DNA of 64,000 nucleotides from Acidobacteriota bacterium (GTDB taxonomy: Bacteria; Acidobacteriota; Holophagae; Thermotomaculales; Thermotomaculaceae): assembly GCA_013152385.1 (NCBI GenBank), contig JAADGL010000010.1, positions 1-64,000 on the forward strand. Reading direction: 5' to 3'. Below the pieces are notes generated by a model. The model had not been told where the DNA came from and ran no database searches. It saw only the letters and a list, made by a program, of their open reading frames with translations. Positions within the stretch are counted from its first letter, which is position 1. Every line of letters starts with the position of its first letter. A program made the translations under genes and the position numbers. Shown here piece after piece: positions 1 through 64,000 of the stretch.

Positions 1-2
1 GC

Positions 3-128
3 TCCAAGGGATTTATCCGGGAAGCATACAGCCTCTTCGGGGGAACAATTATTCAGAAGAAGGGACGGGGAGCGTATACGGTGGGAACGGGGCCGGGCGT
101 TTATTCGCTGAGACGGCTGACCGGATGA
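3..128 (+). CDS. 3' end of an unidentified CDS (partial)
   Basis: The third plus frame is open from the window edge to a TGA at 126-128 and encodes 41 residues with a protein-like composition (several Gly, Tyr, Arg and Lys). The other two plus frames also stay open for a while, so the call rests only on appearance. If real, it is the C-terminus of a gene lying upstream of the ATP synthase cluster. About 270 bases separate it from atpZ. No family is recognised. Confidence 0.3.
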   Translation, partial: SKGFIREAYSLFGGTIIQKKGRGAYTVGTGPGVYSLRRLTG

Positions 129-311
129 GAACAGAATGGGGATAGGCACCGGAAACGTTCTTTTCTCCGGCCTGCGACGCAGCCGGGGCGCCATAGATAA
201 ACGGAATACATTTCCTTAAAATCATTCCGGGGAGGGAGAGGATTCTCACCCCCAGGAATGAACGCGACGGATTGGGCCGGATGGTGGTGCCTGTGCCCCC
301 AATACAGCCGA

Positions 312-361
312 ATTTCCCACTGGCAATTTCCCACGCCCAAAGATATACGAATCTTCACGAT
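312..361. repeat. Dispersed repeat A, copy 1
   Basis: This 50-base segment matches 2402-2451 at about 45 of 50 positions. It contains TTTCCCAC twice, 16 bases apart, followed by a conserved GATATAC core. Copy 1 lies just upstream of atpZ. Confidence 0.7.
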
Positions 362-401
362 CAGGGTTTACACCGGTGGTTCCCTGCTGTATCCTGCAAC
401 C

Positions 402-656
402 ATGAAAGAGGAGAAAGACGGACGGCAAAAAAGGATTCTGGCGGAGTTGACGTCGGTGGGGATTCAGTTTCCTGTCAGTATCGGAATCGGATACCTCATG
501 GGCCGCTATCTGGATAAATGGTTTCACCTCTATCCGGTATTGACAATAGTTTTCAGCCTGTTCGGAGTGGCCGCGGCATTTATCAATGTGTTCCGCCTCA
601 ACGCGGAACTGAACCGGCTGGAAAGGGAAGAGCGGGAGGAAAAAGAAAAGAAATGA
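402..656 (+). CDS. atpZ: AtpZ / F-ATPase gene-1 type small membrane protein
   Basis: The 84-residue protein has a charged N-terminus, two hydrophobic helices separated by a short GRYLDKWF segment, and a highly charged Glu/Lys C-terminal tail. This is the layout of the AtpZ (PF09527) family that opens many bacterial F0 operons and is thought to help c-ring assembly or Mg2+ supply. The reading frame extends upstream to 258, but that extension runs through a dispersed repeat and looks non-coding, so ATG 402 is preferred. No clear Shine-Dalgarno sequence precedes it. A TTTACA (367-372), 17-base spacer, TATCCT (390-395) arrangement lies very close to the start. The stop overlaps the next start as ATGA. 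Confidence 0.8.
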   Translation: MKEEKDGRQKRILAELTSVGIQFPVSIGIGYLMGRYLDKWFHLYPVLTIVFSLFGVAAAFINVFRLNAELNRLEREEREEKEKK

Positions 657-1060
657 AACTTCCGGAAACGACTGAAGGAAGAATTAAACTGGGAATGTTG
701 GGCTACGGCGCGGTGGGTTTTGTGGTGTTCTTTGTCTGGGGCGGGTTGTACGCAATGCTGAATTTTATGGCAACGTTTCTTGTGGTCGCTGTTAACTTTA
801 TTTATCTTGAAGCACTTACCCAAAAGGTAGTTCAGAAAAATCCCGGCAAGGGTGTTTTGATTGTAATTGTCCTCGGAATGTTGCGTTATCCCTTGATCGG
901 GGTATTGCTCTATGGTATAGTTTCGTGGCGGTATTTTTTAAAAATCCCGGCGTTTGCAGGCTTAACGGCAGTTGTTTTTGCCCTTATCGCCTATCCTTTT
1001 ATTGACGGAGGAGACCAGAAGGATGCATCAGGAAGTTTCGATTCTCACGCTGCTGATTAA
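653..1060 (+). CDS. atpI: ATP synthase subunit I (AtpI family)
   Basis: This 135-residue protein has about four hydrophobic segments and a short charged N-terminus, matching the AtpI (PF03899) family that sits between atpZ and atpB and assists c-ring assembly. The ATG at 653 overlaps the atpZ stop (ATGA), indicating translational coupling, so longer in-frame starts back to 518 inside atpZ are rejected. Its 3' end overlaps atpB by 38 bases. The family diverges strongly in sequence, so the call rests on size, topology and position as much as on residues. Confidence 0.72.
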   Translation: MKLPETTEGRIKLGMLGYGAVGFVVFFVWGGLYAMLNFMATFLVVAVNFIYLEALTQKVVQKNPGKGVLIVIVLGMLRYPLIGVLLYGIVSWRYFLKIPAFAGLTAVVFALIAYPFIDGGDQKDASGSFDSHAAD

Positions 1061-1718
1061 CTCAATTTTTCACGTTCAGATTCCGGATCAGATTGTGATG
1101 ACGACCCTTGTTTTCATCATTTCCATTGTTGTTTTTGTGCTGATGAGAAAGACCCCGGAACTGGTTCCGGGCCCGGCGCAGCAGTTTTATGAAGGGGTTT
1201 TGAAAGCAATGGATGCAATGCTGCTGGATAATATCGGGAAAAGAGGGCGTCAGTTTCTACCTTTTATTACCGCCCTTGGGATTTTTATTTTTATTTCCAA
1301 CACCATCGGCCTGATTCCGGGGCTCACTCCGGCAACCGGGAATTTGAATACTACAGCGGCCTGCGCGGTGGCGGTTTTCATTTATTATAATTACCACGGG
1401 TTCAAAGAACACGGCCTGGGATATTTAGAGCAGTTTATCGCGCCGAAGGGGCCTTTGGCATTGCGAATTCCCATGTCCATTCTTTTTATTCCCATTGAAA
1501 TTATTTCTCATCTTGCCCGACCCTTTTCACTGGCCATCCGTCTTTTTGTCAATATGGTGGGGGACCACATTGTTCTGGGTGTTTTTCTCAGCCTGGTGCC
1601 CTTCCTGATTCCAATTCCCCTACTGGGGCTGGGCCTCTTTGTCTGTTTTATTCAAACCCTCGTATTTGTGCTGCTCGCCATCATTTATCTGGCGGGGGCT
1701 GTGGAAGAATCACACTGA
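1023..1718 (+). CDS. atpB: F-type ATP synthase subunit a
   Basis: Subunit a forms the ion half-channels next to the c-ring in the inner membrane. The 231-residue protein has five to six hydrophobic helices. The essential arginine is at about residue 173 in the AIRLFVN motif of the fourth to fifth helix, and the last helix carries the conserved FIQTLVF glutamine. The start at 1023 is chosen because GGAGGAG lies just upstream and because longer starts would run deeper into atpI. It is followed after 59 bases by atpE. Genes for subunits b, delta, alpha, gamma, beta and epsilon are not in the window. Confidence 0.95.
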   Translation: MHQEVSILTLLINSIFHVQIPDQIVMTTLVFIISIVVFVLMRKTPELVPGPAQQFYEGVLKAMDAMLLDNIGKRGRQFLPFITALGIFIFISNTIGLIPGLTPATGNLNTTAACAVAVFIYYNYHGFKEHGLGYLEQFIAPKGPLALRIPMSILFIPIEIISHLARPFSLAIRLFVNMVGDHIVLGVFLSLVPFLIPIPLLGLGLFVCFIQTLVFVLLAIIYLAGAVEESH

Positions 1719-1732
1719 TTTTCAAGGTTCTT

Positions 1733-1751
1733 AACGGTTTCCGAAGCCGTT
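1733..1751 (+). promoter_or_regulatory. Hairpin between atpB and atpE
   Basis: An almost perfect inverted repeat (AACGGTTTC / GAAGCCGTT around one base) sits in the 59-base gap between atpB and atpE and is not followed by a T run. It could stabilise or process the atpE message, since the c subunit is needed in many copies. Function is inference. Confidence 0.35.
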
Positions 1752-1777
1752 GAGTATAGATCATATCTGGAGGTTCT

Positions 1778-2101
1778 ATGAAAAGATTTTTATTGTTTTC
1801 CATCACTGTTGCCGCAGTGCTGTTTGCCGTTCAGCCGGCAATGGCACAGGAAGCGGCGACACACGCTGCCAAAGCCGCGTCCACTGGAATTCCCTATGGG
1901 GCAGTGGCGGGCGCACTGGCTATGGGCTTTGCCGCCGCGTTCGGTGCGCTGGGCCAGGGCAAGGCCGTTATGGCAGCATGCGAAGGCACGGCGCGAAATC
2001 CCGGCGCGACCGGTAATATCCGGACCACTTTGCTGATTGGTCTGGCCTTTATCGAATCGCTGGTGCTCTACATGTTCGCCATCGTCTTCGTGGTCAAATA
2101 A
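1778..2101 (+). CDS. atpE: F-type ATP synthase subunit c with signal peptide and Na+-type ligands
   Basis: The 107-residue protein begins with a signal peptide (cleavage expected after AMA, residue 23), followed by a two-helix hairpin. The polar loop has the family ARNP motif (residues 72-75). The ion site shows Gln60 in the first helix and Glu93-Ser94 with Tyr98 in the second. These correspond to Q32, E65, S66 and Y70 of the Ilyobacter tartaricus Na+ c subunit; the Thr67 equivalent is Leu here. A Shine-Dalgarno GGAGG precedes the ATG by about 5 bases. Signal-peptide c subunits are known in several phyla. Ion specificity remains an inference. Confidence 0.95.
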
Positions 2102-2139
2102 TAAGTAAGAACCCTTTTAAATTCCATCATAACGACTTG

Positions 2140-2167
2140 AGCAGGCAGAAATGCCTGCTTTTTTTGT
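2140..2167 (+). terminator. Rho-independent terminator after atpE
   Basis: An 8-bp perfect stem (AGCAGGCA / TGCCTGCT) with a GAAA tetraloop is followed by eight T residues. It ends the atpZ-I-B-E transcript, so the F0 cluster is transcribed separately from any F1 genes. Confidence 0.9.
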
Positions 2168-2250
2168 GTTTGCTGTCTGCTTCTCTCTTATTCCCCGCTG
2201 ATGACTACGCGGGCAAAAATACCAAGAAGATGCAGAAAACAAAACTGTTA

Positions 2251-2332
2251 GAAACCCGGGGACAGTGGGGCTGTTGAAAAAGTCCGTAAAAACCGATAGA
2301 TGGTTCTTGTTCCGTTTCCCCACGGTTTCTGT
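2251..2332. repeat. Dispersed repeat B, copy 1
   Basis: A segment of about 82 bases shares an ordered series of blocks with 3745-3828: GAAACCCGGG, GGGGCTGTTGAA, CCGTAAAAAC, TCTTGTTCCGTTT and CCCAC. Short substitutions and indels separate the blocks. It is non-coding. Confidence 0.65.
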
Positions 2333-2337
2333 AAAAA

Positions 2338-2586
2338 ATTCCGGGGACAGATTACTAAAAAATTTTGTCAAGGGGGAATGTACGATTAAACAGCCAGCTG
2401 CATTTCCCACTGGCAATTTCCCACGCCAGAAGATATACTAATTTTTACGATAACAAGCAGCTTTTTATCCACAGGAAGTGCCGATGAAGCTAGTATGCGG
2501 AAACCTTAATCCTCAAAATACAAGTAAGATATTTATGGAACAATAGAAAACAAAGGGGAAAAGATTGGTAATGTGTCCCCCGGAAT
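2338..2586. repeat. Small element with inverted ends (possible MITE-like relic)
   Basis: The left end (2338-2355, ATTCCGGGGACAGATTAC) is nearly the reverse complement of the right end (2568-2586), differing by about one substitution and one extra C. The 249-base interior encodes nothing convincing and contains repeat A copy 2. No flanking target duplication was identified by eye. The roughly 540-base gap between atpE and the next gene therefore holds the terminator, repeat B copy 1 and this element. Confidence 0.4.
2402..2451. repeat. Dispersed repeat A, copy 2
   Basis: This is the second copy of the repeat at 312-361, in the same orientation and with about five substitutions. It lies inside the segment bounded by inverted ends at 2338 and 2586. 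Confidence 0.7.
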
Positions 2587-2644
2587 TATGCCCGAATGAG
2601 AAAGACTATCGAAGGTGGGAAATAACTACATTTTGGAGGAGATA

Positions 2645-3169
2645 ATGAAGAAATTTGAAAAATGGTCGTTTGTTTTGATTGTTATAGTTTGTATTTCAAT
2701 GGAAATCTTTGAATGTAGATTTATCATTCTACGAAAATTCAGCTCAAATTGTGTCAACTTGGGAGATTACCAGCTATCTCTGGGTTCGGATTATTACATA
2801 GAAAAATCGCAAAAAGGGCTTGAAATTATCGACACAAAGTCTACTTCCCTAGTGGCTTTGATTAGAGTTATTGATGAAATGGCCGAATTGACGGTTGCAA
2901 AAATATCCCTCAAAAGCGGTAATCTTAAAGAACGTAAATTTGGCAGTGATATAAGAGTTTATGAAGGAATTGCTAACAACACAAAGGAAAGGGGAAACCT
3001 GTATGAGAACATTCCATTCATTGTGGAAGTGATAGGTGTTGGGAAAAGTGAGTCGTGTATCTTGATACAGTATTTGGGCGAAGTTTCTAGAAAGGATAGA
3101 TTACTGAGTGAAACCCTGCGAAGTTTGGAAAATTCCAGAGATAAGATGGTACCCAAACTTGACAAATAG
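2645..3169 (+). CDS. Hypothetical membrane-anchored protein
   Basis: No family is recognised. The 174-residue protein has one hydrophobic segment near the N-terminus (about residues 8-30), either an uncleaved anchor or a signal peptide, then a polar, mixed alpha/beta-looking domain rich in Lys, Glu and Ser. The ATG at 2645 is chosen because GGAGGA lies 4 to 5 bases upstream; an in-frame ATG at 2615 lacks such a site. The gene is clearly more AT-rich than its neighbours and lies between degenerate repeats, so recent acquisition or relaxed selection is possible. It stands alone, with no operon partner. Confidence 0.6.
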   Translation: MKKFEKWSFVLIVIVCISMEIFECRFIILRKFSSNCVNLGDYQLSLGSDYYIEKSQKGLEIIDTKSTSLVALIRVIDEMAELTVAKISLKSGNLKERKFGSDIRVYEGIANNTKERGNLYENIPFIVEVIGVGKSESCILIQYLGEVSRKDRLLSETLRSLENSRDKMVPKLDK

Positions 3170-3259
3170 GTGCAAGTAGATAAACCAGAGATAAACCAGG
3201 GACAGTCATCTCAAAAAAGTGGAGATTGTGGGGCTATTGAGAAAGCCTCCGGCAAAATA

Positions 3260-3310
3260 CAGCCATGTTTCTCCCAAAAATGATAGAATAATCCAAACCG
3301 AACATTTGGA
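3260..3310. repeat. Weak dispersed repeat C, copy 1
   Basis: This stretch resembles 48455-48504: both begin CAGCC, contain TTTCT, and end ATCCAAACCG.A.ATTTGGA. Overall identity is roughly 70 percent by eye, so the relationship is tentative. Confidence 0.35.
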
Positions 3311-3494
3311 GACGTGTTGCAGACTGCATCTGATTCCCATTTTCTGATCAACAAATTACAAATTACTGGCCACGAATCACTGCGCTTTCGGCGAATTATC
3401 GGTGGGTGGTTCTGCAGGTGGGGAATAATTTCCCCCAGAGAGCTTGTTTTTAACTGAGATGATAGCGAAACGAAGTGATGGAGGTTAATTTCTT

Positions 3495-3716
3495 ATGTAC
3501 ATCGAACCGATAATATTGTTTTTTGTGTCCACATTCGGGTACATAATTATGTTCTTGTTTGAGAAGAATGGAGATGTGTTTAATAATTGGAGAGAGAAAA
3601 TGTCGGAAAAGGAATATCTTGTGCGTATAAAACTCCTTAAGACCAGCAAAGAAACAATGCTATATGCGGCAGTGTTTTCTATCATCTTATTGATTATAAA
3701 TATTATTTCCAGATAA
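3495..3716 (+). CDS. Small hypothetical two-helix membrane protein
   Basis: No family is recognised. The 73-residue protein has a hydrophobic helix at about residues 4-21, a polar middle with many Lys and Glu (about 23-52), and a second hydrophobic helix at the C-terminus (about 53-72). A GGAGG lies about 10 bases before the ATG. It is AT-rich and flanked on both sides by degenerate repeats. The 325 bases before it contain only repeat fragments (about 3229-3310). Composition supports a real small membrane protein, but nothing indicates its job. Confidence 0.45.
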   Translation: MYIEPIILFFVSTFGYIIMFLFEKNGDVFNNWREKMSEKEYLVRIKLLKTSKETMLYAAVFSIILLIINIISR

Positions 3717-3744
3717 GGGAAAAATGGCGACAGGAATAATTCCG

Positions 3745-3828
3745 GAAACCCGGGAAACCTGGGGGGCTGTTGAATCACCCCGTAAAAACTGGTGAATGGC
3801 TCTTGTTCCGTTTTCCCACCGCTTCTGA
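3745..3828. repeat. Dispersed repeat B, copy 2
   Basis: This is the degenerate second copy of 2251-2332 in the same orientation. A shorter third relative with the block GTGGGGCT.TTGA.AAAG lies at about 3229-3258. No transposase gene is near. Confidence 0.65.
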
Positions 3829-3943
3829 ATTGCACATTCGATGAAATTTCCTGAATCGGCCCCAAAATCCACCCATGATGAGAATCAGCCTGCATTTGCC
3901 GATTTCGAAGGGCTGAATTCAAATGTGCGAAAAATTCTTGATA

Positions 3944-5128
3944 CTACTTGACGGTAATGTATTGATTTAAATCCGATTTGAGAATTCTTTGCAGTTCAAT
4001 GAAATTTTCTTTTCTTGTTTCTGTGAATAAGAATCCGAAAACAGGATATTCTCTGTAGTCAATTTTCCGCAATTCGAGCGGCTTTTCAAAATCGGACAGT
4101 AACAAGTCGTAGTTAAATGCCGATATTTTATTCCCCTCAATACCTGTGGAATTGTCGAGAACGATTATGCTGTATAGTTTTCCTTCTTTGCCTTTCAGGA
4201 TCGTGTTCCAATCCGGGCGGTTTTGATAAAAGTAAAGCTCATAGGGATTAAATCCATAGGCAAAGTAGGTCATGTCGGCGGTTGTGCACCAGCCGCCGAA
4301 TCTCAATGGGTTGATTTCGATCGGCAGCACTGTGCCGGCCGGATCACGCCTGAGTTCAATATGGACAGGAAAGTTTTTCACACCTGACAGTTTTCCGATT
4401 TCCTGCAGAAATGCGGTAAATTGTTCTATGTTGCTTTCTATGATTTCCCTGGATGTGATGTAAACCCGGTCGCTTACGTCTTCGCCGGAAGAAAATATGT
4501 GCTTGTAAATGTTGAGAATAACAGGTTCTCCTGCGGCATTGAAGTAGGCGTCAAACGCGAATTCTTCCCCTTCAATATATTGTTCGATGACAAGTGATGT
4601 TGTATTCAGAACGGCTGCCGGATATAATTTTTGGGCATTGAGAATTTCAGTTTTGAGAGTTTTTTTTGTTTGTTCCCATTTGTCCGGGCCTGTGACTTTG
4701 TAAACGCCGATGCTGAAAAAACCAGCGGCAGGCTTTATGATAAACGGAACAGGAAGGTTGTGCAGAGGCAGATTGTCCAATTCGTCTAATTGTATTTCTC
4801 TGAAATAAAAATCAGGATAAATTGGTTTTGTCAGTGTCCGGAATTTTACTTTGTCTTTGAATAAGGAAATTTTGAGGGGAAGATCACTGAATGACAGGTT
4901 CTGGGCTATCCACCCGATAGAGTTTTCAGATGTAATGTAGATGGGGATGTTATCTGAGGATTTTACTTTTTGAATCACGATGTTTTCTTCAAGTCCGTTG
5001 GCTGTGTTTCCAAAACCCAGTTGTTTGGCAATTTCTGTTTTGACAACAGGAAAACCGTTTTTTTCAATTGTTTCTTTTAAAAAATCCGACACGAATGGTT
5101 TATCTACAAAAATCATTTTTTTCTCCAT
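3944..5128 (-). CDS. ATP-grasp domain protein
   Basis: The 394-residue protein has an ATP-grasp fold signature. A lysine strand and glycine-containing loop (PFIIKPAAGFFSIGVYKV, about residues 128-145) are followed by the VIEQYIEGEEFAFDAY strand (about 184-199) and the Mg2+-binding IEINPLRFGG segment (about 270-280). ATP-grasp enzymes join a carboxylate to an amine or thiol through an acyl-phosphate; the substrate here cannot be told. The first 100 residues form a substrate or pre-ATP domain without recognisable motifs. The gene is divergent from a methyltransferase 400 bases away and is AT-rich, suggesting acquisition. No peptide precursor gene was seen nearby. Confidence 0.8.
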   Translation of the reverse strand: MEKKMIFVDKPFVSDFLKETIEKNGFPVVKTEIAKQLGFGNTANGLEENIVIQKVKSSDNIPIYITSENSIGWIAQNLSFSDLPLKISLFKDKVKFRTLTKPIYPDFYFREIQLDELDNLPLHNLPVPFIIKPAAGFFSIGVYKVTGPDKWEQTKKTLKTEILNAQKLYPAAVLNTTSLVIEQYIEGEEFAFDAYFNAAGEPVILNIYKHIFSSGEDVSDRVYITSREIIESNIEQFTAFLQEIGKLSGVKNFPVHIELRRDPAGTVLPIEINPLRFGGWCTTADMTYFAYGFNPYELYFYQNRPDWNTILKGKEGKLYSIIVLDNSTGIEGNKISAFNYDLLLSDFEKPLELRKIDYREYPVFGFLFTETRKENFIELQRILKSDLNQYITVK

Positions 5129-5502
5129 TATGTTTGCATGTTCGTTCTGTACCGGTACGTACGGAAGATGCCAGAGATGAGGAGAACCGGCCTTCCCCCG
5201 TTTTCTGCGCCGGTTGATATGAGAGTATCACAGTTTATGGTGGGAATTCGGTGGATTCGGGGACAGCTTCCTGTTAAAAACAATGTAACATACTGATATG
5301 AATCATATTGGAAATCCCGGAACTGGCCAATTATGAAAGAAAGTGCCAGCATCAATCCGGTAGAGGAGGCCAGATCGGAGAAAAATTTTTTCTTTACGGA
5401 CTGGTTCGCAATGGCAACTGAAAATTGACCGCCCGGATCCGTGAAAACAGCAAGGACGGGGAATTATTCCGGTAATAGATTCTTTTTCTGTGGGTTGTGC
5501 CG

Positions 5503-5511
5503 TGCTAAAAT
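5503..5511 (+). promoter_or_regulatory. Extended -10 promoter for the methyltransferase
   Basis: TG-C-TAAAAT lies 18 bases before the GTG start, followed by the AGGAGG ribosome site at 5519-5524. The rest of the 400-base gap 5129-5529 shows only a GTACCGGTAC palindrome near 5149 and a GGGGACAG motif at 5258, as in the repeats upstream. Confidence 0.4.
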
Positions 5512-5529
5512 AAAAGTCAGGAGGCAACT

Positions 5530-6204
5530 GTGAAATCAATGTTGAAGGGATTGATAAAAAAAGTAGTACCTATTGATTTTCTTAACCCCGAAGGAGAGCA
5601 AGGAATAAAAAAACGGGGCCATCGGGAGTATGTCGGGGGGATGTGGGATGAAATTGGACAATTACAATTTGATTTCCTTTTAAGGAAAGGATTAAAACCG
5701 GATTCATTTTTACTGGATATTGCGTGCGGCTCATTGCGTCTGGGTGTAAAGGTGATACCTTACCTTCAGGCTTCGCATTATTTGGGAATCGAGAAGGAAG
5801 GGAGTCTTGTTAAAGCAGGTTTGGAAAATGAGCTCGACCCGGCGCTCAGGGCAGAAAAGGAACCGAACATCGTTATTTCAGACTCATTTGAATTTGAGAA
5901 ATTTGAAAAAAAAGCAGATTTTGCTATTGCCCAATCATTATTCACCCATTTGTCGCCTGCTCTGATAACTCTCTGTTTCAGAAAACTTTACCTATATCTT
6001 CAAGATGATGGTGTTTTTTATGCCACTTATTTTGAGACGGATCGAAAGATAAAAAATCCTAAAAAATCCCATGCCCATGCCATTTTTTCCTATACCCAAG
6101 AGGAAATGATTGATTTTGGAGAAATGAATGGTTTTACCGCTGATTACATCGGCAATTGGAATCATCCGAGAAACCAAGTCATCGTGGAATATAAAAAAGT
6201 TTAA
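5530..6204 (+). CDS. Class I SAM-dependent methyltransferase
   Basis: The 224-residue protein has the class I motif I LLDIACGSLRLG (about residues 61-72) that binds S-adenosylmethionine. An acidic LGIEKE strand follows (about 90-95), then the ADFAIAQSLFTHL motif (about 129-141) and a C-terminal sheet. A GTG start at 5530 is preferred because AGGAGG sits 5 bases upstream; the ATG at 5539 would be too far from it. The substrate is unknown. Stand-alone proteins with a similar GGMWDEIGQLQ N-terminus are common near surface-polysaccharide or small-molecule genes. The divergent ATP-grasp gene could be a partner, but this is inference. Confidence 0.82.
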   Translation: MKSMLKGLIKKVVPIDFLNPEGEQGIKKRGHREYVGGMWDEIGQLQFDFLLRKGLKPDSFLLDIACGSLRLGVKVIPYLQASHYLGIEKEGSLVKAGLENELDPALRAEKEPNIVISDSFEFEKFEKKADFAIAQSLFTHLSPALITLCFRKLYLYLQDDGVFYATYFETDRKIKNPKKSHAHAIFSYTQEEMIDFGEMNGFTADYIGNWNHPRNQVIVEYKKV

Positions 6205-6301
6205 CAATTTGTTACATCTGACCGCTGTTTCCCTGCTCTTTCGGGATTCGGATGACTTGTTTTCCCGTATGATGCTTTCCGTATTTGACAGGTGTGTGAT
6301 A

Positions 6302-6532
6302 ATGTCTTTTATGAAAGAGTACCGGAAGGAAAGGTTTGAACTGATGTTTTACGTATTTGCCGCAATAATATTCACAGGGTTTGTCGGTCGGTTATATTTG
6401 CCTCATAAACTTAATCCCATGGCCCGTTCCAATGTCAGTACTACGGAAAAACGTATGATCGAATCTCTTCCCGTCCCCGGTTACAAAACACTTGTGCTGA
6501 ATTTTTCCGATTGCCCCTTTTCCTACGCCTGA
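6302..6532 (+). CDS. Hypothetical short protein, possibly a gene remnant
   Basis: No family is recognised. The 76-residue frame has a charged start, one hydrophobic helix (about residues 15-31), a Lys/Arg-rich middle and an abrupt end in SYA. There is no strong ribosome site, although TTGACA occurs at 6285-6290. The tail looks cut short just before the end of the convergent DUF5916 gene, so it may be the 5' part of a decayed gene. In-frame sequence upstream to 6128 lies inside the methyltransferase and is ignored. Confidence 0.3.
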   Translation: MSFMKEYRKERFELMFYVFAAIIFTGFVGRLYLPHKLNPMARSNVSTTEKRMIESLPVPGYKTLVLNFSDCPFSYA

Positions 6533-6560
6533 TGCGAAGCTTCGTCTGCGCGGGAGAGGA

Positions 6561-8729
6561 TTACCAGCGCCAGGTCCAGCGGCATTTCAGTGCAATTTGA
6601 TTGGATAGGGGAATGCTCCGGCTCAGCGGACGGTACAATGGCTGTTCCCAACCGTAGTTCCAGACCAGAAATATGTCCCGTCCGGGAGCAATGGTCCAAC
6701 GGAGCCGGTTATTTACACCGATTTCACGGGAACTGTTATCATACTGGGTGTAACTTGAGAGAACAAGATCCGGGGTAAAGGCATAAACAAGTTTAAACTG
6801 CCAGAGCCGTTCCACAAAGTTTCCCTGTGGCAGATAACCATAGTCATGTTCCGTTTGAAGTTCCATATGTAGATGGCCGCCGGTACCGGACCAGTGGAGG
6901 TAGGCCCGTGCCTGGGTCAACCGCCCGGTGTAAAATTCTCCGAACCAGGTGGATGTTCCGATGACAAAGGGATTGGAACGGGGAGATTCCAATTCTACCC
7001 GGAAGCGCAGGAAATGGTAACCGCCTGCCGGAATGAATACACCGTCGGAAATTTCAAAGGGTTCATACAAAAATTCGTATTGGGGCGCAATGTTAAATTC
7101 AAAGTGGGCACCGGACTGGGTGTCCACATTAAAAGGCGCGGTGAACAGGCGCCAGGATTCGGTAACACCTTTCAGGCTTTCCACATAGCGAAAATAAGAC
7201 TCAAAAAACATCTGGCGGACCCAGTTTCCCAGCCTGCCTCCGGGCCGGGGCTGGTAAGCCATTCCCAGTGACAGCTGCCGGGTTCCGGGCCGGGGCAGAA
7301 AACCGAGGCCGGGATCCATTGCGTCCCCGAATTCTTTGTAGGTAATACTCATGTCCCAGAGGTCGTTGGGATAATCCACTTTGAAGCCCCAGCCGGATTT
7401 CCGTCCCGCTTCCAGGTCTCCGGATGTTCCGGCAAACCAGCCTCCGATACTGAAATTTTTGTTTCCCCGGAAGGTGGATGTTGTCCAGAGTGCATCCACG
7501 CCTGCCATTGTATTGTCCGAAATGCCGTCCGGATTTCCGTTTGTCATGATGGTTCCGATTCTGAGGTGGGAGTTTACGTCATATGTCAGCCGCCCGGCAA
7601 ACATGTTGGTGGCAGGGACGCTGTCCGAATCTCTGGTTTGAACATCCAGCATTGCCATGGACCACGGCCCCTGCTGCCCCATGACTTTCACTCCGAAATC
7701 AATGGGGATCTGCTTGCCGTCATACAGCCCGATGCGGCGGGAGTAGAAGGGAATAAAATCTTCATGAAGTCCGGTTCCGAAATTAAAGAGATTGGAGCCT
7801 TCCAGGAAAAATTCGCGCTTTTCAGGAAAAAAGAGGCTGAAACGGGTCAGGTTGACCTGTCTGGTATCCACTTCTGTTTCCGCAAAATCCGTATTCAATG
7901 TCAGCATGCCGGAAATTCCCGGGGTGATGCTGTACCGGAGGTCAAGTCCTGCCGTTGCTTTCAATGCACTGTGCCCGTCCTGAAAATTCTGGTTGGTATT
8001 CACCACCCCGTAAGGGGAAACCGAAAATCCATGTCCCTGATTCATGCGCTTCATTCCGGCCAGGGCTCCGGTATGGCGCATATCAAAACGATGGCAGTCC
8101 AGCGTTGTGCCGGCCCAGCGCAGGCTCAGTTGTTTCCGCGCTACCCAGCGCTGCACATCCATTTTCCAGACCTCCTGCCCCGGTGTAAATCTCAGGGTGT
8201 GGGCGGGGATTCTCATTTCCACTGTCCAGCCGGTTTTTGTCCGCCGGGTTCGGGCATTCCAGATACCGTCCCAGTCCAGAGACATGCTTTCCGGGCCGGA
8301 AATCAGGCCGTCTGTCCGGGCACCGGCCGGGTTGACCTGGAACAGGAAACCGGTTCGGTTGTCGCCGAAGGTGTCAAGAAGTACCGCAACCTTGTCATCT
8401 CCCTCCATTTCACTGTCCCGCTGCATGGTATGAACTGAAATCCGGGAAGGGTTGGGATCGGTACATTGAATTCCGATGTACAGTGCCCGGTTGGTTGTAA
8501 TAACATAAACTTTTGTGTGGAAAGGAGTGGGCTCCCCGGGGTGGGGGGATTGCTGAACCAGATCAGCGATAATTCCGGCATGTTTCCAGGCAGGCTCATC
8601 CAGTTTCCCATCCAGACGGATGGGAAGATTCGTATAGCTTGCAACAACTTTATTTATGGCGGAAGCAGGAACGGCAGTAAGGCCGAGAATGATGAAAAGC
8701 AGGAAAAACAGACGGAACTTCAGATTCAT
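6561..8729 (-). CDS. DUF5916 secreted/outer-membrane protein with CBM9-like domain
   Basis: The 722-residue protein starts with a signal peptide (cleaved after about ASA, residue 24). A carbohydrate-binding family-9-like beta-sandwich follows (about 30-210; IRLDGKLDEPAWKHA is typical of its opening strand). The rest is a long beta-rich DUF5916 domain with many aromatic, alternating strands, probably an outer-membrane barrel. The motif SLFFPEKREFFLEGSNLFNFG around 315-335 is a hallmark of the family. The start is supported by AGGAGG upstream, and a TATAAT box on the minus strand lies at 8759-8764. Function is unknown; such proteins are abundant in Bacteroidota, Acidobacteriota and Gemmatimonadota and are often linked to binding of sugars or peptides. 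Confidence 0.88.
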   Translation of the reverse strand: MNLKFRLFFLLFIILGLTAVPASAINKVVASYTNLPIRLDGKLDEPAWKHAGIIADLVQQSPHPGEPTPFHTKVYVITTNRALYIGIQCTDPNPSRISVHTMQRDSEMEGDDKVAVLLDTFGDNRTGFLFQVNPAGARTDGLISGPESMSLDWDGIWNARTRRTKTGWTVEMRIPAHTLRFTPGQEVWKMDVQRWVARKQLSLRWAGTTLDCHRFDMRHTGALAGMKRMNQGHGFSVSPYGVVNTNQNFQDGHSALKATAGLDLRYSITPGISGMLTLNTDFAETEVDTRQVNLTRFSLFFPEKREFFLEGSNLFNFGTGLHEDFIPFYSRRIGLYDGKQIPIDFGVKVMGQQGPWSMAMLDVQTRDSDSVPATNMFAGRLTYDVNSHLRIGTIMTNGNPDGISDNTMAGVDALWTTSTFRGNKNFSIGGWFAGTSGDLEAGRKSGWGFKVDYPNDLWDMSITYKEFGDAMDPGLGFLPRPGTRQLSLGMAYQPRPGGRLGNWVRQMFFESYFRYVESLKGVTESWRLFTAPFNVDTQSGAHFEFNIAPQYEFLYEPFEISDGVFIPAGGYHFLRFRVELESPRSNPFVIGTSTWFGEFYTGRLTQARAYLHWSGTGGHLHMELQTEHDYGYLPQGNFVERLWQFKLVYAFTPDLVLSSYTQYDNSSREIGVNNRLRWTIAPGRDIFLVWNYGWEQPLYRPLSRSIPLSNQIALKCRWTWRW

Positions 8730-8810
8730 ACACCCCTCCTGAAAAATTCAGTTAAAAAATTATACCGGTTTTTGCCCCGAAAGTTTCAGGGAAGCGGTAA
8801 AAAGCGGTGG

Positions 8811-10712
8811 TCAGAATCCGCCGCCCCCGCCGCCGCCTCCTCCGCCTCCGGAGAAACCACCGCCCCCGCCGCCGGAACTGGAACCGGGAGGTACGGAAGA
8901 AGAAGAAACCGCCGAACTGAATGAAGAAGAGAGGGAAGAAGCAAAGCCGGCCGCCCCGAGAGTATTCCAGGCGGTTCCGCTGTACCAGGCGGGACGATAA
9001 CCGCCCTGTTCCCGTGACAGCTCTGTGTTCAGGATATTGGCGAAGCGTTCCGCCCACTGGTTTTCAACTTCGAGTGCCAGTGCGTAAGGGAGATATTTTT
9101 CAAAAAGTTCCGGTGTCTTTTTTACAGGAGTTTTGAAATTCAGTTCGTCCTTTTCAGAAACAGAAAGGAAAAGTTTGAACCCTTCGATTTTGTCCATTTC
9201 CTTTCGTCCGAACAATGTGGGCGCTTTCAACAGCCAGTAGAATAGTACATCAAGAAAAATAACGATAATAAGAATGGCAATGGCTGTATAACCGGAGGAT
9301 TTTCCCAGCATATAGATTCCGGCGACTTCACCGGCCAGAAAAGGCAGGGTAAAGACAGTGGTTACAATGGCACTGCCGGGTTTTCCGCCGCCTTTAAATA
9401 CACTTTTCCAGCTGCTGAAAGCGGCACCGGCAAGCGCCAGTACGCCCCCTGTCCAACCGGCCAGCCACAGGATCATAAACAAGGAGGGCGCTGCCAGAGG
9501 CGACAATGCCCCGACCGCCAGGAGGACAAGAACTGAAAGCAGAACCCCGGGAACAAACCATCCGGTATTCTTTTTGAAATACTTTTTCATAAAATGATTT
9601 TTTAAAGAATTTTGAAAAGCCTGCATCGCGCTCTGAATTGTCAATGCGTTGCTGTTATCCAGCATAATTTCCGGCCTGGGCCCCAGAAGCTTTGTAAATA
9701 ATCTGGATTCTTCCGGTGACGGCTTCTCGCGGCCGTTCTCCAGCCGGATTAGGGTATAGTCTCCATCATCTTCTTCAATCCTGAGCCAGCCCTTCACTGC
9801 GAGATTCAAGATGGCGGCGGACATGGCTTTTTTATCAAACCCCATCCGCTTGATATACCGCATTGCTGCCGGGGATAATCCGTCCGGCGGCTCGTACAAG
9901 GGTACAATCGGCCCCGGAGCAGGGTCTTTTCCGACTTTAACCCATGCAATCATGTAGTACAGAAAGAGGAGGATGATTCCCGCAGCCCCCACAAGCAGGT
10001 TCAGGTTGTCTCTGAACAGCATTTCCATTTTTTCTTTTCCGGTGGGTTCGCGGACAAAGCCTTTGGGCCACAGCAGGACGATTGTCACCCCTTCCCCGGG
10101 GTTGAGTGTCCGCGTTGTTTCAAACACGGTGTTGCCTTGCGAATCAACAAATACCCGGCAGCTTTGTTCTTTTGATCCGAACCGGCCCACGTAAGCACTT
10201 TTCTCCATCACTTTGTTTTTTGCCCCTTCCGGCAAAATTACCGTAATTTTTACGTGGTCAATGGGAAACGCCCAGCTGTGGCCGACAGCGTTCCAGTATA
10301 GTTCATCGTGGTTTTTGAAATAACCGATTTGCCGGTCTGTGCGGTATCGCAATTCGTAGTTATAGATTCCGGGGAAAATGCTGCTGCTTTTACTGCCGAG
10401 ATACACCCGCCAGCCGTTGGAACGGCGTACCACAGACCATGGAATCAATGTTCCGTTCCGTTTTACTGAAATCACTTCAAAGCGGACACGGACCCGGTTT
10501 CCCGTTTTGTCCCGGTAATCGGTGGGGAAATCCCGGTAGATTCCATGACGGATCCGGTTCCCCTCCGCCCGAACCTCAATTGATTCAACAACCAGCATGG
10601 AACTGTCCGGATTTACGGTGATCCGGCTGGCATAGTTTAGGATCCGTTCATCGGCAAATCCGTTGGCTGCGAACAGAACGATAATCAGGAACAAAAGTAC
10701 AAACCGTTTCAT
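8811..10712 (-). CDS. DUF2207 membrane protein with Gly-rich tail
   Basis: The 633-residue protein has a signal peptide (about residues 1-20) and an extracytoplasmic DUF2207 domain (about 20-215) with the characteristic HGIYRDFPTDY segment. A transmembrane helix follows at about 235-258, then a cytoplasmic winged-helix-like stretch, two to four further helices (about 385-505), and a C-terminal tail that becomes Ser-rich and finally almost pure Gly ending in Phe. YciQ-type DUF2207 proteins commonly end this way and travel with LemA. The LemA stop overlaps this start by 4 bases, so they are co-translated. The role is unknown, probably envelope-associated. Confidence 0.88.
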   Translation of the reverse strand: MKRFVLLFLIIVLFAANGFADERILNYASRITVNPDSSMLVVESIEVRAEGNRIRHGIYRDFPTDYRDKTGNRVRVRFEVISVKRNGTLIPWSVVRRSNGWRVYLGSKSSSIFPGIYNYELRYRTDRQIGYFKNHDELYWNAVGHSWAFPIDHVKITVILPEGAKNKVMEKSAYVGRFGSKEQSCRVFVDSQGNTVFETTRTLNPGEGVTIVLLWPKGFVREPTGKEKMEMLFRDNLNLLVGAAGIILLFLYYMIAWVKVGKDPAPGPIVPLYEPPDGLSPAAMRYIKRMGFDKKAMSAAILNLAVKGWLRIEEDDGDYTLIRLENGREKPSPEESRLFTKLLGPRPEIMLDNSNALTIQSAMQAFQNSLKNHFMKKYFKKNTGWFVPGVLLSVLVLLAVGALSPLAAPSLFMILWLAGWTGGVLALAGAAFSSWKSVFKGGGKPGSAIVTTVFTLPFLAGEVAGIYMLGKSSGYTAIAILIIVIFLDVLFYWLLKAPTLFGRKEMDKIEGFKLFLSVSEKDELNFKTPVKKTPELFEKYLPYALALEVENQWAERFANILNTELSREQGGYRPAWYSGTAWNTLGAAGFASSLSSSFSSAVSSSSVPPGSSSGGGGGGFSGGGGGGGGGGGF

Positions 10713-11269
10713 TTTGTGTCCTCCCGAAAGGAAAGTTCCGGTGATTTTTCTTCTCCCGCTTCGAGCTCAAAATAGTCAGCAGGCTGATAGCGGAACATTT
10801 TAGCAACTATCAGCGAAGGGAAAGATTCCAGCTGCACATTGTATAGTTTTACTGCTCCGTTGTAGAAGCGGCGGGCCATCTGAATATTATCTTCAAGCTC
10901 CGAAATCTGCTGCTGCAATGCGAGGAAGTTCCGGTTCGCTTTCAAGTCGGGATAATTTTCTGCCAGTGCGAAAAGCTGCCGGAGCCCGGCTCCCAGAGCC
11001 GTCTCCGCATTTGCTCTCGCTTTTCCGTCTGAAATCCCCATGCAGGCGTTCCGGGCTTCCACCACCTGCCGTAAAGTGTCTTTTTCGTGAACAGCGTATC
11101 CTTTCACCGCTTCCACCAGTTTTGGAATCAGGTCGTGGCGGCGTTTTAATTGAACGTCAATATCACTCCAGGCCTGTTTGACCATGTTTTTTAACCGGAC
11201 GAAGCGGTTGAAGATCAGAATGAACCCGAAAACAGGTATCAAAACCAGAATCAGAACCCAAATAAGCAT
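10709..11269 (-). CDS. lemA: LemA family protein
   Basis: The 186-residue protein has an N-terminal membrane helix (about residues 1-22) and a long alpha-helical domain. It carries the LemA signatures VKQAWSDIDVQLKRRHDLIPKLVEAVKGY (about 33-61) and AENYPDLKAN (about 110-119). Start ATG 11269 is taken because GGAGG lies immediately upstream; the frame runs further but without a ribosome site. It is translationally coupled to the downstream DUF2207 gene, a pairing widely seen in bacteria, where the two are thought to work in the envelope. The biochemical role is unknown. Confidence 0.93.
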   Translation of the reverse strand: MLIWVLILVLIPVFGFILIFNRFVRLKNMVKQAWSDIDVQLKRRHDLIPKLVEAVKGYAVHEKDTLRQVVEARNACMGISDGKARANAETALGAGLRQLFALAENYPDLKANRNFLALQQQISELEDNIQMARRFYNGAVKLYNVQLESFPSLIVAKMFRYQPADYFELEAGEEKSPELSFREDTK

Positions 11270-11282
11270 TATGCCTCCGAAC

Positions 11283-11666
11283 TTACCATTTTCCGAAAAA
11301 ACGGGAAATATCAAAATAAATGTCCACGGTTTTCCCATCGGGCCGGACACAGATGATTTTGTCGTAAATTCCGTGTTTCCCCTGGAGAAGCGCCTGCCCC
11401 CGCACCTTCCAGTCCGGATGATGAACTGCGATCCAGTGATATTCGGACCGGACACCGTCGTCCTCCCCCTTTGCATTCAGAATGCTAACCGCGGTTTCCA
11501 GCGAAAGCCCGTTTCCACCGCCGTAACGGATGGCCGGGTTGAGCTGTTTTTCAACCGGAGTACTGTCATGGTTCGAACGCATGGTTGCCGCTGTTTCCGG
11601 TGCTTTCGCACAGGATAACGATATCAGCACTGCCGCGCATATCCAAAACAGGTGAATTTTTCTCAT
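11283..11666 (-). CDS. Small conserved lipoprotein
   Basis: The 127-residue protein has a lipoprotein signal ending LISLSC (Cys19). The mature part has a GGGNGLSLETAVSILNAKGEDDGVRSEY segment followed by HHPDWKVRGQALL and a KTVDIYFDISRFFGK end. Other small exported proteins share this pattern of a GDGSS-like opening and a closing YFDI..FFGK, but I know no named family or function. It sits 13 bases before lemA and 31 bases after the dipeptidase gene, so all four minus-strand genes from 13143 to 8811 may be one transcript. The serine at -3 of the lipobox is unusual. Confidence 0.72.
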   Translation of the reverse strand: MRKIHLFWICAAVLISLSCAKAPETAATMRSNHDSTPVEKQLNPAIRYGGGNGLSLETAVSILNAKGEDDGVRSEYHWIAVHHPDWKVRGQALLQGKHGIYDKIICVRPDGKTVDIYFDISRFFGKW

Positions 11667-11697
11667 CCTTTTCCCCCCTTTCTTTATACGAAGTGAT

Positions 11698-13143
11698 TCA
11701 GCGGTTCAGTTTCCACAGTTCTTTCAGGCCGATTGCCGAGAACCGGGTTAAAGCGGTTCTGGCTTTTTTCTGATTCCTTTTTAATAATTTTAACACTTTT
11801 TTCTCAAATCCGGGCACAGCCCGCATCAGGGTCGTTTCCACTTCGTCCCGTCTCAAACGAACCGCTTCGATTTTGTTTCCGTAGTCTGCGTCAATCCGCA
11901 TTGCCTGCTCAAAGAATGACCAGTATGCCAGCTTTTCCGTGGCAACATAGCGGGAGGAATCCGGGGTAAATTGAGATGCTATGGCGCCGTCGAAGGGTTT
12001 TCTGGCAAAACCGTGGGGGAAGGCCAGAATTCCGCAGTATACCGGTACAAAGGGCTGGATACAGGGCCGCCGGGGGGCAATCCACAAAATTGCGCCCATG
12101 GATACCGGCAGTTCGGGACGAAGCTGTGCTACAAATCCGTATTGGGTAGTATCGGAGCAGATTCGTTTCACAAAATTTCCGTGGGGGTTGCCGTGGTTGA
12201 AATCGGCGGGAGTCTCAAACTGGCAGCCTTCGTAGTGGTCCCGGAGTATTGCGGTGAGATCGGGAATGCCGAGTTTCCTTGCCGGAACAAAGGAAAAGGG
12301 CAGCGGTTTTCTCAGACTCCAGTCTTTTCCGGATAATTTTACCACTCCCCGCCACCACCGGGCCAGGTTCCGGATACTGTATTTTGATTTCGGGGCATTG
12401 TAAATTTCCCGGAAATTAAATGCGCCGTCCCGGTCCGGCTTGTACCAGCCCCGTTTTACCGCATAGGAAATGATGGCGGGAGTGCCGAGGTAGTCGGCAT
12501 TGTCCGACAGTTTGATTTCTCCGATGGTGTAGCAGTTGGCAATTACCGCGACCTGATTGTCCGGTACCCGTTCTGCCACCCAGAGGCGTCCGCGGACAAC
12601 GGAAAACAGCCATGCTTCTTTTGTGTCGGCAATGGAATAGGTCCGTCCCGAAGAATGGTAGCCGAATTCTTCCACCAGTTTTCCGCCGATTTCCACCGCT
12701 TCCCTGGCGGTATGTGCCCGTTCCGCCATCAGCCGTCGAAGCCAGTATCCGATTCCTCCGTCCGTCAACTTCGCCTGTTTCACCCGGGATTGGCACTGAT
12801 TGGATGAAATGGCCACCCCGTATTCATTCATATAACTGTCGGCAAATTCTTCTCCCGGCATTTGAAGCCAGATATAAGCTGCGGTTTCCGGTACCTGGGG
12901 TACTGTCCCCCCGTTTTTCAGGGTAACGACTTCTCCCGGTTTATGAGAGAGGTGCGGAACTTTTATAAAATTGACAATTTGAGGCGGCGGATCATCCTCG
13001 TTGTGGGCGAAATAAACCGCTCCGTCCCGTGTTGCGCCGTTGCCGGCCAGAACGGAAAAGCAGTTTTCACCAGCTCCCGCCATGGAAGACAGCGAGAAGA
13101 AAAGAAGAATAAACAACACGATTCCCCGGGTATTTTTGAACAT
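11698..13143 (-). CDS. C69-family dipeptidase (secreted Ntn hydrolase)
   Basis: The 481-residue protein belongs to peptidase family C69 (PepD-like N-terminal nucleophile hydrolases). After a signal peptide the sequence GENCFSVLAG places the candidate nucleophile Cys near the new N-terminus (about residue 29). It is followed by GAVYFAHNEDDP, MNEYGVAISSNQC, and a C-terminal Ntn core with SRYVATEKLAYWSF. Start 13143 is chosen because GAGGGGAGC lies directly upstream; two upstream in-frame ATGs lack ribosome sites. It would cleave short peptides in the periplasm. A promoter is visible upstream and a lipoprotein gene follows closely. Confidence 0.87.
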   Translation of the reverse strand: MFKNTRGIVLFILLFFSLSSMAGAGENCFSVLAGNGATRDGAVYFAHNEDDPPPQIVNFIKVPHLSHKPGEVVTLKNGGTVPQVPETAAYIWLQMPGEEFADSYMNEYGVAISSNQCQSRVKQAKLTDGGIGYWLRRLMAERAHTAREAVEIGGKLVEEFGYHSSGRTYSIADTKEAWLFSVVRGRLWVAERVPDNQVAVIANCYTIGEIKLSDNADYLGTPAIISYAVKRGWYKPDRDGAFNFREIYNAPKSKYSIRNLARWWRGVVKLSGKDWSLRKPLPFSFVPARKLGIPDLTAILRDHYEGCQFETPADFNHGNPHGNFVKRICSDTTQYGFVAQLRPELPVSMGAILWIAPRRPCIQPFVPVYCGILAFPHGFARKPFDGAIASQFTPDSSRYVATEKLAYWSFFEQAMRIDADYGNKIEAVRLRRDEVETTLMRAVPGFEKKVLKLLKRNQKKARTALTRFSAIGLKELWKLNR

Positions 13144-13177
13144 AAAAGCTCCCCTCATGAAAGATAACAACAGGGCT

Positions 13178-13206
13178 ATTTTACCGTTTTTCAGGCTGTT
13201 CGGCAA
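13178..13206 (-). promoter_or_regulatory. Promoter of the C69 dipeptidase gene
   Basis: On the minus strand TTGCCG (13206-13201) and TAAAAT (13183-13178) are separated by exactly 17 bases. The start codon is 35 bases downstream of the -10 box. Confidence 0.5.
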
Positions 13207-13245
13207 GGCAGGCGGTTTTTTGGTTTCTTATCCGCCATTCATTTT

Positions 13246-16200
13246 CTATTCCGGGTTTCCTGTCATGAAAGGCCCGCTGTCGCCGGCTGCACCGCCCACC
13301 ACAGACCAGGTTACTTTTCCCATGTATTCCCGCAGGGAATCCAGCAGAGAATAGAAAACCGGCACTACAAAAAGGGTCAGAAACGTGGAAGTGGTCAACC
13401 CGCCGATTACGGTAACCGCCAGTGGGGAATAGGGAATCCCCACCAGATTGGATTTTCCGACCGCCAGCGGAATCAGCCCCATAATTGTGGTCAATGCGGT
13501 CATCAAAATGGGACGCAGACGGTTTTTGCTCCCCTCTATAATGGCTTCCCGCTTGGGAATTCCCTCCCGGCGAAGCTGGTTAACATGGTCAATGAGGACA
13601 ATGCCGTTGTTTACCACAATTCCAATGAGAATCAGCGTGCCTGTGCTGGCCATGGGATTGAATATGGTTCCGGTGGCATAGAGAAGCCAGAATGAGCCGA
13701 CAAATGCCAGAGGCACGGAAATGATAATGGAAAACGGCAGAATGAAGGATTCAAAGAGAACGCCCATCAGCAGCAGAACAAATGTGGCGGCAAGAATCAG
13801 CGCAAATAATGTGGCGTTGTCGCTTTCTGTCAGGTCCTGGAAACGGCGGCCTTTGGACCAGGAGTAGCCCGGCGGAAGTTTTACCCCTGCCATGACCCGG
13901 CTGATGGCTTTGGACATTTTCCCCATATCCACGTCGGAATAGGTGATTTTTACACCGATCATTGTTTTTTTGTTTCTGCGGTTGAGCTGTTGAAACCCCT
14001 TTTGAACCCGGAACCGGGTCAGGCTTTCAATGGGAATCATCTTTCCTTTTGAAGCGATTTGCAGAGAACGGATTTTTTCCAGTGAGCTGCGGTTTTTCTT
14101 CCGGAAAAGAAGCTGAACATTGATTTCCCGGTCCGGAGCGAGAAATTTCGGCAGGGGCGTTTCCCGGAGGACGCTGGATATGGTGGATTCGATTTCAATG
14201 GGCCTCACTCCCCGTTGAATGGAGGCTTCCCGCTTAACAGACGCCACAATTTCATCGGTCTGCTCGTCCATGTCCAGATCGGCACTGATTACGCCTTTGA
14301 TGTTTCGCAGCCTCCGGATGGCCTCGGATGCGGCGGTTTTCAGTGTCCCCAAATCTTTTCCATAGAAATAAACATTGACGGTGCCCCCCTCCGCGGAGTT
14401 GTGGTTTCCCCTGAATCGGATACGGACACCGGGTTCTTTCGGCATCAGTTTTTTTACGGTTTTCATGATTTCCGTCATGTCCTGCTTCGAGTCCCGCTCG
14501 TCAATGAGCCACGCGTTGATCCACATGTTGTGCATGTTGGCAAATGAAGTTACGGTTTTCAATTCCAGCTCTTTTTTGTGTTTGTAAAAAATTCCTTCCA
14601 GCTTGTTGAGGAATTGGTCCCGCCGTTTCAGTGTCCAGTAGCCGGGCACCCGAACACGGATTCCAATTCTCCGGGGCCCTCCCTGCATGTCTCCCACTTT
14701 GTGCATGCGGCTGACAGGATAAATTGTACTCACCACCACCAGCAGGATGATGAGAAACAGCGAACGCTTGTGGCTCAAAGACCAGTTCAGCGCCTTTCCG
14801 TAACCGGAGGCAAGTTTTGTACTGCCATAGGAAACCGTGTCTTTTTTGTGTCCGTTTCTGCGCATCAGATAAGCGGAAGAGAAGGGAATCAGCACCAGTG
14901 CCACAAAGAGGGAAGACAGCAGCGCCAGGATAATGGAAATTCCAACATAGCGCATAAAGAGCTTCATGATCTGGTTGTTTCCCATGAGCATCATCGGGAT
15001 AAAAACAACGATGGTGGTCAGGGTGGCGAGGGTAATGGCAAGGCCCACTTCCCGGGCACCCTGAACCGCGGCGGTACGGTTGTCCAGCCCCAGGGCTTTG
15101 AGCCGTTCGATATTTTCAGACACAACAATGGCGTTATCCACCAGCATCCCCACCGCCAGCATCAGCCCCATGAGGGTCAGCAGGTTCAGGGAGTACCCCA
15201 GAAAATAGAGCCACAATATTGCCATGAGCATGGAAAACGGGATAGACAGGGATACAATGAGGGTCAGGCGGAACCGCCGGAGAAATACAAATACCACAAG
15301 AAGGGCAAACAGGCCGCCGATGGCGCCGGAGATCTGCAAATCCCGAAGTGAACTGTGAATGACTGCGCCCTGGTCCCAAATGACAAAATGCTGATACCCT
15401 TTCAGTTCCGGCTGGGTGGCAAACAATGTGTTGACCCGGTTCCGCACCTCCCGGCAGAGATCCACCGTGTTCCCTCCGGATTCCTTGAAAACGTTCATGA
15501 AAATACCGGGTTTCCCGGCTACGCGAAATACCGATGTTTTTTCCGGAGCCGCATATTTTACGGTGGCAATGTCCCGGATTTTCAAATCTTTCACCCCGAT
15601 GGGCAGATTCCGGATGTCGTCCAGAGATTGAAAACGGGCGGAAGTGACAACGAGGCTTTTCTTTCCCCCTTCAATAAGGTAACCGGAGGATAAAACAAAG
15701 TTGTCTTTCCTTAATGCCTGTAAAAGCCCGTAAAAATTCACTTTGTGCTGCTGAATTTTATTGATGTCCGCTTCAATGAGAATGGATTTTTCATTTAATC
15801 CGTTAAATTCGATTTTCGCGATTCCGTCAATTCTTTGAAGTTTGGGTTCCAGAATATCTTTCATGACATGGCTGGAATCTTCGGCGCCGGGAGCAGGATT
15901 AATGGCAAAGTTGATCACTGCCTCGCTGTTGGGGTCCCATTTCCGGATGTAAATATGGTCAATTTCATCGGGAAGTTCAGGGCGGACCCGTTCAATCCGG
16001 TCGGAAACTTCCTGGTAGGCGGTAGCCATATCGGTTCCCTGGTTAAATTGAATCCAGACTGCGGCCCCGTTGCTGGTGGAACTGGAATTCAGGGATTTAA
16101 TGTTGGAAACCGTGCTGAGCTCATCCTCCACCGGAACCGCAATCTGGTTCATCACCTCCACCGGTGTGGAAGAGGGGTAGGGAATGTAAACATGCATAAA

Positions 16201-16335
16201 AGGAGCGGTAAAGCCGTCGGGAAGCATTTTCAACGGTAAGCGGAAATACGCGATCAGCCCGAAAATCACAATCACGGCAAACATCATCAGTACCGTAACC
16301 GGGCGTTTTACACTGAATTCGGGAATACTTGTCAT
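13246..16335 (-). CDS. RND-family efflux transporter (AcrB/MdtB-like inner-membrane pump)
   Basis: The 1029-residue length and repeat architecture match RND permeases. There is an N-terminal helix (about 12-32), a large periplasmic loop (about 33-330), six helices (about 335-535), a second loop (about 560-860) and five more helices to the C-terminus. The signature GLMLAVGMLVDNAIVVSENIERL near helix 4 has Asp followed by Asn rather than the Asp-Asp pair of AcrB, as in many divergent members. No membrane-fusion protein or outer-membrane factor gene lies beside it, so the partners must be elsewhere. Substrates cannot be predicted. It has its own 5' gap on the minus strand. Confidence 0.92.
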   Translation of the reverse strand: MTSIPEFSVKRPVTVLMMFAVIVIFGLIAYFRLPLKMLPDGFTAPFMHVYIPYPSSTPVEVMNQIAVPVEDELSTVSNIKSLNSSSTSNGAAVWIQFNQGTDMATAYQEVSDRIERVRPELPDEIDHIYIRKWDPNSEAVINFAINPAPGAEDSSHVMKDILEPKLQRIDGIAKIEFNGLNEKSILIEADINKIQQHKVNFYGLLQALRKDNFVLSSGYLIEGGKKSLVVTSARFQSLDDIRNLPIGVKDLKIRDIATVKYAAPEKTSVFRVAGKPGIFMNVFKESGGNTVDLCREVRNRVNTLFATQPELKGYQHFVIWDQGAVIHSSLRDLQISGAIGGLFALLVVFVFLRRFRLTLIVSLSIPFSMLMAILWLYFLGYSLNLLTLMGLMLAVGMLVDNAIVVSENIERLKALGLDNRTAAVQGAREVGLAITLATLTTIVVFIPMMLMGNNQIMKLFMRYVGISIILALLSSLFVALVLIPFSSAYLMRRNGHKKDTVSYGSTKLASGYGKALNWSLSHKRSLFLIILLVVVSTIYPVSRMHKVGDMQGGPRRIGIRVRVPGYWTLKRRDQFLNKLEGIFYKHKKELELKTVTSFANMHNMWINAWLIDERDSKQDMTEIMKTVKKLMPKEPGVRIRFRGNHNSAEGGTVNVYFYGKDLGTLKTAASEAIRRLRNIKGVISADLDMDEQTDEIVASVKREASIQRGVRPIEIESTISSVLRETPLPKFLAPDREINVQLLFRKKNRSSLEKIRSLQIASKGKMIPIESLTRFRVQKGFQQLNRRNKKTMIGVKITYSDVDMGKMSKAISRVMAGVKLPPGYSWSKGRRFQDLTESDNATLFALILAATFVLLLMGVLFESFILPFSIIISVPLAFVGSFWLLYATGTIFNPMASTGTLILIGIVVNNGIVLIDHVNQLRREGIPKREAIIEGSKNRLRPILMTALTTIMGLIPLAVGKSNLVGIPYSPLAVTVIGGLTTSTFLTLFVVPVFYSLLDSLREYMGKVTWSVVGGAAGDSGPFMTGNPE

Positions 16336-16412
16336 AAAACCGTCCTGTTCAAATCAAAATAAGAAAACCGGCAGTGTCAGCCGCTGAACCTTATACGCTG
16401 AAAACGCGGATA

Positions 16413-16421
16413 TGTTATACT
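16413..16421 (+). promoter_or_regulatory. Extended -10 promoter for the cyclophilin lipoprotein operon
   Basis: TG-T-TATACT lies 38 bases before the ATG, followed by GGGAGGAAAG as ribosome site. No good -35 is seen, as usual for extended -10 promoters. Confidence 0.45.
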
Positions 16422-16459
16422 TCAGCCTGAAAAATCCCTGAATTGCCCGGGAGGAAAGC

Positions 16460-18124
16460 ATGTCAAAACGAATCTTTTTCTTATTCGCTGTGTCGGTACT
16501 GATGGTATCCTGCGGCGGTGTGCGCCGCCGGATGCTGAACGCAGAATTGACCCGGGCGGAAGATTTGAGAAATCCGGCGGAATTGATGAAAATCGTAGAG
16601 ACTTTCCGCCCTTCCGATAAAGAAGCGGTTGTTCATGCCGCTCTGGCGTCCGGAAGGATTCCGTCTTTTCCCGCCTGGCGGGAAATCGCAGACCGTTTCG
16701 GCCGCAGGCCGGTTGTGGCGCAGGCACTGGCCACCGCTGTCCGTTTTCCGGAAAACGGGTTTGATCCTGAAGCAGCGCTGAAAACGCTGCAGGCGCTTCC
16801 GCTGAATAAGGAAATTATTATTTCCATGCTGGCATTAAATACCCGTTCCGCTTTTCAGGCTGCTTTTTCTCATCCTGAATTTGACAAAACCGTTGCAGCC
16901 AATCTCTGGCGGGCGAAGGATATTGTCCGCCCCGGGGATGTGGCGGCGGCATACCGGGTTTATCCGGCGCAGGCGATTTATTCTGCTTACCGGATGAAAG
17001 TAAAGGGGATTGTAACTGCAAAAGCGCTGAAATCCATGGGCGTGTTCCAAAAAGTATACGGTGTTCCGGTCTGCGACAGTCCGGCCGAATTTCTGAACGA
17101 TCCCGACTGGCGGGTCCGTGTTGCTGCGCTTCGCGCCGTCAATACGAGAAAAGGGGCGGCGAAACTGCTGGATGACAAAAATCCGCTGGTTCGGGTCACT
17201 GCCCTGTCTGTTTACCTGAAAAACGGCGGTACGGTCTGGCGGAAAGCCAAAAGCCCCCTGTCTCCCATGGAGGTGGAAACGCTGTTGAGGGTTTCGGATA
17301 AAGCGGAGCTGGCACCGGCTTTTTTTGAAAAAGGCGGAAGGATGGCGGAAGTGGCGGCTCCCTATATGCCGGCTTCCGGAAAAACCGAAGTGCTGGCCGC
17401 AGCGGTTCCGGATTACGCGAAAATTTCTTTTCTCGACAACCGGATCGGAGAAGATGCCGCCCTGCAATGGTCGGAAGCCCAATTCAGGAAAACCGGCTCT
17501 CCCGCTGCTTTGCAATACCTTCTGGATAAGCTCCCGGATGTGGGGAAAGCGCCTTTTGCGGCGGATGCGAAAAAAATGGGCGGTGTTCTGCTCTCGGTAC
17601 TGGATGACTTCGGTATTCATGAACCGCTGCCGAAACCCGAAGCTTTGGCGGTTTACCTTAACCGGCTGAAAGAAGCAAAACAGCTTCGGGGATTTACGTT
17701 GAGAACCGAAAAAGGCAATATCCGCTGCCGGTTTTTCTCCGGAGCTGCGCCCCTGACCTGCCTGAATTTTGCGAAGCTGGCGGAAAAAGGCTATTTCAAC
17801 CACAGCCGTTTCCACCGGGTGGTTCCGGCATTTGTGACACAGGACGGAGACCCCACCGGTACCGGCTCCGGGGGCCCCGGTTACAGTATCCGCTGCGAAT
17901 ACAACCGGCTGAACTACGACCGTGCCGGACGTGTCGGCATGGCATTGTCCGGAAAAGATACCGGCGGAAGCCAGTTTTTTCTTACCCATATTGCCACTCC
18001 TCATCTGAACCAGAATTACACCGTTTTTGCCCAGTTGACATCGGGAATGGGTGTGCTGGAAAAAATTGAACAATTGGATGAAATCAAAGAGGTGACGATT
18101 GAAAAAAACGGAGCCCCCCGTTAA
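16460..18124 (+). CDS. Lipoprotein with HEAT-like repeats and a cyclophilin-type peptidyl-prolyl isomerase domain
   Basis: The 554-residue protein has a lipobox VLMVSC (Cys17). Some 370 residues of helical, HEAT-like repeats follow (for example DPDWRVRVAALRAVNTRKGAAKLLDDKNPLVRVTALSVY, about 213-251). The last 160 residues are a cyclophilin domain with the catalytic region FHRVVPAFVTQDGDPTGTGSGGPGY (about 451-475) and GSQFFLTH (about 508-515). Cyclophilins interconvert prolyl cis/trans bonds and assist folding; the lipid anchor places this one at the periplasmic membrane face. The stop lies 23 bases inside the next gene. The repeat region could be a client-binding scaffold, which is inference. 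Confidence 0.88.
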   Translation: MSKRIFFLFAVSVLMVSCGGVRRRMLNAELTRAEDLRNPAELMKIVETFRPSDKEAVVHAALASGRIPSFPAWREIADRFGRRPVVAQALATAVRFPENGFDPEAALKTLQALPLNKEIIISMLALNTRSAFQAAFSHPEFDKTVAANLWRAKDIVRPGDVAAAYRVYPAQAIYSAYRMKVKGIVTAKALKSMGVFQKVYGVPVCDSPAEFLNDPDWRVRVAALRAVNTRKGAAKLLDDKNPLVRVTALSVYLKNGGTVWRKAKSPLSPMEVETLLRVSDKAELAPAFFEKGGRMAEVAAPYMPASGKTEVLAAAVPDYAKISFLDNRIGEDAALQWSEAQFRKTGSPAALQYLLDKLPDVGKAPFAADAKKMGGVLLSVLDDFGIHEPLPKPEALAVYLNRLKEAKQLRGFTLRTEKGNIRCRFFSGAAPLTCLNFAKLAEKGYFNHSRFHRVVPAFVTQDGDPTGTGSGGPGYSIRCEYNRLNYDRAGRVGMALSGKDTGGSQFFLTHIATPHLNQNYTVFAQLTSGMGVLEKIEQLDEIKEVTIEKNGAPR

Positions 18125-18551
18125 AAAGGTACTGGTCAGCGCGTGTCTGCTGGGTTACCGCTGCCGCTACAATGGAGAAGTACTGGACAAACGGGAAATT
18201 CCCGAACCTGACGCCGCTGTCATACCGGTTTGTCCGGAAGAGCTGGGAGGGCTTCCCACTCCCCGGCCCCCGTCATTTTTTGAAGACAGCCATACCGGTG
18301 CCGATATTCTCCGGGGCTGCGGCAGAATTGTCACGGAAGAAGGAAAAGACCGGACCGCCGCATTTGTGGAAGGTGCGGAAAAAACCCTGGAAATTGCAAA
18401 GAAAACCGGGGCGGGAAAAGCCTATTTGAAGGAACGCTCCCCCTCCTGCGGTTGCTTCAGCGTCTACGTCAAAGAACGCTGCGTTTCCGGTATCGGGGTT
18501 ACCGCTGCTCTCCTGAGAGAAAACGGTATCCGGATTATTTCAGTCGAATAG
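18099..18551 (+). CDS. DUF523 family protein
   Basis: The 150-residue protein matches DUF523 (YbbK-like). It opens with VLVSACLLGYRCRYNGE (about residues 10-26) and has VIPVCPEELGGLPTPRPP (about 41-58) and LKERSPSCGCFSVY (about 110-123). The conserved cysteines suggest metal or Fe-S binding, but the function is unknown. The start appears to be TTG at 18099 with AGAGGTGA immediately upstream, inside the end of the cyclophilin gene; a 26-base overlap implies coupling. No ATG is available before the first conserved motif. Confidence 0.88.
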   Translation: MKKTEPPVKKVLVSACLLGYRCRYNGEVLDKREIPEPDAAVIPVCPEELGGLPTPRPPSFFEDSHTGADILRGCGRIVTEEGKDRTAAFVEGAEKTLEIAKKTGAGKAYLKERSPSCGCFSVYVKERCVSGIGVTAALLRENGIRIISVE

Positions 18552-18559
18552 AAGACGCG

Positions 18560-18586
18560 TTCCGCAACACGGCGAAGTGTGCGGAA
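18560..18586. terminator. Hairpin between convergent genes (likely terminator)
   Basis: TTCCGC-A-ACAC and GTGTGCGGAA pair over ten base pairs with one bulged A around a GGCGAA loop, in the 40 bases separating the DUF523 gene from the convergent acyltransferase gene. Only short T runs flank it. Confidence 0.45.
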
Positions 18587-18591
18587 GCAGT

Positions 18592-19260
18592 TTACACTTC
18601 CCTCTCTTCCCCCATCGCTTCACAGATTGCAGTCCGGGTTTGAGCCGCGATTGCTGCGGGGCCAAGGCCTTCGGTGATAACCGGGGGGAGCATGATGATG
18701 GAAATCCGGGCCCGGCGGGGAAATTTCTTCCCCGGTGCCGCAGCTTCAAACGCGCCGCGAATTGCCACCGGCACCACCGGACAACCGGTGGCGGCTGCAA
18801 TAATGGCAAAGGTTTTTTTGAATTCACCGGGCCGGCCGGTGGGGGTGCGGGTGCCTTCCGGAAAAATTGCCAGATTCCGGCCCTGTTTCAGAATGCCGGC
18901 CATGGCGGGAACCGCTTCCCGAAGCCGCATGCGGGGATGTATCAGCATTACCTGGGCACTTTTGGCAAACCAGCGCCGGAAAGGGGAATTGAAATATTTG
19001 TCTTTGGCAATAAACCAGGTATTCTTTGCGATTTTTGAGGGGATGGCGGCGGAAAACAGTATCGGGTCGAGATAGCTCTGGTGGTTCAGGGCAAACAGAA
19101 CCGGCTGCTTGTCTGCGGCAGGGAGGTTTTCCCGGCCTGAAAGCTGCAGGCGGAAATAATATTTCACCGGTAGAACCAGCATCCCCCGCCCCGGCGCCAG
19201 CAGAAGAGAGCGGCCGGCGGGGAATTCCACGGCACTTTGATTGATAAGTTCTTTCCACAT
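18592..19260 (-). CDS. plsC: 1-acyl-sn-glycerol-3-phosphate acyltransferase (PlsC family)
   Basis: The 222-residue protein has the acyltransferase motif NHQSYLDP (HX4D, about residues 59-66) and FPEGTRTPTG (about 132-141), which bind acyl donor and glycerophosphate. There are hydrophobic stretches near the N-terminus. It would make phosphatidic acid from lysophosphatidic acid at the inner membrane, feeding the CdsA step encoded near 56 kb. It lies 33 bases downstream of the DAHP synthase gene on the same strand. The family includes enzymes acting on other lysolipids, so the exact acceptor is not certain. Confidence 0.88.
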   Translation of the reverse strand: MWKELINQSAVEFPAGRSLLLAPGRGMLVLPVKYYFRLQLSGRENLPAADKQPVLFALNHQSYLDPILFSAAIPSKIAKNTWFIAKDKYFNSPFRRWFAKSAQVMLIHPRMRLREAVPAMAGILKQGRNLAIFPEGTRTPTGRPGEFKKTFAIIAAATGCPVVPVAIRGAFEAAAPGKKFPRRARISIIMLPPVITEGLGPAAIAAQTRTAICEAMGEEREV

Positions 19261-19293
19261 AAAATCAGTTCATTCCGCCGGAAAAATTTCCGG

Positions 19294-20109
19294 TCATATA
19301 CGTTTTCCAAGAAAACGGGCAAGGGCGGAAAGCTGTTTTGCCCAAACCCGAAAACGGTCCGGGTCCAGTGACTGGTCTCCGTCCGAAAGTGCGGTGCCGG
19401 GAGAGGGGTGGACCTCAATCATCACACCGTCTGCTCCGGCGGCGGCGGCGGCCAGAGAAAGGGCGAGCACCGCATCGGCACGGCCGGAGCCGTGGCTGGG
19501 GTCTACGATTACCGGAAACGGCGTAATACGTTTCAAAAGTGTGACAGCATTTAAATCCAGAACATTTCTGAATTCGGGGTCAAATGAGCGAATCCCCCGT
19601 TCACACAGAATCAGTTGTTCATTTCCGCCGGCAGCCACATATTCCGCCGCGTAAAGAAATTCTTTTACGGTGGCGGCCATTCCCCGCTTCAACAGGACGG
19701 GTTTGGGCTGCCGTCCCGCTTCCTTTAAAAGTTCATAGGCAGCCATATTCCGGGAACCGATCTGTAAAACGTCGGCATAGCGGGAAACCAGTTCCAGATA
19801 TTTCAAATCCGTCACTTCGGTAACCAGCGGAATCCGCAAAGCGTCGGCTGTCTGGCGGAGAAGTTTCAGCCCCTCTTCACCTAAGCCCTGAAAACTGTAT
19901 GGAGATGTTCTCGGCTTGAAGGCGCCGCCCCGAAGCAGCTTTACCGGAGTACCGGACAGAATATCGGAAATCCCGGCCATCTGCCGGCTGTTTTCCACAG
20001 AGCAGGGCCCGGCGGCAAGGAGAAAATCTCCCCGGCCCACCCGGGTATCCCCGATGGCAACAACAATGTCTTTCTGCTTCCAGTTTCGTGTATATTGAAG
20101 GTTTTCCAC
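19294..20109 (-). CDS. aroF: 3-deoxy-7-phosphoheptulonate synthase (DAHP synthase, AroF/Bacillus type)
   Basis: The 271-residue single-domain enzyme matches the beta-type DAHP synthases related to KDO8P synthase. It shows LLAAGPCSVENSRQM (about 31-45), LLRGGAFKPRTSPYSFQGLG (about 59-78), VLLKRGMAATVKEFLYAAEYV (about 138-158) and VIVDPSHGSGRAD (about 201-213). It condenses phosphoenolpyruvate and erythrose 4-phosphate to open the shikimate pathway. It lacks the N-terminal ferredoxin-like or chorismate-mutase regulatory domains some homologues carry. The start codon is GTG with AGAGGA upstream, and a good promoter precedes it. Confidence 0.93.
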   Translation of the reverse strand: MENLQYTRNWKQKDIVVAIGDTRVGRGDFLLAAGPCSVENSRQMAGISDILSGTPVKLLRGGAFKPRTSPYSFQGLGEEGLKLLRQTADALRIPLVTEVTDLKYLELVSRYADVLQIGSRNMAAYELLKEAGRQPKPVLLKRGMAATVKEFLYAAEYVAAGGNEQLILCERGIRSFDPEFRNVLDLNAVTLLKRITPFPVIVDPSHGSGRADAVLALSLAAAAAGADGVMIEVHPSPGTALSDGDQSLDPDRFRVWAKQLSALARFLGKRI

Positions 20110-20133
20110 TACAATCCTCTTTTTCCCACCGTC

Positions 20134-20162
20134 ATTCTATGCGAATTTCCGCTCAAATCCAA
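20134..20162 (-). promoter_or_regulatory. Promoter of aroF
   Basis: On the minus strand TTGGAT (20162-20157) and TAGAAT (20139-20134) are separated by 17 bases, in the gap after the phosphorylase gene, giving a leader of roughly 20 bases. Confidence 0.5.
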
Positions 20163-20169
20163 TAAAATA

Positions 20170-21471
20170 CTACGGGCGGATAATGGAAACAATCCGTTTC
20201 AGATGTGAAACCGGTGTTTCAGACAACCGGAACGCATCCTGAACCATTTCCGCGATTTCATTTACAGGCCGCCGGGGAGTTCCGAAATGGAGAGTGGCGA
20301 CTTTTTCTCCGGTTTCAATCCGGTCTCCCCGTTTGACATGGAGCTCAATTCCTGCGCCGTAATCCAGCACGTCATTCTTTGTCAACCGTCCGGCGCCGGT
20401 ATAAACGGCTGCCTCACCGATTTTTCTGGCATGAATTCCGGAAATGTATCCGCCGCGATTCAGCCGGATTTCCAGCTGCGACGCAGCCTGCGGGAAACAG
20501 CTGAAGTCATCAATCACCGTACTGTCGCCGCCGCTGTACCTTACCCATTCCCGGAACTTTTCCAGTGCACGGCCGTCTGAAAGGACTTCCGCCGCCATTG
20601 TTTTCACATCTCCTGTTTTCCCGGAGAGAAACAGCATTTCGCTGACAACGGCAATGCTGACTTCCACAAGGTCATTCACCGGTTTGCCTTTGAGGACCTC
20701 AATTACTTCCATCATTTCCAAAGCGTTTCCCACTTTGTAGCCCAGAGGGTCATCCATGTTGTCAATGAGGGCGGAAACCCGGATATTCCGGACAGGGGCC
20801 ATGGAAATCAGCCAGTCTGCCAGTTCCTTTGCCTCTTTTTCCGTCTGCATGAAGGCACCGTTTCCGAATTTTACATCCAGTACCAGCCCGTCGGCACCGC
20901 AGGCCAGTTTTTTGCTCATAATACTGCCGGTAATCAGCGGAATGGAATCTACAGTGGCGGTCACATCCCGGAGGGCGTAAAGCCGTTTGTCCGCGGGGGC
21001 GATGGTCTCGGTCTGCATGGAATTGGCAATCCCGATGTCACGCAGGGACTGAATAAAGGCATCTGTGTCCAGGGTGGTGCGAAAGCCCGGGATGGAATCC
21101 AGTTTATCGATGGTGCCGCCGGTATGCCCCAGCCCTTTTCCCGAATACATGGGTACTTTCAGCCCCAGTGCTGCAGCCATGGGCGCAATAATCATCGTGA
21201 TTTTGTCCCCCACTCCACCGGTACTGTGTTTGTCGCAGGTGAAGCCGGAAACCCCGGACAAATCCACCACTTCACCGGAATTCATCATGGCTTCGGTGAG
21301 AAACCGGGCTTCTTTGCGGTTCATGCCCCGGATGTAGGTGGCCATCAGAAAAGCCGCCGCCTGATAGTCCGGCAGGGTGTTTTTTCCGATTCCATCAATG
21401 AAAAACTTGATTTCCCGCTGTGTCAGAACTTCTCCGTCCCGTTTTTTCCGGATAATGCTTACCGGATCCAT
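20170..21471 (-). CDS. pdp: Pyrimidine-nucleoside (thymidine) phosphorylase
   Basis: The 433-residue protein is a nucleoside phosphorylase family II member. It shows DKHSTGGVGDKITMIIAPMAAALGLKVPMYSGKGLGHTGGTIDKL (about 80-124), LRDVTATVDSIPLITGSIMSKKLACGADGLVLDVKFGNGAFM (about 168-209) and a C-terminal PYNP domain. It splits uridine, thymidine or deoxyuridine with phosphate to give (deoxy)ribose 1-phosphate. The ATG at 21471 overlaps the deoB stop by one base (TGATG), so the two are coupled; deoB then isomerises the sugar phosphate. The longer frame to 21561 lies inside deoB and is rejected. Confidence 0.94.
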   Translation of the reverse strand: MDPVSIIRKKRDGEVLTQREIKFFIDGIGKNTLPDYQAAAFLMATYIRGMNRKEARFLTEAMMNSGEVVDLSGVSGFTCDKHSTGGVGDKITMIIAPMAAALGLKVPMYSGKGLGHTGGTIDKLDSIPGFRTTLDTDAFIQSLRDIGIANSMQTETIAPADKRLYALRDVTATVDSIPLITGSIMSKKLACGADGLVLDVKFGNGAFMQTEKEAKELADWLISMAPVRNIRVSALIDNMDDPLGYKVGNALEMMEVIEVLKGKPVNDLVEVSIAVVSEMLFLSGKTGDVKTMAAEVLSDGRALEKFREWVRYSGGDSTVIDDFSCFPQAASQLEIRLNRGGYISGIHARKIGEAAVYTGAGRLTKNDVLDYGAGIELHVKRGDRIETGEKVATLHFGTPRRPVNEIAEMVQDAFRLSETPVSHLKRIVSIIRP

Positions 21472-22649
21472 CAGCGCAGTTCTCCGAGAAAGGAATTGCC
21501 CGGAAGCGTATGTGAAATTCCGAAATTTTCCAGCACGGTTGCTGCGATGTCGGTAAAACAACTTCTTTCCGGTAAAATGCCGTGCGCTTTTAATCCTGGG
21601 CTGTACATCAGAAGCGGAACCTTCTCCCGGGTATGGTCAGTGCCCCGGTAGGAAGGGTCACAGCCGTGGTCGGCGGTGAGCATCAGCAGGTCATCGTTCC
21701 GGAGATAATGATTCATGAATTTTTCCAGTTCACGGTCAAAGGCTTCCAGCGCATCCCCATATCCCTGAACATTCCGGCGGTGTCCGTACAGCATGTCAAA
21801 ATCCACCAGGTTGGCAAAAATAAAACCGCTGTCCAGTTCTCCTTCCATCAGTTTCAGGGTGTCCCGGCAGGATTCGGTATTGTTGTGGGAATGGATGGAG
21901 TGCGTAATGCCCCGTTTTACAAACATATCCTCAATTTTTCCGATGGCGCCGACTTTGATTCCCGCGCCTTTCAGCAAGTCCAGTGCGGTAGGGAAAGGCG
22001 GTTCCAGCGCAAAATCTCTGCGGTTTTCGGTACGGACATACCCGTCTTTTGTTTTTATGAAGGGACGGGCGATAATCCGTGCCACCGCGTGCTCTCCCAC
22101 CATAATTTCATTCCGGGTAATTTCACAGATCCTGTACAGTTCTTTCAGCGGTATCACATCTTCATCCGCGGCAATCTGGAAAACCGAATCTGCGGAAGTA
22201 TAGACAATGGGTTTTCCAGTCCGCATATGTTCATCACCCAGTTCCTGAATGATAACGGTTCCGGATGCCGCTTTGTTCCCGAGGTAACCGTAACCGGTTT
22301 TTTCAGTGAATGCGGACATGATTTCTTCCGGAAATCCGTCGGGATATTCCGGAAAAGTCTGCCGGTTGATAATGCCCATAAATTCCCAGTGCCCGGTAAT
22401 GGTGTCTTTTCCCGGCGAACATTCCCGCATGGTGGTGGCATAGGCGCCGTCCGCCTGTTTTGACGCAACAGTTTTAAACGGACGGAGTTTTCCCAGCCCC
22501 AGTTTTTCCATGTTGGGAACGGAAAGCCCCCGGATTTCGTCAATATGGCCCAGGGTATCGGCCCCGGTATCTCCGAAAGCGGCGGCATCCGGCATTTCCC
22601 CGATACCCACACTGTCCAGTACCATCAGAATGATGCGGTTGAATTTCAT
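21471..22649 (-). CDS. deoB: Phosphopentomutase
   Basis: The 392-residue protein opens with IILMVLDSVGIGEMPDAAAFGDTGADTLGH, the metal-binding start of DeoB. It contains ECSPGKDTITGHWE (the phosphothreonine loop, about 77-90) and ends with DHGCDPSYRGTDHTREKVPLL, the second Mn2+ site. It interconverts (deoxy)ribose 1-phosphate and 5-phosphate. It overlaps the upstream propeller gene by 4 bases and the downstream phosphorylase by one, giving a tight salvage operon. A short spacer separates the start from a GGAGG on the minus strand. Confidence 0.96.
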   Translation of the reverse strand: MKFNRIILMVLDSVGIGEMPDAAAFGDTGADTLGHIDEIRGLSVPNMEKLGLGKLRPFKTVASKQADGAYATTMRECSPGKDTITGHWEFMGIINRQTFPEYPDGFPEEIMSAFTEKTGYGYLGNKAASGTVIIQELGDEHMRTGKPIVYTSADSVFQIAADEDVIPLKELYRICEITRNEIMVGEHAVARIIARPFIKTKDGYVRTENRRDFALEPPFPTALDLLKGAGIKVGAIGKIEDMFVKRGITHSIHSHNNTESCRDTLKLMEGELDSGFIFANLVDFDMLYGHRRNVQGYGDALEAFDRELEKFMNHYLRNDDLLMLTADHGCDPSYRGTDHTREKVPLLMYSPGLKAHGILPERSCFTDIAATVLENFGISHTLPGNSFLGELR

Positions 22650-24682
22650 TTGATTCCTCCTTTTCCGAGAACGGTGACAGTATTGCCATGGTCGTCAAAG
22701 GCCCGGATGATTGCGTCTTCGGCACCGCTCACATCCGCATGATAATTTTCATGGCCGCTGTCGGAAATTCCATCGTCCGGCCAGACTGCCTGCCAGCTCT
22801 TTCCACCGTCGGTTGAGATTTCCACCCTGGCAATGACGGAACGGCTGTCCCGGACCGTGAATGCGAGTTTTCCGCCGTTTTGGGATGTGACCGCCACAAC
22901 CGGTGCGCTGTGGTCCACCGTGAACCAGCTTCCGGTGCCGCTGTCTGTTCCCGCATCCGGATAATTTGTCAGCGAATCGGAAACCGTTACGTGAAACCGG
23001 TAACGGCCTTCCGGCAGCCGGTAGGTATCGAAGGAAAAAACCGGAACAGAGCTGTTTTTCTTCAATGTCATCTTCTGTCCGGCGGCGGATTCCAGAACAA
23101 AGGTGTAACGTAATTTATCTTTGTTGGGGTCTCCCGCTTTCACCTGTACCGTCTGCATACCGGGACGATAGCCGGTTTTCATGCCGGCGGGGGGCACGAG
23201 TGTGCCCATTGCCGTTTTTGCCGGCCCCGGAATAAAGCTTCCTTTTACCCTCCGGGCGGTTTTTGATACAAATATCCCGGCCGGCAAGGTGGAAATCGAA
23301 ACCAGAACCGGCGGCAGGTTCACTTCCCGGTAATAAAACCGGACACCAGTCAGCCCGGCGGTTATTCCCGGGTCCTGGCTGATGAGCCGGGCCTGCCACT
23401 GAACCCGGACGCTTGCCGGCAATGTTGGTGTTTCACCGCTTTTAATTTTCTGCCAGTTGCTCCATGTGGCGTCGGGGCTGGCGGAATTTCCCGCCCGTAC
23501 CCGGAATTCCACCCGGGAACCGCGGGGTGCGGTGCTGTCGAAATAGAACGCTCCCCAATGGGCGGGGTTTCCGGCATCAAAAGGAACGGAGGTGTAGGTA
23601 CCGGAAATTGCAAAAGGTTTTGTGACGCGGTAAAGTTCCCCCGGGTTGGCGGTAACAAAAAAGATTTCACCCTTTTGCCGGATGAAGCGCATTATCTGCC
23701 CGCAATTTACTTCTCCTGAAATTGTAAATTCCCGGTGCTGTCCGGTATCAATGCGCAGGAGTTTTCCGCTATGCCCGGTTCCCACCAGGATTTCTTTCCC
23801 ATCTCTTAAAAACGAAAAGGGGGCGAGGGTGGAAAACCGCAGCCTGGTTTCGGGAACATTCCGGCTGTTCACCGTAACAATCCCTCCCTTTAAAAGCGGT
23901 ATTGTCCGGATTTCCCGGGCCGGTTTCACTTTGGGCGGTGTCTGTTCATCGGGTTTGCCGTTGAAACACGCAGCGAACAGCGTCCCTTTCACTTCCGTAA
24001 TATCCTTGATTTCACTGAACGGGGTGTCGGTGAGTAAAAAAGGCTTTTGCCCCGGCCGGATTTCCAGCAGGTAGCCGGAGGGAGAAGTTCCCGCCACAAT
24101 CCGTTTGTCCGTGACGAGAAGGGATTCCACATGAGTATCAAGGTTTTCCGCCAGGGTGGTGGCCAGGTAGTTCCGATCCAGTTTCAGCACATTTCCGGGC
24201 AATCCCGTTGCCACGTAGAGAAACCCTCCGTGGCTGATCATCTTCCAGATGTATTTTCCTTTTTTTAACTTCAATTTTTCTGTGGTTTTGCCGCTTTTTG
24301 GATCGATTTCGAAAATCTTCCCCGAAGGGCTCAATCCGGCGATCAGTTTTCCCCGGAACAGGCAGATGGCATAAACGGTGCCTTCTTTGAAATGTGTCAA
24401 AAGCCGGGCTTCCCCCAAGCCGGGAGTGTAGCGGTAAATTTTTCCTTTTTCCCCTGCCGCGATAAAAAAATTCTGTCCGTCACTGCAGGCATCCCAGATA
24501 TATGTCTCATTCAAAGACATCACCTTTTTCAGGCGGTGGGACATGAGCAGTTCTCCCCGGCTGTTCAGGGCCACACCGTCCAATTCCCCTTTTTCAAGTG
24601 CTGAAAAACCATGAACGGTTCTCAATTGAACCGGAGCCGCAATGACAGAGAATGAGATCAACAGTGCTATCAGTACCTTCAA
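22646..24682 (-). CDS. Secreted beta-propeller protein with C-terminal Ig-like domains, unknown function
   Basis: The 678-residue protein has a signal peptide (about residues 1-16). About 350 residues of repeated four-stranded blade-like units follow (recurring patterns such as LIAGLSPSGKIFEIDPKSGK, LYVATGLPGNVLKLD and IVAGTSPSGYLLEI, about 40 residues apart). Then come beta-sandwich segments (about 385-470 and 530-620) and a final domain with VEISTDGGKSWQAVWPDDG. It is probably periplasmic or surface-bound. Its stop overlaps deoB by 4 bases and its start follows the helicase-partner gene by one base, an unexpected operon position for an exported protein. No enzymatic motif was seen. Confidence 0.72.
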   Translation of the reverse strand: MKVLIALLISFSVIAAPVQLRTVHGFSALEKGELDGVALNSRGELLMSHRLKKVMSLNETYIWDACSDGQNFFIAAGEKGKIYRYTPGLGEARLLTHFKEGTVYAICLFRGKLIAGLSPSGKIFEIDPKSGKTTEKLKLKKGKYIWKMISHGGFLYVATGLPGNVLKLDRNYLATTLAENLDTHVESLLVTDKRIVAGTSPSGYLLEIRPGQKPFLLTDTPFSEIKDITEVKGTLFAACFNGKPDEQTPPKVKPAREIRTIPLLKGGIVTVNSRNVPETRLRFSTLAPFSFLRDGKEILVGTGHSGKLLRIDTGQHREFTISGEVNCGQIMRFIRQKGEIFFVTANPGELYRVTKPFAISGTYTSVPFDAGNPAHWGAFYFDSTAPRGSRVEFRVRAGNSASPDATWSNWQKIKSGETPTLPASVRVQWQARLISQDPGITAGLTGVRFYYREVNLPPVLVSISTLPAGIFVSKTARRVKGSFIPGPAKTAMGTLVPPAGMKTGYRPGMQTVQVKAGDPNKDKLRYTFVLESAAGQKMTLKKNSSVPVFSFDTYRLPEGRYRFHVTVSDSLTNYPDAGTDSGTGSWFTVDHSAPVVAVTSQNGGKLAFTVRDSRSVIARVEISTDGGKSWQAVWPDDGISDSGHENYHADVSGAEDAIIRAFDDHGNTVTVLGKGGIK

Positions 24683-24683
24683 C

Positions 24684-26483
24684 TCAGCCCTCCACGATAA
24701 TGCCGGCCAATTTCAGCCGGTAAAGATTAAACCGGCGGTCCGCGTTTCTGGATTCGCAGAACGCCACAAGAAAATCGCCGTCAAAAAACTTCGGTGTGAT
24801 AATGCGTTCTTCCATCACATCCCCGCCCTTTTGTTTATACAACACTTTTACCCGATAGTGGCGCGCAATGGCAAACTGAAGGATTTCAACCCGGTCTTCA
24901 AGGGGGATATCGCCTTCCCGTTCAAGGGGAAGCATTGAGTTTTCCGCTTCCGTAAAACGGGGTTCGACACGATCCGGTCTGATTTCCGGGCCCGGTGCAA
25001 TCTGAAGCCGGTTAAAAAGGTCAATCAATCGGGAATAATCGTCATTCTCTTCCGCAGCGAAGCGAAAGGCCAATTCCTTTAAAAATTCCGTTATATCTGC
25101 CATATCCGCCCGGTGGAGCGGCAGAAAATCCCGGCTGATATGCAGTTCGGGAATCAGCCCCTTTTCCACCAGCAGCCGTTTCAGTTCCAGTGGTTTTTTA
25201 CTGCCATGAAGGGCAATAATCCGCTCGTCTTCATAAAAAATGTAACGGGAAACTTCATCCAGAGATTCAAGCCGTTTCTTCAGATTCTCCGTTCTGCAGA
25301 GCAGCACCGGGAATCCGGAAAGAATTTTGACCTCACCGAACCGTTCAAACGTATCGCGGATCATAAGCTTCAAATCCTGGGGGCATCGGGCGGAATGTTT
25401 CTCCACAAAAGAAATCAGGTCTTTTTCTGTCAACGCCTGCTTTCTGGCCTGGATTAATGAGCAGGAGTTGAAAACAAAATGGAAGACCTGATCAAATGAT
25501 TCCAGCAAAGCCACCCGGGTCAGTGTGTTCAAAACGGTGTCCGAAACGTTTTGCTCCGCGAGGATTCGGAATCCGGGCAAGACAAAGAAATCTTCCCGGA
25601 ATGCATCCGGAAACGAAACTTTTTTTGTATCCATAAACCGGATGGAAATATTTGTAAAAACAAAATGTTCCCTGTCTGTTGCCTTAATGAAATCACAGAG
25701 CTGAAGGAGTTCCCAGGCGGACTTTCCGGCCTGAAACCGGGATTTCTCCATCAAGGCACGTCCTCCGCTTGCCTTGGCCGCAGCATTCAGCTCGGCAAGC
25801 AGATTTCCGGAAAGGTTTGCTGCCATGTATTTAAAAAGATTGGTATAGAAAAAATCACGGCCGGGGAGCTGTTCCGGGATTGTAAGCCGCGTATCCTCTG
25901 TCCCGGGGATCAGAATTTTTGAAGCCAGCATAAAGTCATAGAGGACATCAAAAGCCTTTTTCGAAATCGAACGGTTTAATTTTTCCGAAACATATTCCAG
26001 CATTCGTTTCCCCGGGGCCAAATCATGAAGGCACCGGGTTTTTTTCATCAAAATTCCGTTGGCCAGTGCAATATACGCAGCATAGGCAAGGTGGCCGGAA
26101 ACCAATTCCCGTTCATCCACTTTTTCAAATCCCGGCCCGTGTTCCGCCATAATTTCTTTCAGCACCTCGGGGAAATATGCATTCATGCTGTCGTCAACTG
26201 CAAAAAAAGCAAAATTCTGAAAATATTGCGCCTCTTCCCGGCTGCATTTTCCGGTATTTAATATTGCTTTCAGCGCCCGGCTGTCTTCCGGGCTCAACCG
26301 GGCAAGCGCGCTGCGGATATTTTCTGCATCTGTCAGCTGAGGGAGAATCGTTTTCAGCAGCACCGTTGTGTTGCCGTCCAAATCCGCTCCGCTGTCAAGA
26401 TACGCGCACTGAATTTTACGGGTTACCGCAATATTGTAAAGTTCCGGCCCGCTGAGTCTGCCGATCAGTTCAATGTAATCCAT
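24684..26483 (-). CDS. XPB-partner protein with helicase-associated and WYL-like domains
   Basis: The 599-residue protein is encoded directly after the XPB helicase, overlapping it by 14 bases, with GGAGAG before ATG 26483. Its N-terminal 500 residues are mostly helical with winged-helix-like pieces and resemble the helicase-associated (Helicase_C_3/XPB N-terminal-like) proteins that accompany XPB in Mycobacterium and other bacteria. The last 70 residues (LEDRVEILQFAIARHYRVKV onward) have the WYL pattern: an Ala-Ile-hydrophobic helix, a V.YK strand, RIITPKFF and a final RRFNLYRL. WYL domains bind nucleic acids or nucleotides. I infer a helicase accessory subunit; the role is unproven. Confidence 0.68.
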   Translation of the reverse strand: MDYIELIGRLSGPELYNIAVTRKIQCAYLDSGADLDGNTTVLLKTILPQLTDAENIRSALARLSPEDSRALKAILNTGKCSREEAQYFQNFAFFAVDDSMNAYFPEVLKEIMAEHGPGFEKVDERELVSGHLAYAAYIALANGILMKKTRCLHDLAPGKRMLEYVSEKLNRSISKKAFDVLYDFMLASKILIPGTEDTRLTIPEQLPGRDFFYTNLFKYMAANLSGNLLAELNAAAKASGGRALMEKSRFQAGKSAWELLQLCDFIKATDREHFVFTNISIRFMDTKKVSFPDAFREDFFVLPGFRILAEQNVSDTVLNTLTRVALLESFDQVFHFVFNSCSLIQARKQALTEKDLISFVEKHSARCPQDLKLMIRDTFERFGEVKILSGFPVLLCRTENLKKRLESLDEVSRYIFYEDERIIALHGSKKPLELKRLLVEKGLIPELHISRDFLPLHRADMADITEFLKELAFRFAAEENDDYSRLIDLFNRLQIAPGPEIRPDRVEPRFTEAENSMLPLEREGDIPLEDRVEILQFAIARHYRVKVLYKQKGGDVMEERIITPKFFDGDFLVAFCESRNADRRFNLYRLKLAGIIVEG

Positions 26484-28125
26484 AATGCTCTCCGTTTTCA
26501 ATTGTATAGCGGTACCCCTGTTCGGAAAGAAAAATCTGGCGGTTCCGGGCAAATCTTACCTCCACACTCCGGTCCGTTACCAGGGTATAAAAAATTGCTT
26601 CATTGAGCCCCGGTTTGGGGCGCAGCACCCGCCCCAGCCGCTGGGCCTCTTCCTGCCTGGACCCGAAAGTACCGGATATCTGTATGGCAACATTGGCATC
26701 GGGCAGGTCCACGGCAAAGTTCGCCACCTTTGAGACCGCAAGCTGGCGGGCTTCTCCGTTTTTAAACGCTTCAAAAATCCGGTCCCGTTCTTTCTGAGGA
26801 GTGGCTCCGGTAATAATCGGCATTCCGAATTGTTTTGAAATTTCCTTCAACTGTTTCAGATACTGGCCGATAATCAGAACATTGTCATCCCGGTGTTTTT
26901 TAAGGAGATGGGCGACAACCGGCAACTTCATCGGATTTTCCGACGCGATTCGAAATGCCCGCCGGTTGTTTGCCATACTGTAGTCGTATGAAACAGATTC
27001 CGACAACGGCACACGGATTTCCACACAATGCGCCTGCGCGATGAATCCCTGCCGTTCCAGGTCTTTCCACGGGATATCAAATTTTTTCGGCCCGATCAGG
27101 GCGAAAACGTCCTTTTCATTGCCGTCTTCCCGCACCAGGGTGGCGGTCAGGCCCAGGCGCCGTTTGGCCTGCAGGGAAGAGACTGCGCGGAACACGGGAG
27201 CCGGCAGCAGGTGAACCTCGTCATAAATAATCAGCCCCCAGTTCCGGGAATCAAAGATTTCAAAATACTTGAATTCATCGTCCCGGGATTTTCGGTAAGT
27301 CAGAATCTGATACGTTGCCACCGTGACCGGCTGAACATTCTTTGTTTCACCGCTGTATTCCCCCACCTGTTCTTCGGCGAGCCCGGTTCGCTCCACCAAT
27401 TCCCGTTTCCACTGTTTCAGCGCTGTCGTGTTTGTGGTCAGTACCAGGGTATTTGCCCGGACTCTGGCCATAATTCCAATTCCGACAATGGTTTTCCCCG
27501 CTCCGCAGGGCATTACCACCACACCGCTTCCCCCTTCCGCTGAGCCATTGGCATAAAAAATATCCACAGCTGCTTCCTGATACGGCCTCAGCTGCAGTTT
27601 CTCCGGGTCAATTTTTACATCCAGAGGGTCGCCGTCTTCATAACCCGCGACATCCCGTGCCGGCAGCCCCAGCTCCATCAGCACCTGTTTCACATCTCCC
27701 CGGGAAGCGGGGCTCACGTAAATTCTGCCGTTGACAGCCCGGATAATGTGATTTGCCATCGGCTCGAAATTGAGCACCCGCCGGTACGCGTCCGCATCTT
27801 CAATATCAAGATAGAAGCCGTCCTCCCCCCGTTTGAGCACCACTTTTCCGAAAGCATGGTATTCTTCATCAATTTCTGTCAGAAGCGTGTGGGAAATGGG
27901 ATATTTACTCCATTTTCGGAGAAAATCGACAATTTCACCGTAACGGACTCCGCAGGCCGCCGCATTCCAGAGAGAAATCGGTGTAATCCTGTATGTGTGA
28001 ATATACTCGGGAGATTTAACCATCTCCGAAAAACTGCCGAGAAATCCCCTGACTTCCGGATAAGCCGGATTCTGGACTTCCGCCAGTACGGTTCTGTCAG
28101 ACTGGATAATCAGCGGTTTTTCCAT
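26470..28125 (-). CDS. XPB/Ssl2-type superfamily 2 DNA helicase
   Basis: The 551-residue protein has an N-terminal damage-recognition-like region (about 1-170) and two RecA-like domains. Motif I is MPCGAGKT (about 205-212), motif II DEVH (about 302-305), and the XPB-specific RED motif occurs in TATLVREDG (about 332-334). Motif VI is EAQRLGRVLRPK. XPB unwinds DNA in nucleotide-excision repair and transcription in archaea and eukaryotes; bacterial copies occur in mycobacteria, spirochaetes and others. The second of two adjacent ATGs is preferred for its spacing from AAGGAG. A WYL-domain gene follows in the same operon. The start faces a divergent promoter. Confidence 0.92.
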   Translation of the reverse strand: MEKPLIIQSDRTVLAEVQNPAYPEVRGFLGSFSEMVKSPEYIHTYRITPISLWNAAACGVRYGEIVDFLRKWSKYPISHTLLTEIDEEYHAFGKVVLKRGEDGFYLDIEDADAYRRVLNFEPMANHIIRAVNGRIYVSPASRGDVKQVLMELGLPARDVAGYEDGDPLDVKIDPEKLQLRPYQEAAVDIFYANGSAEGGSGVVVMPCGAGKTIVGIGIMARVRANTLVLTTNTTALKQWKRELVERTGLAEEQVGEYSGETKNVQPVTVATYQILTYRKSRDDEFKYFEIFDSRNWGLIIYDEVHLLPAPVFRAVSSLQAKRRLGLTATLVREDGNEKDVFALIGPKKFDIPWKDLERQGFIAQAHCVEIRVPLSESVSYDYSMANNRRAFRIASENPMKLPVVAHLLKKHRDDNVLIIGQYLKQLKEISKQFGMPIITGATPQKERDRIFEAFKNGEARQLAVSKVANFAVDLPDANVAIQISGTFGSRQEEAQRLGRVLRPKPGLNEAIFYTLVTDRSVEVRFARNRQIFLSEQGYRYTIENGEHYGLH

Positions 28126-28198
28126 CATTCTCCTTTTTGTAAATTCCGTTTATTCATCCGTGGTGTCACCTGAAACAGGCACATGCATACTCACGCCC

Positions 28199-28227
28199 AT
28201 TATATGCGTTTTTTGTTGACATAAAAA
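28199..28227 (-). promoter_or_regulatory. Promoter of the XPB operon
   Basis: TATAAT on the minus strand (28204-28199) lies 17 bases from a weak TTTTTA -35 (28227-28222). It abuts the divergent promoter for the DUF4870 gene, so the -35 regions overlap. Confidence 0.45.
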
Positions 28228-28244
28228 GGTGATTTTCCTATGAT
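28216..28244 (+). promoter_or_regulatory. Promoter of the DUF4870 gene
   Basis: A consensus TTGACA (28216-28221) and TATGAT (28239-28244) are separated by 17 bases. They are followed by a leader of about 30 bases with GAGGAG before the ATG at 28280. Confidence 0.8.
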
Positions 28245-28279
28245 ATTTACAAATCGATTGTGTAGAGGAGAAAAAAATT

Positions 28280-28720
28280 ATGAGTAGTGATGTTATTTCA
28301 TGGAATGAAGGAAACTTTCAGGCGCCTCCCCCTCCCCCCGCAAACGGGGCCACACCGCCCCCGCCTCCTCCGGAAACCCCGGCACCGGAAGGCACAGGAG
28401 GGGAAATCAATGTTCTGATGGTAATCCTGGCATATTTCGGTATTCTCTGTCTGATTCCGTTTTTTGCGGAAAAAGATGACGAATTCGTCCAGTATCACGC
28501 CCGCCAGGGGCTGACCATGTTTCTGGCGGAAGTTGCCATTTTCATTGTTCTGATAATTCTCTCCATGATCCCCTTTCTGGGTTGCATTATTATGATTCTG
28601 GAACTGTTTTTCTGGCTTGGTGTACTGGTGTACCACATCATTTTAATGGTAAAGGCTTCCAAGGGGGAGCGGACCAAGGTGCCATACATTTCCACTTATG
28701 CCGAACGCTGGTTCAAGTAA
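28280..28720 (+). CDS. DUF4870/Tic20-like membrane protein with proline-rich head
   Basis: The 146-residue protein has a cytoplasmic-looking head with two Pro runs (about residues 16-32). Three hydrophobic segments follow (about 44-60, 76-98, 100-124), and FVQYHARQGL between the first and second is the hallmark of DUF4870-type proteins. The C-terminus is basic. The function is unknown. A strong promoter precedes it and a strong terminator follows, so it is probably monocistronic. The Pro-rich head could be a protein-protein contact, which is inference. Confidence 0.82.
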   Translation: MSSDVISWNEGNFQAPPPPPANGATPPPPPPETPAPEGTGGEINVLMVILAYFGILCLIPFFAEKDDEFVQYHARQGLTMFLAEVAIFIVLIILSMIPFLGCIIMILELFFWLGVLVYHIILMVKASKGERTKVPYISTYAERWFK

Positions 28721-29144
28721 ACCCACAAAAGGGGGCCGCGGCCCCCTTTTTTTTCTATTCTTTGCACTGTTTTCCGCTATTTTGCTTTTTATTCTCACGG
28801 ATAACGCGAAACCTCCGTCTCAACAGAAAATGGTCAAGTGGAGTATATTCCTGCTGAAGCACTACAAAACATCCATATCCCGACCCCTTGCTGCCCATAA
28901 CATCCGGTCCTGCCGTTTTCATCCCAGCTGCTCTGTTTATGCCAGAACCGCACTATTGCGTTTTGGGTTTGTGAAAGGCTGGAGCCTGGCCTTTATCCGT
29001 ATCCTGAAATGCAATCCCTTCTACGGTCATCCCCCCATTGAAGACCCCGTCCCTGCTGTTTCCAAGCAAAAATCCGGAAACAAACCGATGCCGGCCGCAG
29101 GGCGGCGCGGTGGGAAGAACCGAAACCGAAAGAGCAGCTCCTGA
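28698..29144 (+). CDS. yidD: Membrane protein insertion efficiency factor YidD
   Basis: The YidD core is at about residues 45-125 of the longest frame: SIFLLKHYKTSISRPL, then CRFHPSCSVYARTALLRFG, KGW.LAFIRILKCNPF. The three cysteines and the KCNPF end match the family, which helps Sec/YidC membrane insertion. The start is uncertain. The ATG at 28698 overlaps the DUF4870 gene and reads through its terminator, whose T run then encodes part of a hydrophobic helix (about residues 17-33). The ATG at 28830 gives a normal-length 104-residue YidD but lacks a ribosome site. The tail (about 127-148) is basic and Ser/Arg-rich. Confidence 0.85.
   Translation: MPNAGSSKPTKGGRGPLFFLFFALFSAILLFILTDNAKPPSQQKMVKWSIFLLKHYKTSISRPLAAHNIRSCRFHPSCSVYARTALLRFGFVKGWSLAFIRILKCNPFYGHPPIEDPVPAVSKQKSGNKPMPAAGRRGGKNRNRKSSS
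28727..28754 (+). terminator. Rho-independent terminator after the DUF4870 gene
   Basis: A perfect palindrome with stem AAAAGGGGG/CCCCCTTTT and a CCGCGG loop is followed by a run of eight T. It lies inside the longest reading frame of the next gene, yidD. Confidence 0.9.
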
Positions 29145-29180
29145 ATTTCAGGCTGAATTTTGTCTGTACCCGGAACCATG

Positions 29181-29186
29181 TATAAT
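29181..29186 (+). promoter_or_regulatory. -10 box for the DUF362 operon
   Basis: A consensus TATAAT lies 33 bases before the ATG at 29219, followed by GGAGGA. A plausible but short-spaced TTGTCT lies about 15 bases upstream. Confidence 0.45.
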
Positions 29187-29218
29187 AGTAAACAGAAAAA
29201 CAATCTTCGGAGGACGGT

Positions 29219-30127
29219 ATGGACAGGCGCGACTTTCTGCGGCAGGTGGCAAAGTGGACTGCGGGGGCACTTCTGGCTGCACCGGTTTTCAGGATAACAC
29301 CGGAATTGCTGGCGGCGGAACAGCCGGTTGCGAAAGTGGCAATTGGCACCGGCACAGACACTGCGGCCCTTGTCAAAAGAGTGCTGGCCCCCTTCGGAGG
29401 GATGAAGGCGTTTGTGAAACCGGGAGACCGGGTGGTGGTCAAACCCAACATCGGCTGGGACCGGCGCCCGGAGCAGGCGGCGGATACCAACCCGGATGTG
29501 GTGAAAGCGGTGGTGGAACTGGTTCTTCTTGCCGGAGCAAAGGAAGTGCTGGTTTTTGACAACACCTGCAACGAAGAACGGCGCTGTTACCATCAAAGCG
29601 GCATTAAACCGGCACTGGACGGAATGAAAAAGGTCCGGTGCAGCTACATTGACAAGCGGAAGTTTGTTCCGGTGGACATTTCAAAAGGAAAATCCATCCA
29701 CAAGTGGCTTTTTTACCGGGATGCCCTGGAAGCGGACTGCTATATCAACGTGCCGGTGGCAAAACACCATTCTCTTGCAGGACTGACCATCGGGCTGAAA
29801 AACATCATGGGCGTCATCGGCGGGCACAGGGGCCGGATTCATCACAATATCGGCCAGAATCTTGCCGACCTGAACACTGTAATCCGGCCGGCGGTAACCA
29901 TCGTGGATGCCACCCGGATTCTTCTTCGAAACGGCCCTCAGGGAGGTCGGCTGCAGGACGTTAAGGTGTTGAATACGGTTCTGGCATCTCCGGACATTGT
30001 TGCCGCAGATGCAGTGGCCACAACCCTTTTCGGGCTGAAACCGGCGGATATTCCCGCCACGCGGGCGGCTGCCGAAATGGGGCTGGGTGAAATGAACCTG
30101 AACCGAATAAAAAAAATCCGGGTATGA
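29219..30127 (+). CDS. DUF362 domain protein with Tat signal
   Basis: The 302-residue protein begins with a twin-arginine signal (RRDFLRQ, residues 3-9, then a hydrophobic stretch ending around AAP). The DUF362 domain follows with VVVKPNIGWDRRPEQAADTNPDVVKAVVELVLLAGAKEVLVFDN (about 71-114) and VPVAKHHSLAGLTIGLKNIMGVIGG (about 177-201). It probably acts in the periplasm, folded before export. DUF362 proteins commonly co-occur with ferredoxin domains. Here the next gene, one base after its stop, encodes a NapH/NapG-like Fe-S protein, so the two probably form one electron-transfer unit. The substrate is unknown. Confidence 0.9.
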   Translation: MDRRDFLRQVAKWTAGALLAAPVFRITPELLAAEQPVAKVAIGTGTDTAALVKRVLAPFGGMKAFVKPGDRVVVKPNIGWDRRPEQAADTNPDVVKAVVELVLLAGAKEVLVFDNTCNEERRCYHQSGIKPALDGMKKVRCSYIDKRKFVPVDISKGKSIHKWLFYRDALEADCYINVPVAKHHSLAGLTIGLKNIMGVIGGHRGRIHHNIGQNLADLNTVIRPAVTIVDATRILLRNGPQGGRLQDVKVLNTVLASPDIVAADAVATTLFGLKPADIPATRAAAEMGLGEMNLNRIKKIRV

Positions 30128-30128
30128 G

Positions 30129-31682
30129 ATGAAATATCGGCCTACCTGGCGGACAGCCCGAAAGCTGTCCCAGTTCCTGTTCCTTGTTCTTTTTCTTGTG
30201 CTGTTCCGGAAAACAGATTATGCAGGTTCCGATACCCTGCCCTATGCGGTCAATATCTTCTTTCGCTGGGATCCGCTGGTTGCCGCCACCGTAATGCTTT
30301 CTGCCCGAAAATTCATTCTGCTCCTGTTTCCGTCACTTTTCATTATTCTGCTGACCATCGTGTTCGGCCGGGTTTTCTGCGGATGGATTTGTCCCGTGGG
30401 GACGCTGCTTGACTGGCTGGACAAGGGCATCCGCCCCAAGCCCCGCCCCTCAATCCGGTTCAGAAAAATCAAATACCTGCTGCTGGTTCTATTGCTGGTT
30501 TCTTCGCTGTTCGGCCTTCAGCTGATTGGTTTTCTGGACCCCTTTTCTCTACTGGTCCGGGGAGGCACCTTCGCCGTTGACCCGATCTTCAATCTTATTG
30601 CCAGCGGATTTTTCAATACGGTTTACACACACGCCCCGGCACTGGCGGAACACGTGACAGAGCCGGTTTACACAGTGTTGAAAAACGGGATTCTCCCTTT
30701 TCGGCAGTCTTTCTATTTTCTCTCCGGGCTTTCACTGCTCATTCTTGCCGCAATCGGAGCAATGGAAAAGCTGGGAAAACGGTTCTGGTGCCGGAACCTC
30801 TGCCCGCTTGGCGCAATGCTGGCACTCTTTTCCCGCTGGAGTTTTTTCCGCCGGATTCCGTCCTCTTCCTGTAAAAACTGCCCTCAATGCGCGCCAAACT
30901 GCCGGATGAACGCTTTTGACCCCGATTCCGGAAAACTCCACCACGAAGAATGCAATATGTGTATGGATTGCGTGGACGATTGCCTGAACCAGTCCCCCCG
31001 GTTCACATTTACCCGGCAACGGGGCGGGCCGGAAACGGATTTAAGCCGCAGAGCTTTCGTAGCCAGCGCCCTTGCCGGAATAGCATTGCCGCTGGCAGTA
31101 AAAGTTAATGCCGCCTCCCGGGTTCCCCGCCCGCTGCTTCTCCGCCCACCGGGGGTGAAGAATGAAACGGATTTCCTTTCCCGCTGTGTCCGTTGCGGAG
31201 AATGTATGAAAGTCTGTATTGAAAATGCATTGCAGCCCTGTTTTTTTGAAAGCGGATACGAAGGAATGTTTTCACCGCGCCTGGTCCCGCGTCTCGGCTA
31301 CTGTGAATTCAACTGCACCCTCTGCGGCCAGGTCTGTCCCACCGGAGCGATCCCGAACCTTTCATTGCCGGAAAAACAGAAAGCCGTCATCGGGATTGCC
31401 GTATTTGACATCAACCGCTGCCTGCCTTACGCCAACGGTGTTCCCTGCATGGTCTGCGAAGAACACTGCCCCACAAGCCCGAAAGCAATTCGTTTCAGGA
31501 ACAAAACCGTAATGAACCGGGAGGGAAATCAGGTGCCGGTCAAACAACCGTACATAAAAGAAGGCCTGTGTATCGGCTGCGGCATCTGCGAAAACAAATG
31601 CCCGCTGCCGGGAGCTTCCGCCGTCCGGGTTATTACCGCATCCGGCGGCGGAGACACAGAATCCGGATACGGCGGGGAATAA
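30129..31682 (+). CDS. NapH/NapG-like fusion: membrane Fe-S protein with six predicted clusters
   Basis: The 517-residue protein has a NapH-like half with helices (about 14-30, 55-80, 110-140, 195-215) and CGWICP and CRNLCP motifs. Two Cx2Cx2Cx3C ferredoxin clusters follow at about 250-285. A second half begins with a twin-arginine-like SRRAFV plus hydrophobic stretch (about 303-325). It continues with CVRCGECMKVC, CEFNCTLCGQVCP, a CMVCEEHCP group and CIGCGICENKCP, resembling NapG. It likely carries electrons from quinol across the membrane to a periplasmic acceptor. It is co-transcribed with the DUF362 gene. The physiological partner reductase is not in the window. Confidence 0.87.
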   Translation: MKYRPTWRTARKLSQFLFLVLFLVLFRKTDYAGSDTLPYAVNIFFRWDPLVAATVMLSARKFILLLFPSLFIILLTIVFGRVFCGWICPVGTLLDWLDKGIRPKPRPSIRFRKIKYLLLVLLLVSSLFGLQLIGFLDPFSLLVRGGTFAVDPIFNLIASGFFNTVYTHAPALAEHVTEPVYTVLKNGILPFRQSFYFLSGLSLLILAAIGAMEKLGKRFWCRNLCPLGAMLALFSRWSFFRRIPSSSCKNCPQCAPNCRMNAFDPDSGKLHHEECNMCMDCVDDCLNQSPRFTFTRQRGGPETDLSRRAFVASALAGIALPLAVKVNAASRVPRPLLLRPPGVKNETDFLSRCVRCGECMKVCIENALQPCFFESGYEGMFSPRLVPRLGYCEFNCTLCGQVCPTGAIPNLSLPEKQKAVIGIAVFDINRCLPYANGVPCMVCEEHCPTSPKAIRFRNKTVMNREGNQVPVKQPYIKEGLCIGCGICENKCPLPGASAVRVITASGGGDTESGYGGE

Positions 31683-31749
31683 AAGCAACAAAACCTTCCG
31701 AAAACGGTGAAATTTAAACCGGAACTTGTCCATATCTTTGCGGAATACA

Positions 31750-31778
31750 TTGACAAATGACACCGAATTCAAGACAAT
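31750..31778 (+). promoter_or_regulatory. Promoter of the LVIVD-repeat gene
   Basis: TTGACA (31750-31755) and GACAAT (31773-31778) are spaced by 17 bases. An AAAGGGG ribosome site precedes ATG 31832. Confidence 0.45.
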
Positions 31779-31831
31779 CACAGGGATGAAAAAAATGTGC
31801 ATCTTTGAAACAACGAAGAAAAGGGGTATCC

Positions 31832-34318
31832 ATGAAAAAGCTGCTTAGTGTAATGATTTTGGGAATGCTGGCCGTAACAGCAATTTTTGCCGGAAATCTG
31901 GAAAAAATCGGAGAATGGGGCGCACCTGCCTACAGCCGTGTCGTAAAAATTCAGAACATGGCGTATATGCTTTCGGAAAGCGGTTTTCTGGACGTTCTGG
32001 ATGTAACGGACTCTGCCAATCCCCAATTTGTCACCCGGCTGCATTTTGACGGGAAGCCTTCCTGTTTGCTGGTAGACGGAAACATTGCCTACCTCAGTGC
32101 AGGCTGGGGCGGAATTTATACCCTTGACGTCAGTGACCCGGCAAATCCCATTGTCAAAAACCACCTTGAAATAGATGCGGATGTGCGGGAAATGTCGGAA
32201 ACTGACGGATATCTGTATGTTGTTGCAGGATTGCAGGGAATTGAAATCGTAGATATCAGTGACCCCCTCGCGCCGGTATTGGACCACGCATACGGAATTG
32301 AGGAAGAAGTTCTGGAAAAGGTAAAGAGTGTGCTGTTTGACGGCGACTGGGCTTTTGTTGCAGATGACAAAAAAGGATTGGTTGTCCTTGATACCACTGA
32401 CCCGACCGCACCGTCCCTGGATGTTGCCCTGTCTTTGGGAACCTCCGTTTATGGAATGGCGGAATGCGGGAATACACTGGTAATTTCCCTTGGGCCGGCG
32501 GGAATTTTTACCGTTGATATTTCTGATCCTTCCGCACCGGCTTTCGGAATTAAACTTTCTTCCGGTTCGGTGGACCTTGACGGAGACGGAACCGATGATG
32601 TGACATTTGATATTTCATACGCTTATCAGGTTTTTCCGCTGGGAAATCAGGTCATTGTGGCCGACGGTACCAACGGATTTGACATTGTGGATGTGGAAGA
32701 CCCTGCGGCCCCGGTTCTTCAGATGCAGGTCGCGACGCCTTACCCGACGACCGGTGTCGTTGCGGAAGGCAATACGGTATACCTTGCGGAAACCATCAAC
32801 GGCTTGGGAATTTACGACATCACGGATACAGTAAACCCTGTTCTTCTCGGCAGTTATCAGGAATCCGGCAGTATCCGGGACATCTCAATTTCCGGAAACA
32901 CAATGTTTATATCCGACCCCTACCTCGGTATCCGCGTTCTGGATATTGAGAACCACACCGCCCCTGTTCGTATTGCCAATGCGGTGGATGCCGGTGCCCC
33001 CATGGCGGCATTGACGGAGGGCAACCGGCTCTATGCCGCAGACCTCTTCCAGGGATTAACCGTCTATGACATCACAGATCCCGCAAACACCACACTGACA
33101 AACAGCCTGGCACTTCCCGGTGTCTCACTGGAACTGGCCCCCTGGGATGGCGGACTTCTCGTCTCCGATGAATGGGAAGGAATATCCGTCGTTTCTCTTG
33201 ATGACCCCGACACCCCGGTACTGACCGGAACATTCACCGCATCCGGCTATGTCTATGGCGCATCGGCAGATGGAAACGAAGCAGCCCTCGCCGCAGGATT
33301 CTCCGGACTGGAAATGGTTTCCCTTGCCGACCCGGCGAATCCCATCTTTGAAGGTGGGTTCAACACAGGCGGCCTGGTGAACACCGTCCTTCTGCAAAAC
33401 AAAATCGCCTATGTGGGCGATATGTTTGCCGGGCTGTTCATCATTGATGTCCACAATCCCGCGGCACCTCAACTTCTGTCTCAACTGCCGGATGAAACCG
33501 GAATCTCAGACCTGAAACTTTCCGATGGAATTCTCTATGCGGCGAGAGGCGCCCACGGGCTGGATAAACTGGATGTACACACTCTGGACGCCCCGGTTGT
33601 CCTGGAAAACATTCCAACCTTCGGTTCCTTCGGAAAAGTGCGGCTGGACCTTCCTTTCGTATACGCGGCAGACAGAACCAACGGCCAGATTGTGATACTG
33701 AAAGAAAATGCCGCAACGAAACTGGCTATCCCCCACATTGCGGATGGTTCCGGATGGGAAACCGGCCTGATACTGAAAAATTCGGCAGACACCGATAAAA
33801 CAGCTATTCTGACAACCTATCGGGATACGGTTCCGGTTCTTTCCAGACGGTTGAATATTCCGGCATCCGGTACCGTGAACATTCACCGCTTATCGGGAAA
33901 CTGCGGCACGGTGGAGATTTTATCTTCCGGCCTGGAAGTAACCGAAGTCATTACACAGATTAAATCAGGGGAACAGGCATCCTTTCCCCTGGCTCCGTTT
34001 CAACCCGGCGAAATTGTGATTCCGATTCCGGAAAATGCCAACGTTGCCTGGGAAGGGTTGGCGCTGATGAACGGGGGGGACAAAAACAGGCAGGTTACTG
34101 TCAAAGCCTGGAACGCCGCCGGTATTCTTCTCGGCACAAAAACAGTGGTTCTCGGCGAACAGTACCGGAAAACCTGGCTGCTGGACAGCATGTTCCCCGG
34201 TATCAATCAGAAAGACATTCGGACCATCACGGCAAGTTCCGACGCAGTAGTCAGCGGGCTTTTTATCAGCGGAAAAGAAGACGGTTCCATGGAAGCGGTT
34301 GTCGGTAAAAATTCGTAG
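31832..34318 (+). CDS. Secreted LVIVD-repeat beta-propeller protein
   Basis: The 828-residue protein has a signal peptide (cleaved after about IFA). About thirteen units of roughly 45 residues follow, each ending in a variant of DVSDPANPI (for example DISDPLAPV, DVEDPAAPV, DITDPANTT). This is the LVIVD pattern and suggests one or two propellers. The last 200 residues are two related beta-sandwich segments starting IPHIADGSGWETGLILKN and IPIPENANVAWEGLALMNGG, a pattern familiar as a C-terminal module of exported acidobacterial-type proteins. It is probably surface-located. No catalytic motif is evident. The start at 31832 fits the ribosome site better than 31805. Confidence 0.85.
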   Translation: MKKLLSVMILGMLAVTAIFAGNLEKIGEWGAPAYSRVVKIQNMAYMLSESGFLDVLDVTDSANPQFVTRLHFDGKPSCLLVDGNIAYLSAGWGGIYTLDVSDPANPIVKNHLEIDADVREMSETDGYLYVVAGLQGIEIVDISDPLAPVLDHAYGIEEEVLEKVKSVLFDGDWAFVADDKKGLVVLDTTDPTAPSLDVALSLGTSVYGMAECGNTLVISLGPAGIFTVDISDPSAPAFGIKLSSGSVDLDGDGTDDVTFDISYAYQVFPLGNQVIVADGTNGFDIVDVEDPAAPVLQMQVATPYPTTGVVAEGNTVYLAETINGLGIYDITDTVNPVLLGSYQESGSIRDISISGNTMFISDPYLGIRVLDIENHTAPVRIANAVDAGAPMAALTEGNRLYAADLFQGLTVYDITDPANTTLTNSLALPGVSLELAPWDGGLLVSDEWEGISVVSLDDPDTPVLTGTFTASGYVYGASADGNEAALAAGFSGLEMVSLADPANPIFEGGFNTGGLVNTVLLQNKIAYVGDMFAGLFIIDVHNPAAPQLLSQLPDETGISDLKLSDGILYAARGAHGLDKLDVHTLDAPVVLENIPTFGSFGKVRLDLPFVYAADRTNGQIVILKENAATKLAIPHIADGSGWETGLILKNSADTDKTAILTTYRDTVPVLSRRLNIPASGTVNIHRLSGNCGTVEILSSGLEVTEVITQIKSGEQASFPLAPFQPGEIVIPIPENANVAWEGLALMNGGDKNRQVTVKAWNAAGILLGTKTVVLGEQYRKTWLLDSMFPGINQKDIRTITASSDAVVSGLFISGKEDGSMEAVVGKNS

Positions 34319-34337
34319 ACAATCGGCTATAGATTGA

Positions 34338-34366
34338 TTGACACCATGGTCCGGCTTTTCTATAAT
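34338..34366 (+). promoter_or_regulatory. Consensus promoter of tRNA-Gly
   Basis: A perfect TTGACA (34338-34343) and perfect TATAAT (34361-34366) with a 17-base spacer lie 12 bases before the mature tRNA 5' end. Confidence 0.9.
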
Positions 34367-34378
34367 CTGATTCATCGG

Positions 34379-34454
34379 GCGGGCATAGCTCAGTTGGCAG
34401 AGCGCAAGCTTCCCAAGCTTGAGGTCGCGGGTTCGACCCCCGTTGCCCGCTCCA
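34379..34454 (+). tRNA. tRNA-Gly (anticodon CCC)
   Basis: A complete cloverleaf folds. The acceptor GCGGGCA pairs with TGCCCGC and the D stem is GCTC/GAGC. The anticodon stem CAAGC/GCTTG holds the loop TTCCCAA (anticodon CCC, reading GGG). The T arm contains TTCGACC. The discriminator is T, as expected for bacterial tRNA-Gly, and the 3' CCA is encoded in the DNA (34452-34454). Confidence 0.97.
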
Positions 34455-34512
34455 ATTTCCCGGCTTCAGGGAAATTGTCCCGTTATTTCCCTCATTTTGA
34501 GTTCTTCTGCCG

Positions 34513-34521
34513 TGTTATAAT
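34513..34521 (+). promoter_or_regulatory. Extended -10 promoter for the PBP1A gene
   Basis: TG-T-TATAAT lies 35 bases before ATG 34557. Confidence 0.5.
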
Positions 34522-34556
34522 TAAATGGGAAAATTGTGTCGTTACGGGAAGAAACA

Positions 34557-37166
34557 ATGACTGAACCGGAAAATCAGATTACTGATCAACCAGAAGCTGA
34601 AAAAGTATCTCCGACACCGGGGAAAAGAAACGGGCTCGGGGAAATCAAAGAATTGAGAAATTTGCGCCGTCGGCGCCTGCGGCGTAAATGGTTCCGTTAT
34701 GCCGGGCTTCCCCTCCTGATAATACTGCTGATGCTCGGTGCCGGCAATTTGACCGGACGCTACATCCTGAAAACAGGCCAGGATCATACCCTGATGGAAA
34801 AACTCCGGAACTTTAAACCCCGGCTGATTACCAAAGTGTATGATATCCACGGCAGAATCATCGGAACTTTTTCCCGGGAAAAACGGGAACTGATAACCTA
34901 TGACGAAATTCCGAAAAGTTTTGTTCAGGCGCTGGTGGCAACGGAAGATGCCAGTTTTTTCCACCATATCGGCGTGGACCCTTTCGGTGTGATGAGGGCG
35001 GCGGTGCGGAACGTACTGGCCGGGCGTGTCGTGCAGGGAGCATCCACCCTGACCATGCAGCTTGTCCGCCTCATTACCGGACAGCGGAAAACTTCCATGA
35101 AACGAAAAATTACCGAAGCTATCCTTGCCATTCAGATTGAGCGGATGTTTACCAAGCAGGAAATCCTGGAACGCTATTCCAATCTGGTTTATCTGGGACA
35201 CGGCCTCTACGGTATTCAGGCCGCAGCCAACACCTACTTCGGAAAAGACGCGGCAGAATTGACCCTGTCCGAAAGTGCCATGCTTGCCGGCCTGGTTCAG
35301 AACCCCTACCGCTATTCCCCTATCCGAAACATTGAACTGGCAAGAAAAAGGCGGAACCACGTACTGAAACGAATGCTCGCGGAAGGTTACATCACGAAAG
35401 AAACCTACAAAAAAACAATCGAAGAACCGATTCAGACCATCCAGGCTGCACAGGGAGAAAAAGCCCGGCCCGGTGCCTACTTTCTGGAGGAAGTCCGTAA
35501 ATACCTCTATAAACGCTATGGAATGAATCAAGTTCTGGATGCCGGGCTCAACGTATACACCACACTTGATCTGAACCTTCAGAAAGCGGCGGAAGAAGCC
35601 GTACGCACAGGATTGAAACACCTGGACAAGCGGGAAGGGTTCCGCCTTGAAGACAAACGTTTTGTAACCGCGGATGAAATCAACACCTTCTGGTCACCTA
35701 CATGGAACCACAACATACAGGAAGGCATCACCGTAGATGGGCTGATTGTACGTGTAACACCGGACAAAGCCACCGTCCGTATCGGCAAGACAGACATTTC
35801 CATCGGCAAATACGAAATTGTCTGGACAAAAGCCAAACACATTTCCGACATCCTGAAAATAGGAGATGTGGTGGAATTCAAAATTAACAAATGGAATCCG
35901 GAAAAGAATCAATACAACATCTCCCTTGATCAGGAGCCCCGGGTTCAGGGGGCGCTCCTTGCCATAAACCACCATACCGGAGAAGTGGAAGCCATGGTGG
36001 GCGGATACAGCTTTGTTAAATCCGAATTCAACCGGGCATGGAACAGCCAGGCAGTGCGCCAGACCGGTTCTGTTTTCAAACCGATTCTCTATGCGGCAGC
36101 GCTGGACAGCGGATTTACGCTGGCCGATACCTTTTTTGACGAACCGACCATTTTTCTTGACCCGGCCCTGTTCTACGTGGACGAACATCACAAAATCCGG
36201 CAATTCGAATTGACGCCGGAACTGCGGCAGAAAATCAAGGACAAAGAGCTGGATGAACCGAAACCATATGAACCGGACAACTACCACCATTCCTATGACG
36301 GGCTGATTACCCTCCGCACCGCACTGGAAAAGTCCAAAAATATCGTCTCGGTGAAACTGTTCAACCGTGTCGGCCAGCGGAAAGTCCGGCATTTTGCCCG
36401 GGCCTGCGGCATCACAACCAACATTGCCCCGTTTCTGTCATCCGCTCTGGGCGCCACCAGCATTACCCTGAAAGAAGCCTGCCGCGCCTATGGGACATTT
36501 GCCAACGGAGGAATCCGGACGGAACCTTACTTTATCCGCAGGGTAACCGACCACTACGGGAAAACGCTGGAAGAAACAAAACCTCTGACTGTTCAGGCTG
36601 TGGCCCCGTCAACAGCCTACCTGATTGTTTCCGGAATGAAAGGGGTGATTCAGGAGGGAACCGGTGTCCGGGCCCGCTCATTGAACTGGAACCTCTGCGG
36701 GAAAACCGGTACGACCGATGACTATACCGATGCCTGGTTTGTGGGCAGTGACCCGGACCTCACCGTTGGCGTCTGGACCGGATTTGATCAGAAAAAGACA
36801 CTGGGGAATAATGAAACCGGAGCGAAGGCGGCTTTGCCAATCTGGATTGACTTCATGAAAGCCTACATCAAAGGGCGGCCGAAACAGGACTGGCCCATGC
36901 CGCAGGATATTATTCGGGTGCCCATAGATAAGCGGACCGGACTGCTGGCAAATCCGCCGGCGGGATGCCGCCCGGCCGACATCATCCTCGAAACCTTCAA
37001 AAAAGGTACGGAACCAATGGAAAAATGCAATGCAAAAATTCATGCTCTGTTGAAACTTCCCTACTATCAGCAGCATGGGAAGGTTATTTTTGATGAAGTT
37101 ACCGGGCTGCCGTTACCCAGGATTGAATTTCTCATTCCCCACCCGAAACCGGCACGCCGCCGATAA
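34557..37166 (+). CDS. mrcA: Penicillin-binding protein 1A (bifunctional transglycosylase/transpeptidase)
   Basis: The 869-residue protein has a short cytoplasmic tail and a membrane helix (about residues 45-67). A GT51 glycosyltransferase domain has the catalytic region EDASFFHHIGVDPFGVMRA and GASTLTMQLVR (about 125-175). An inserted OB-like domain lies at about 380-460. The penicillin-binding domain has SVFK (SxxK), SKN and KTGTTDDYTDAWFVG (KTG). It polymerises and cross-links peptidoglycan. The ATG at 34557 has GGGAAG upstream; a GTG at 34536 in frame would add seven residues. It may be followed in the same transcript by oligoendopeptidase F and nadC. Confidence 0.95.
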   Translation: MTEPENQITDQPEAEKVSPTPGKRNGLGEIKELRNLRRRRLRRKWFRYAGLPLLIILLMLGAGNLTGRYILKTGQDHTLMEKLRNFKPRLITKVYDIHGRIIGTFSREKRELITYDEIPKSFVQALVATEDASFFHHIGVDPFGVMRAAVRNVLAGRVVQGASTLTMQLVRLITGQRKTSMKRKITEAILAIQIERMFTKQEILERYSNLVYLGHGLYGIQAAANTYFGKDAAELTLSESAMLAGLVQNPYRYSPIRNIELARKRRNHVLKRMLAEGYITKETYKKTIEEPIQTIQAAQGEKARPGAYFLEEVRKYLYKRYGMNQVLDAGLNVYTTLDLNLQKAAEEAVRTGLKHLDKREGFRLEDKRFVTADEINTFWSPTWNHNIQEGITVDGLIVRVTPDKATVRIGKTDISIGKYEIVWTKAKHISDILKIGDVVEFKINKWNPEKNQYNISLDQEPRVQGALLAINHHTGEVEAMVGGYSFVKSEFNRAWNSQAVRQTGSVFKPILYAAALDSGFTLADTFFDEPTIFLDPALFYVDEHHKIRQFELTPELRQKIKDKELDEPKPYEPDNYHHSYDGLITLRTALEKSKNIVSVKLFNRVGQRKVRHFARACGITTNIAPFLSSALGATSITLKEACRAYGTFANGGIRTEPYFIRRVTDHYGKTLEETKPLTVQAVAPSTAYLIVSGMKGVIQEGTGVRARSLNWNLCGKTGTTDDYTDAWFVGSDPDLTVGVWTGFDQKKTLGNNETGAKAALPIWIDFMKAYIKGRPKQDWPMPQDIIRVPIDKRTGLLANPPAGCRPADIILETFKKGTEPMEKCNAKIHALLKLPYYQQHGKVIFDEVTGLPLPRIEFLIPHPKPARRR

Positions 37167-37211
37167 CAACAGGAAATTATCTGCATGCCGGACTCAAAAA
37201 ATGGAGGCCAG

Positions 37212-39080
37212 ATGTACAATTGGAAACAAATCAGTCAGGTTTCGGATTCTTCCGGGAAAACAACACCTTTAACACGGGAAAACGTCCCCGAATCCGATAA
37301 ATGGGACCTTTCGGACATTTATCCTTCCGAATCCGATTTCTTGTCCCGGCGAAATGCCTTCGCGGCCGACATTGCCAGATTGTCCGCTTTCCGGGGAACG
37401 CTGGGGCGGGATGCCGGAACGCTGCAACAGGCGCTGGATGTTTATTTTGAATTGTTGAAGACCTATGCCAGGCTTTCCGGTTACGCGTCCCTGAAAGCAG
37501 ACGAAAACATGAAAAACGCCCACGGAGAACACCTGCGCAAAGAAACCCGCCAGCTCGGCGTCCGGTTTTCCGAAACCGCGTCTTACATCAGCCCCGAAAT
37601 CATTGCCATCGGCGAAGAAAAGCTCCGTGCCTTCACAAAAGAAAATTCGGCCCTGGCCCCATACCGGATGTTCCTTGAAGACATGATGCGAACCGCCCGC
37701 CATACCCTGTCCGAAAAAGAAGAACTCATCCTGTCCAGAACCGGTATGCTGGCGGGGGCAGCCTCCAACGCTTATGGGATTTTTACCAATTCCGATATGA
37801 TTTTCCCCACCGTTACCCTCAGTGACAGTACAAAACTCGAGTTAAATCTGGCCAACTTCGGGAAATACCGGGGAACAGATAAGCGAAGCGACAGAGAACT
37901 GATTTTTCAGGAATTCTGGAAAAACTTCAAGCACTACGAAAACACCTTCGGCACCCTGCTCTACGCCTCGGTGCAGCAGGACTGGTTTTATGCCCTGACC
38001 CGGAACTATGCTTCGTCTGTGGAGGCGGCGCTGGATGCGGACAATATCCCGCTGTCAGTCTATACCGGGCTTTTGGCCAATATCCATAACCATCTGCCTG
38101 CCCTGCACCGCTACCTTGCCCTGAGAAAAAAAATGATGGGGCTGGACAATCTGAAATATTCTGACCTCTACCCGCCCCTTGTCCGGGGAATGAATACGAA
38201 ATTCCCCTATGAAACGGCAAAAAAACATGTTCTGGCGGCATTGAATCCGCTGGGAAGCGATTATACCGGGCCGTTGCGAAAGGGCCTGGAATCCCGCTGG
38301 GCAGACGTGTTCCCAACCGACGGAAAGCGCAGCGGCGCATACAGCAACGGCTCCTGCTATGATGTTCACCCCTATGTACTCCTTAACCACACTGACGACT
38401 ACGAATCCCTCTCCACCCTTGCCCATGAATTCGGCCACGCCATGCATAGCTGGTTTTCCAATAAAAACCAGCCGTACCCCACCGCCGACTACTCCATCTT
38501 CGTTGCCGAGGTTGCCTCCACCTTCAACGAAAATCTCCTGAACCAATACCTCCTTGCCGACACCGACAGCCGGGAAATGAAACTTTTTCTCCTGGGCCAC
38601 GCCCTGGAACGAATCCGCACCACCATCTTCCGGCAGGCAATGTTTGCCGAATTCGAATTGAAAATCCATGAAACTGTAGAAAACCAGAACGCGCTGACCG
38701 GAGAAACGCTCACTGAAATCTACCTGAAACTGGCCCGGGAATACTACGGCCATGAAAACGGCATTTGCCAGGTGGATGAACTCTTCGGAATCGAATGGGC
38801 ATTTATTCCCCATTTTTACTACAATTTTTACGTGTACCAGTATGCCACCGGCATGGTCGCGGCCACCGCCCTGTCCGAGAAAATTCTGAACAAAGAACCC
38901 GATGCTGTCAGCCGATACCTTGCCTTTCTGAAAAGCGGCTGTTCTGACTATCCCATTCCTATCTTACGGAAAGCGGGAGCGGATCTGGAAACACCGGAAC
39001 CCTTTGAACTGACCATGCGGGCATTTCACCGGGCAATGGATGAAATCGAAGCGCTTCTTGAAGCGGAAAATTCCGATTAG
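37212..39080 (+). CDS. pepF: Oligoendopeptidase F (M3 metallopeptidase)
   Basis: The 622-residue protein has an N-terminal helical M3B domain (WDLSDIYPSESDF near the start is typical of PepF). The zinc motif is HEFGHAMHSWF (HExxH, about residues 403-413), followed by FNENLLNQYLL, whose Glu serves as the third zinc ligand. It degrades short peptides in the cytoplasm. Start 37212 is chosen for GGAGG four bases upstream; ATG 37185 is an alternative adding nine residues. It lies 45 bases after the PBP1A gene and 27 bases before nadC. Confidence 0.94.
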   Translation: MYNWKQISQVSDSSGKTTPLTRENVPESDKWDLSDIYPSESDFLSRRNAFAADIARLSAFRGTLGRDAGTLQQALDVYFELLKTYARLSGYASLKADENMKNAHGEHLRKETRQLGVRFSETASYISPEIIAIGEEKLRAFTKENSALAPYRMFLEDMMRTARHTLSEKEELILSRTGMLAGAASNAYGIFTNSDMIFPTVTLSDSTKLELNLANFGKYRGTDKRSDRELIFQEFWKNFKHYENTFGTLLYASVQQDWFYALTRNYASSVEAALDADNIPLSVYTGLLANIHNHLPALHRYLALRKKMMGLDNLKYSDLYPPLVRGMNTKFPYETAKKHVLAALNPLGSDYTGPLRKGLESRWADVFPTDGKRSGAYSNGSCYDVHPYVLLNHTDDYESLSTLAHEFGHAMHSWFSNKNQPYPTADYSIFVAEVASTFNENLLNQYLLADTDSREMKLFLLGHALERIRTTIFRQAMFAEFELKIHETVENQNALTGETLTEIYLKLAREYYGHENGICQVDELFGIEWAFIPHFYYNFYVYQYATGMVAATALSEKILNKEPDAVSRYLAFLKSGCSDYPIPILRKAGADLETPEPFELTMRAFHRAMDEIEALLEAENSD

Positions 39081-39107
39081 AACCGGAAACTGAAAAGGAG
39101 CTGTCCC

Positions 39108-39941
39108 ATGTTTGAACTGGACAAAGGATTGGAAATTGTCGAACTGGCACTGAAAGAAGACCTTCCCGCCGGAGACCTCACCGCCGATGCTATTTTTTCA
39201 GACAATACGGAAATTGCCGCAGCCCGGGTGGAAACCCGGGAGTCCTGTGTAATTGCCGGATTCCCCGCAGTCCGGCAGGTGGTGGCTTATTTCTCTGACA
39301 TTGAGCTGTCTGTCTTTCATAAAGACGGTGACAGGGTTTCCCCCGGCGACATTATCTACACGCTCACCGGACATCCGGCATCCATTCTCAAGGCCGAGCG
39401 GACGCTCCTGAATTTTCTCCAGCACCTCTCCGGCATTGCGACAAAAACAAGTACCGTTGTGAATATGCTGTCCGGCAGCGGAATCCAGCTGCTGGACACC
39501 CGAAAAACCACTCCCGGAATGCGGCATCTGGAAAAATACGCTGTCCGGGCCGGTGGCGGGCACAATCACCGCTTTTCCCTGTCCGACGGTATTTTAATTA
39601 AAGAAAACCACATCCGGGCCGCCGGCTCCATCAAGGCGGCCATTGGGTATTGCCAAAAACAGGCTTCTCACCTGACAAAAATTGAAATTGAAGTGGAAAA
39701 CTTATCCCAGCTGGATGAAGCGCTTTCCGCCGGTGCGGACGGTGTTCTTCTTGACAACATGAGTACGGAAGAGATTGCCGCGGCCTGCACCCGGAAGGAA
39801 AACCACAGCTTCTTTATCGAAGTATCCGGCGGTATTACCGAAGCCCGGATTGCCGAACTGCTGCCGCTGGACATTGACTATATTTCCATGGGGGCTCTGA
39901 CTCACTCCGCGAAAATCATTGATATGACACTGTTGTTTTAG
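39108..39941 (+). CDS. nadC: Nicotinate-nucleotide pyrophosphorylase (carboxylating)
   Basis: The 277-residue enzyme converts quinolinate and PRPP to nicotinate mononucleotide in NAD synthesis. Family features include LKEDLPAGDLTADAIF (about residues 14-29), ERTLLNFLQHLSGIAT (about 100-115), LLDTRKTTPGMRHLEKYAVRAGGGHNHRFSLSDGILIKENHI (about 127-168) and a closing VSGGIT...DYISMGALTHSA. A ribosome site AAGGAG precedes the ATG. No nadA or nadB is in the window. The gap to 40077 (135 bases) shows nothing decisive. Confidence 0.96.
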   Translation: MFELDKGLEIVELALKEDLPAGDLTADAIFSDNTEIAAARVETRESCVIAGFPAVRQVVAYFSDIELSVFHKDGDRVSPGDIIYTLTGHPASILKAERTLLNFLQHLSGIATKTSTVVNMLSGSGIQLLDTRKTTPGMRHLEKYAVRAGGGHNHRFSLSDGILIKENHIRAAGSIKAAIGYCQKQASHLTKIEIEVENLSQLDEALSAGADGVLLDNMSTEEIAAACTRKENHSFFIEVSGGITEARIAELLPLDIDYISMGALTHSAKIIDMTLLF

Positions 39942-40076
39942 AAAAAGAAATGAAAATACAGCAGTGTTCTTAAACCTGTTCAAGAAAACAGAACATGTCG
40001 GGCAGATAACAGAATAATATGGGTTTCGGACAGGTACTATTCGTGAAGGTAAACTTCAGGGCTGAGGAGGAAAACG

Positions 40077-40703
40077 ATGTTAAACACATTGCTGAACCAC
40101 CCCGTTTCCATTGCTTTGGTTACAATGCTGCTGATGTGGTGTGATTATCTGTTGACCCTTGCGCAGGAAAAAGAAAGAAAAAAATATTACTCAAAACACT
40201 ATCAAAGTTATCCGGTCAATACGATTGAAGGAAACCCGGCATTTTACGAAGCTGTGGAGAGGTTGAAACTGTTCAGTCCCCGGCATACTGCCGCAATGCT
40301 GATTATTGGGGTTGCGGTGCCGCTTTCCCTGTTTTATATTCCGGAAAGTTTGAGGCTCGTTTTTCTCGCCTATGCCTGGGGGCTGTTTTTGATTGTTATT
40401 ACACAGCATTTGAGTAATCTGCTTGGTTACCGAATCAGTCGGAAAGGTGTGCACGGAAAACTGCTTATGCACCAGCGAACCGGACTGATGATTCAATCGG
40501 CAAGGTACCTGTCATTGGCGGTATTTCTGCTGGTGCTGTCTGTGCTGTCGGAGTCTCAGGTCCTCTACGGTGTTACGGTGGCGGGGTTTACGTCATCCTT
40601 ACGGCTGTTTGTTCTAAGCCGGAAAATTACACCGGTTGAAAAAGACGATATTCCTCCGATTGAAACTGTCACAGACCCCGGTTCTTCGGATAAGGAAGAT
40701 TGA
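40077..40703 (+). CDS. Hypothetical integral membrane protein
   Basis: No family is recognised. The 208-residue protein has four to five hydrophobic segments: a helix at the N-terminus (about 8-26), a pair around 72-85 and 90-118, and another pair at about 142-160 and 163-178. A polar region between the first and second carries conserved-looking Tyr and Pro residues (YPVNTIEGNPAF). The tail is acidic. GAGGAGG precedes the ATG. It is a single gene closed by a terminator shared with the convergent tricorn gene. Confidence 0.7.
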   Translation: MLNTLLNHPVSIALVTMLLMWCDYLLTLAQEKERKKYYSKHYQSYPVNTIEGNPAFYEAVERLKLFSPRHTAAMLIIGVAVPLSLFYIPESLRLVFLAYAWGLFLIVITQHLSNLLGYRISRKGVHGKLLMHQRTGLMIQSARYLSLAVFLLVLSVLSESQVLYGVTVAGFTSSLRLFVLSRKITPVEKDDIPPIETVTDPGSSDKED

Positions 40704-40718
40704 TTTCAGCTGCAAAAA

Positions 40719-40751
40719 ACGGGGAAAGGGGTAATATTCCCCTTTCCCCGT
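40719..40751. terminator. Bidirectional terminator between convergent genes
   Basis: ACGGGGAAAGGGG pairs perfectly with CCCCTTTCCCCGT across a 7-base loop, with an A run before and short T-rich sequence after. It can serve the membrane-protein gene and the convergent tricorn gene. Confidence 0.8.
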
Positions 40752-40768
40752 CTCTGGTTTTCCGTTGA

Positions 40769-40796
40769 GCGTGTACGAGACGGTTTACGTACACGC
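40769..40796. repeat. Perfect 9-bp inverted repeat
   Basis: GCGTGTACG and CGTACACGC flank a 10-base spacer, 12 bases from the tricorn stop. There is no T run, so it may be an mRNA 3' stabiliser, a second terminator stem or a protein site. Confidence 0.5.
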
Positions 40797-40808
40797 AGTT
40801 ACTGTTTC

Positions 40809-43800
40809 CTACCGGACAGGATAGGGGGGATGATGAAGCGGAATTTCCGGTTTTCCCTCTTTTTTTATCTCATCCATAACCACCTGGATGGCTTTGTCAA
40901 GCTGCGGGTCTTTTCCCGCCATGACGGATGCCGGGTCATTGTCCACCGTAATATCCGGGTCGGCACCGTGATTTTCCACCCACCACTTATCTTCTTTGCC
41001 GTAAAAACTGTTGTTGGGCTGGTATACGGTGCCGTTGTCCACAGTAAGCTGGCCGTTGATGATACCCACCAGTCCGCCCCAGGACGGGACACCGACCACT
41101 TTCCCCAGTTTCAGGGCTTTGAAATGTTCAATAAACGCTTCTCCGTCAGAGCCGTTGTACTCATTGGAGATGGCTACATATTTTGCGGTGGAGGCGCTTC
41201 CGGGATAACGCATGGGATTCATGCCGGTGAGTACGTTGTACGCCACCATTTTCCGTTCCAGTTTGTCAATGAGAAAATATTCGGTCCAGCCGCCGGAATT
41301 CCGCCGCACGTCAATGATAATGCCTTTTTTGTAGCGGAAGGCACGCCAGAATTTATCAAATTCACCGATTCCGGCATCAGACATGTCGTTGATATGCATA
41401 TAGCCCACCTGGCCGTTTGTCTTTTTCAGCACGTAATTAATGTTGTGCGCCAGCCAGTGGTCATACCGGAGCTGACGTTCCGAAAAGACCGGTGTGATCC
41501 GGTAGGTCCGCGCCTTCTTTCCGTCCGGATGCCGGCTCACGGTAACGGTGACGGTTTCTCCCCGGATTACCTGTAAAAATTTATACCAGTTGTCTGTGTT
41601 GCTGATGTTGTGACGGTTGATGGCAATGAGGTAATCCCCCGCCGTTACTTTCACATCCGGCCGTGCCAGCGGCCCGGTCACATCCAGATTGTACTTTGTG
41701 GGGCCGAATATCGCGGCAAAACGGTAGCGCTTAGCTTTGGTATCGGGGATCAGGTCGGCACCCAGTAAAGCGGGATAAATATGTGCCCGGTTTTCAGGAA
41801 CACGCAGACGGTTCATATCTCCGCCGAAGATATAGGCGTGGCCGACACAAATTTCTCCAACCATCTGAGAAATCAGCCAATTGAGGCCGTTCCGGTTTGT
41901 GACATAGGGAATATATGCCCGATACTGTTCCCCCAGTTTCTTCCAGTCATGGCCATGGAGGTTTTTGTCGTAGAAAAAGTCCCGCCACCACCGCCATGCA
42001 TCGCTGAAAATCTGGTTGTACTCTGCCAGTGTGTTGACCCGGTATAGCATTTTGGACAAATCCAGTGTGTCGCCGAACTTCTTTTGACTGTATGCCTTGT
42101 CTACGGCGATAATATGGAATCCGTCGCCCCGGTGGATGATGAGCTGGCTGCCGTCGGGAGAAACGCGGAAATTCTGTACCTGTCCCGGCAGTTTGACTTC
42201 TTTTTTCTTCTCCATATCAAAGATATGAAGCCAGACCCGGGTGTAGCGGTTGGGTTTGAATACCGTATCGTAGTCGTGTTCCACCCATTTATCCACCGAG
42301 CCGTAGAGCACTTTTCCGTTACCGGCTTTCAGGTAGAGGTCGTTTCCGGGTTTGACCGGCAGCGGAAATGTACGGGCGGAAAGCCCTGCAAGGTCAATGC
42401 GGAACGGAGAGTCTTTTTTCTTCTTTTTTTCTGCCGATTTTTCTGTTTTGTTTACCGTTTTTACCGCGCTTAAATCCGCGAAGGGGGGCTTTTGACCTGC
42501 CCGGAGCTGCACTGCCACCGGCGTGTAGGGAGAATTCAGAATGTGGTCATCTTCATAGAAATCCATTTGCACATTGAAATTGCGGCTGGACAAGTAGTAG
42601 AGATACTGCCCGTTTTTATCAAAGCGGGGATTCAGGTTGTCATAGAAATCATCGGTTAAAACCACCCGTTTTCCATCGGACAGGCGGTAGAGTTTTACAA
42701 CACTGTTCCGATTTTCCGCCACCGTAGTGTAGCAGAGCCAGTCCGAGTCCGGCGCCCATCCGTAATCGTCAATTTCCCAGTAAAATTCATCATTTTTCAA
42801 CTGATGATATTCATCTATTTTTGTTAATTTCTTCGTCGCGATGTCCACCACATAAATTCTGAAAAATTTAGTTCCGAACAGAATTTTCTTCCCGTCCGGA
42901 GACCAGGCCGGCCGGTAGGGATAGGCGAAACGCCCGTCTGTCAGCTGAAACCACGGCCCGCCGCCGACAGACTGCTTGTAAAGCTGATACTCTCCGGTTT
43001 TGTCGGAAAAGAAACAGACCCATTTCCCGTCCGGTGAAATCCGGGGCAGGCGTTCCCGGGACGCGGAAGTATCGGACAGGTTCAGGGTGTCCTGTTTTTT
43101 ATCCGACGGAATTACATACACATCCCCCCGGGCTTCCAGAACAGCTGTTTTCCCACTGCTGGACACATCCATGAAATGAATATATTCTTTGGGATTGATA
43201 ACCCTGTCCCGCATCCGCCAGCGGTCGCTGGGAAGCGTCACCGGAATGTCGCGAACCGAAGCGGTGGCTGCGTCCAGTACATGGAGTGTTCCGTTTTGTA
43301 CATACACCATCCGGCTTCCATCATGTCCCGCCATCATCACATCCAGTTTGCCGTAATGTGTAAGCTGCCGGATTGCACCGGTGGCAAGATTCTTCATGAA
43401 AACATTGCATACCTTGTGCGGGCCCCGGTCGGACACAAAGACCATACTGTTCTGGTACCACATGGGATACGTGTTTTTCCCGACAAAATGCGTCACCGGG
43501 GTAAATTCCCGGGTTTTGAAATTATACCGCCAGATATCCACATAGTCTCCGCCCCGATAGCGTTTCCACTGATATTCCGGATTTCCTTTGCGGCAGTACA
43601 GCATCTCGCTTCCGTCCCGGTTGAATCCGACCAGCACCCCTCTGTCCAGCGGCAGCTGCCGGGGAGAAGAACCGTCCGCGTTTACGGAAAACAGTTTCGG
43701 ATCCCGGTAGATAAACGTCTTCATGTAAGATGAAAACACAATCCGCTTTCCGTCCGGTGTCCAGTCCAGTACCTTTGCACCTCCGGGATTCCAGGTCAGG

Positions 43801-44099
43801 CGCACCGGCTCTCCGCCGTTTGCCGGAATTTTATAAACCGACTGCACACCGTCATAGTGTCCGGAAAAGGCAATCCATTTCCCGTCCGGGGAAAATTTCG
43901 GGCTGCTTTCGGTTCCGGGAAAAGCGGTTAATCGGTTTGCCTCTCCTCCGTTTACCGGCACTGTCCACAAATCTCCCTCATAACAAAATACAATCCGGTT
44001 TCCATAAATATCCGGTTCCGCCATGAACCGGGCCGTTTCCGCCGGGAACACCAGTCCGGCAACCATCATAATTACCGCTGTCCAGATAAATTTTCTCAT
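40809..44099 (-). CDS. Tricorn-type protease (S41 family, secreted)
   Basis: The 1096-residue protein has a signal peptide (about residues 1-20). Two TolB/WD-like beta-propellers follow (about 30-330 and 330-600, with repeated FSPDGKWIAF-like strands), then a linker rich in Lys. A helical C1 domain (about 690-760) carries VGHAYIFGGD with the catalytic His, followed by a PDZ domain (about 800-880). The S41 core has RRNSGG and NGSDGEAF, with nucleophile Ser at about 984. Tricorn degrades peptides delivered through the propellers. The Ser preceding the His in Thermoplasma tricorn is Gly here, as in many bacterial homologues. AGGAGG precedes the start. Confidence 0.94.
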   Translation of the reverse strand: MRKFIWTAVIMMVAGLVFPAETARFMAEPDIYGNRIVFCYEGDLWTVPVNGGEANRLTAFPGTESSPKFSPDGKWIAFSGHYDGVQSVYKIPANGGEPVRLTWNPGGAKVLDWTPDGKRIVFSSYMKTFIYRDPKLFSVNADGSSPRQLPLDRGVLVGFNRDGSEMLYCRKGNPEYQWKRYRGGDYVDIWRYNFKTREFTPVTHFVGKNTYPMWYQNSMVFVSDRGPHKVCNVFMKNLATGAIRQLTHYGKLDVMMAGHDGSRMVYVQNGTLHVLDAATASVRDIPVTLPSDRWRMRDRVINPKEYIHFMDVSSSGKTAVLEARGDVYVIPSDKKQDTLNLSDTSASRERLPRISPDGKWVCFFSDKTGEYQLYKQSVGGGPWFQLTDGRFAYPYRPAWSPDGKKILFGTKFFRIYVVDIATKKLTKIDEYHQLKNDEFYWEIDDYGWAPDSDWLCYTTVAENRNSVVKLYRLSDGKRVVLTDDFYDNLNPRFDKNGQYLYYLSSRNFNVQMDFYEDDHILNSPYTPVAVQLRAGQKPPFADLSAVKTVNKTEKSAEKKKKKDSPFRIDLAGLSARTFPLPVKPGNDLYLKAGNGKVLYGSVDKWVEHDYDTVFKPNRYTRVWLHIFDMEKKKEVKLPGQVQNFRVSPDGSQLIIHRGDGFHIIAVDKAYSQKKFGDTLDLSKMLYRVNTLAEYNQIFSDAWRWWRDFFYDKNLHGHDWKKLGEQYRAYIPYVTNRNGLNWLISQMVGEICVGHAYIFGGDMNRLRVPENRAHIYPALLGADLIPDTKAKRYRFAAIFGPTKYNLDVTGPLARPDVKVTAGDYLIAINRHNISNTDNWYKFLQVIRGETVTVTVSRHPDGKKARTYRITPVFSERQLRYDHWLAHNINYVLKKTNGQVGYMHINDMSDAGIGEFDKFWRAFRYKKGIIIDVRRNSGGWTEYFLIDKLERKMVAYNVLTGMNPMRYPGSASTAKYVAISNEYNGSDGEAFIEHFKALKLGKVVGVPSWGGLVGIINGQLTVDNGTVYQPNNSFYGKEDKWWVENHGADPDITVDNDPASVMAGKDPQLDKAIQVVMDEIKKEGKPEIPLHHPPYPVR

Positions 44100-44299
44100 C
44101 AGGATACAGGCCTCCTTTATTTTTCACGGGATTTTTTAAACAAAAAAACACACAGTTCCCCCATATTTTAATTTTACGCCAAAACAATACCGCTTGTTGC
44201 AAAAATCCTTTTGGGGCACCGTCCTGAAATCGCTTTTCAGAGGATTTCGGATGTGGTAGTCTGTTGTTAAAGAAAGGAAACCCGGAATCGGAGGAACAT

Positions 44300-45472
44300 A
44301 TGCATATCAATGACCTTTTGAAGATTGCCACAGAACGGGGAGCATCTGACCTTCACCTGAAAGTGGGGTCTCACCCTGTGCTCAGAATCAACGGCAGGCT
44401 TACCCCGTTGACCGAAGTAAAAAAACTGATGCAGGAAGACACCATCGCCATGGGGTTTTCCCTGATGAATGCCCGACAGAAACAAAAATTTAAGGAAACA
44501 CTGGAAATTGACATCGCCTACTCGGTGCCGGGGCTGGGGCGTTTCCGCTGCAATATTTTCCAGCAGCGGGGTACGGTGGGACTGGTTCTCCGTGTGATTC
44601 CGGTGAAAATCCGGACGATTCGTGACCTTCTCCTGCCGAAAGTAATTGAGAAAATCTGTCAGGAACAGCGGGGGCTGGTTCTCTGTACCGGAACCACGGG
44701 TTCCGGTAAATCCACCACCCTGGCCGGAATGATTGACTACATCAACAGCACCCGGACAGAGCATGTTATTACCATTGAAGACCCCATCGAATTTCTGCAC
44801 CGGGACAAAAAAAGTATCATCAACCAGCGGGAAATCGGTGTGGATACAAGAAACTTTGCCGCAGCCCTCAGAAGTGCACTCCGTCAGGATCCGGACGTGA
44901 TTCTCGTCGGTGAAATGCGGGATTATGAAACCATTGAAACCGCGCTGACCGCGGCGGAAACCGGGCATCTCGTACTCAGTACCCTCCACACACTGGATGC
45001 GACGGAAACCATCAACCGGATTATTTCCGTTTTCCCGCCCCACCAGCAGAAACAGATTCGGCTTCAGCTGTCCCAGGTGTTGAAAGCCGTTATTTCCATG
45101 CGCCTGGTTCCCAGGATGGACGGAAACGGCCGGGTCCCGGCCTGCGAGGTTCTGGTCACAACGCCCTACATCCGTACGCTGATTGAAGAGAAGGAGAAAA
45201 CAAAGCTCATCCACGATTCCATTGCCGTCGGAACTTCCCAGTACGGAATGCAGACCTTTGACCAGTCCCTGTTCTTTTTGTATAAAAAAGAATATATCTC
45301 CTATGACGAGGCATTGAAACGGGCCAGTAACCCGGACGAATTCAAACTGAGAATTCAGGGCGTTCAATCCACCGCGGACATGTCCAGAGAAATGATGGAG
45401 CAGAGTATGGAAGGTGATATGCTGGGTGCCGGAAGGGATGAAGACGAGAAAGACAACATTATTAAATTCTGA
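44300..45472 (+). CDS. pilT: Twitching motility ATPase PilT
   Basis: The 390-residue protein has a PAS-like N-domain (about 1-110) and the secretion-ATPase core. Walker A is GTTGSGKST (about 131-139), the Asp box ITIEDPIEF, Walker B RQDPDVILVGEMRD and a His box STLHT. The C-terminal TPYIRTLIEE is the counterpart of the PilT AIRNLIRE retraction motif. It powers type IV pilus retraction. Start 44300 has GGAGG upstream; the frame to 44264 lacks one. No other pilus genes are in the window, as is common for pilT. A strong terminator follows. Confidence 0.94.
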   Translation: MHINDLLKIATERGASDLHLKVGSHPVLRINGRLTPLTEVKKLMQEDTIAMGFSLMNARQKQKFKETLEIDIAYSVPGLGRFRCNIFQQRGTVGLVLRVIPVKIRTIRDLLLPKVIEKICQEQRGLVLCTGTTGSGKSTTLAGMIDYINSTRTEHVITIEDPIEFLHRDKKSIINQREIGVDTRNFAAALRSALRQDPDVILVGEMRDYETIETALTAAETGHLVLSTLHTLDATETINRIISVFPPHQQKQIRLQLSQVLKAVISMRLVPRMDGNGRVPACEVLVTTPYIRTLIEEKEKTKLIHDSIAVGTSQYGMQTFDQSLFFLYKKEYISYDEALKRASNPDEFKLRIQGVQSTADMSREMMEQSMEGDMLGAGRDEDEKDNIIKF

Positions 45473-45493
45473 AAATTTCCATTGGAAACCTTA

Positions 45494-45521
45494 AAAAAGG
45501 GGGGCGGATGCCCCCCTTTTT
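45494..45521 (+). terminator. Rho-independent terminator after pilT
   Basis: AAAAAGGGGGGC pairs with GCCCCCCTTTTT around a GGAT tetraloop. The symmetric A and T runs let it work for the convergent PhoU-like gene too. Confidence 0.92.
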
Positions 45522-45541
45522 CCCGTTTCGTTTCAATTTAT

Positions 45542-46210
45542 TCACATAATATCGTCCGGATGAAAGCCGATCCGGTCATAAGGGTTGCTGATTGCCGAAG
45601 CTACATTGATAAAATGAGCAATTACCCGTTTCAGATAACGGTAGTACAATACCAGCATGGCGGCGCTTTTTCCGGGAACCGTTTCGTTTCCGGTTAAAAT
45701 TTCTTCCACCCGTTTATCACAGAGTTTTGCCAGGGGGAAGTACTCATTCTGGATCCGGGTGGCGGAGACGTCATCCTGTTTTTCAAGGGCGGTTTTCACC
45801 TCGGGCACCAGTGCTTTTACCCTGGTTTCCAGTTCTGCCAGTTCCTTCTCATGGTTCTGAAAATCCAGCTCTCCGATGATTCTTCTCAAATCATGAATAT
45901 TTTTGATGTAATCGCCGATACGTTCCAGATCCACCCCGATTTGAACAAGAATCAGAGACATGTACAAATCCTGCTGCTGGTTCAACACCAGATGGTTGTA
46001 AACATGGCGCCGGAGTTTCTGTTCCAGTAAATTCACCCGTTTATCCAGCGTGTAGGTGTCTTCTCCGCTTTCCGGGGCGGCCCCGGTGTGAAGATAATTC
46101 ACACTCTTTTCAAACATATTTCCGAGAACGTCGATCATTTCAACCGCTTCGTTATAGGCCTGGTCCATAAGAGAGCCTTTTTTCAACAGGCTTAACAGTT
46201 GTTTCAGCAT
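45542..46210 (-). CDS. PhoU-domain protein
   Basis: The 222-residue all-helical protein has two PhoU-like three-helix halves. The signature LVQIGVDLERIGDYIKNIHDL (about 90-110) contains the E/D..R.GD metal-binding pattern, and a second half ends with RYLKRVIAHFINVASAIS. Such proteins regulate phosphate uptake; here it follows the Na/Pi transporter gene by two bases. ATG 46210 is taken as start, because GAGGTG is upstream and itself contains the alternative GTG at 46216. It probably modulates the neighbouring transporter. Confidence 0.88.
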   Translation of the reverse strand: MLKQLLSLLKKGSLMDQAYNEAVEMIDVLGNMFEKSVNYLHTGAAPESGEDTYTLDKRVNLLEQKLRRHVYNHLVLNQQQDLYMSLILVQIGVDLERIGDYIKNIHDLRRIIGELDFQNHEKELAELETRVKALVPEVKTALEKQDDVSATRIQNEYFPLAKLCDKRVEEILTGNETVPGKSAAMLVLYYRYLKRVIAHFINVASAISNPYDRIGFHPDDIM

Positions 46211-46212
46211 AG

Positions 46213-47316
46213 TCACCTCGCAATAAAGATTAGTGTCAGCGGTACAATAAAAAATGTAACCAGAATGAACAGAAATGCAATGTATTTCCGCTTTGCGCTT
46301 TGGGTTGCCAGCAGCTCTGCCAGTTTAATGGGGAAAAACTGAAATTTCCAGATTGCCCCAATACCGAACACATTGAACAGCAGGTGCGCAAACGCCACCG
46401 TCAACGCGGCCGGGGTACCAATCACCAGGGCGGCAATAATCGCTGTAATTGTTGTTCCGACATTGGCGCCCATGGTATAGGGGAAAATCTGTTGAATAGT
46501 CAGAATTCCGGCACCCACGATTGGGACAATAAAAGAAGTGGTAATGGAACTGCTTTGAACCAGCATGGTTAAAACGGTACCCAGTACCAGCGCCCGTCCC
46601 GCGTTTTTGAATAGACGGGTTTTAAACCAGGATTCCACCTTCCCCACCACCAGCCATTTTAGAATCTTCACAAGGTACCGGAGTGCCACAAACAGTGCCG
46701 CAATGGCAATAATGACGCATAAAACCCCGTTTTTGCCGGTCAGCTCGATAATGAGATGGGAAAGGGGTTTGGTAACCAGTTTTACCGGACTCAACAAATC
46801 CATGCCCCCGACATCCTTGAACGCTTCTGCGAGGACATGTGCCGGTTTCTGCAGAAACCCGAAGAAAATCTGCAATGGCAGCAGCCAGGTTACCGTAATG
46901 ATGTTGAAAAAGTCGTGTACCACCGAGGCGGCAAAAGCGCGTTTAAATTCCACATCATTCCGGATATGGCCCAGTGAAACAATAATGTTGGTTATGCTGG
47001 TGCCGATATTGGCGCCCATAACAATGGGAATGGCGTTTGTGATGCTCAACGCACCGCCTCCCACCAGGCCCACCACCAGGGATGTGACGGTGGAAGACGA
47101 TTGGACCACCGAGGTGACCAATACACCGATAAACAGCCCCACAAAGGGATTGCTGGTGGTGGCCAGCATCCGGTGGGCAAAGCCCTTTCCCATCAGTTTG
47201 AACGCGTCTCCCATCAGTTCGAGACTGAAAAAGAAAACATAGAGAACGACGATCAGGGCCAGCACTTTTAATACAGGAAGCCACCATACTCCGGGAGATT
47301 CAGACGTTCGATTCAT
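46213..47316 (-). CDS. Na+/phosphate cotransporter family protein (NptA/PNaS)
   Basis: The 367-residue membrane protein has the inverted-repeat architecture of type II Na/Pi cotransporters. Two QSSS-containing hairpins are visible, VTSVVQSSSTVTSLVVGL (about 60-77) and MLVQSSSITTSFIVPIVGAG (about 250-269), each followed by a GAN(I/V)GT motif. It would import phosphate with Na+. It lacks the C-terminal PhoU domain many family members carry; that function is encoded as the next gene. An extended -10 promoter lies upstream. Confidence 0.92.
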   Translation of the reverse strand: MNRTSESPGVWWLPVLKVLALIVVLYVFFFSLELMGDAFKLMGKGFAHRMLATTSNPFVGLFIGVLVTSVVQSSSTVTSLVVGLVGGGALSITNAIPIVMGANIGTSITNIIVSLGHIRNDVEFKRAFAASVVHDFFNIITVTWLLPLQIFFGFLQKPAHVLAEAFKDVGGMDLLSPVKLVTKPLSHLIIELTGKNGVLCVIIAIAALFVALRYLVKILKWLVVGKVESWFKTRLFKNAGRALVLGTVLTMLVQSSSITTSFIVPIVGAGILTIQQIFPYTMGANVGTTITAIIAALVIGTPAALTVAFAHLLFNVFGIGAIWKFQFFPIKLAELLATQSAKRKYIAFLFILVTFFIVPLTLIFIAR

Positions 47317-47365
47317 TAAATTTCTGTCTCCTTACAACTTCACATTTTTTCCAGTAGACCTGAAA

Positions 47366-47374
47366 ATTATACCA
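47366..47374 (-). promoter_or_regulatory. Extended -10 promoter of the Na/Pi-PhoU operon
   Basis: On the minus strand TGG-TATAAT lies about 50 bases before the start, with AAGGAGA as ribosome site. The rest of the 305-base gap to 47621 shows no further gene. Confidence 0.5.
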
Positions 47375-47621
47375 GACATTTTCCCGGCACAAAACCACAA
47401 GTTAAATAAATACAATTCAAAAATAACAGGACAGACAGAAGAGGAGCCGGCTGTCATATGTCTGAAAAATCACTCTCATGCGCAATTCCGGCACACCGGC
47501 CCCGTTTCGGCGCAGCTGCAATATTTCACGCCCAAATCATTTTTCTTCTCTTTTCCGGCAATAGTGGTTTAATATGAAACGGCACCATTATTGCATCATA
47601 CAGCCTGGAAAAGGAGGACTG

Positions 47622-48353
47622 ATGAGAAAATACATATTGGTAATCTTGCTATTGATGAACATCGGAAATTTCAATAGCTTTGCCGGAGAAATGCCTCCTT
47701 TGCTTAAACAGGCACTATCCAACATGAATAAAACAGACTATGCAAAGTGCGCGTATATTTTGACCACAACAACGGAAAGCAAAAAAACAATTGAAGAGCA
47801 TGACCCTTTTTTAAAGCAGCCGTTTAAATGGAAATTGTTGAAAATAAATGGGAAAAGTCCAAGTAAAACTGAAATTCTGGAATACAGAAAACAGAAGTTG
47901 AAAGAACTGAAAAAAGGGGAAAACAAAAAAGGCAGATTAAACCTCCAAGTCATGTTCAAAAAAGGCACGGTAAAATTTCTGAAAGAAGAAAACGGCAGAA
48001 TCACGTACTCATTCAGCCCGGCCGCAGATTCCAAAGATGAAAAAAAGATAATGCCTCATGTTTTCGGGGAAGTATGTGTGATAAAAGATAAACCTGCCAT
48101 CGAATCCATTGTATTAAAAAGCAGAAAACCCTTTTCTCCGACATTCTCGTTCAAAATAAATAAATTTATATTGGCTATGTTCTTTAAACCGTTCAAAGGC
48201 AGGCATTGTTACCTGCTCAACTCGGTGACAACTGAAATCGAAGGAAAAGTAATGGGAATAAAAAAAATCTCCCAAAAAACAAGTGCCGAATACTCAAACT
48301 ACGAATTTTCCCCGAAACAAAAACAGCCATCTTCCGGCACCGGAAGACAATAG
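47622..48353 (+). CDS. Hypothetical secreted protein
   Basis: No family is recognised. The 243-residue protein has a signal peptide (about residues 1-21, cleaved after FAG or nearby). The mature part is very Lys-rich, with alternating beta-like strands (for example VMFKKGTVKFLKEENGRITYSFSP, about 107-130) and a Ser/Lys tail. The overall look resembles small periplasmic outer-membrane-lipoprotein-like sorting proteins, but no motif supports that. AAGGAGG precedes ATG 47622; the frame extends to 47574 without support. It is AT-rich compared with neighbours. Confidence 0.6.
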   Translation: MRKYILVILLLMNIGNFNSFAGEMPPLLKQALSNMNKTDYAKCAYILTTTTESKKTIEEHDPFLKQPFKWKLLKINGKSPSKTEILEYRKQKLKELKKGENKKGRLNLQVMFKKGTVKFLKEENGRITYSFSPAADSKDEKKIMPHVFGEVCVIKDKPAIESIVLKSRKPFSPTFSFKINKFILAMFFKPFKGRHCYLLNSVTTEIEGKVMGIKKISQKTSAEYSNYEFSPKQKQPSSGTGRQ

Positions 48354-48454
48354 CGGGAAATCCGGTTAAGAGTTTAATCTGTCATTTTACACAGCTAACG
48401 GGGGATGATTTTTGTGATCTGTTGATCGTCGGGGAGAATTGTGTCGTGGCCATG

Positions 48455-48504
48455 CAGCCGTTTTTCTGCCCGAAGTGCCAAGCGATCCAAACCGGATATT
48501 TGGA
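48455..48504. repeat. Weak dispersed repeat C, copy 2
   Basis: This is the second copy of the segment at 3260-3310, in the same orientation and 45 kb away. It lies just upstream of the broken gene before recA. Confidence 0.35.
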
Positions 48505-48521
48505 ATCTCATTGAAAACTGA

Positions 48522-48839
48522 ACATGGTTTTTCCTGTGTGATTCACAAACCGCTGAACATAAAAGTGTTCCGGATTACATAGATAGCAGGGAAAAAAAGA
48601 AGGGTAAAATTTTTTATGGTTTATTGTTACTTGTGTCAATATCAGCGTACATAAGTTTCCCTTCATAAAAATCGGTTAATTACGCAGAAAATGCCGTAAA
48701 AAAACATTTCCCTCTGTGGGGGACTCACTACAGTGAAATGCAGGATGTGGCTGGTGAGCATTGGGTCAGTTATGGAAAAGGACAGGTGTTGCTAAAAAAT
48801 GATTTTGAAAGTGCCGCAAAGGAGTATGGGGACTGCTGA
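48522..48839 (+). pseudogene. Small membrane-protein gene broken by a stop codon
   Basis: One plus frame is open from 48522 to 48665 and, after a single TAA at 48666-48668, stays open in the same frame to a TGA at 48837-48839. The first part encodes a polar, Lys-rich stretch and a transmembrane helix (GLLLLVSISAYISF). The second encodes a soluble-looking sequence (VKKHFPLWGTHYSEMQ, DFESAAKEYGD). No ATG with a ribosome site is apparent at the front. I read this as a decayed gene for a short membrane-anchored protein. The family is unknown. The surrounding 48354-49000 gap is otherwise non-coding. Confidence 0.45.
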
Positions 48840-49009
48840 TAGTCATCGGTTTCTAATTTGTTATTTTATTGATTTGCCGGTTTGTTAGGAAATTTTTCTT
48901 TTTCCCTGTTTTGCCAGTTTTTCCGGTTTCCTTTCTGCTTTTCATTTCTGTGTAATAGTCCGTGTTCGGGGGAAGGGCGGTGATTTTTGGTATTTTTGGA
49001 AAATAGGTG

Positions 49010-49038
49010 GTGACAGTGAAGGGGGCACATCGTAGAAT
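49010..49038 (+). promoter_or_regulatory. recA promoter
   Basis: GTGACA (49010-49015) and TAGAAT (49033-49038) are separated by 17 bases, each one base off consensus. Transcription would start near 49045. Confidence 0.65.
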
Positions 49039-49059
49039 GTAGATATCAAATTTACATTC
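49035..49059. promoter_or_regulatory. Inverted repeat over the recA promoter (candidate SOS-type operator)
   Basis: GAATGTA and TACATTC are perfect reverse complements separated by 11 bases. The repeat overlaps the -10 box and the predicted transcription start and ends just before the GAGGAG ribosome site. This position suits a repressor such as LexA, but the sequence does not match the LexA boxes I know, so the regulator is unidentified. Confidence 0.5.
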
Positions 49060-49070
49060 GAGGAGTTGGA

Positions 49071-50108
49071 ATGAAACAGCCTGCGAACAAGAACATGCCG
49101 AGGGAGAAAGCATTGGACCTGGCGCTGAGCCAGATTGAAAAGAATTTCGGGAAGGGTTCGATTATGCGCCTGGGGTCCAAAAGCGGGATTAATGTGGCCT
49201 CTATTCCCACCGGGTCAATTGGCATTGATCTGGCCCTGGGGGTGGGCGGAATTCCCAGGGGAAGAATTGTGGAAGTTTTCGGGCCGGAATCGTCGGGGAA
49301 AACGACGGTTTCTCTTCATATGATCGCGGAAGCGCAGAAACAGGGAGGGATGGCGGCTTTTATTGACGCGGAACACGCACTGGATCCGGAGTATGCTGCG
49401 AAACTGGGTGTGGATGTGGACAACCTGCTGATTTCTCAGCCCGATTACGGAGAACAGGCGCTGGATATCGCGGAGATGCTGATCCGTTCCGGTGCCATTG
49501 ATATCCTCGTGGTGGATTCCGTAGCGGCACTGGTTCCGAAGGCGGAGCTGGACGGTGAGATGGGGGAAACTCAGGTGGGGCTTCAGGCCAGATTGATGTC
49601 CCACGCTCTGAGAAAGCTGGCGGGGGTGATTTCCAAGTCCAAGGCAGTGTTAATTTTCATCAACCAGATTCGCCAGAAAATCGGGGTGACTTACGGGAGT
49701 AATGAAACCACATCCGGCGGAAATGCGCTGAAATTTTATTCTTCCATCCGACTTGAAGTTCGCCGAATTACAACACTCCGGGACGGTGACAATTCCATCG
49801 GCAACCGGGTTCGGGCAAAGGTTGTGAAAAATAAGGTGGCGCCGCCTTTTAAGATGACCCAGTTTGACATTATGTTCGGTACCGGAATTTCCAGAGAAGG
49901 CGAACTGATTGATTACGGGGTGGACCTGGACATTGTGGAGAAGAGCGGCTCCTGGTTTTCCTACGGTAAAACAAGGTTGGGGCAGGGCCGGGAAAATGTA
50001 AAACAGTTTTTCAAAGAAAATCCGGATCTCCGGGATGAAATCGAATTAAAGGTTCGGGAGAAGCTGGGGCTGGTTCCGGCTGAGGCGGCACCTGAAAAAA
50101 CGGATTGA
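49071..50108 (+). CDS. recA: RecA recombinase
   Basis: The 345-residue protein is a standard RecA. It has an N-terminal helix, Walker A GPESSGKT (residues 71-78), [11 protein letters not shown] (about 98-108), the Walker [12 protein letters not shown], the L1/L2 DNA-binding loops (the L2 region around [20 protein letters not shown]) and a short C-terminal domain. It forms filaments on single-stranded DNA for homologous recombination and SOS induction. GAGGAG lies upstream of the ATG. The downstream NhaC gene begins 5 bases after the stop, so they probably share the transcript. No recX or lexA is adjacent. Confidence 0.98.
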
Positions 50109-50112
50109 ATGG

Positions 50113-51915
50113 ATGAAGCTGCGAAGCTGTCTGGCTTTTTTATTTTTTCTGATACTGTTTGCAGGTGTTTTTTCCCCGCCTGCCCGGGCGGCGGATGAGG
50201 TTTACCTGAAAGGGGTTCCCGCAAAACTCAATGCCGGGAGTGTTGTTTCCGGGCCGAAAAATAAGGTGCAAAAGGCGGGTATGGTATTTCTGGAAACCGG
50301 CAGAGGGGTCAGGCAGACGGCTTCCGGCAAAAAGAGAAGTTTTCTTGTTATTCATCCGATTTTGTCCATTATTCCGCCGCTGGTGGCGATTTTATTTGCC
50401 CTGCTGTTCCGTCAGGTTATTTTGTCACTTTTGATGGGCGTTTTGCTGGGAGTCTGGATTACAGCCGGTTACAGGGTTCTTCCCGCAGTGCTGAATACCC
50501 TTTCCCGGGTCATCCCCGATTCCCTTGCCAGCCATGACCATATTTCCATCATCATTTTCAGTGTGCTTCTCGGCGGTATGGTGGGGATTATTTCCGCCAA
50601 CGGGGGAACACCGGCAATTGTGGATTTGGTTTTGCCCCGGATTCGCAGCCGCCGGGGGGCCCAGCTGGCCTGCTGGTTTTTAGGGTGTGCGATTTTCTTT
50701 GACGATTACGCAAACACGCTGATTGTCGGAAATACGATGCGGCCCATTACCGACCGCTACCGGGTCAGCCGGGAGAAACTTTCCTTTTTTGTGGATGCCA
50801 CAGCCGCCCCGGTGGCCAGTATGGCAATTATTTCCACCTGGATCGGATTTGAAGTGGGGGTTCTCACCGATGTTTTTCATTCCAGAGGGATTGCCATGGA
50901 CGGTTATTCCGCTTTTCTGTTTTCCATTCCCTATCTGTTTTATCCGATTTTTACGGTTATTTTCGGTTTTCTCCTCTCTGTGAGCGGCCGGGATTTCGGC
51001 CCGATGCTGAAAGCGGAACGCCGGGCTGTCCGCTATAATCTTCTTTTGTCTGAAAACGCGTCCCCCGCTGCCATGGAAACAAAAATGGGAGAACCCAGTC
51101 GGCCGGCGCTGGCTTTTATCCCCATTCTCGCAGTGATTTTTGTAACCCTCTGGGGGATTCTCTACACCGGTTATTCCGGGCAGTGGGCGCTCCGGGCGAT
51201 TTTCGCGAAGTCCGATAGCTTTGCGGCGTTGATCTGGGGGTCGGCCGCCGGTTGTTTTACCGCGGCGGTACTGTCCCTTTTCGCTCGCCGCCTGACGGTT
51301 TCCGGGGTACTGGACAGCTGGCTGGACGGAATCAAGTCCATGATGATGGCGGTGCTGATTTTGACGCTGGCATGGAGCCTCAGCCGGGTCTGTACCGATT
51401 TGAAAACAGCGGATTTTATTCTTTCGGTGGTTTCCACCCGGATGCCGATGTGGGCCATTCCTCTCCTTACGTTCCTTGTGGCGGCGGCGATGAGTTTTGC
51501 CACCGGAACATCCTGGGGAACGATGGCAATTACCTATCCGCTTCTGGTTCCGGTGGTTATCGGCACTCCGTATCTGTATCCCACCATCGCGGCGGTTTTG
51601 TCCGGCGCGGTGTTCGGTGATCATTGTTCCCCCATTTCCGATACTACCATCATGTCCTCTATGGCATCCGCCTGCGACCACGTGGACCATGTGCGAACCC
51701 AGATTCCCTACGCGCTGACGACGGCGGCTGCCGCGCTGGTGCTGGGTTACCTGCTCCTTGACCTCCGCATTCCCGCTGTTTTGATTTATGCCATCGGCGC
51801 TGCCGGTATGTGGCTGGTGCTGCGTTTTGTCGGCAAAAAAATCCCTGATACTGTTCCGGCGGGGGGGGACACAAAGATGGAGATGCCGGATACCGGAGCA
51901 GCGGGGCAGGGTTGA
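50113..51915 (+). CDS. nhaC: NhaC-family Na+/H+ antiporter
   Basis: The 600-residue protein has a cleavable-looking signal sequence (about residues 1-27) and a 50-residue polar head. About eleven helices follow with NhaC-family features: ANGGTPAIVDLVLPRI, FFDDYANTLIVGNTMRPITDRYRVSREKLSF (about 195-225), ATGTSWGTMAITYPLLVP and GAVFGDHCSPISDTTIMSS. It exchanges cytoplasmic Na+ for protons. The signal-like head is unusual for this family. It starts 5 bases after recA with no clear ribosome site of its own, so translation may depend on coupling. Confidence 0.9.
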   Translation: MKLRSCLAFLFFLILFAGVFSPPARAADEVYLKGVPAKLNAGSVVSGPKNKVQKAGMVFLETGRGVRQTASGKKRSFLVIHPILSIIPPLVAILFALLFRQVILSLLMGVLLGVWITAGYRVLPAVLNTLSRVIPDSLASHDHISIIIFSVLLGGMVGIISANGGTPAIVDLVLPRIRSRRGAQLACWFLGCAIFFDDYANTLIVGNTMRPITDRYRVSREKLSFFVDATAAPVASMAIISTWIGFEVGVLTDVFHSRGIAMDGYSAFLFSIPYLFYPIFTVIFGFLLSVSGRDFGPMLKAERRAVRYNLLLSENASPAAMETKMGEPSRPALAFIPILAVIFVTLWGILYTGYSGQWALRAIFAKSDSFAALIWGSAAGCFTAAVLSLFARRLTVSGVLDSWLDGIKSMMMAVLILTLAWSLSRVCTDLKTADFILSVVSTRMPMWAIPLLTFLVAAAMSFATGTSWGTMAITYPLLVPVVIGTPYLYPTIAAVLSGAVFGDHCSPISDTTIMSSMASACDHVDHVRTQIPYALTTAAAALVLGYLLLDLRIPAVLIYAIGAAGMWLVLRFVGKKIPDTVPAGGDTKMEMPDTGAAGQG

Positions 51916-51951
51916 AGTCAAGCCCCGGGCTGAGGGTGAATAAAAATTCGT

Positions 51952-53061
51952 TTAAGAATCGGATTCACCGGTACTTTGTGTTGTTTTTGAATTTTCCCTG
52001 CCGGTATTTTGCGATTTTTCTTCCAGAACTTCTTCAATAACGTGCATAAATGTTTCCACAAGTGCCTGCTCACCGGTTTTGGCGACCAGCCGGCCTTTTT
52101 TATAGATTGCGGCGTAGCCTTTCGCACCGCAGAGGGCAACATCTGCTTCTTTTGCCTCGCCGGGGCCGTTGACGGCACAGCCCATAACGGCAACGGTGAT
52201 AGCACCCCCCAGTTTTTCCACTTCCTGTTCAATCAACGGTGCGTATTTCCGGATGTTGAAGTCCAGCCTGCCGCAGGTGGGGCAGGAGATGAATTTGGGT
52301 GCGTTGGGCAGTATGCCCAATGCCCGGAGAATTTCCCGCCCGGCCAGTACTTCTTTGACAGGGCCGGCGGTGAGGGACACCCGGATGGTATCGCCGATGC
52401 CGTCAAGAAGCAGCGCGCCGATGCCGATATGGGATTTTACCAGTCCGATGTGTTCGGTTCCCGCTTCGGTTACCCCGATGTGCTGGGGGTAGTCAAAACG
52501 CTTTGCAAAGAGACGGCAGGCAGCCACGGTGCGGAATACGTCGGAAGCTTTGAGGGAGACTTTAATGTCGTTGAAGTTTAATTCTTCAAGGTAACGGATG
52601 TGGGAAGCGGCACTTTCCACCATGGCTTCCGGCGTCGCTCCGTATTTTTCCAGCAGTTCTTTTTCCAGTGAACCGGTGTTGACGCCGATGCGGATGGGGA
52701 TTCCGGCCCCGGCGCAGGCTTCTGCCACCGCCTTTACCCGTTCCCGGCTTCCGATGTTCCCGGGGTTGATTCGGAGCCCGTGGACACCGTTTTTCACCGC
52801 TTTCAGCGCAAGTTTGTGGTCGAAATGGATGTCTGCGATGACGGGAAGCGGGGATTGTGAAACGATTTCAGCCAGGGCATCCGCAGCTTCACTGTCCGGT
52901 ACCGCTACCCGGACGATGTCGCAGCCGGCGGCGGAGATTTCCCGGATTTGGGCGATTGTTGCCGCCGCATCCCGGGTGTCAGTTTTTGTCATGGTCTGGA
53001 CCGATACCGGATTTCCTCCGCCGATGGCCACCGGCCCCACGTGAACCGTTCTCGTTGGCAT
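51952..53061 (-). CDS. ispG: 4-hydroxy-3-methylbut-2-enyl diphosphate synthase
   Basis: The 369-residue protein catalyses the sixth MEP-pathway step, using a 4Fe-4S cluster. Features are VHVGPVAIGGGNPVSVQTMTKTDTRD at the start, INPGNIGSRERV (about 97-108) and the C-terminal cluster ligands in ISCPTCGRLDFN (about 256-267) and VAVMGCAVNGPGEAKEAD (about 289-306), with a conserved Glu. The C-terminal 25 residues (Ser/Thr/Glu-rich) are extra. It is last in the operon with rseP and dxr; the dxr product feeds the same pathway. Confidence 0.96.
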   Translation of the reverse strand: MPTRTVHVGPVAIGGGNPVSVQTMTKTDTRDAAATIAQIREISAAGCDIVRVAVPDSEAADALAEIVSQSPLPVIADIHFDHKLALKAVKNGVHGLRINPGNIGSRERVKAVAEACAGAGIPIRIGVNTGSLEKELLEKYGATPEAMVESAASHIRYLEELNFNDIKVSLKASDVFRTVAACRLFAKRFDYPQHIGVTEAGTEHIGLVKSHIGIGALLLDGIGDTIRVSLTAGPVKEVLAGREILRALGILPNAPKFISCPTCGRLDFNIRKYAPLIEQEVEKLGGAITVAVMGCAVNGPGEAKEADVALCGAKGYAAIYKKGRLVAKTGEQALVETFMHVIEEVLEEKSQNTGRENSKTTQSTGESDS

Positions 53062-53081
53062 TTTTCGGTTTGCCCTGCCGG

Positions 53082-54410
53082 CTACCAGCCGATATTCAGG
53101 TTTTTCAGAATGTCACTGATGATGACCACCACCATAAGCGCAACCAGGAGAAAGAACCCGACAGAGGTGATTTTTTCTTTCAGTTTAAAGCTGAAGTCTC
53201 TCCGGCGTACCGCTTCCAGCGCCAGGATGGTGACGTGGCCGCCATCCAGCATCGGAATTGGCAATAAATTGAAAATACCAAGCTGTAATGAAATCATGGC
53301 CATGAGGTAGAGGAAGGAAAGGGCTCCGCTGCGGGCTGCCTGTCCGGATAACCGGGCGATGTCCACCGGACCGGATATGCTGCGGATCGACAGATGTCCC
53401 GTGACCAGTTTCCCCAGTACGGTAAAGGTTAACGCCGTGATGCGGCTGATATCTCTTCCGCTTTGAATCAAAGCTTTGCCGAATCCCAATTTGATCAGGC
53501 GGTAGGGTTCTTCCAGATAAACGCCGATTTTGTGATTTCCGGGTTCCCCCATGGGAGTTACGGTAATCGGTATTTTGCTGCCGGAACGGTTGACAACGAT
53601 TTCAATGGTTTTTCCGGCTGTCTTTTCAATGGCAGATTGGCATTGTTCAATACCGCTGGTAATAGGTTTCCCGTTGATTGACAGGATTTCATCTCCTTTT
53701 TTCAGTCCGGCCTTTTCTGCGGGGGAATTCTCCAGAAGGGCCTGAATCTGAACCGGCCGGTAGGGTGAAACTCCGAGAAATCCTGCGTCGTCCCGGCCTT
53801 TTGAAATGAGTTTTACCGGAAGGGTGAGAAGCCTTCCGTCCCGGTCCACCACCAGTTTCGCTTCATGGTTCGGGTTGGTGGCAACGAGCAATTGCAGGGC
53901 GCTCCAGCTTTTGACCCGGGTTCCGTCGAAAGAAATAATTCTGTCGCCGGTTTTCAGATTGGCAACAAACGCGGGAGAGGACGGATCAACAGCGCCTACC
54001 ACCGGTGTGGAGGAATGCCACAGGGGTTCTGCGCGTCGCACCATGTTGATGGCGGTAAGAAGAAAAAATGCCAGAATAATATTAAAAGCAGCACCCATTA
54101 CCAGAATGATAAACCGCTGCCAGCGGGGTTTCAGGTTGAAATTTCCCGGCTCTTCCACTTCGGCGTCTTCGGGGTTTTCTCCCAGCATGGCGACATAGCC
54201 GCCAAGGGGAATCAGGGAAAACTGATATTCGGTCTCTCCTTTTTTAATTGAAAAGAGTTTTTTTCCGAAACCGATGGAAAACACTTTTACATTAACTTTA
54301 AAGAGTTTTGCCATGAGAAAATGCCCGGTTTCATGGATGAGGATCAGTATCCCCAGCATAATGGCCATGGCAAGTACATTTCCGAGATACGGGATACTAA
54401 AAACGCCCAC
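53082..54410 (-). CDS. rseP: Site-2 protease RseP family (M50)
   Basis: The 442-residue inner-membrane metalloprotease has the zinc motif HETGH (residues 26-30) in the first helix and the LDGGH motif (about 388-392) in the third. Between them are two PDZ domains (about 120-205 and 205-290; GLKKGDEILSINGKPI is the second one's ligand loop). It cleaves transmembrane segments in envelope-stress signalling and signal-peptide clean-up. Its start overlaps the dxr end by 14 bases. No anti-sigma factor substrate gene is nearby. Confidence 0.95.
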   Translation of the reverse strand: MGVFSIPYLGNVLAMAIMLGILILIHETGHFLMAKLFKVNVKVFSIGFGKKLFSIKKGETEYQFSLIPLGGYVAMLGENPEDAEVEEPGNFNLKPRWQRFIILVMGAAFNIILAFFLLTAINMVRRAEPLWHSSTPVVGAVDPSSPAFVANLKTGDRIISFDGTRVKSWSALQLLVATNPNHEAKLVVDRDGRLLTLPVKLISKGRDDAGFLGVSPYRPVQIQALLENSPAEKAGLKKGDEILSINGKPITSGIEQCQSAIEKTAGKTIEIVVNRSGSKIPITVTPMGEPGNHKIGVYLEEPYRLIKLGFGKALIQSGRDISRITALTFTVLGKLVTGHLSIRSISGPVDIARLSGQAARSGALSFLYLMAMISLQLGIFNLLPIPMLDGGHVTILALEAVRRRDFSFKLKEKITSVGFFLLVALMVVVIISDILKNLNIGW

Positions 54411-55551
54411 GTTCTACCTCCGTTTCTGCCTGTTTCTTAATTTGTTTGTCCAGTTCCATGACTTCCTCCACTGTATCCGGATGGGGAATGTCAATTATGT
54501 TCAGCATATGCTCAATCAACGCCGGAATCCCGGAAAACGGGATTTTTCTGTTTAAAAACGCCCGCACCGCCACTTCGTTGGCACTGTTGAGAACAATTCT
54601 CTGGGTGGCGCCGGTTTTCCCCGCGCGGTACGCCAGATCCAGACAGCGGAAAGTTGTCCGATCCGGATCATGAAAATCCAGGGAGAAGCTTCCCTCAATG
54701 GGGAAACGGAACGACTGTTTTTCCGGCCGTCCGGGATAGTATAACGCATATTGAATGGGAAGTTGCATGTCTGTGATGCCAATTTGTGCCAGAATGGACC
54801 CGTCCCGGAATTCCACCATGGAATGAACCACAGACTGGGGGTGAATTTTCACACGTATTTTTGAATACGGAATCCGGAAAAGGAAGTGGGCTTCGATAAC
54901 TTCCAGCCCTTTGTTCATCAGGGTGGCGGAATCAATGGTTACTTTATTTCCCATGGACCATGTGGGATGTTTCAGCGCTTCTTTTACACTGACGGCTGCC
55001 AGCTGTTCATGGGCCAGGCCGAAAAACGGGCCACCGGATGCGGTGAGAATCAGGGATTCCACTTCTTTTGCTTTCCCCCCGCGCAGGCATTGATGAATGG
55101 CATTGTGCTCACTGTCCACCGGTATAATTTCGGCACCTGACGCGGCACATTCCCGGCGGATAAGGTCCCCCCCTGCCACCAGGGATTCTTTGTTGGCCAG
55201 TGCCACCCGTTTGGCGTGACGGATGGCGTGAACGGTGGGTAGCAGCCCGGCTGTGCCGACAATGGCGGAAACCGCGATGTCGCAGTCCAGCTTCAACGCT
55301 TCATCAAACGGCAGAAAGGCGGTTCCCGGAGTGTTTTCTTTCAGAAAACGGGCCAGTTCACTGGCTTTTTCCGGATTGTGAATCGCGGCAAAGCGGGGGT
55401 GAAATTCAACCACCTGCGCTTTCAATTTATCAAGATTGTCCCCTGCTGAAAGAAGGTTAACGGAAAATATTTCCCGGGCGCTGCGAATTATTTTCAGTGT
55501 GCTGGTTCCGATGGAACCGGTGGAACCCAGGATGTTAACGCTTTTCTGCAT
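54397..55551 (-). CDS. dxr: 1-deoxy-D-xylulose 5-phosphate reductoisomerase
   Basis: The 384-residue NADPH-dependent enzyme makes 2-C-methyl-D-erythritol 4-phosphate. It opens with the nucleotide-binding NILGSTGSIGTSTL (about 5-18). It contains ALANKESLVAGG (about 118-129), PVDSEHNAIHQCL (about 142-154) with metal and substrate residues, LTASGGPF (about 167-174) and HPTWSMGNKVTIDSATLMNKGLEVIEAHFLF (about 191-221). It starts one base after cdsA stops and overlaps rseP at its end. Confidence 0.97.
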   Translation of the reverse strand: MQKSVNILGSTGSIGTSTLKIIRSAREIFSVNLLSAGDNLDKLKAQVVEFHPRFAAIHNPEKASELARFLKENTPGTAFLPFDEALKLDCDIAVSAIVGTAGLLPTVHAIRHAKRVALANKESLVAGGDLIRRECAASGAEIIPVDSEHNAIHQCLRGGKAKEVESLILTASGGPFFGLAHEQLAAVSVKEALKHPTWSMGNKVTIDSATLMNKGLEVIEAHFLFRIPYSKIRVKIHPQSVVHSMVEFRDGSILAQIGITDMQLPIQYALYYPGRPEKQSFRFPIEGSFSLDFHDPDRTTFRCLDLAYRAGKTGATQRIVLNSANEVAVRAFLNRKIPFSGIPALIEHMLNIIDIPHPDTVEEVMELDKQIKKQAETEVERGRF

Positions 55552-55552
55552 C

Positions 55553-56392
55553 TTACATGAAATAAATAAAATAGTAGTACATCAGTGGGGCACTCAAAGC
55601 AAAGGAATCCAGACGGTCCAGCAGCCCTCCGTGGCCGGGAATCAATCCGGCACTGTCTTTGATGCCGGCCCGGCGTTTCCACATGGATTCAATGAGGTCG
55701 CCCATGATTCCGGTGATACCGACCACGAGGCTGATGACAATAACATCCTGCCAGGAGAGCCGGGTAAAGAACCAGAATTTTGCAACAGTGGCACCGGCAA
55801 AGTTGAATACCAAATTGGCAATGGCGCCTTCAACTGATTTGCCCGGGCTGATTTTCGGCGCCAACTTGTGTTTCCCAATCAGGGAGCCGAAAATATAGGC
55901 GCCGGTGTCTCCCAGCCAGACCACAATGAACAGGGTAAAAACCAGATCCGCCCCCATTCCCGGATAACCGTGATAGGCGTGGGCGTCGGAGCTTTTCAAT
56001 GCCACCATGTACGCGGCGGGAATCGCAAGGTAAAGTACCCCGAGAAAGGTCAGCGCGGTGGCTTCCAGGCTCTGCTGAATGTCCCGGTCAATGAGGAGTG
56101 AATAGAGCATGACCATGACAAATCCCCCGGACAGTGCCAGATGCGCCGGAATGGTCGGTACCAGAAATGATGCCGCCAGCGCTTCCATCATCAGGAAAGC
56201 GGGAACGCTGTAAAATCCTTTTCCCAATTTGTCCGCAAGGCGGTGAAATTCAAATGTTCCGAGGAAGAGAACCAGGGTAATCAGCGCAAAAAAATACCCC
56301 ACCGGCAGGTATTTGACAATGTAGAAAAAGAGGGGGACAAAAATCAGGGTTGTAATCGCCCTGAGTGCAAATTTTCTGGGATTAATCGCCAT
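55553..56392 (-). CDS. cdsA: Phosphatidate cytidylyltransferase
   Basis: The 279-residue membrane enzyme makes CDP-diacylglycerol from CTP and phosphatidic acid. It has about eight helices and the C-terminal signature GDLIESMWKRRAGIKDSAGLIPGHGGLLDRLDSF (about 227-260), with the D..ES.....KD...PGHGG...R.DS pattern. ATG 56392 is preferred because GGAGG is five bases upstream; the in-frame ATG at 56404 overlaps that site. It overlaps the uppS end by 11 bases. Confidence 0.95.
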   Translation of the reverse strand: MAINPRKFALRAITTLIFVPLFFYIVKYLPVGYFFALITLVLFLGTFEFHRLADKLGKGFYSVPAFLMMEALAASFLVPTIPAHLALSGGFVMVMLYSLLIDRDIQQSLEATALTFLGVLYLAIPAAYMVALKSSDAHAYHGYPGMGADLVFTLFIVVWLGDTGAYIFGSLIGKHKLAPKISPGKSVEGAIANLVFNFAGATVAKFWFFTRLSWQDVIVISLVVGITGIMGDLIESMWKRRAGIKDSAGLIPGHGGLLDRLDSFALSAPLMYYYFIYFM

Positions 56393-57137
56393 GTATGCCT
56401 CCAAAGCGCCGGACCCGGCCCTGAAAATCCAGCAGTGCTTTCAGCATCTGCGTCGTGTCAAAATCAGGCCACAGGACATCGGTGAAATATAATTCCGTAT
56501 ATGCAAGCTGCCAGAGGAGAAAATTACTGATACGCTGTTCTCCCGAGGTTCGAATCAACAAATCCGGATCCGAAAGTCCCGCGGTGTACAGCTCCTGCCT
56601 GAAACGGGCTTCTGTCAATTCGTCAGGTTGAATCCCGCTTTTCAGCAGGCGCCGGGCCGCTGTCAGTATCTCTGCCCGTCCACCGTAATTCAGTGCCACA
56701 TTAAAACACAGGCGGGTGTTGTTCTTCGTTTCTTCTTCAACCCGGTAAATCCCTTTCCGGATGGGTTCCGGGAGTTTGGAAATGTCGCCAAGCGCCCGCA
56801 TCCGGATTCCTTTTTCCATCAGTTTTGCCAGTTCAATCCTCATGAACTGGCGAAGAAGGGTCATCAGAACACTGACCTCCATCGGCGGCCTTGTCCAGTT
56901 TTCGGTGGAAAATGCAAATAAGGTGATATTTCCGATACCCAGGTTCAACACCGTGTCCAAAGCGTTCCGAATCGCCTTTACCCCGGCTTTGTGCCCCTTC
57001 GCCCGGCTCAGGTTCCGCTGTTTTGCCCAGCGGCCGTTTCCATCCATGATAATGGCCACATGTTCCGGCAAACGGGAGGAATCCAATCTTTCCCAGAGTA
57101 TTTTTTCGGCAGGCGCTGTGTTTTCCGGTGCGTTCAT
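56382..57137 (-). CDS. uppS: Undecaprenyl (di-trans,poly-cis) diphosphate synthase
   Basis: The 251-residue cis-prenyltransferase makes the lipid carrier for peptidoglycan. The signature HVAIIMDGNGRWAKQRNLSRAKGHKAGVKAIR (about 24-55) contains the catalytic Asp, and the C-terminal DPDLLIRTSGEQRISNFLLWQLAYTELYFTDVLWPDF (about 197-233) closes it. An N-terminal extension of about 20 residues precedes the domain. Its start overlaps the stop of the upstream polyprenyl synthase by one base (TGATG), so translation is coupled. Confidence 0.96.
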   Translation of the reverse strand: MNAPENTAPAEKILWERLDSSRLPEHVAIIMDGNGRWAKQRNLSRAKGHKAGVKAIRNALDTVLNLGIGNITLFAFSTENWTRPPMEVSVLMTLLRQFMRIELAKLMEKGIRMRALGDISKLPEPIRKGIYRVEEETKNNTRLCFNVALNYGGRAEILTAARRLLKSGIQPDELTEARFRQELYTAGLSDPDLLIRTSGEQRISNFLLWQLAYTELYFTDVLWPDFDTTQMLKALLDFQGRVRRFGGIHGD

Positions 57138-58102
57138 CAGAAATCCCTTTCCGTGATAAAAGCACAGATTTTACGGAACACTCCGGTGTATCGGTTTTCC
57201 GTAAATCCGTTCAGTTGTTCCAGTGCTCCGTGAATGCGGTCTTTTGCCAGTTGGATGGTTTCCGCGAGAAAGCCTCTGTCCCGGAGTTCCCGGGTCAGTA
57301 TTTCTCCGTCTGCTGCTGAAATTTCCCGGTTCTGGAACACCCTTTTTGCAATGGCGGTTACGACCGGATTATTCTTTTCCAGTGCCAGAAGAACCGGCAG
57401 CGTCGCCTTCCCCTCTTTCAAGTCAATAAGGCGTGGTTTTCCCAGTTTGTCATCGGCGATATAATCCAGGCAGTCGTCAATCAGCTGGAAAGCAAGGCCG
57501 ATATTTTCGCCGATTCTGAAGCCGGTTTCAGCCTTGCCCCTTCCGGATTGAAGAACAATGGGCACCCCGCAGCAGCCGCCGAACAGCACAGCGGTTTTCA
57601 GCCGGATAATCTCAAAATAGCGTTCCCGGGACGGGGGAAAACGGAAGGCAGTGGCATTTTGCAACAGTTCCCCGCTGACCAGTTCCCGGGTAATCCGCGA
57701 AATTTCTTCCAGTGCTTCAATGTGTTTCAGTTCCACCGCAAGGCGCATGGCGGAAGAAAACACAAAATCGCCGTAAAGAACGGTCAATGTATTGTCCCAT
57801 TTCGCGTTATGAGTTGCATGGCCCCGGCGGGTCTTTGCGTTATCAATCACATCATCGTGAATCAGTGTGGAGGTGTGCAGCAGTTCAAAGCAGGCGCCCA
57901 GTTTCAGTATCTGTTCCATGTCCAGCCCCGCAATATGGCCGAACAGAATGGTAATGGCCGGGCGGAGCTTTTTCCCGGTTTTTTCCAGGGTATGGGTGTT
58001 GAACGACTGAATCTCATCGTAAGGGGTTTTCAGGTATTCTGCCAGCAGTCGGTCGATTTGCTTCAATTCACCGGCAATGGGGTTCAGAACTTGAATAGAC
58101 AA
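57137..58102 (-). CDS. Trans-polyprenyl diphosphate synthase (octaprenyl/heptaprenyl type)
   Basis: The 321-residue enzyme has the first aspartate-rich motif in LIHDDVIDNAKTRRG (DDVID, about 83-87) and the second in QLIDDCLDYI (about 210). LEKTGKKLRPAI supplies substrate-binding Lys/Arg, with bulky residues before DDVID as in long-chain synthases. It builds the trans-polyprenyl tail of quinones. A TTG start at 58102 is preferred: GAGGAG lies 6 bases upstream and the length fits the family, whereas ATG choices upstream add 41 unrelated residues. Chain length is not predictable by eye. Confidence 0.92.
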   Translation of the reverse strand: MSIQVLNPIAGELKQIDRLLAEYLKTPYDEIQSFNTHTLEKTGKKLRPAITILFGHIAGLDMEQILKLGACFELLHTSTLIHDDVIDNAKTRRGHATHNAKWDNTLTVLYGDFVFSSAMRLAVELKHIEALEEISRITRELVSGELLQNATAFRFPPSRERYFEIIRLKTAVLFGGCCGVPIVLQSGRGKAETGFRIGENIGLAFQLIDDCLDYIADDKLGKPRLIDLKEGKATLPVLLALEKNNPVVTAIAKRVFQNREISAADGEILTRELRDRGFLAETIQLAKDRIHGALEQLNGFTENRYTGVFRKICAFITERDF

Positions 58103-58134
58103 ACAAAACTCCTCATAGAAACGGTTCGAAAGGC

Positions 58135-58143
58135 ATTGTAGCA
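58135..58143 (-). promoter_or_regulatory. Extended -10 promoter of the isoprenoid/lipid operon
   Basis: On the minus strand TG-C-TACAAT lies about 33 bases before the TTG start of the polyprenyl synthase. No convincing -35 is seen. All six genes to ispG could be transcribed from it. Confidence 0.5.
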
Positions 58144-58266
58144 CAAAAGCCCGCCGAGACAGAACGAAAGTCCGGCCGTATACGGGGAAGATGTGCCGGC
58201 AAAACAGCCTGCGGAATGAAAACACCTTTCCCGTGCTGCTTGAAACCTCATCCGGATTAAATCATA

Positions 58267-58295
58267 TTTACTTTGTTTATTTCATCATGTAAAAT
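58267..58295 (+). promoter_or_regulatory. Promoter of the hybrid kinase gene
   Basis: TTTACT (58267-58272) and TAAAAT (58290-58295) are spaced by 17 bases, leaving a leader of about 40 bases with GGAGGGG before the ATG. Confidence 0.55.
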
Positions 58296-58340
58296 CAGAA
58301 GAGTTACTAACAAATATATGGAAAAGCGGAGGGGCACTGT

Positions 58341-61022
58341 ATGTTTACACTGGCAACCATATCGTTTGTCATTCAGGTAACTGCTGTCCTTCTGGCATTT
58401 CATACCATTCGGATTACCGGACGAAGGACACCGTGGACTATTTTTTGTTTTGCCGTCCTGTTGATTGCCGTTCACCAGGGGATGGTGGTTCATCGTATGC
58501 GATTAATCGGAACTGTTATTCATACAACCTGGGGAATGGAATTACTCAACCTTGCTCTTTCCGGGCTGCTTTTGGCCGGTGTGATCTGGGGCCGTCCCCA
58601 TTTGAGAAAATTGATTCGAAACCGGGAACGGCTGGCCCATTCTGAAAAATTAAGAAAAGATCTCTTTGAACAATCACAGGATATGGCTTTCGTTCATTCT
58701 TTATCCAAAGACGGTTCTCTTTCACTTTTTCAGAATGTGAATGAACAGGCCTGCCGGATATTGGGATATTCCAGAGAAGAACTATATTCCATGACTCCGG
58801 AAGATATTACAGCCTCAACAATCAAAGCCGAGGATATCCGAATTCTGCAGGCAACCGGAAGAATGGTCTCTGAACACCGGTTCCGCACAAAAGACGGCCG
58901 TTTCATCCCCGTGGAAGTTACCGTCTATTATTTTGAACAGGACGGCCGTCCGCAGATGATGACGTTTGCAAGGGACATTTCAGAGTTGGTGAAAAGCCGG
59001 GAGGCTGCAAAAGAGGAAAACCGCCGCTGCCGGGAAATTTTGAATCTGACACCGGTTTCCATCTGGCATGAAGATTTTACGGAGGTAAAAAAATGGCTGA
59101 ACGAATTGAAGGGGGCGGGGATTGAAGACCTTCGCGGTTACCTGGCCGGGCATCCGGCTCTGATTCGGGAGGCTGCAGCCAGGGTAAAAATTATTTCAGT
59201 CAACGATGCGACACTTAAACTCTTCGGGGTGACAGACAGAGAGCAGCTGTTGGGCCGGCTGGACCGCCTGTTTACAGAAGAAAGTGATCTTGTTTTCATG
59301 GAGGAGCTTCTGGCGATCTGGGGCCGTAACAATCATTTTATTTCAGAGCTTTCCGTTCAAACGGTTTCCGGAGAAACAATCCCGGCAATTCTGGAATGGT
59401 ATGCGCCGACGGTGAACGGGGAACTTGCCTTGGAGCAGGTGATTGTCACATTGAGTAATATCGGAAAATTGAAGAAAGTGGAAGCGGAAAAAGAGCGGCT
59501 GTCCGCACTGATCGAACAGACGACGGAATCAATTATGATCACGGATTTGTCCGGAAACATTGTGTATGTAAATCGAGGATTTGAAAAGATAACCGGTTAT
59601 TCTGCCGCGGAGAGCCTGGGGCGGAATCCCCGCTTTTTAAAAAGCGGGAAAACCCCGGCCAATACATATAAGGATATGTGGGCTCACCTGTTCCGGGGAG
59701 AAAACTGGCGGGGCCGTTTGTATAATTTGAGGAAAAACGGTGAGCCGTATCTGGAAGAAGCACTGATTTTTCCCCTGAAAAGCCCCACCGGGCAGGTTAC
59801 CCATTATGCAGGGGTTAAAATGGATATTACGGAAAAACAGGAACTGGAGGAACAGCTTGCCCAGAGCCGGAAAATGGAAGCCATCGGAAAGCTGGCAGGT
59901 GGAATTGCCCATGATTTTAACAATATTCTGACCACCATTGTGGGGAACGCGGAAATGGGCGCGGTTAAAGCCCGGAAAGGAAGCGAATTTTACCGCCATT
60001 TTACTGAGATTCTGTCGTCAGGAAAGCGGGCGGCAAAATTAACCGGCCAGCTTCTTGCGTTCAGCCGTCGGCAAATGATTAAACCCGTCATTCTGAACCT
60101 CAACAGAGTGGTGAATGAATTGGATACCATGCTGCGGCGTCTGGTGAGTGCCGATATCCATTTTGAATTGAGAACGACCCGGGATATTCTTCCGATTCTT
60201 GCGGATGAGACACAAATCCAGCAAATACTGATGAATCTGGTTGTCAACGCCTATGATGCCATGGCCGGGCAGCCCCCGCCCCGGAACTTGAATATCAGCA
60301 CCGGAGAAGTTTTCGTGGATGAAAAGATGGCACACCGTTTTGAAGGGGTGTCTCCCGGAAACTTTGCATTGCTGGAAGTTTCGGACACCGGATGCGGTAT
60401 GAAAAAAGAAGTGATTCAACACATTTTCGAGCCGTTTTATACCACGAAACCAATGGGAAAGGGTACCGGCCTGGGGCTGGCTACCGTTTATGGAATTTTG
60501 AAACAGAACAAGGGAATAATTGATGTTAAATCTTCTCCGGGACTGGGGGCGACTTTCCGGATTTACTGGCCCATAGCAGAGGATGAAATTGAAATGAGCC
60601 AGCAACCGGAACCTTCGCAAAACCTGAAACCGGTTGGGAACGAAACGATTTTGATTGTTGAAGACAATGACGGTGTGCGCCGTTTTGCCGCAGGTGGCTT
60701 GAATCGGTTGGGATATCGGGTGATTTCGGTGGAAAACGGACGCAAGGCGGTTTCGCTGATTGAAGAGCAGGGTGAAACCGTTTCGCTGGTTTTTACCGAT
60801 ATGATTATGCCGGAAATGGGAGGAATGGAGTTGGCTGAAACGCTTCGGACGCGGTTTCCGGATATTCCTGTTCTCTTTTCCACCGGTTATACGGATGATT
60901 TTCTCAACGGGCGGGGGAACATACCGGATACTCTGATATATAAACCCTATACCATTGATGAAGTGGCCCGGCAGATTCGTTTCGTACTGGACCGACAATC
61001 TCAAAATAAAAAGAAATGTTAA
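58341..61022 (+). CDS. Hybrid PAS-sensor histidine kinase with C-terminal receiver
   Basis: The 893-residue protein has three N-terminal helices (about 2-24, 31-50, 64-84) and three PAS-type domains (about 110-220, 225-380, 385-505; the last has TDLSGNIVYVNRGFEKITGYSAAE). HisKA carries phospho-acceptor His524 in GGIAHDFNNIL. The HATPase has NLVVNAYDAM (N), DTGCGM (G1), FEPFYTTK (F) and GTGLGLATVYGI (G2). The C-terminal receiver has VEDND, the phospho-Asp in FTDMIMPEMGG and the Lys in YKPYT. The built-in receiver implies either a phosphorelay or autoregulation. No response regulator is adjacent, and the input signal is unknown. Confidence 0.93.
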   Translation: MFTLATISFVIQVTAVLLAFHTIRITGRRTPWTIFCFAVLLIAVHQGMVVHRMRLIGTVIHTTWGMELLNLALSGLLLAGVIWGRPHLRKLIRNRERLAHSEKLRKDLFEQSQDMAFVHSLSKDGSLSLFQNVNEQACRILGYSREELYSMTPEDITASTIKAEDIRILQATGRMVSEHRFRTKDGRFIPVEVTVYYFEQDGRPQMMTFARDISELVKSREAAKEENRRCREILNLTPVSIWHEDFTEVKKWLNELKGAGIEDLRGYLAGHPALIREAAARVKIISVNDATLKLFGVTDREQLLGRLDRLFTEESDLVFMEELLAIWGRNNHFISELSVQTVSGETIPAILEWYAPTVNGELALEQVIVTLSNIGKLKKVEAEKERLSALIEQTTESIMITDLSGNIVYVNRGFEKITGYSAAESLGRNPRFLKSGKTPANTYKDMWAHLFRGENWRGRLYNLRKNGEPYLEEALIFPLKSPTGQVTHYAGVKMDITEKQELEEQLAQSRKMEAIGKLAGGIAHDFNNILTTIVGNAEMGAVKARKGSEFYRHFTEILSSGKRAAKLTGQLLAFSRRQMIKPVILNLNRVVNELDTMLRRLVSADIHFELRTTRDILPILADETQIQQILMNLVVNAYDAMAGQPPPRNLNISTGEVFVDEKMAHRFEGVSPGNFALLEVSDTGCGMKKEVIQHIFEPFYTTKPMGKGTGLGLATVYGILKQNKGIIDVKSSPGLGATFRIYWPIAEDEIEMSQQPEPSQNLKPVGNETILIVEDNDGVRRFAAGGLNRLGYRVISVENGRKAVSLIEEQGETVSLVFTDMIMPEMGGMELAETLRTRFPDIPVLFSTGYTDDFLNGRGNIPDTLIYKPYTIDEVARQIRFVLDRQSQNKKKC

Positions 61023-61180
61023 AGTACGGCCTTTTTTCTTTCAGGGGGAACGGAAGGGTACGGGGGAGCGGAATCACCGCCGGGTAATCCGGAGAAAATG
61101 ATTTTAAACAGAAGTTTTTTTGTTGCCGAAGCGCTTTGTTGTTTGACAGACTGCCGTTTTTTCCGGGAAGATGTGAAAGT

Positions 61181-61213
61181 AAAAAAGGCGGGCGGTAACC
61201 GCCCGCCTTTTTT
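61181..61213. terminator. Strong bidirectional terminator
   Basis: A perfect 15-bp stem (AAAAAAGGCGGGCGG / CCGCCCGCCTTTTTT) with a TAA loop serves both the kinase gene and the convergent thioredoxin-like gene. The 150 bases between the kinase stop and this hairpin show nothing else. Confidence 0.92.
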
Positions 61214-61219
61214 GCTTTT

Positions 61220-61705
61220 TTACTTTTTCAGAACCTGCTGAACTTCTTTGATGAAACTTTCAGGTGTTTTGTTTTTCCCGGCACTTAAACGTCCGATCTC
61301 TGTTTTGCCGTCCGGTCTCAGAAATATATATGTGGGAACGCCGCGGACTCTGAATTCCCGGCCGAGTTGCTGATTCCGTGACTGAAAATTTTCCGGAACC
61401 TTGGTTTTGTCTCTGGGAAAGTCAATTGCCACCAGCACCAGATGGTCTTTGGCCCATTTGCAAAATGTATCTCCGGAAAAAACGGTTTTATCCATAAGTT
61501 TGCACCAGTAACACCAGTCTGATCCGGTAAACATGACCATGATGGGGAGCTTGTGCTCTTTTGCGTAGGTTTTTGCCGCTGAAAGATCCTGGGTCCATTT
61601 ACCCGGTTCTACTCCCTTTTTCAGTGCGTCCAGCGCATAGCCGGAACTGCTGATGCCAAGTGTTATGACCAATGCCAGTGCGATAACTTTCAACTGTTTT
61701 TTCAT
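61220..61705 (-). CDS. Secreted thioredoxin-like protein
   Basis: The 161-residue protein has a signal peptide (about residues 1-24, ending near GYA). The thioredoxin fold carries the redox motif CYWC (Cys65, Cys68) after FTGSDW and the cis-Pro loop GVPTYIFLRPDG (about 119-130). The SDWCxWCK pattern is typical of thioredoxin_7/DsbD-gamma-like periplasmic reductases. It likely reduces or isomerises disulfides, perhaps for the multihaem cytochromes encoded next to it, since haem attachment needs reduced CXXCH; this is inference. It is a single gene sharing a terminator with the kinase. Confidence 0.9.
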   Translation of the reverse strand: MKKQLKVIALALVITLGISSSGYALDALKKGVEPGKWTQDLSAAKTYAKEHKLPIMVMFTGSDWCYWCKLMDKTVFSGDTFCKWAKDHLVLVAIDFPRDKTKVPENFQSRNQQLGREFRVRGVPTYIFLRPDGKTEIGRLSAGKNKTPESFIKEVQQVLKK

Positions 61706-61948
61706 CCTTAATTTCTCCTTCGTGATTTCATTTGATTCGCGGAGCCTTCTGCCGCTCAGAGTGTGAAACGAAATAGCCGGCCTTTTGTTGCTGTAAAAAA
61801 TGCCGGAGCTACCGATTGAAACTACAACAGGCTTCCCTGAATTTCAAGATAATTCGTCAGCCGACGGGGGATTCATCAGGCGGACAAGCGGAATTTTAAC
61901 ATTCCTTTTATGTAAAGTCAACGGATTGTTTTAAAAAAATGAACTAAT

Positions 61949-61962
61949 TTGATCTGTGTCAA
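61949..61962. promoter_or_regulatory. FNR/CRP-family box upstream of the octahaem cytochrome
   Basis: TTGAT-CTGT-GTCAA matches the FNR consensus TTGAT-N4-ATCAA at nine of ten defined positions. A TAAAGT -10-like hexamer begins 23 bases after the box (61985-61990), the spacing expected for a class II activated promoter. The rest of the 358-base gap has no gene. Confidence 0.55.
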
Positions 61963-62063
61963 GTTGTTTTGTGAAATTTTATCATAAAGTATTGACGGAT
62001 GACTACAGGCTTTCATTTTTTTATTTACCAATGCGGATTATCCGTATGAAGGAGGGGAATTTT

Positions 62064-63395
62064 ATGAAACGAATGATCTGGTCTATTATTCTGGTTTGTA
62101 CCGCCGGGTATCTGGTGTTCGGGGCAACTCCGTCACCGAAAACAGTTGCGGGAAAATGTATGACCTGCCACAAAGACAAGTCGCCGGGTATATATAAACA
62201 GTGGTTTGCATCTGCCCACGCGCGGCACGATGTAACCTGCCTGGATTGTCATCAGGCAAAGAAAGGGGATGCAGATGCTTACATGCATTATGACGCGCGG
62301 ATTGCCACACTGGTAACGCCCATGGATTGCGGCCGTTGCCATGAAAAGGAAATGAAGGAAGTGGACGGGTCCCACCATGCCACCGCCGGATTGATCCTTG
62401 ATTCCAATGATGCATACCTGGCCCATGTGGCGGGGGGAAATCCTGTTGCCATTCAGGGATGCGAAAATTGCCATGGTTCCAGGATTAAGATTGATCCGAA
62501 ATCACCCAATCGTTTGTCACGGATGACTTGGCCCAACAGCGGGATCGGCCGTTTGAATCCGGACGGCTCCAAAGGTTCCTGTACACCCTGCCATACCCGC
62601 CACGCGTTTTCAAAGGCGCAGGCCCGTCAACCGGAGGCTTGTTCCAAATGCCACCTGGGTCCGGACCATCCGCAGAAAGAAATCTACGAGGAATCCAAAC
62701 ATGGGAATGCATATTACACGCACAAAGAAGACATGAATCTGAAAGCGGACCGTTGGGTGGTGGGACAGGATTATTTTGAAGCTCCCACCTGCGCCTCCTG
62801 CCACATGTCCGCCACCCGAAAACAAAAGGTGACCCACGATGTCGGTGCCCGGATTTCCTGGAACCTGAGGGCGCCCATTTCCAGGAAACAGAAAAACTGG
62901 CAACAGAAGCGCAAAAATATGAAGGATGTTTGCACAAACTGTCACGGGCAATCGTTCGCAGATGGCCATTATTACCAGTTGGATGCGACAGTTAAACTTT
63001 ATAATGAGAAGTTTGCGATTCCGGCCGCCCGAATTATGAAACTGATCAGAAACAAACATCTGCTGAAAAACCCGGCGGCTTTTTCCAACAAAATTGAGTG
63101 GACTTACTGGGAACTCTGGCACCATGAGGGGAGACGCGCCCGCCACGGTGCAGCCATGTTCGGCCCGGATTACACCTGGTGGCATGGATTTTATGAAATT
63201 GCTCAGCATTTTTATTTCAAATTTATTCCGGAAGCCCGGGAATTCAATGATCCGGAAGTCAATGCTGCCATTGACAAACTGTTGAAGAACGATCCGATGC
63301 ACCAATGGCTCCAGAAGCCGACAAATGATTTGAAAGCGGCGATCAAGAATGGAGAAATGCAGAAAATCTACCGGAAGATGTTTTCCGCCCAGTAA
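62064..63395 (+). CDS. Octahaem cytochrome c of the hydroxylamine oxidoreductase family
   Basis: The 443-residue protein has a signal peptide (about 1-20) and eight CXXCH motifs, starting at Cys 32, 59, 89, 133, 173, 193, 243 and 290. The stretch from KHGNAYYTHKED through APTCASCHMSA, THDVG, SWNLRAP, VCTNCH, LYNEKFA, ELWHHEGRRARHG and DYTWWHGFYE follows the C-terminal half of HAO-family enzymes closely. Members oxidise hydroxylamine or hydrazine or, in some anaerobes, reduce nitrite or hydroxylamine; direction depends on a tyrosine cross-link to the catalytic haem that I cannot place with certainty. Start 62064 has GGAGGGG upstream. A NapC-type gene follows 17 bases later and an FNR-like box precedes it. 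Confidence 0.92.
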   Translation: MKRMIWSIILVCTAGYLVFGATPSPKTVAGKCMTCHKDKSPGIYKQWFASAHARHDVTCLDCHQAKKGDADAYMHYDARIATLVTPMDCGRCHEKEMKEVDGSHHATAGLILDSNDAYLAHVAGGNPVAIQGCENCHGSRIKIDPKSPNRLSRMTWPNSGIGRLNPDGSKGSCTPCHTRHAFSKAQARQPEACSKCHLGPDHPQKEIYEESKHGNAYYTHKEDMNLKADRWVVGQDYFEAPTCASCHMSATRKQKVTHDVGARISWNLRAPISRKQKNWQQKRKNMKDVCTNCHGQSFADGHYYQLDATVKLYNEKFAIPAARIMKLIRNKHLLKNPAAFSNKIEWTYWELWHHEGRRARHGAAMFGPDYTWWHGFYEIAQHFYFKFIPEAREFNDPEVNAAIDKLLKNDPMHQWLQKPTNDLKAAIKNGEMQKIYRKMFSAQ

Positions 63396-63412
63396 TGGGA
63401 AGCGATTGAATC

Positions 63413-64000
63413 ATGTTTCGGAAGTATCGAAATTTTCTCCGGGGAATCTCAGTCAACCGGATCGGACAGGTGGGAGTTATATTGACAACTACCGCCTTTG
63501 TCGGTTTTCTGTTCTTTGAATTTCTCCGGTTGATCGGGGTGTTGGATAATGCCTACATCGGCTTGATTACCTACCTGTTTTTCCCTGCAATGTTTGTTGC
63601 GGGCCTTGTTCTGATGCCGCTTGCATGGTACCGGTACCGGAAACGGCAGGGAAAATCTACCCGGGAACTTCTGAATGAACGTTTTGACTCCGTGGATATT
63701 CGGGAGGGATTTTTCGGTTCCCGGGTTTTTCTGGTCATTCTCCTTCTAACGATGGTGAATGTGCTGTTCATTGCCGGTGTCGGTTTTCGGACTATGAAAT
63801 TTATGGACGAACCCAGATTCTGTGGAACCGCGTGCCATTCGGTGATGGGGCCGGAGTGGACGGCTTACCGGCAATCTCCCCACTCCAGGGTTAAATGTGT
63901 GGAATGCCATGTGGGACAAGGTGTGGACGCGGTGGTCAGTGCGAAGCTCAATGGTTTGCGCCAGATGGCACTGGCTATGCTCAGTAACTACCAGCGGCCC
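63413..64000 (+). CDS. NapC/NirT-type membrane cytochrome c (5' part, truncated by window end)
   Basis: The frame is open from ATG 63413 to the window edge (196 codons). It has hydrophobic segments at about 18-40, 47-70 and 106-126. The first haem site is the variant FCGTACH (CX3CH, about residue 138) and the second is CVECH (about 163), with SPHSRVKC between them. Unlike classical NrfH, there are extra N-terminal helices. Proteins of this kind pass electrons from menaquinol to periplasmic multihaem cytochromes. It starts 17 bases after the octahaem cytochrome, which is its likely partner. The remaining haem sites lie beyond the window. Confidence 0.88.
   Translation, partial: MFRKYRNFLRGISVNRIGQVGVILTTTAFVGFLFFEFLRLIGVLDNAYIGLITYLFFPAMFVAGLVLMPLAWYRYRKRQGKSTRELLNERFDSVDIREGFFGSRVFLVILLLTMVNVLFIAGVGFRTMKFMDEPRFCGTACHSVMGPEWTAYRQSPHSRVKCVECHVGQGVDAVVSAKLNGLRQMALAMLSNYQRP

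Follow-up and report, generated by a model that had tools for sequence, protein, structure and literature searches.

At the end of the window (the whole analysed stretch of 64,000 nucleotides, which is bases 1-64000 of the 140,990-base contig C66 in a genome of 2.57 Mb and 99% completeness), a putative NO/nitrite-type operator precedes the genes for an octahaem cytochrome c, P0001, and an ImcH-like quinol oxidase. Their sequences indicate that the encoded system is probably an NO- or nitrite-induced, menaquinol-linked periplasmic reductase of nitrite, NO or hydroxylamine, with ammonium as the probable product. Genes for HAO-like octahaem proteins often carry the annotation hydroxylamine oxidoreductase and are taken as markers of nitrification or anammox. 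P0001 belongs to a widespread clade, from mostly uncultured phyla, that lacks the oxidative residue, is paired with ImcH and would sit in a regulon of NO/nitrite type; in this little-studied bacterium, the reductase most likely acts on nitrite or its toxic products. The locus comprises the following features.

61220..61705, minus strand: DsbH-like thioredoxin-fold protein with a signal peptide, divergent neighbour
61949..61962, plus strand: operator TTGATctgtGTCAA (also written TTGATCTGTGTCAA), TTGAY-N4-RTCAA with DNR/HcpR1-type half sites
61983..61988, plus strand: candidate -10 element CATAAA
62050..62055, plus strand: Shine-Dalgarno sequence AGGAGG, read from the sequence
ATG 62064 to stop 63395, plus strand: octahaem cytochrome c (P0001), 443 aa, reductive-type OCC of the HAO superfamily
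63413..64000 in the window (196 codons), whole on C66 at 63413-64924, plus strand: ImcH-like NapC/NirT-family quinol oxidase, 503 aa
C66 64937-66160: porin, third gene, 407 aa, starting 12 bases after the partner gene

An octahaem cytochrome of the HAO superfamily

The original prediction of an HAO-family protein with eight haem motifs is borne out. A motif scan of the translation finds eight CXXCH motifs in the order of HAO, none of them replaced by the CXXCK active-site motif that marks ONR and NrfA, behind a Sec signal peptide-like segment (residues 1 to about 21). P0001 matches Pfam family PF13447 (E 1.3e-26) and, in the PDB, IhOCC of Ignicoccus hospitalis (4qo5, E 5.7e-44) and Nitrosomonas europaea HAO (E 7e-22); a profile search of the PDB with the octahaem family returns IhOCC at 1.9e-75. 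On these matches, P0001 is an octahaem cytochrome of the HAO superfamily. At 443 residues it is indeed shorter than classical HAO, as had been remarked, but this length is ordinary for its own clade, because most homologues at least 60% identical to it have 440-470 residues. A GTG-started reading of the frame with 479 residues was rejected, as it overlaps the operator and buries the hydrophobic signal sequence internally.

Active site, model and tree

The cross-linking tyrosine, whose presence the original prediction had left to an alignment with N. europaea HAO, is absent. In that enzyme Tyr467 is the Y that follows WT in GGWTYTEGW, and it aligns with W372 of P0001 (PDYTWWHGFYE); the nearby Tyr370 pairs with the aromatic residue preceding the threonine, not with Tyr467. 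Among 39 homologues, the Tyr467-equivalent column holds tryptophan (28), glutamine (6) or histidine (5), and tyrosine in none. The distal Asp-His pair of haem 4, in contrast to the tyrosine column, is kept in 39/39 (Asp201-His202, corresponding to D267-H268 of the N. europaea enzyme in SEQRES numbering), and Arg263, Arg269 and Asp369 are likewise invariant across the 39. In a survey from 2025, the cross-linking tyrosine is the feature that tells oxidative enzymes from reductive ones (PMC12758564). Without this residue P0001 falls outside the oxidative HAOs and within the reductive octahaem group, and hydroxylamine oxidation would be an unexpected direction; by its active-site sequence, P0001 is a reductive-type octahaem cytochrome.

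The fold and the phylogeny agree on the closest solved relative. An AlphaFold model of P0001, built on the alignment of 39 homologues (pLDDT 84.8), retrieves IhOCC at the top of a Foldseek search, followed by the reducing Kuenenia HAO-like protein 6h5l and then HAO; ONR (octahaem nitrite reductase) and NrfA are non-significant in the same search. The TM-score to IhOCC is low (0.38), perhaps owing to the missing haems of the model, and only the Foldseek ranking is used here. In a midpoint-rooted tree of 95 octahaem rows, with long branches flagged and eHao not among the rows, P0001 lies within a 37-row clade (support 100) nested in an 85-row group containing IhOCC. This IhOCC half is split at support 100 from an HAO half comprising N. 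europaea HAO, Ruegeria HAO, Kuenenia HAOr and the host's second octahaem protein. The tree thus puts P0001 on the IhOCC side, the deep placement being unsure because of the long branches. A nine-CXXCH HAO-like type from two same-class genomes (L023 and L025) forms a long branch of its own.

The ImcH-like partner and the porin

The partner gene starts with the ATG at 63413, so that 17 bases (63396-63412) separate it from the octahaem stop codon, exactly as had been noted from the window. Read whole on the contig, the partner has three hydrophobic N-terminal segments, a CGTACH motif (CX3CH) and five CXXCH, giving six haem motifs. ImcH homologues are described as having three N-terminal transmembrane segments, an atypical CX3CH and 5 to 9 CXXCH (PMC6295460); the likeness of the partner was judged against this published description, with its transmembrane segments assessed by eye. 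The partner had been called NapC-type: its assignment to the NapC/NirT family and its predicted link to quinone stand, whereas a small tetrahaem NapC or NrfH (about 190 residues, one transmembrane helix and four haems) does not describe a 503-residue protein. Another ImcH-like protein, encoded on contig C63 of the same genome, shares 34% identity with it.

The third gene product resembles Alginate_exp/Opr porins; a model built with six homologues is poor (pLDDT 50) and shows about 17 strands.

The pairing recurs widely. A homologue scan covered 84,980 species genomes, and among the best 80 matches that were used, the octahaem gene is immediately followed by an ImcH-like gene on at least 24 named contigs. 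These contigs belong to Acidobacteriota, Zixibacteria, Calditrichota, Ignavibacteriota, Bacteroidota, Neomarinimicrobiota, Myxococcota and others, and the 22 that the tree includes cluster there. One family member (G004) carries a tetrahaem NapC in the place of ImcH, followed by the same porin (58% identical).

The divergent DsbH-like neighbour recurs in two congeners and is not found near homologues in other phyla; it was discarded as a candidate maturation factor, since it adjoins congeneric loci only. A block at 61900-61922 of the window (CATTCCTTTTATGTAAAGTCAA) is kept in all four congeners, and its minus strand offers the DsbH-like gene what looks like a good promoter of sigma-70 type (TTGACT-17-TAAAAT).

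The operator and its conservation

The operator lies 101 bases before the octahaem start codon and, as originally reported, matches TTGAT-N4-ATCAA at nine of ten positions. Within the window, such 9/10 matches number 2 against 3.25 expected (non-significant) and TTGAYN4RTCAA occurs once against 0.31 expected, which is unremarkable; comparative tests were used for this reason. Four congeneric species keep the operator, as TTGATctgtGTCAA, TTGACctatATCAA, TTGAGccagATCAA (one mismatch) and TTGACctgcATCAA. The candidate -10 element begins 20 bases after it at a spacing that is constant in the congeners, where the element reads TATAAC, CATAAA or TATAAA, and this spacing would roughly fit the layout of class II activation by Crp/Fnr-type proteins.

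Beyond the genus, TTGAY-N4-RTCAA precedes 12 of 76 octahaem homologues, compared with a mean of 0.155 in shuffles (maximum 1) and with 7 of 507 other genes on the same contigs (Fisher P 2.5e-7), most of these seven being members of the same kind of operon; in 64/76 homologues the exact site is absent from the stretch scanned. This conservation and enrichment uphold the idea of a regulated module. The sequence also closely resembles wyTTGACnnnnGTCAArw, the consensus for HcpR1 in Geobacter and related bacteria (PMC1274295).

A putative NO-responsive regulon and its regulator

Across the genome, TTGAY-N4-RTCAA occurs at 13 sites and the reversed pattern at 2. Several are intragenic; those in promoter position precede the octahaem-imcH operon, the gene for NorB (the only one found in the genome, with a site 137 bases upstream) and three further genes.

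G000:C20:36002-37276 (L127:8003-9277, L031): HAO-like protein of 424 aa with eight CXXCH, the second octahaem cytochrome; preceded at 78 bases by a TTGATTTATATCAA site, conserved in relatives
G000:C60:87122-88282 (L152): ODP-family flavodiiron-like protein; identical 14-mer TTGATCTGTGTCAA 79 bases upstream
G000:C41:9884-11176 (L161): membrane protein of 430 aa, weakly similar to NapH/MauN; preceded at 65 bases by a TTGATTCAAATCAA site

The second octahaem protein, which the tree places in its HAO half, likewise lacks a tyrosine where the cross-linking residue aligns. On a Bacteroidetes contig (L084), a protein similar to this second type adjoins the first.

The original prediction took the operator to be FNR-like. 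A profile search of the genome returns two Crp-type helix-turn-helix proteins, on C18 and C20, and neither has the N-terminal cysteine set of Fnr. In the C18 protein, the helix resembles that of CRP (SSRETVTR). The C20 protein, which is separated from the second octahaem gene by two genes, has no cysteine at all; its helix reads TPETFSR, compared with QPETFSR in DNR, and its nearest solved structure is DNR (3dkw). With Fnr cysteines in neither protein and the C20 protein nearest to DNR, an oxygen-sensing Fnr is unlikely. The C20 protein would be the one that binds the TTGAY-N4-RTCAA sites, and it would sense NO. The FNR label is accordingly hard to keep for an operator whose copies precede norB, two octahaem genes and the ODP gene, and an NO/nitrite operator of DNR/HcpR1 type is the better reading.

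Nitrogen-oxide genes around homologues and in the host

Genes of nitrogen-oxide metabolism recur beside the homologues. On a Holophagae contig (L044), norB lies 97 bases upstream of the octahaem gene on the same strand. On a Zixibacteria contig (L041), genes for a Crp/Fnr regulator, a ferredoxin, a NapH-like protein and hcp precede the octahaem-imcH pair, and subsets of this set occur on L043, L048, L052 and L072. More distant relatives have napA, napD and nrfD (L132) or napA (L090, L097, L101 and L110) nearby. The original prediction left the substrate as nitrite, hydroxylamine or another small nitrogen or sulfur oxyanion; the nitrogen-oxide part stands, and the sulfur part is disfavoured by these nap, norB and hcp neighbourhoods and by the regulon. 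A Desulfosarcina ovata plasmid typed as mobilizable (NZ_AP021877.1, L117) carries NapC, octahaem cytochrome, NorR and NO reductase genes.

In the host genome we find no convincing molybdopterin nitrate reductase (Nap or Nar), no NirS and no hcp; its one multicopper oxidase, considered as a NirK candidate, was rejected as CopA-like. Nitrite must therefore come from outside. No convincing true NrfA was found in the genome either; the matches to PF02335 belong to different multihaem frames, including a short ORF at the end of contig C35 (37.6 bits). NorB is the sole protein of the haem-copper oxidase family found there. Multihaem clusters on contigs C2, C15, C44 and C63 (L134-L136 and L138), with up to 17 CXXCH and the second ImcH-like gene, suggest a capacity for extracellular electron transfer in the host.

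Proposed mechanism and alternatives

The ImcH-like protein would oxidize menaquinol at the inner membrane and pass the electrons to the octahaem protein, in which haem 4, at the position of the HAO P460 haem and free of a tyrosine cross-link, would bind and reduce nitrite, NO and/or hydroxylamine, most likely to ammonium. The porin of the third gene would admit the anion to the periplasm. The TTGAY-N4-RTCAA site would mediate activation by a DNR/HcpR-like regulator responding to NO, and hence to nitrite, within a small nitrosative or nitrite regulon made up of the octahaem operon, the NorB-type NO reductase, the second octahaem cytochrome and the ODP flavodiiron-like protein. The physiological role may be growth on nitrite or detoxification.

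We consider it possible, though unlikely, that P0001 is instead, like Kuenenia HAOr, an NO-forming nitrite reductase that hands NO to the co-regulated NorB, so that nitrite would be converted via NO to N2O in a cell without NirS or NirK. If true, this would constitute an unrecognised quinol-driven module of partial denitrification, spread over many phyla, with ImcH as the electron source. Somewhat less probable is a module of anaerobic respiration, on nitrite or another acceptor, switched on at low oxygen by a true Fnr. The operator does match the Fnr consensus at nine of ten positions, sites for Fnr and for DNR have overlapping sequences, and the organism looks anaerobic, as no oxygen-reducing haem-copper oxidase was found in its genome; on the other hand, neither Crp-type protein has the Fnr cysteines, the cysteine-free one with the ETFSR helix is closest to DNR, and the genes linked by the site are NO/nitrite genes.

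The remaining readings assign P0001 to other chemistry. A path from ImcH through the octahaem protein outward to Fe(III) would recall the Fe(III) reducers from which ImcH is known (PMC6295460), and it draws on the plentiful multihaem cytochromes of the genome and on an outer-membrane barrel gene that comes after the ImcH-like gene. Against this path stand the conserved Asp-His active-site pair in an HAO-like fold, the contexts with norB, hcp and nap together with the NO-type operator, and the presence of a separate ImcH paralogue at C63. The barrel, moreover, resembles Alginate_exp/Opr porins, and at 407 residues it is smaller than the conduits of MtrB type; we regard extracellular transfer by this operon as very unlikely. 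Reduction of a sulfur oxyanion (sulfite or tetrathionate), as by MccA or OTR, appears more improbable still: OTR-type octahaem proteins do reduce tetrathionate as well as nitrite (PMC6449678), yet a relation between P0001 and OTR is undetectable in PDB searches and the recurrent neighbours are N-oxide genes. Least credible of all is an oxidative hydroxylamine oxidoreductase, for which the HAO superfamily, the eight haems and the Asp-His pair might speak, but which is contradicted by the missing tyrosine, by a partner of quinol-oxidase type and by the lack of haoB or ammonia-oxidation genes among the neighbours listed at this locus and at the homologue loci.

Relation to known systems

As a probable reductase of nitrite, NO or hydroxylamine, P0001 has its best solved relative, in both sequence and fold, in the archaeal IhOCC, which shares its half of the tree and is also without tyrosine at the cross-link position (DWTTFKRG). 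The two differ at the distal pair, which is Asp-Val in IhOCC (CHLDPDV) and Asp-His in P0001 (CHLGPDH). In the 2016 work of Parey, IhOCC reportedly reduces nitrite and hydroxylamine; we know of no ImcH neighbour for it. Kuenenia HAOr (6h5l, kustc0457/0458) is, like P0001, a reductive octahaem protein without the cross-linking tyrosine, but it belongs to the HAO half of the tree; it converts nitrite to NO (PMC12758564).

The epsilonproteobacterial eHao, compared here by description, is likewise a reductive HAO-type octahaem protein encoded with a quinol dehydrogenase of the NapC/NirT family, and nitrite or hydroxylamine reduction has been proposed for it in the literature. Unlike eHao, the P0001 locus has an ImcH-like partner, a porin and a DNR/HcpR-type operator. 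ImcH of Geobacter and Acidobacteria shares with the partner its three hydrophobic N-terminal segments, the CX3CH followed by CXXCH motifs and a length of about 500 residues; in contrast to known ImcH, the partner is encoded next to what is putatively a terminal reductase, within an N-oxide regulon and not among genes of extracellular electron transfer. HcpR/DNR regulons of Geobacter and relatives have an operator of TTGAC-N4-GTCAA type before hcp, ferredoxin and nrfHA (PMC1274295). The operator type is common to both, whereas the targets here are octahaem cytochromes, norB and ODP, with no hcp.

Reductive HAO-like enzymes with NapC-type partners (eHao) and HcpR regulons with nrfHA are thus already known; as far as the literature searched showed, the pairing with ImcH, its spread and the surrounding NO-type regulon are new. 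Discussion of ImcH has so far concerned its part in extracellular electron transfer, as the quinol oxidase. The system predicted here would be a way of ammonifying nitrite or handling NO that has been overlooked, and with it the service of ImcH to soluble acceptors could be tested directly.

The native orange octahaem protein BOGUAY_0691 of a Guaymas Beggiatoaceae, an HAO-type protein encoded near napAB, reduces nitrite and also oxidizes hydroxylamine and hydrazine in vitro, the recombinant form being weak (PMC6449678); in view of these oxidations, family membership does not by itself fix the direction of the reaction. A Thiomargarita protein (locus L098) that is 49% identical to P0001 may be the orthologue of BOGUAY_0691. 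Its partners differ from those of P0001, with a 684-residue nine-haem protein encoded two genes downstream.
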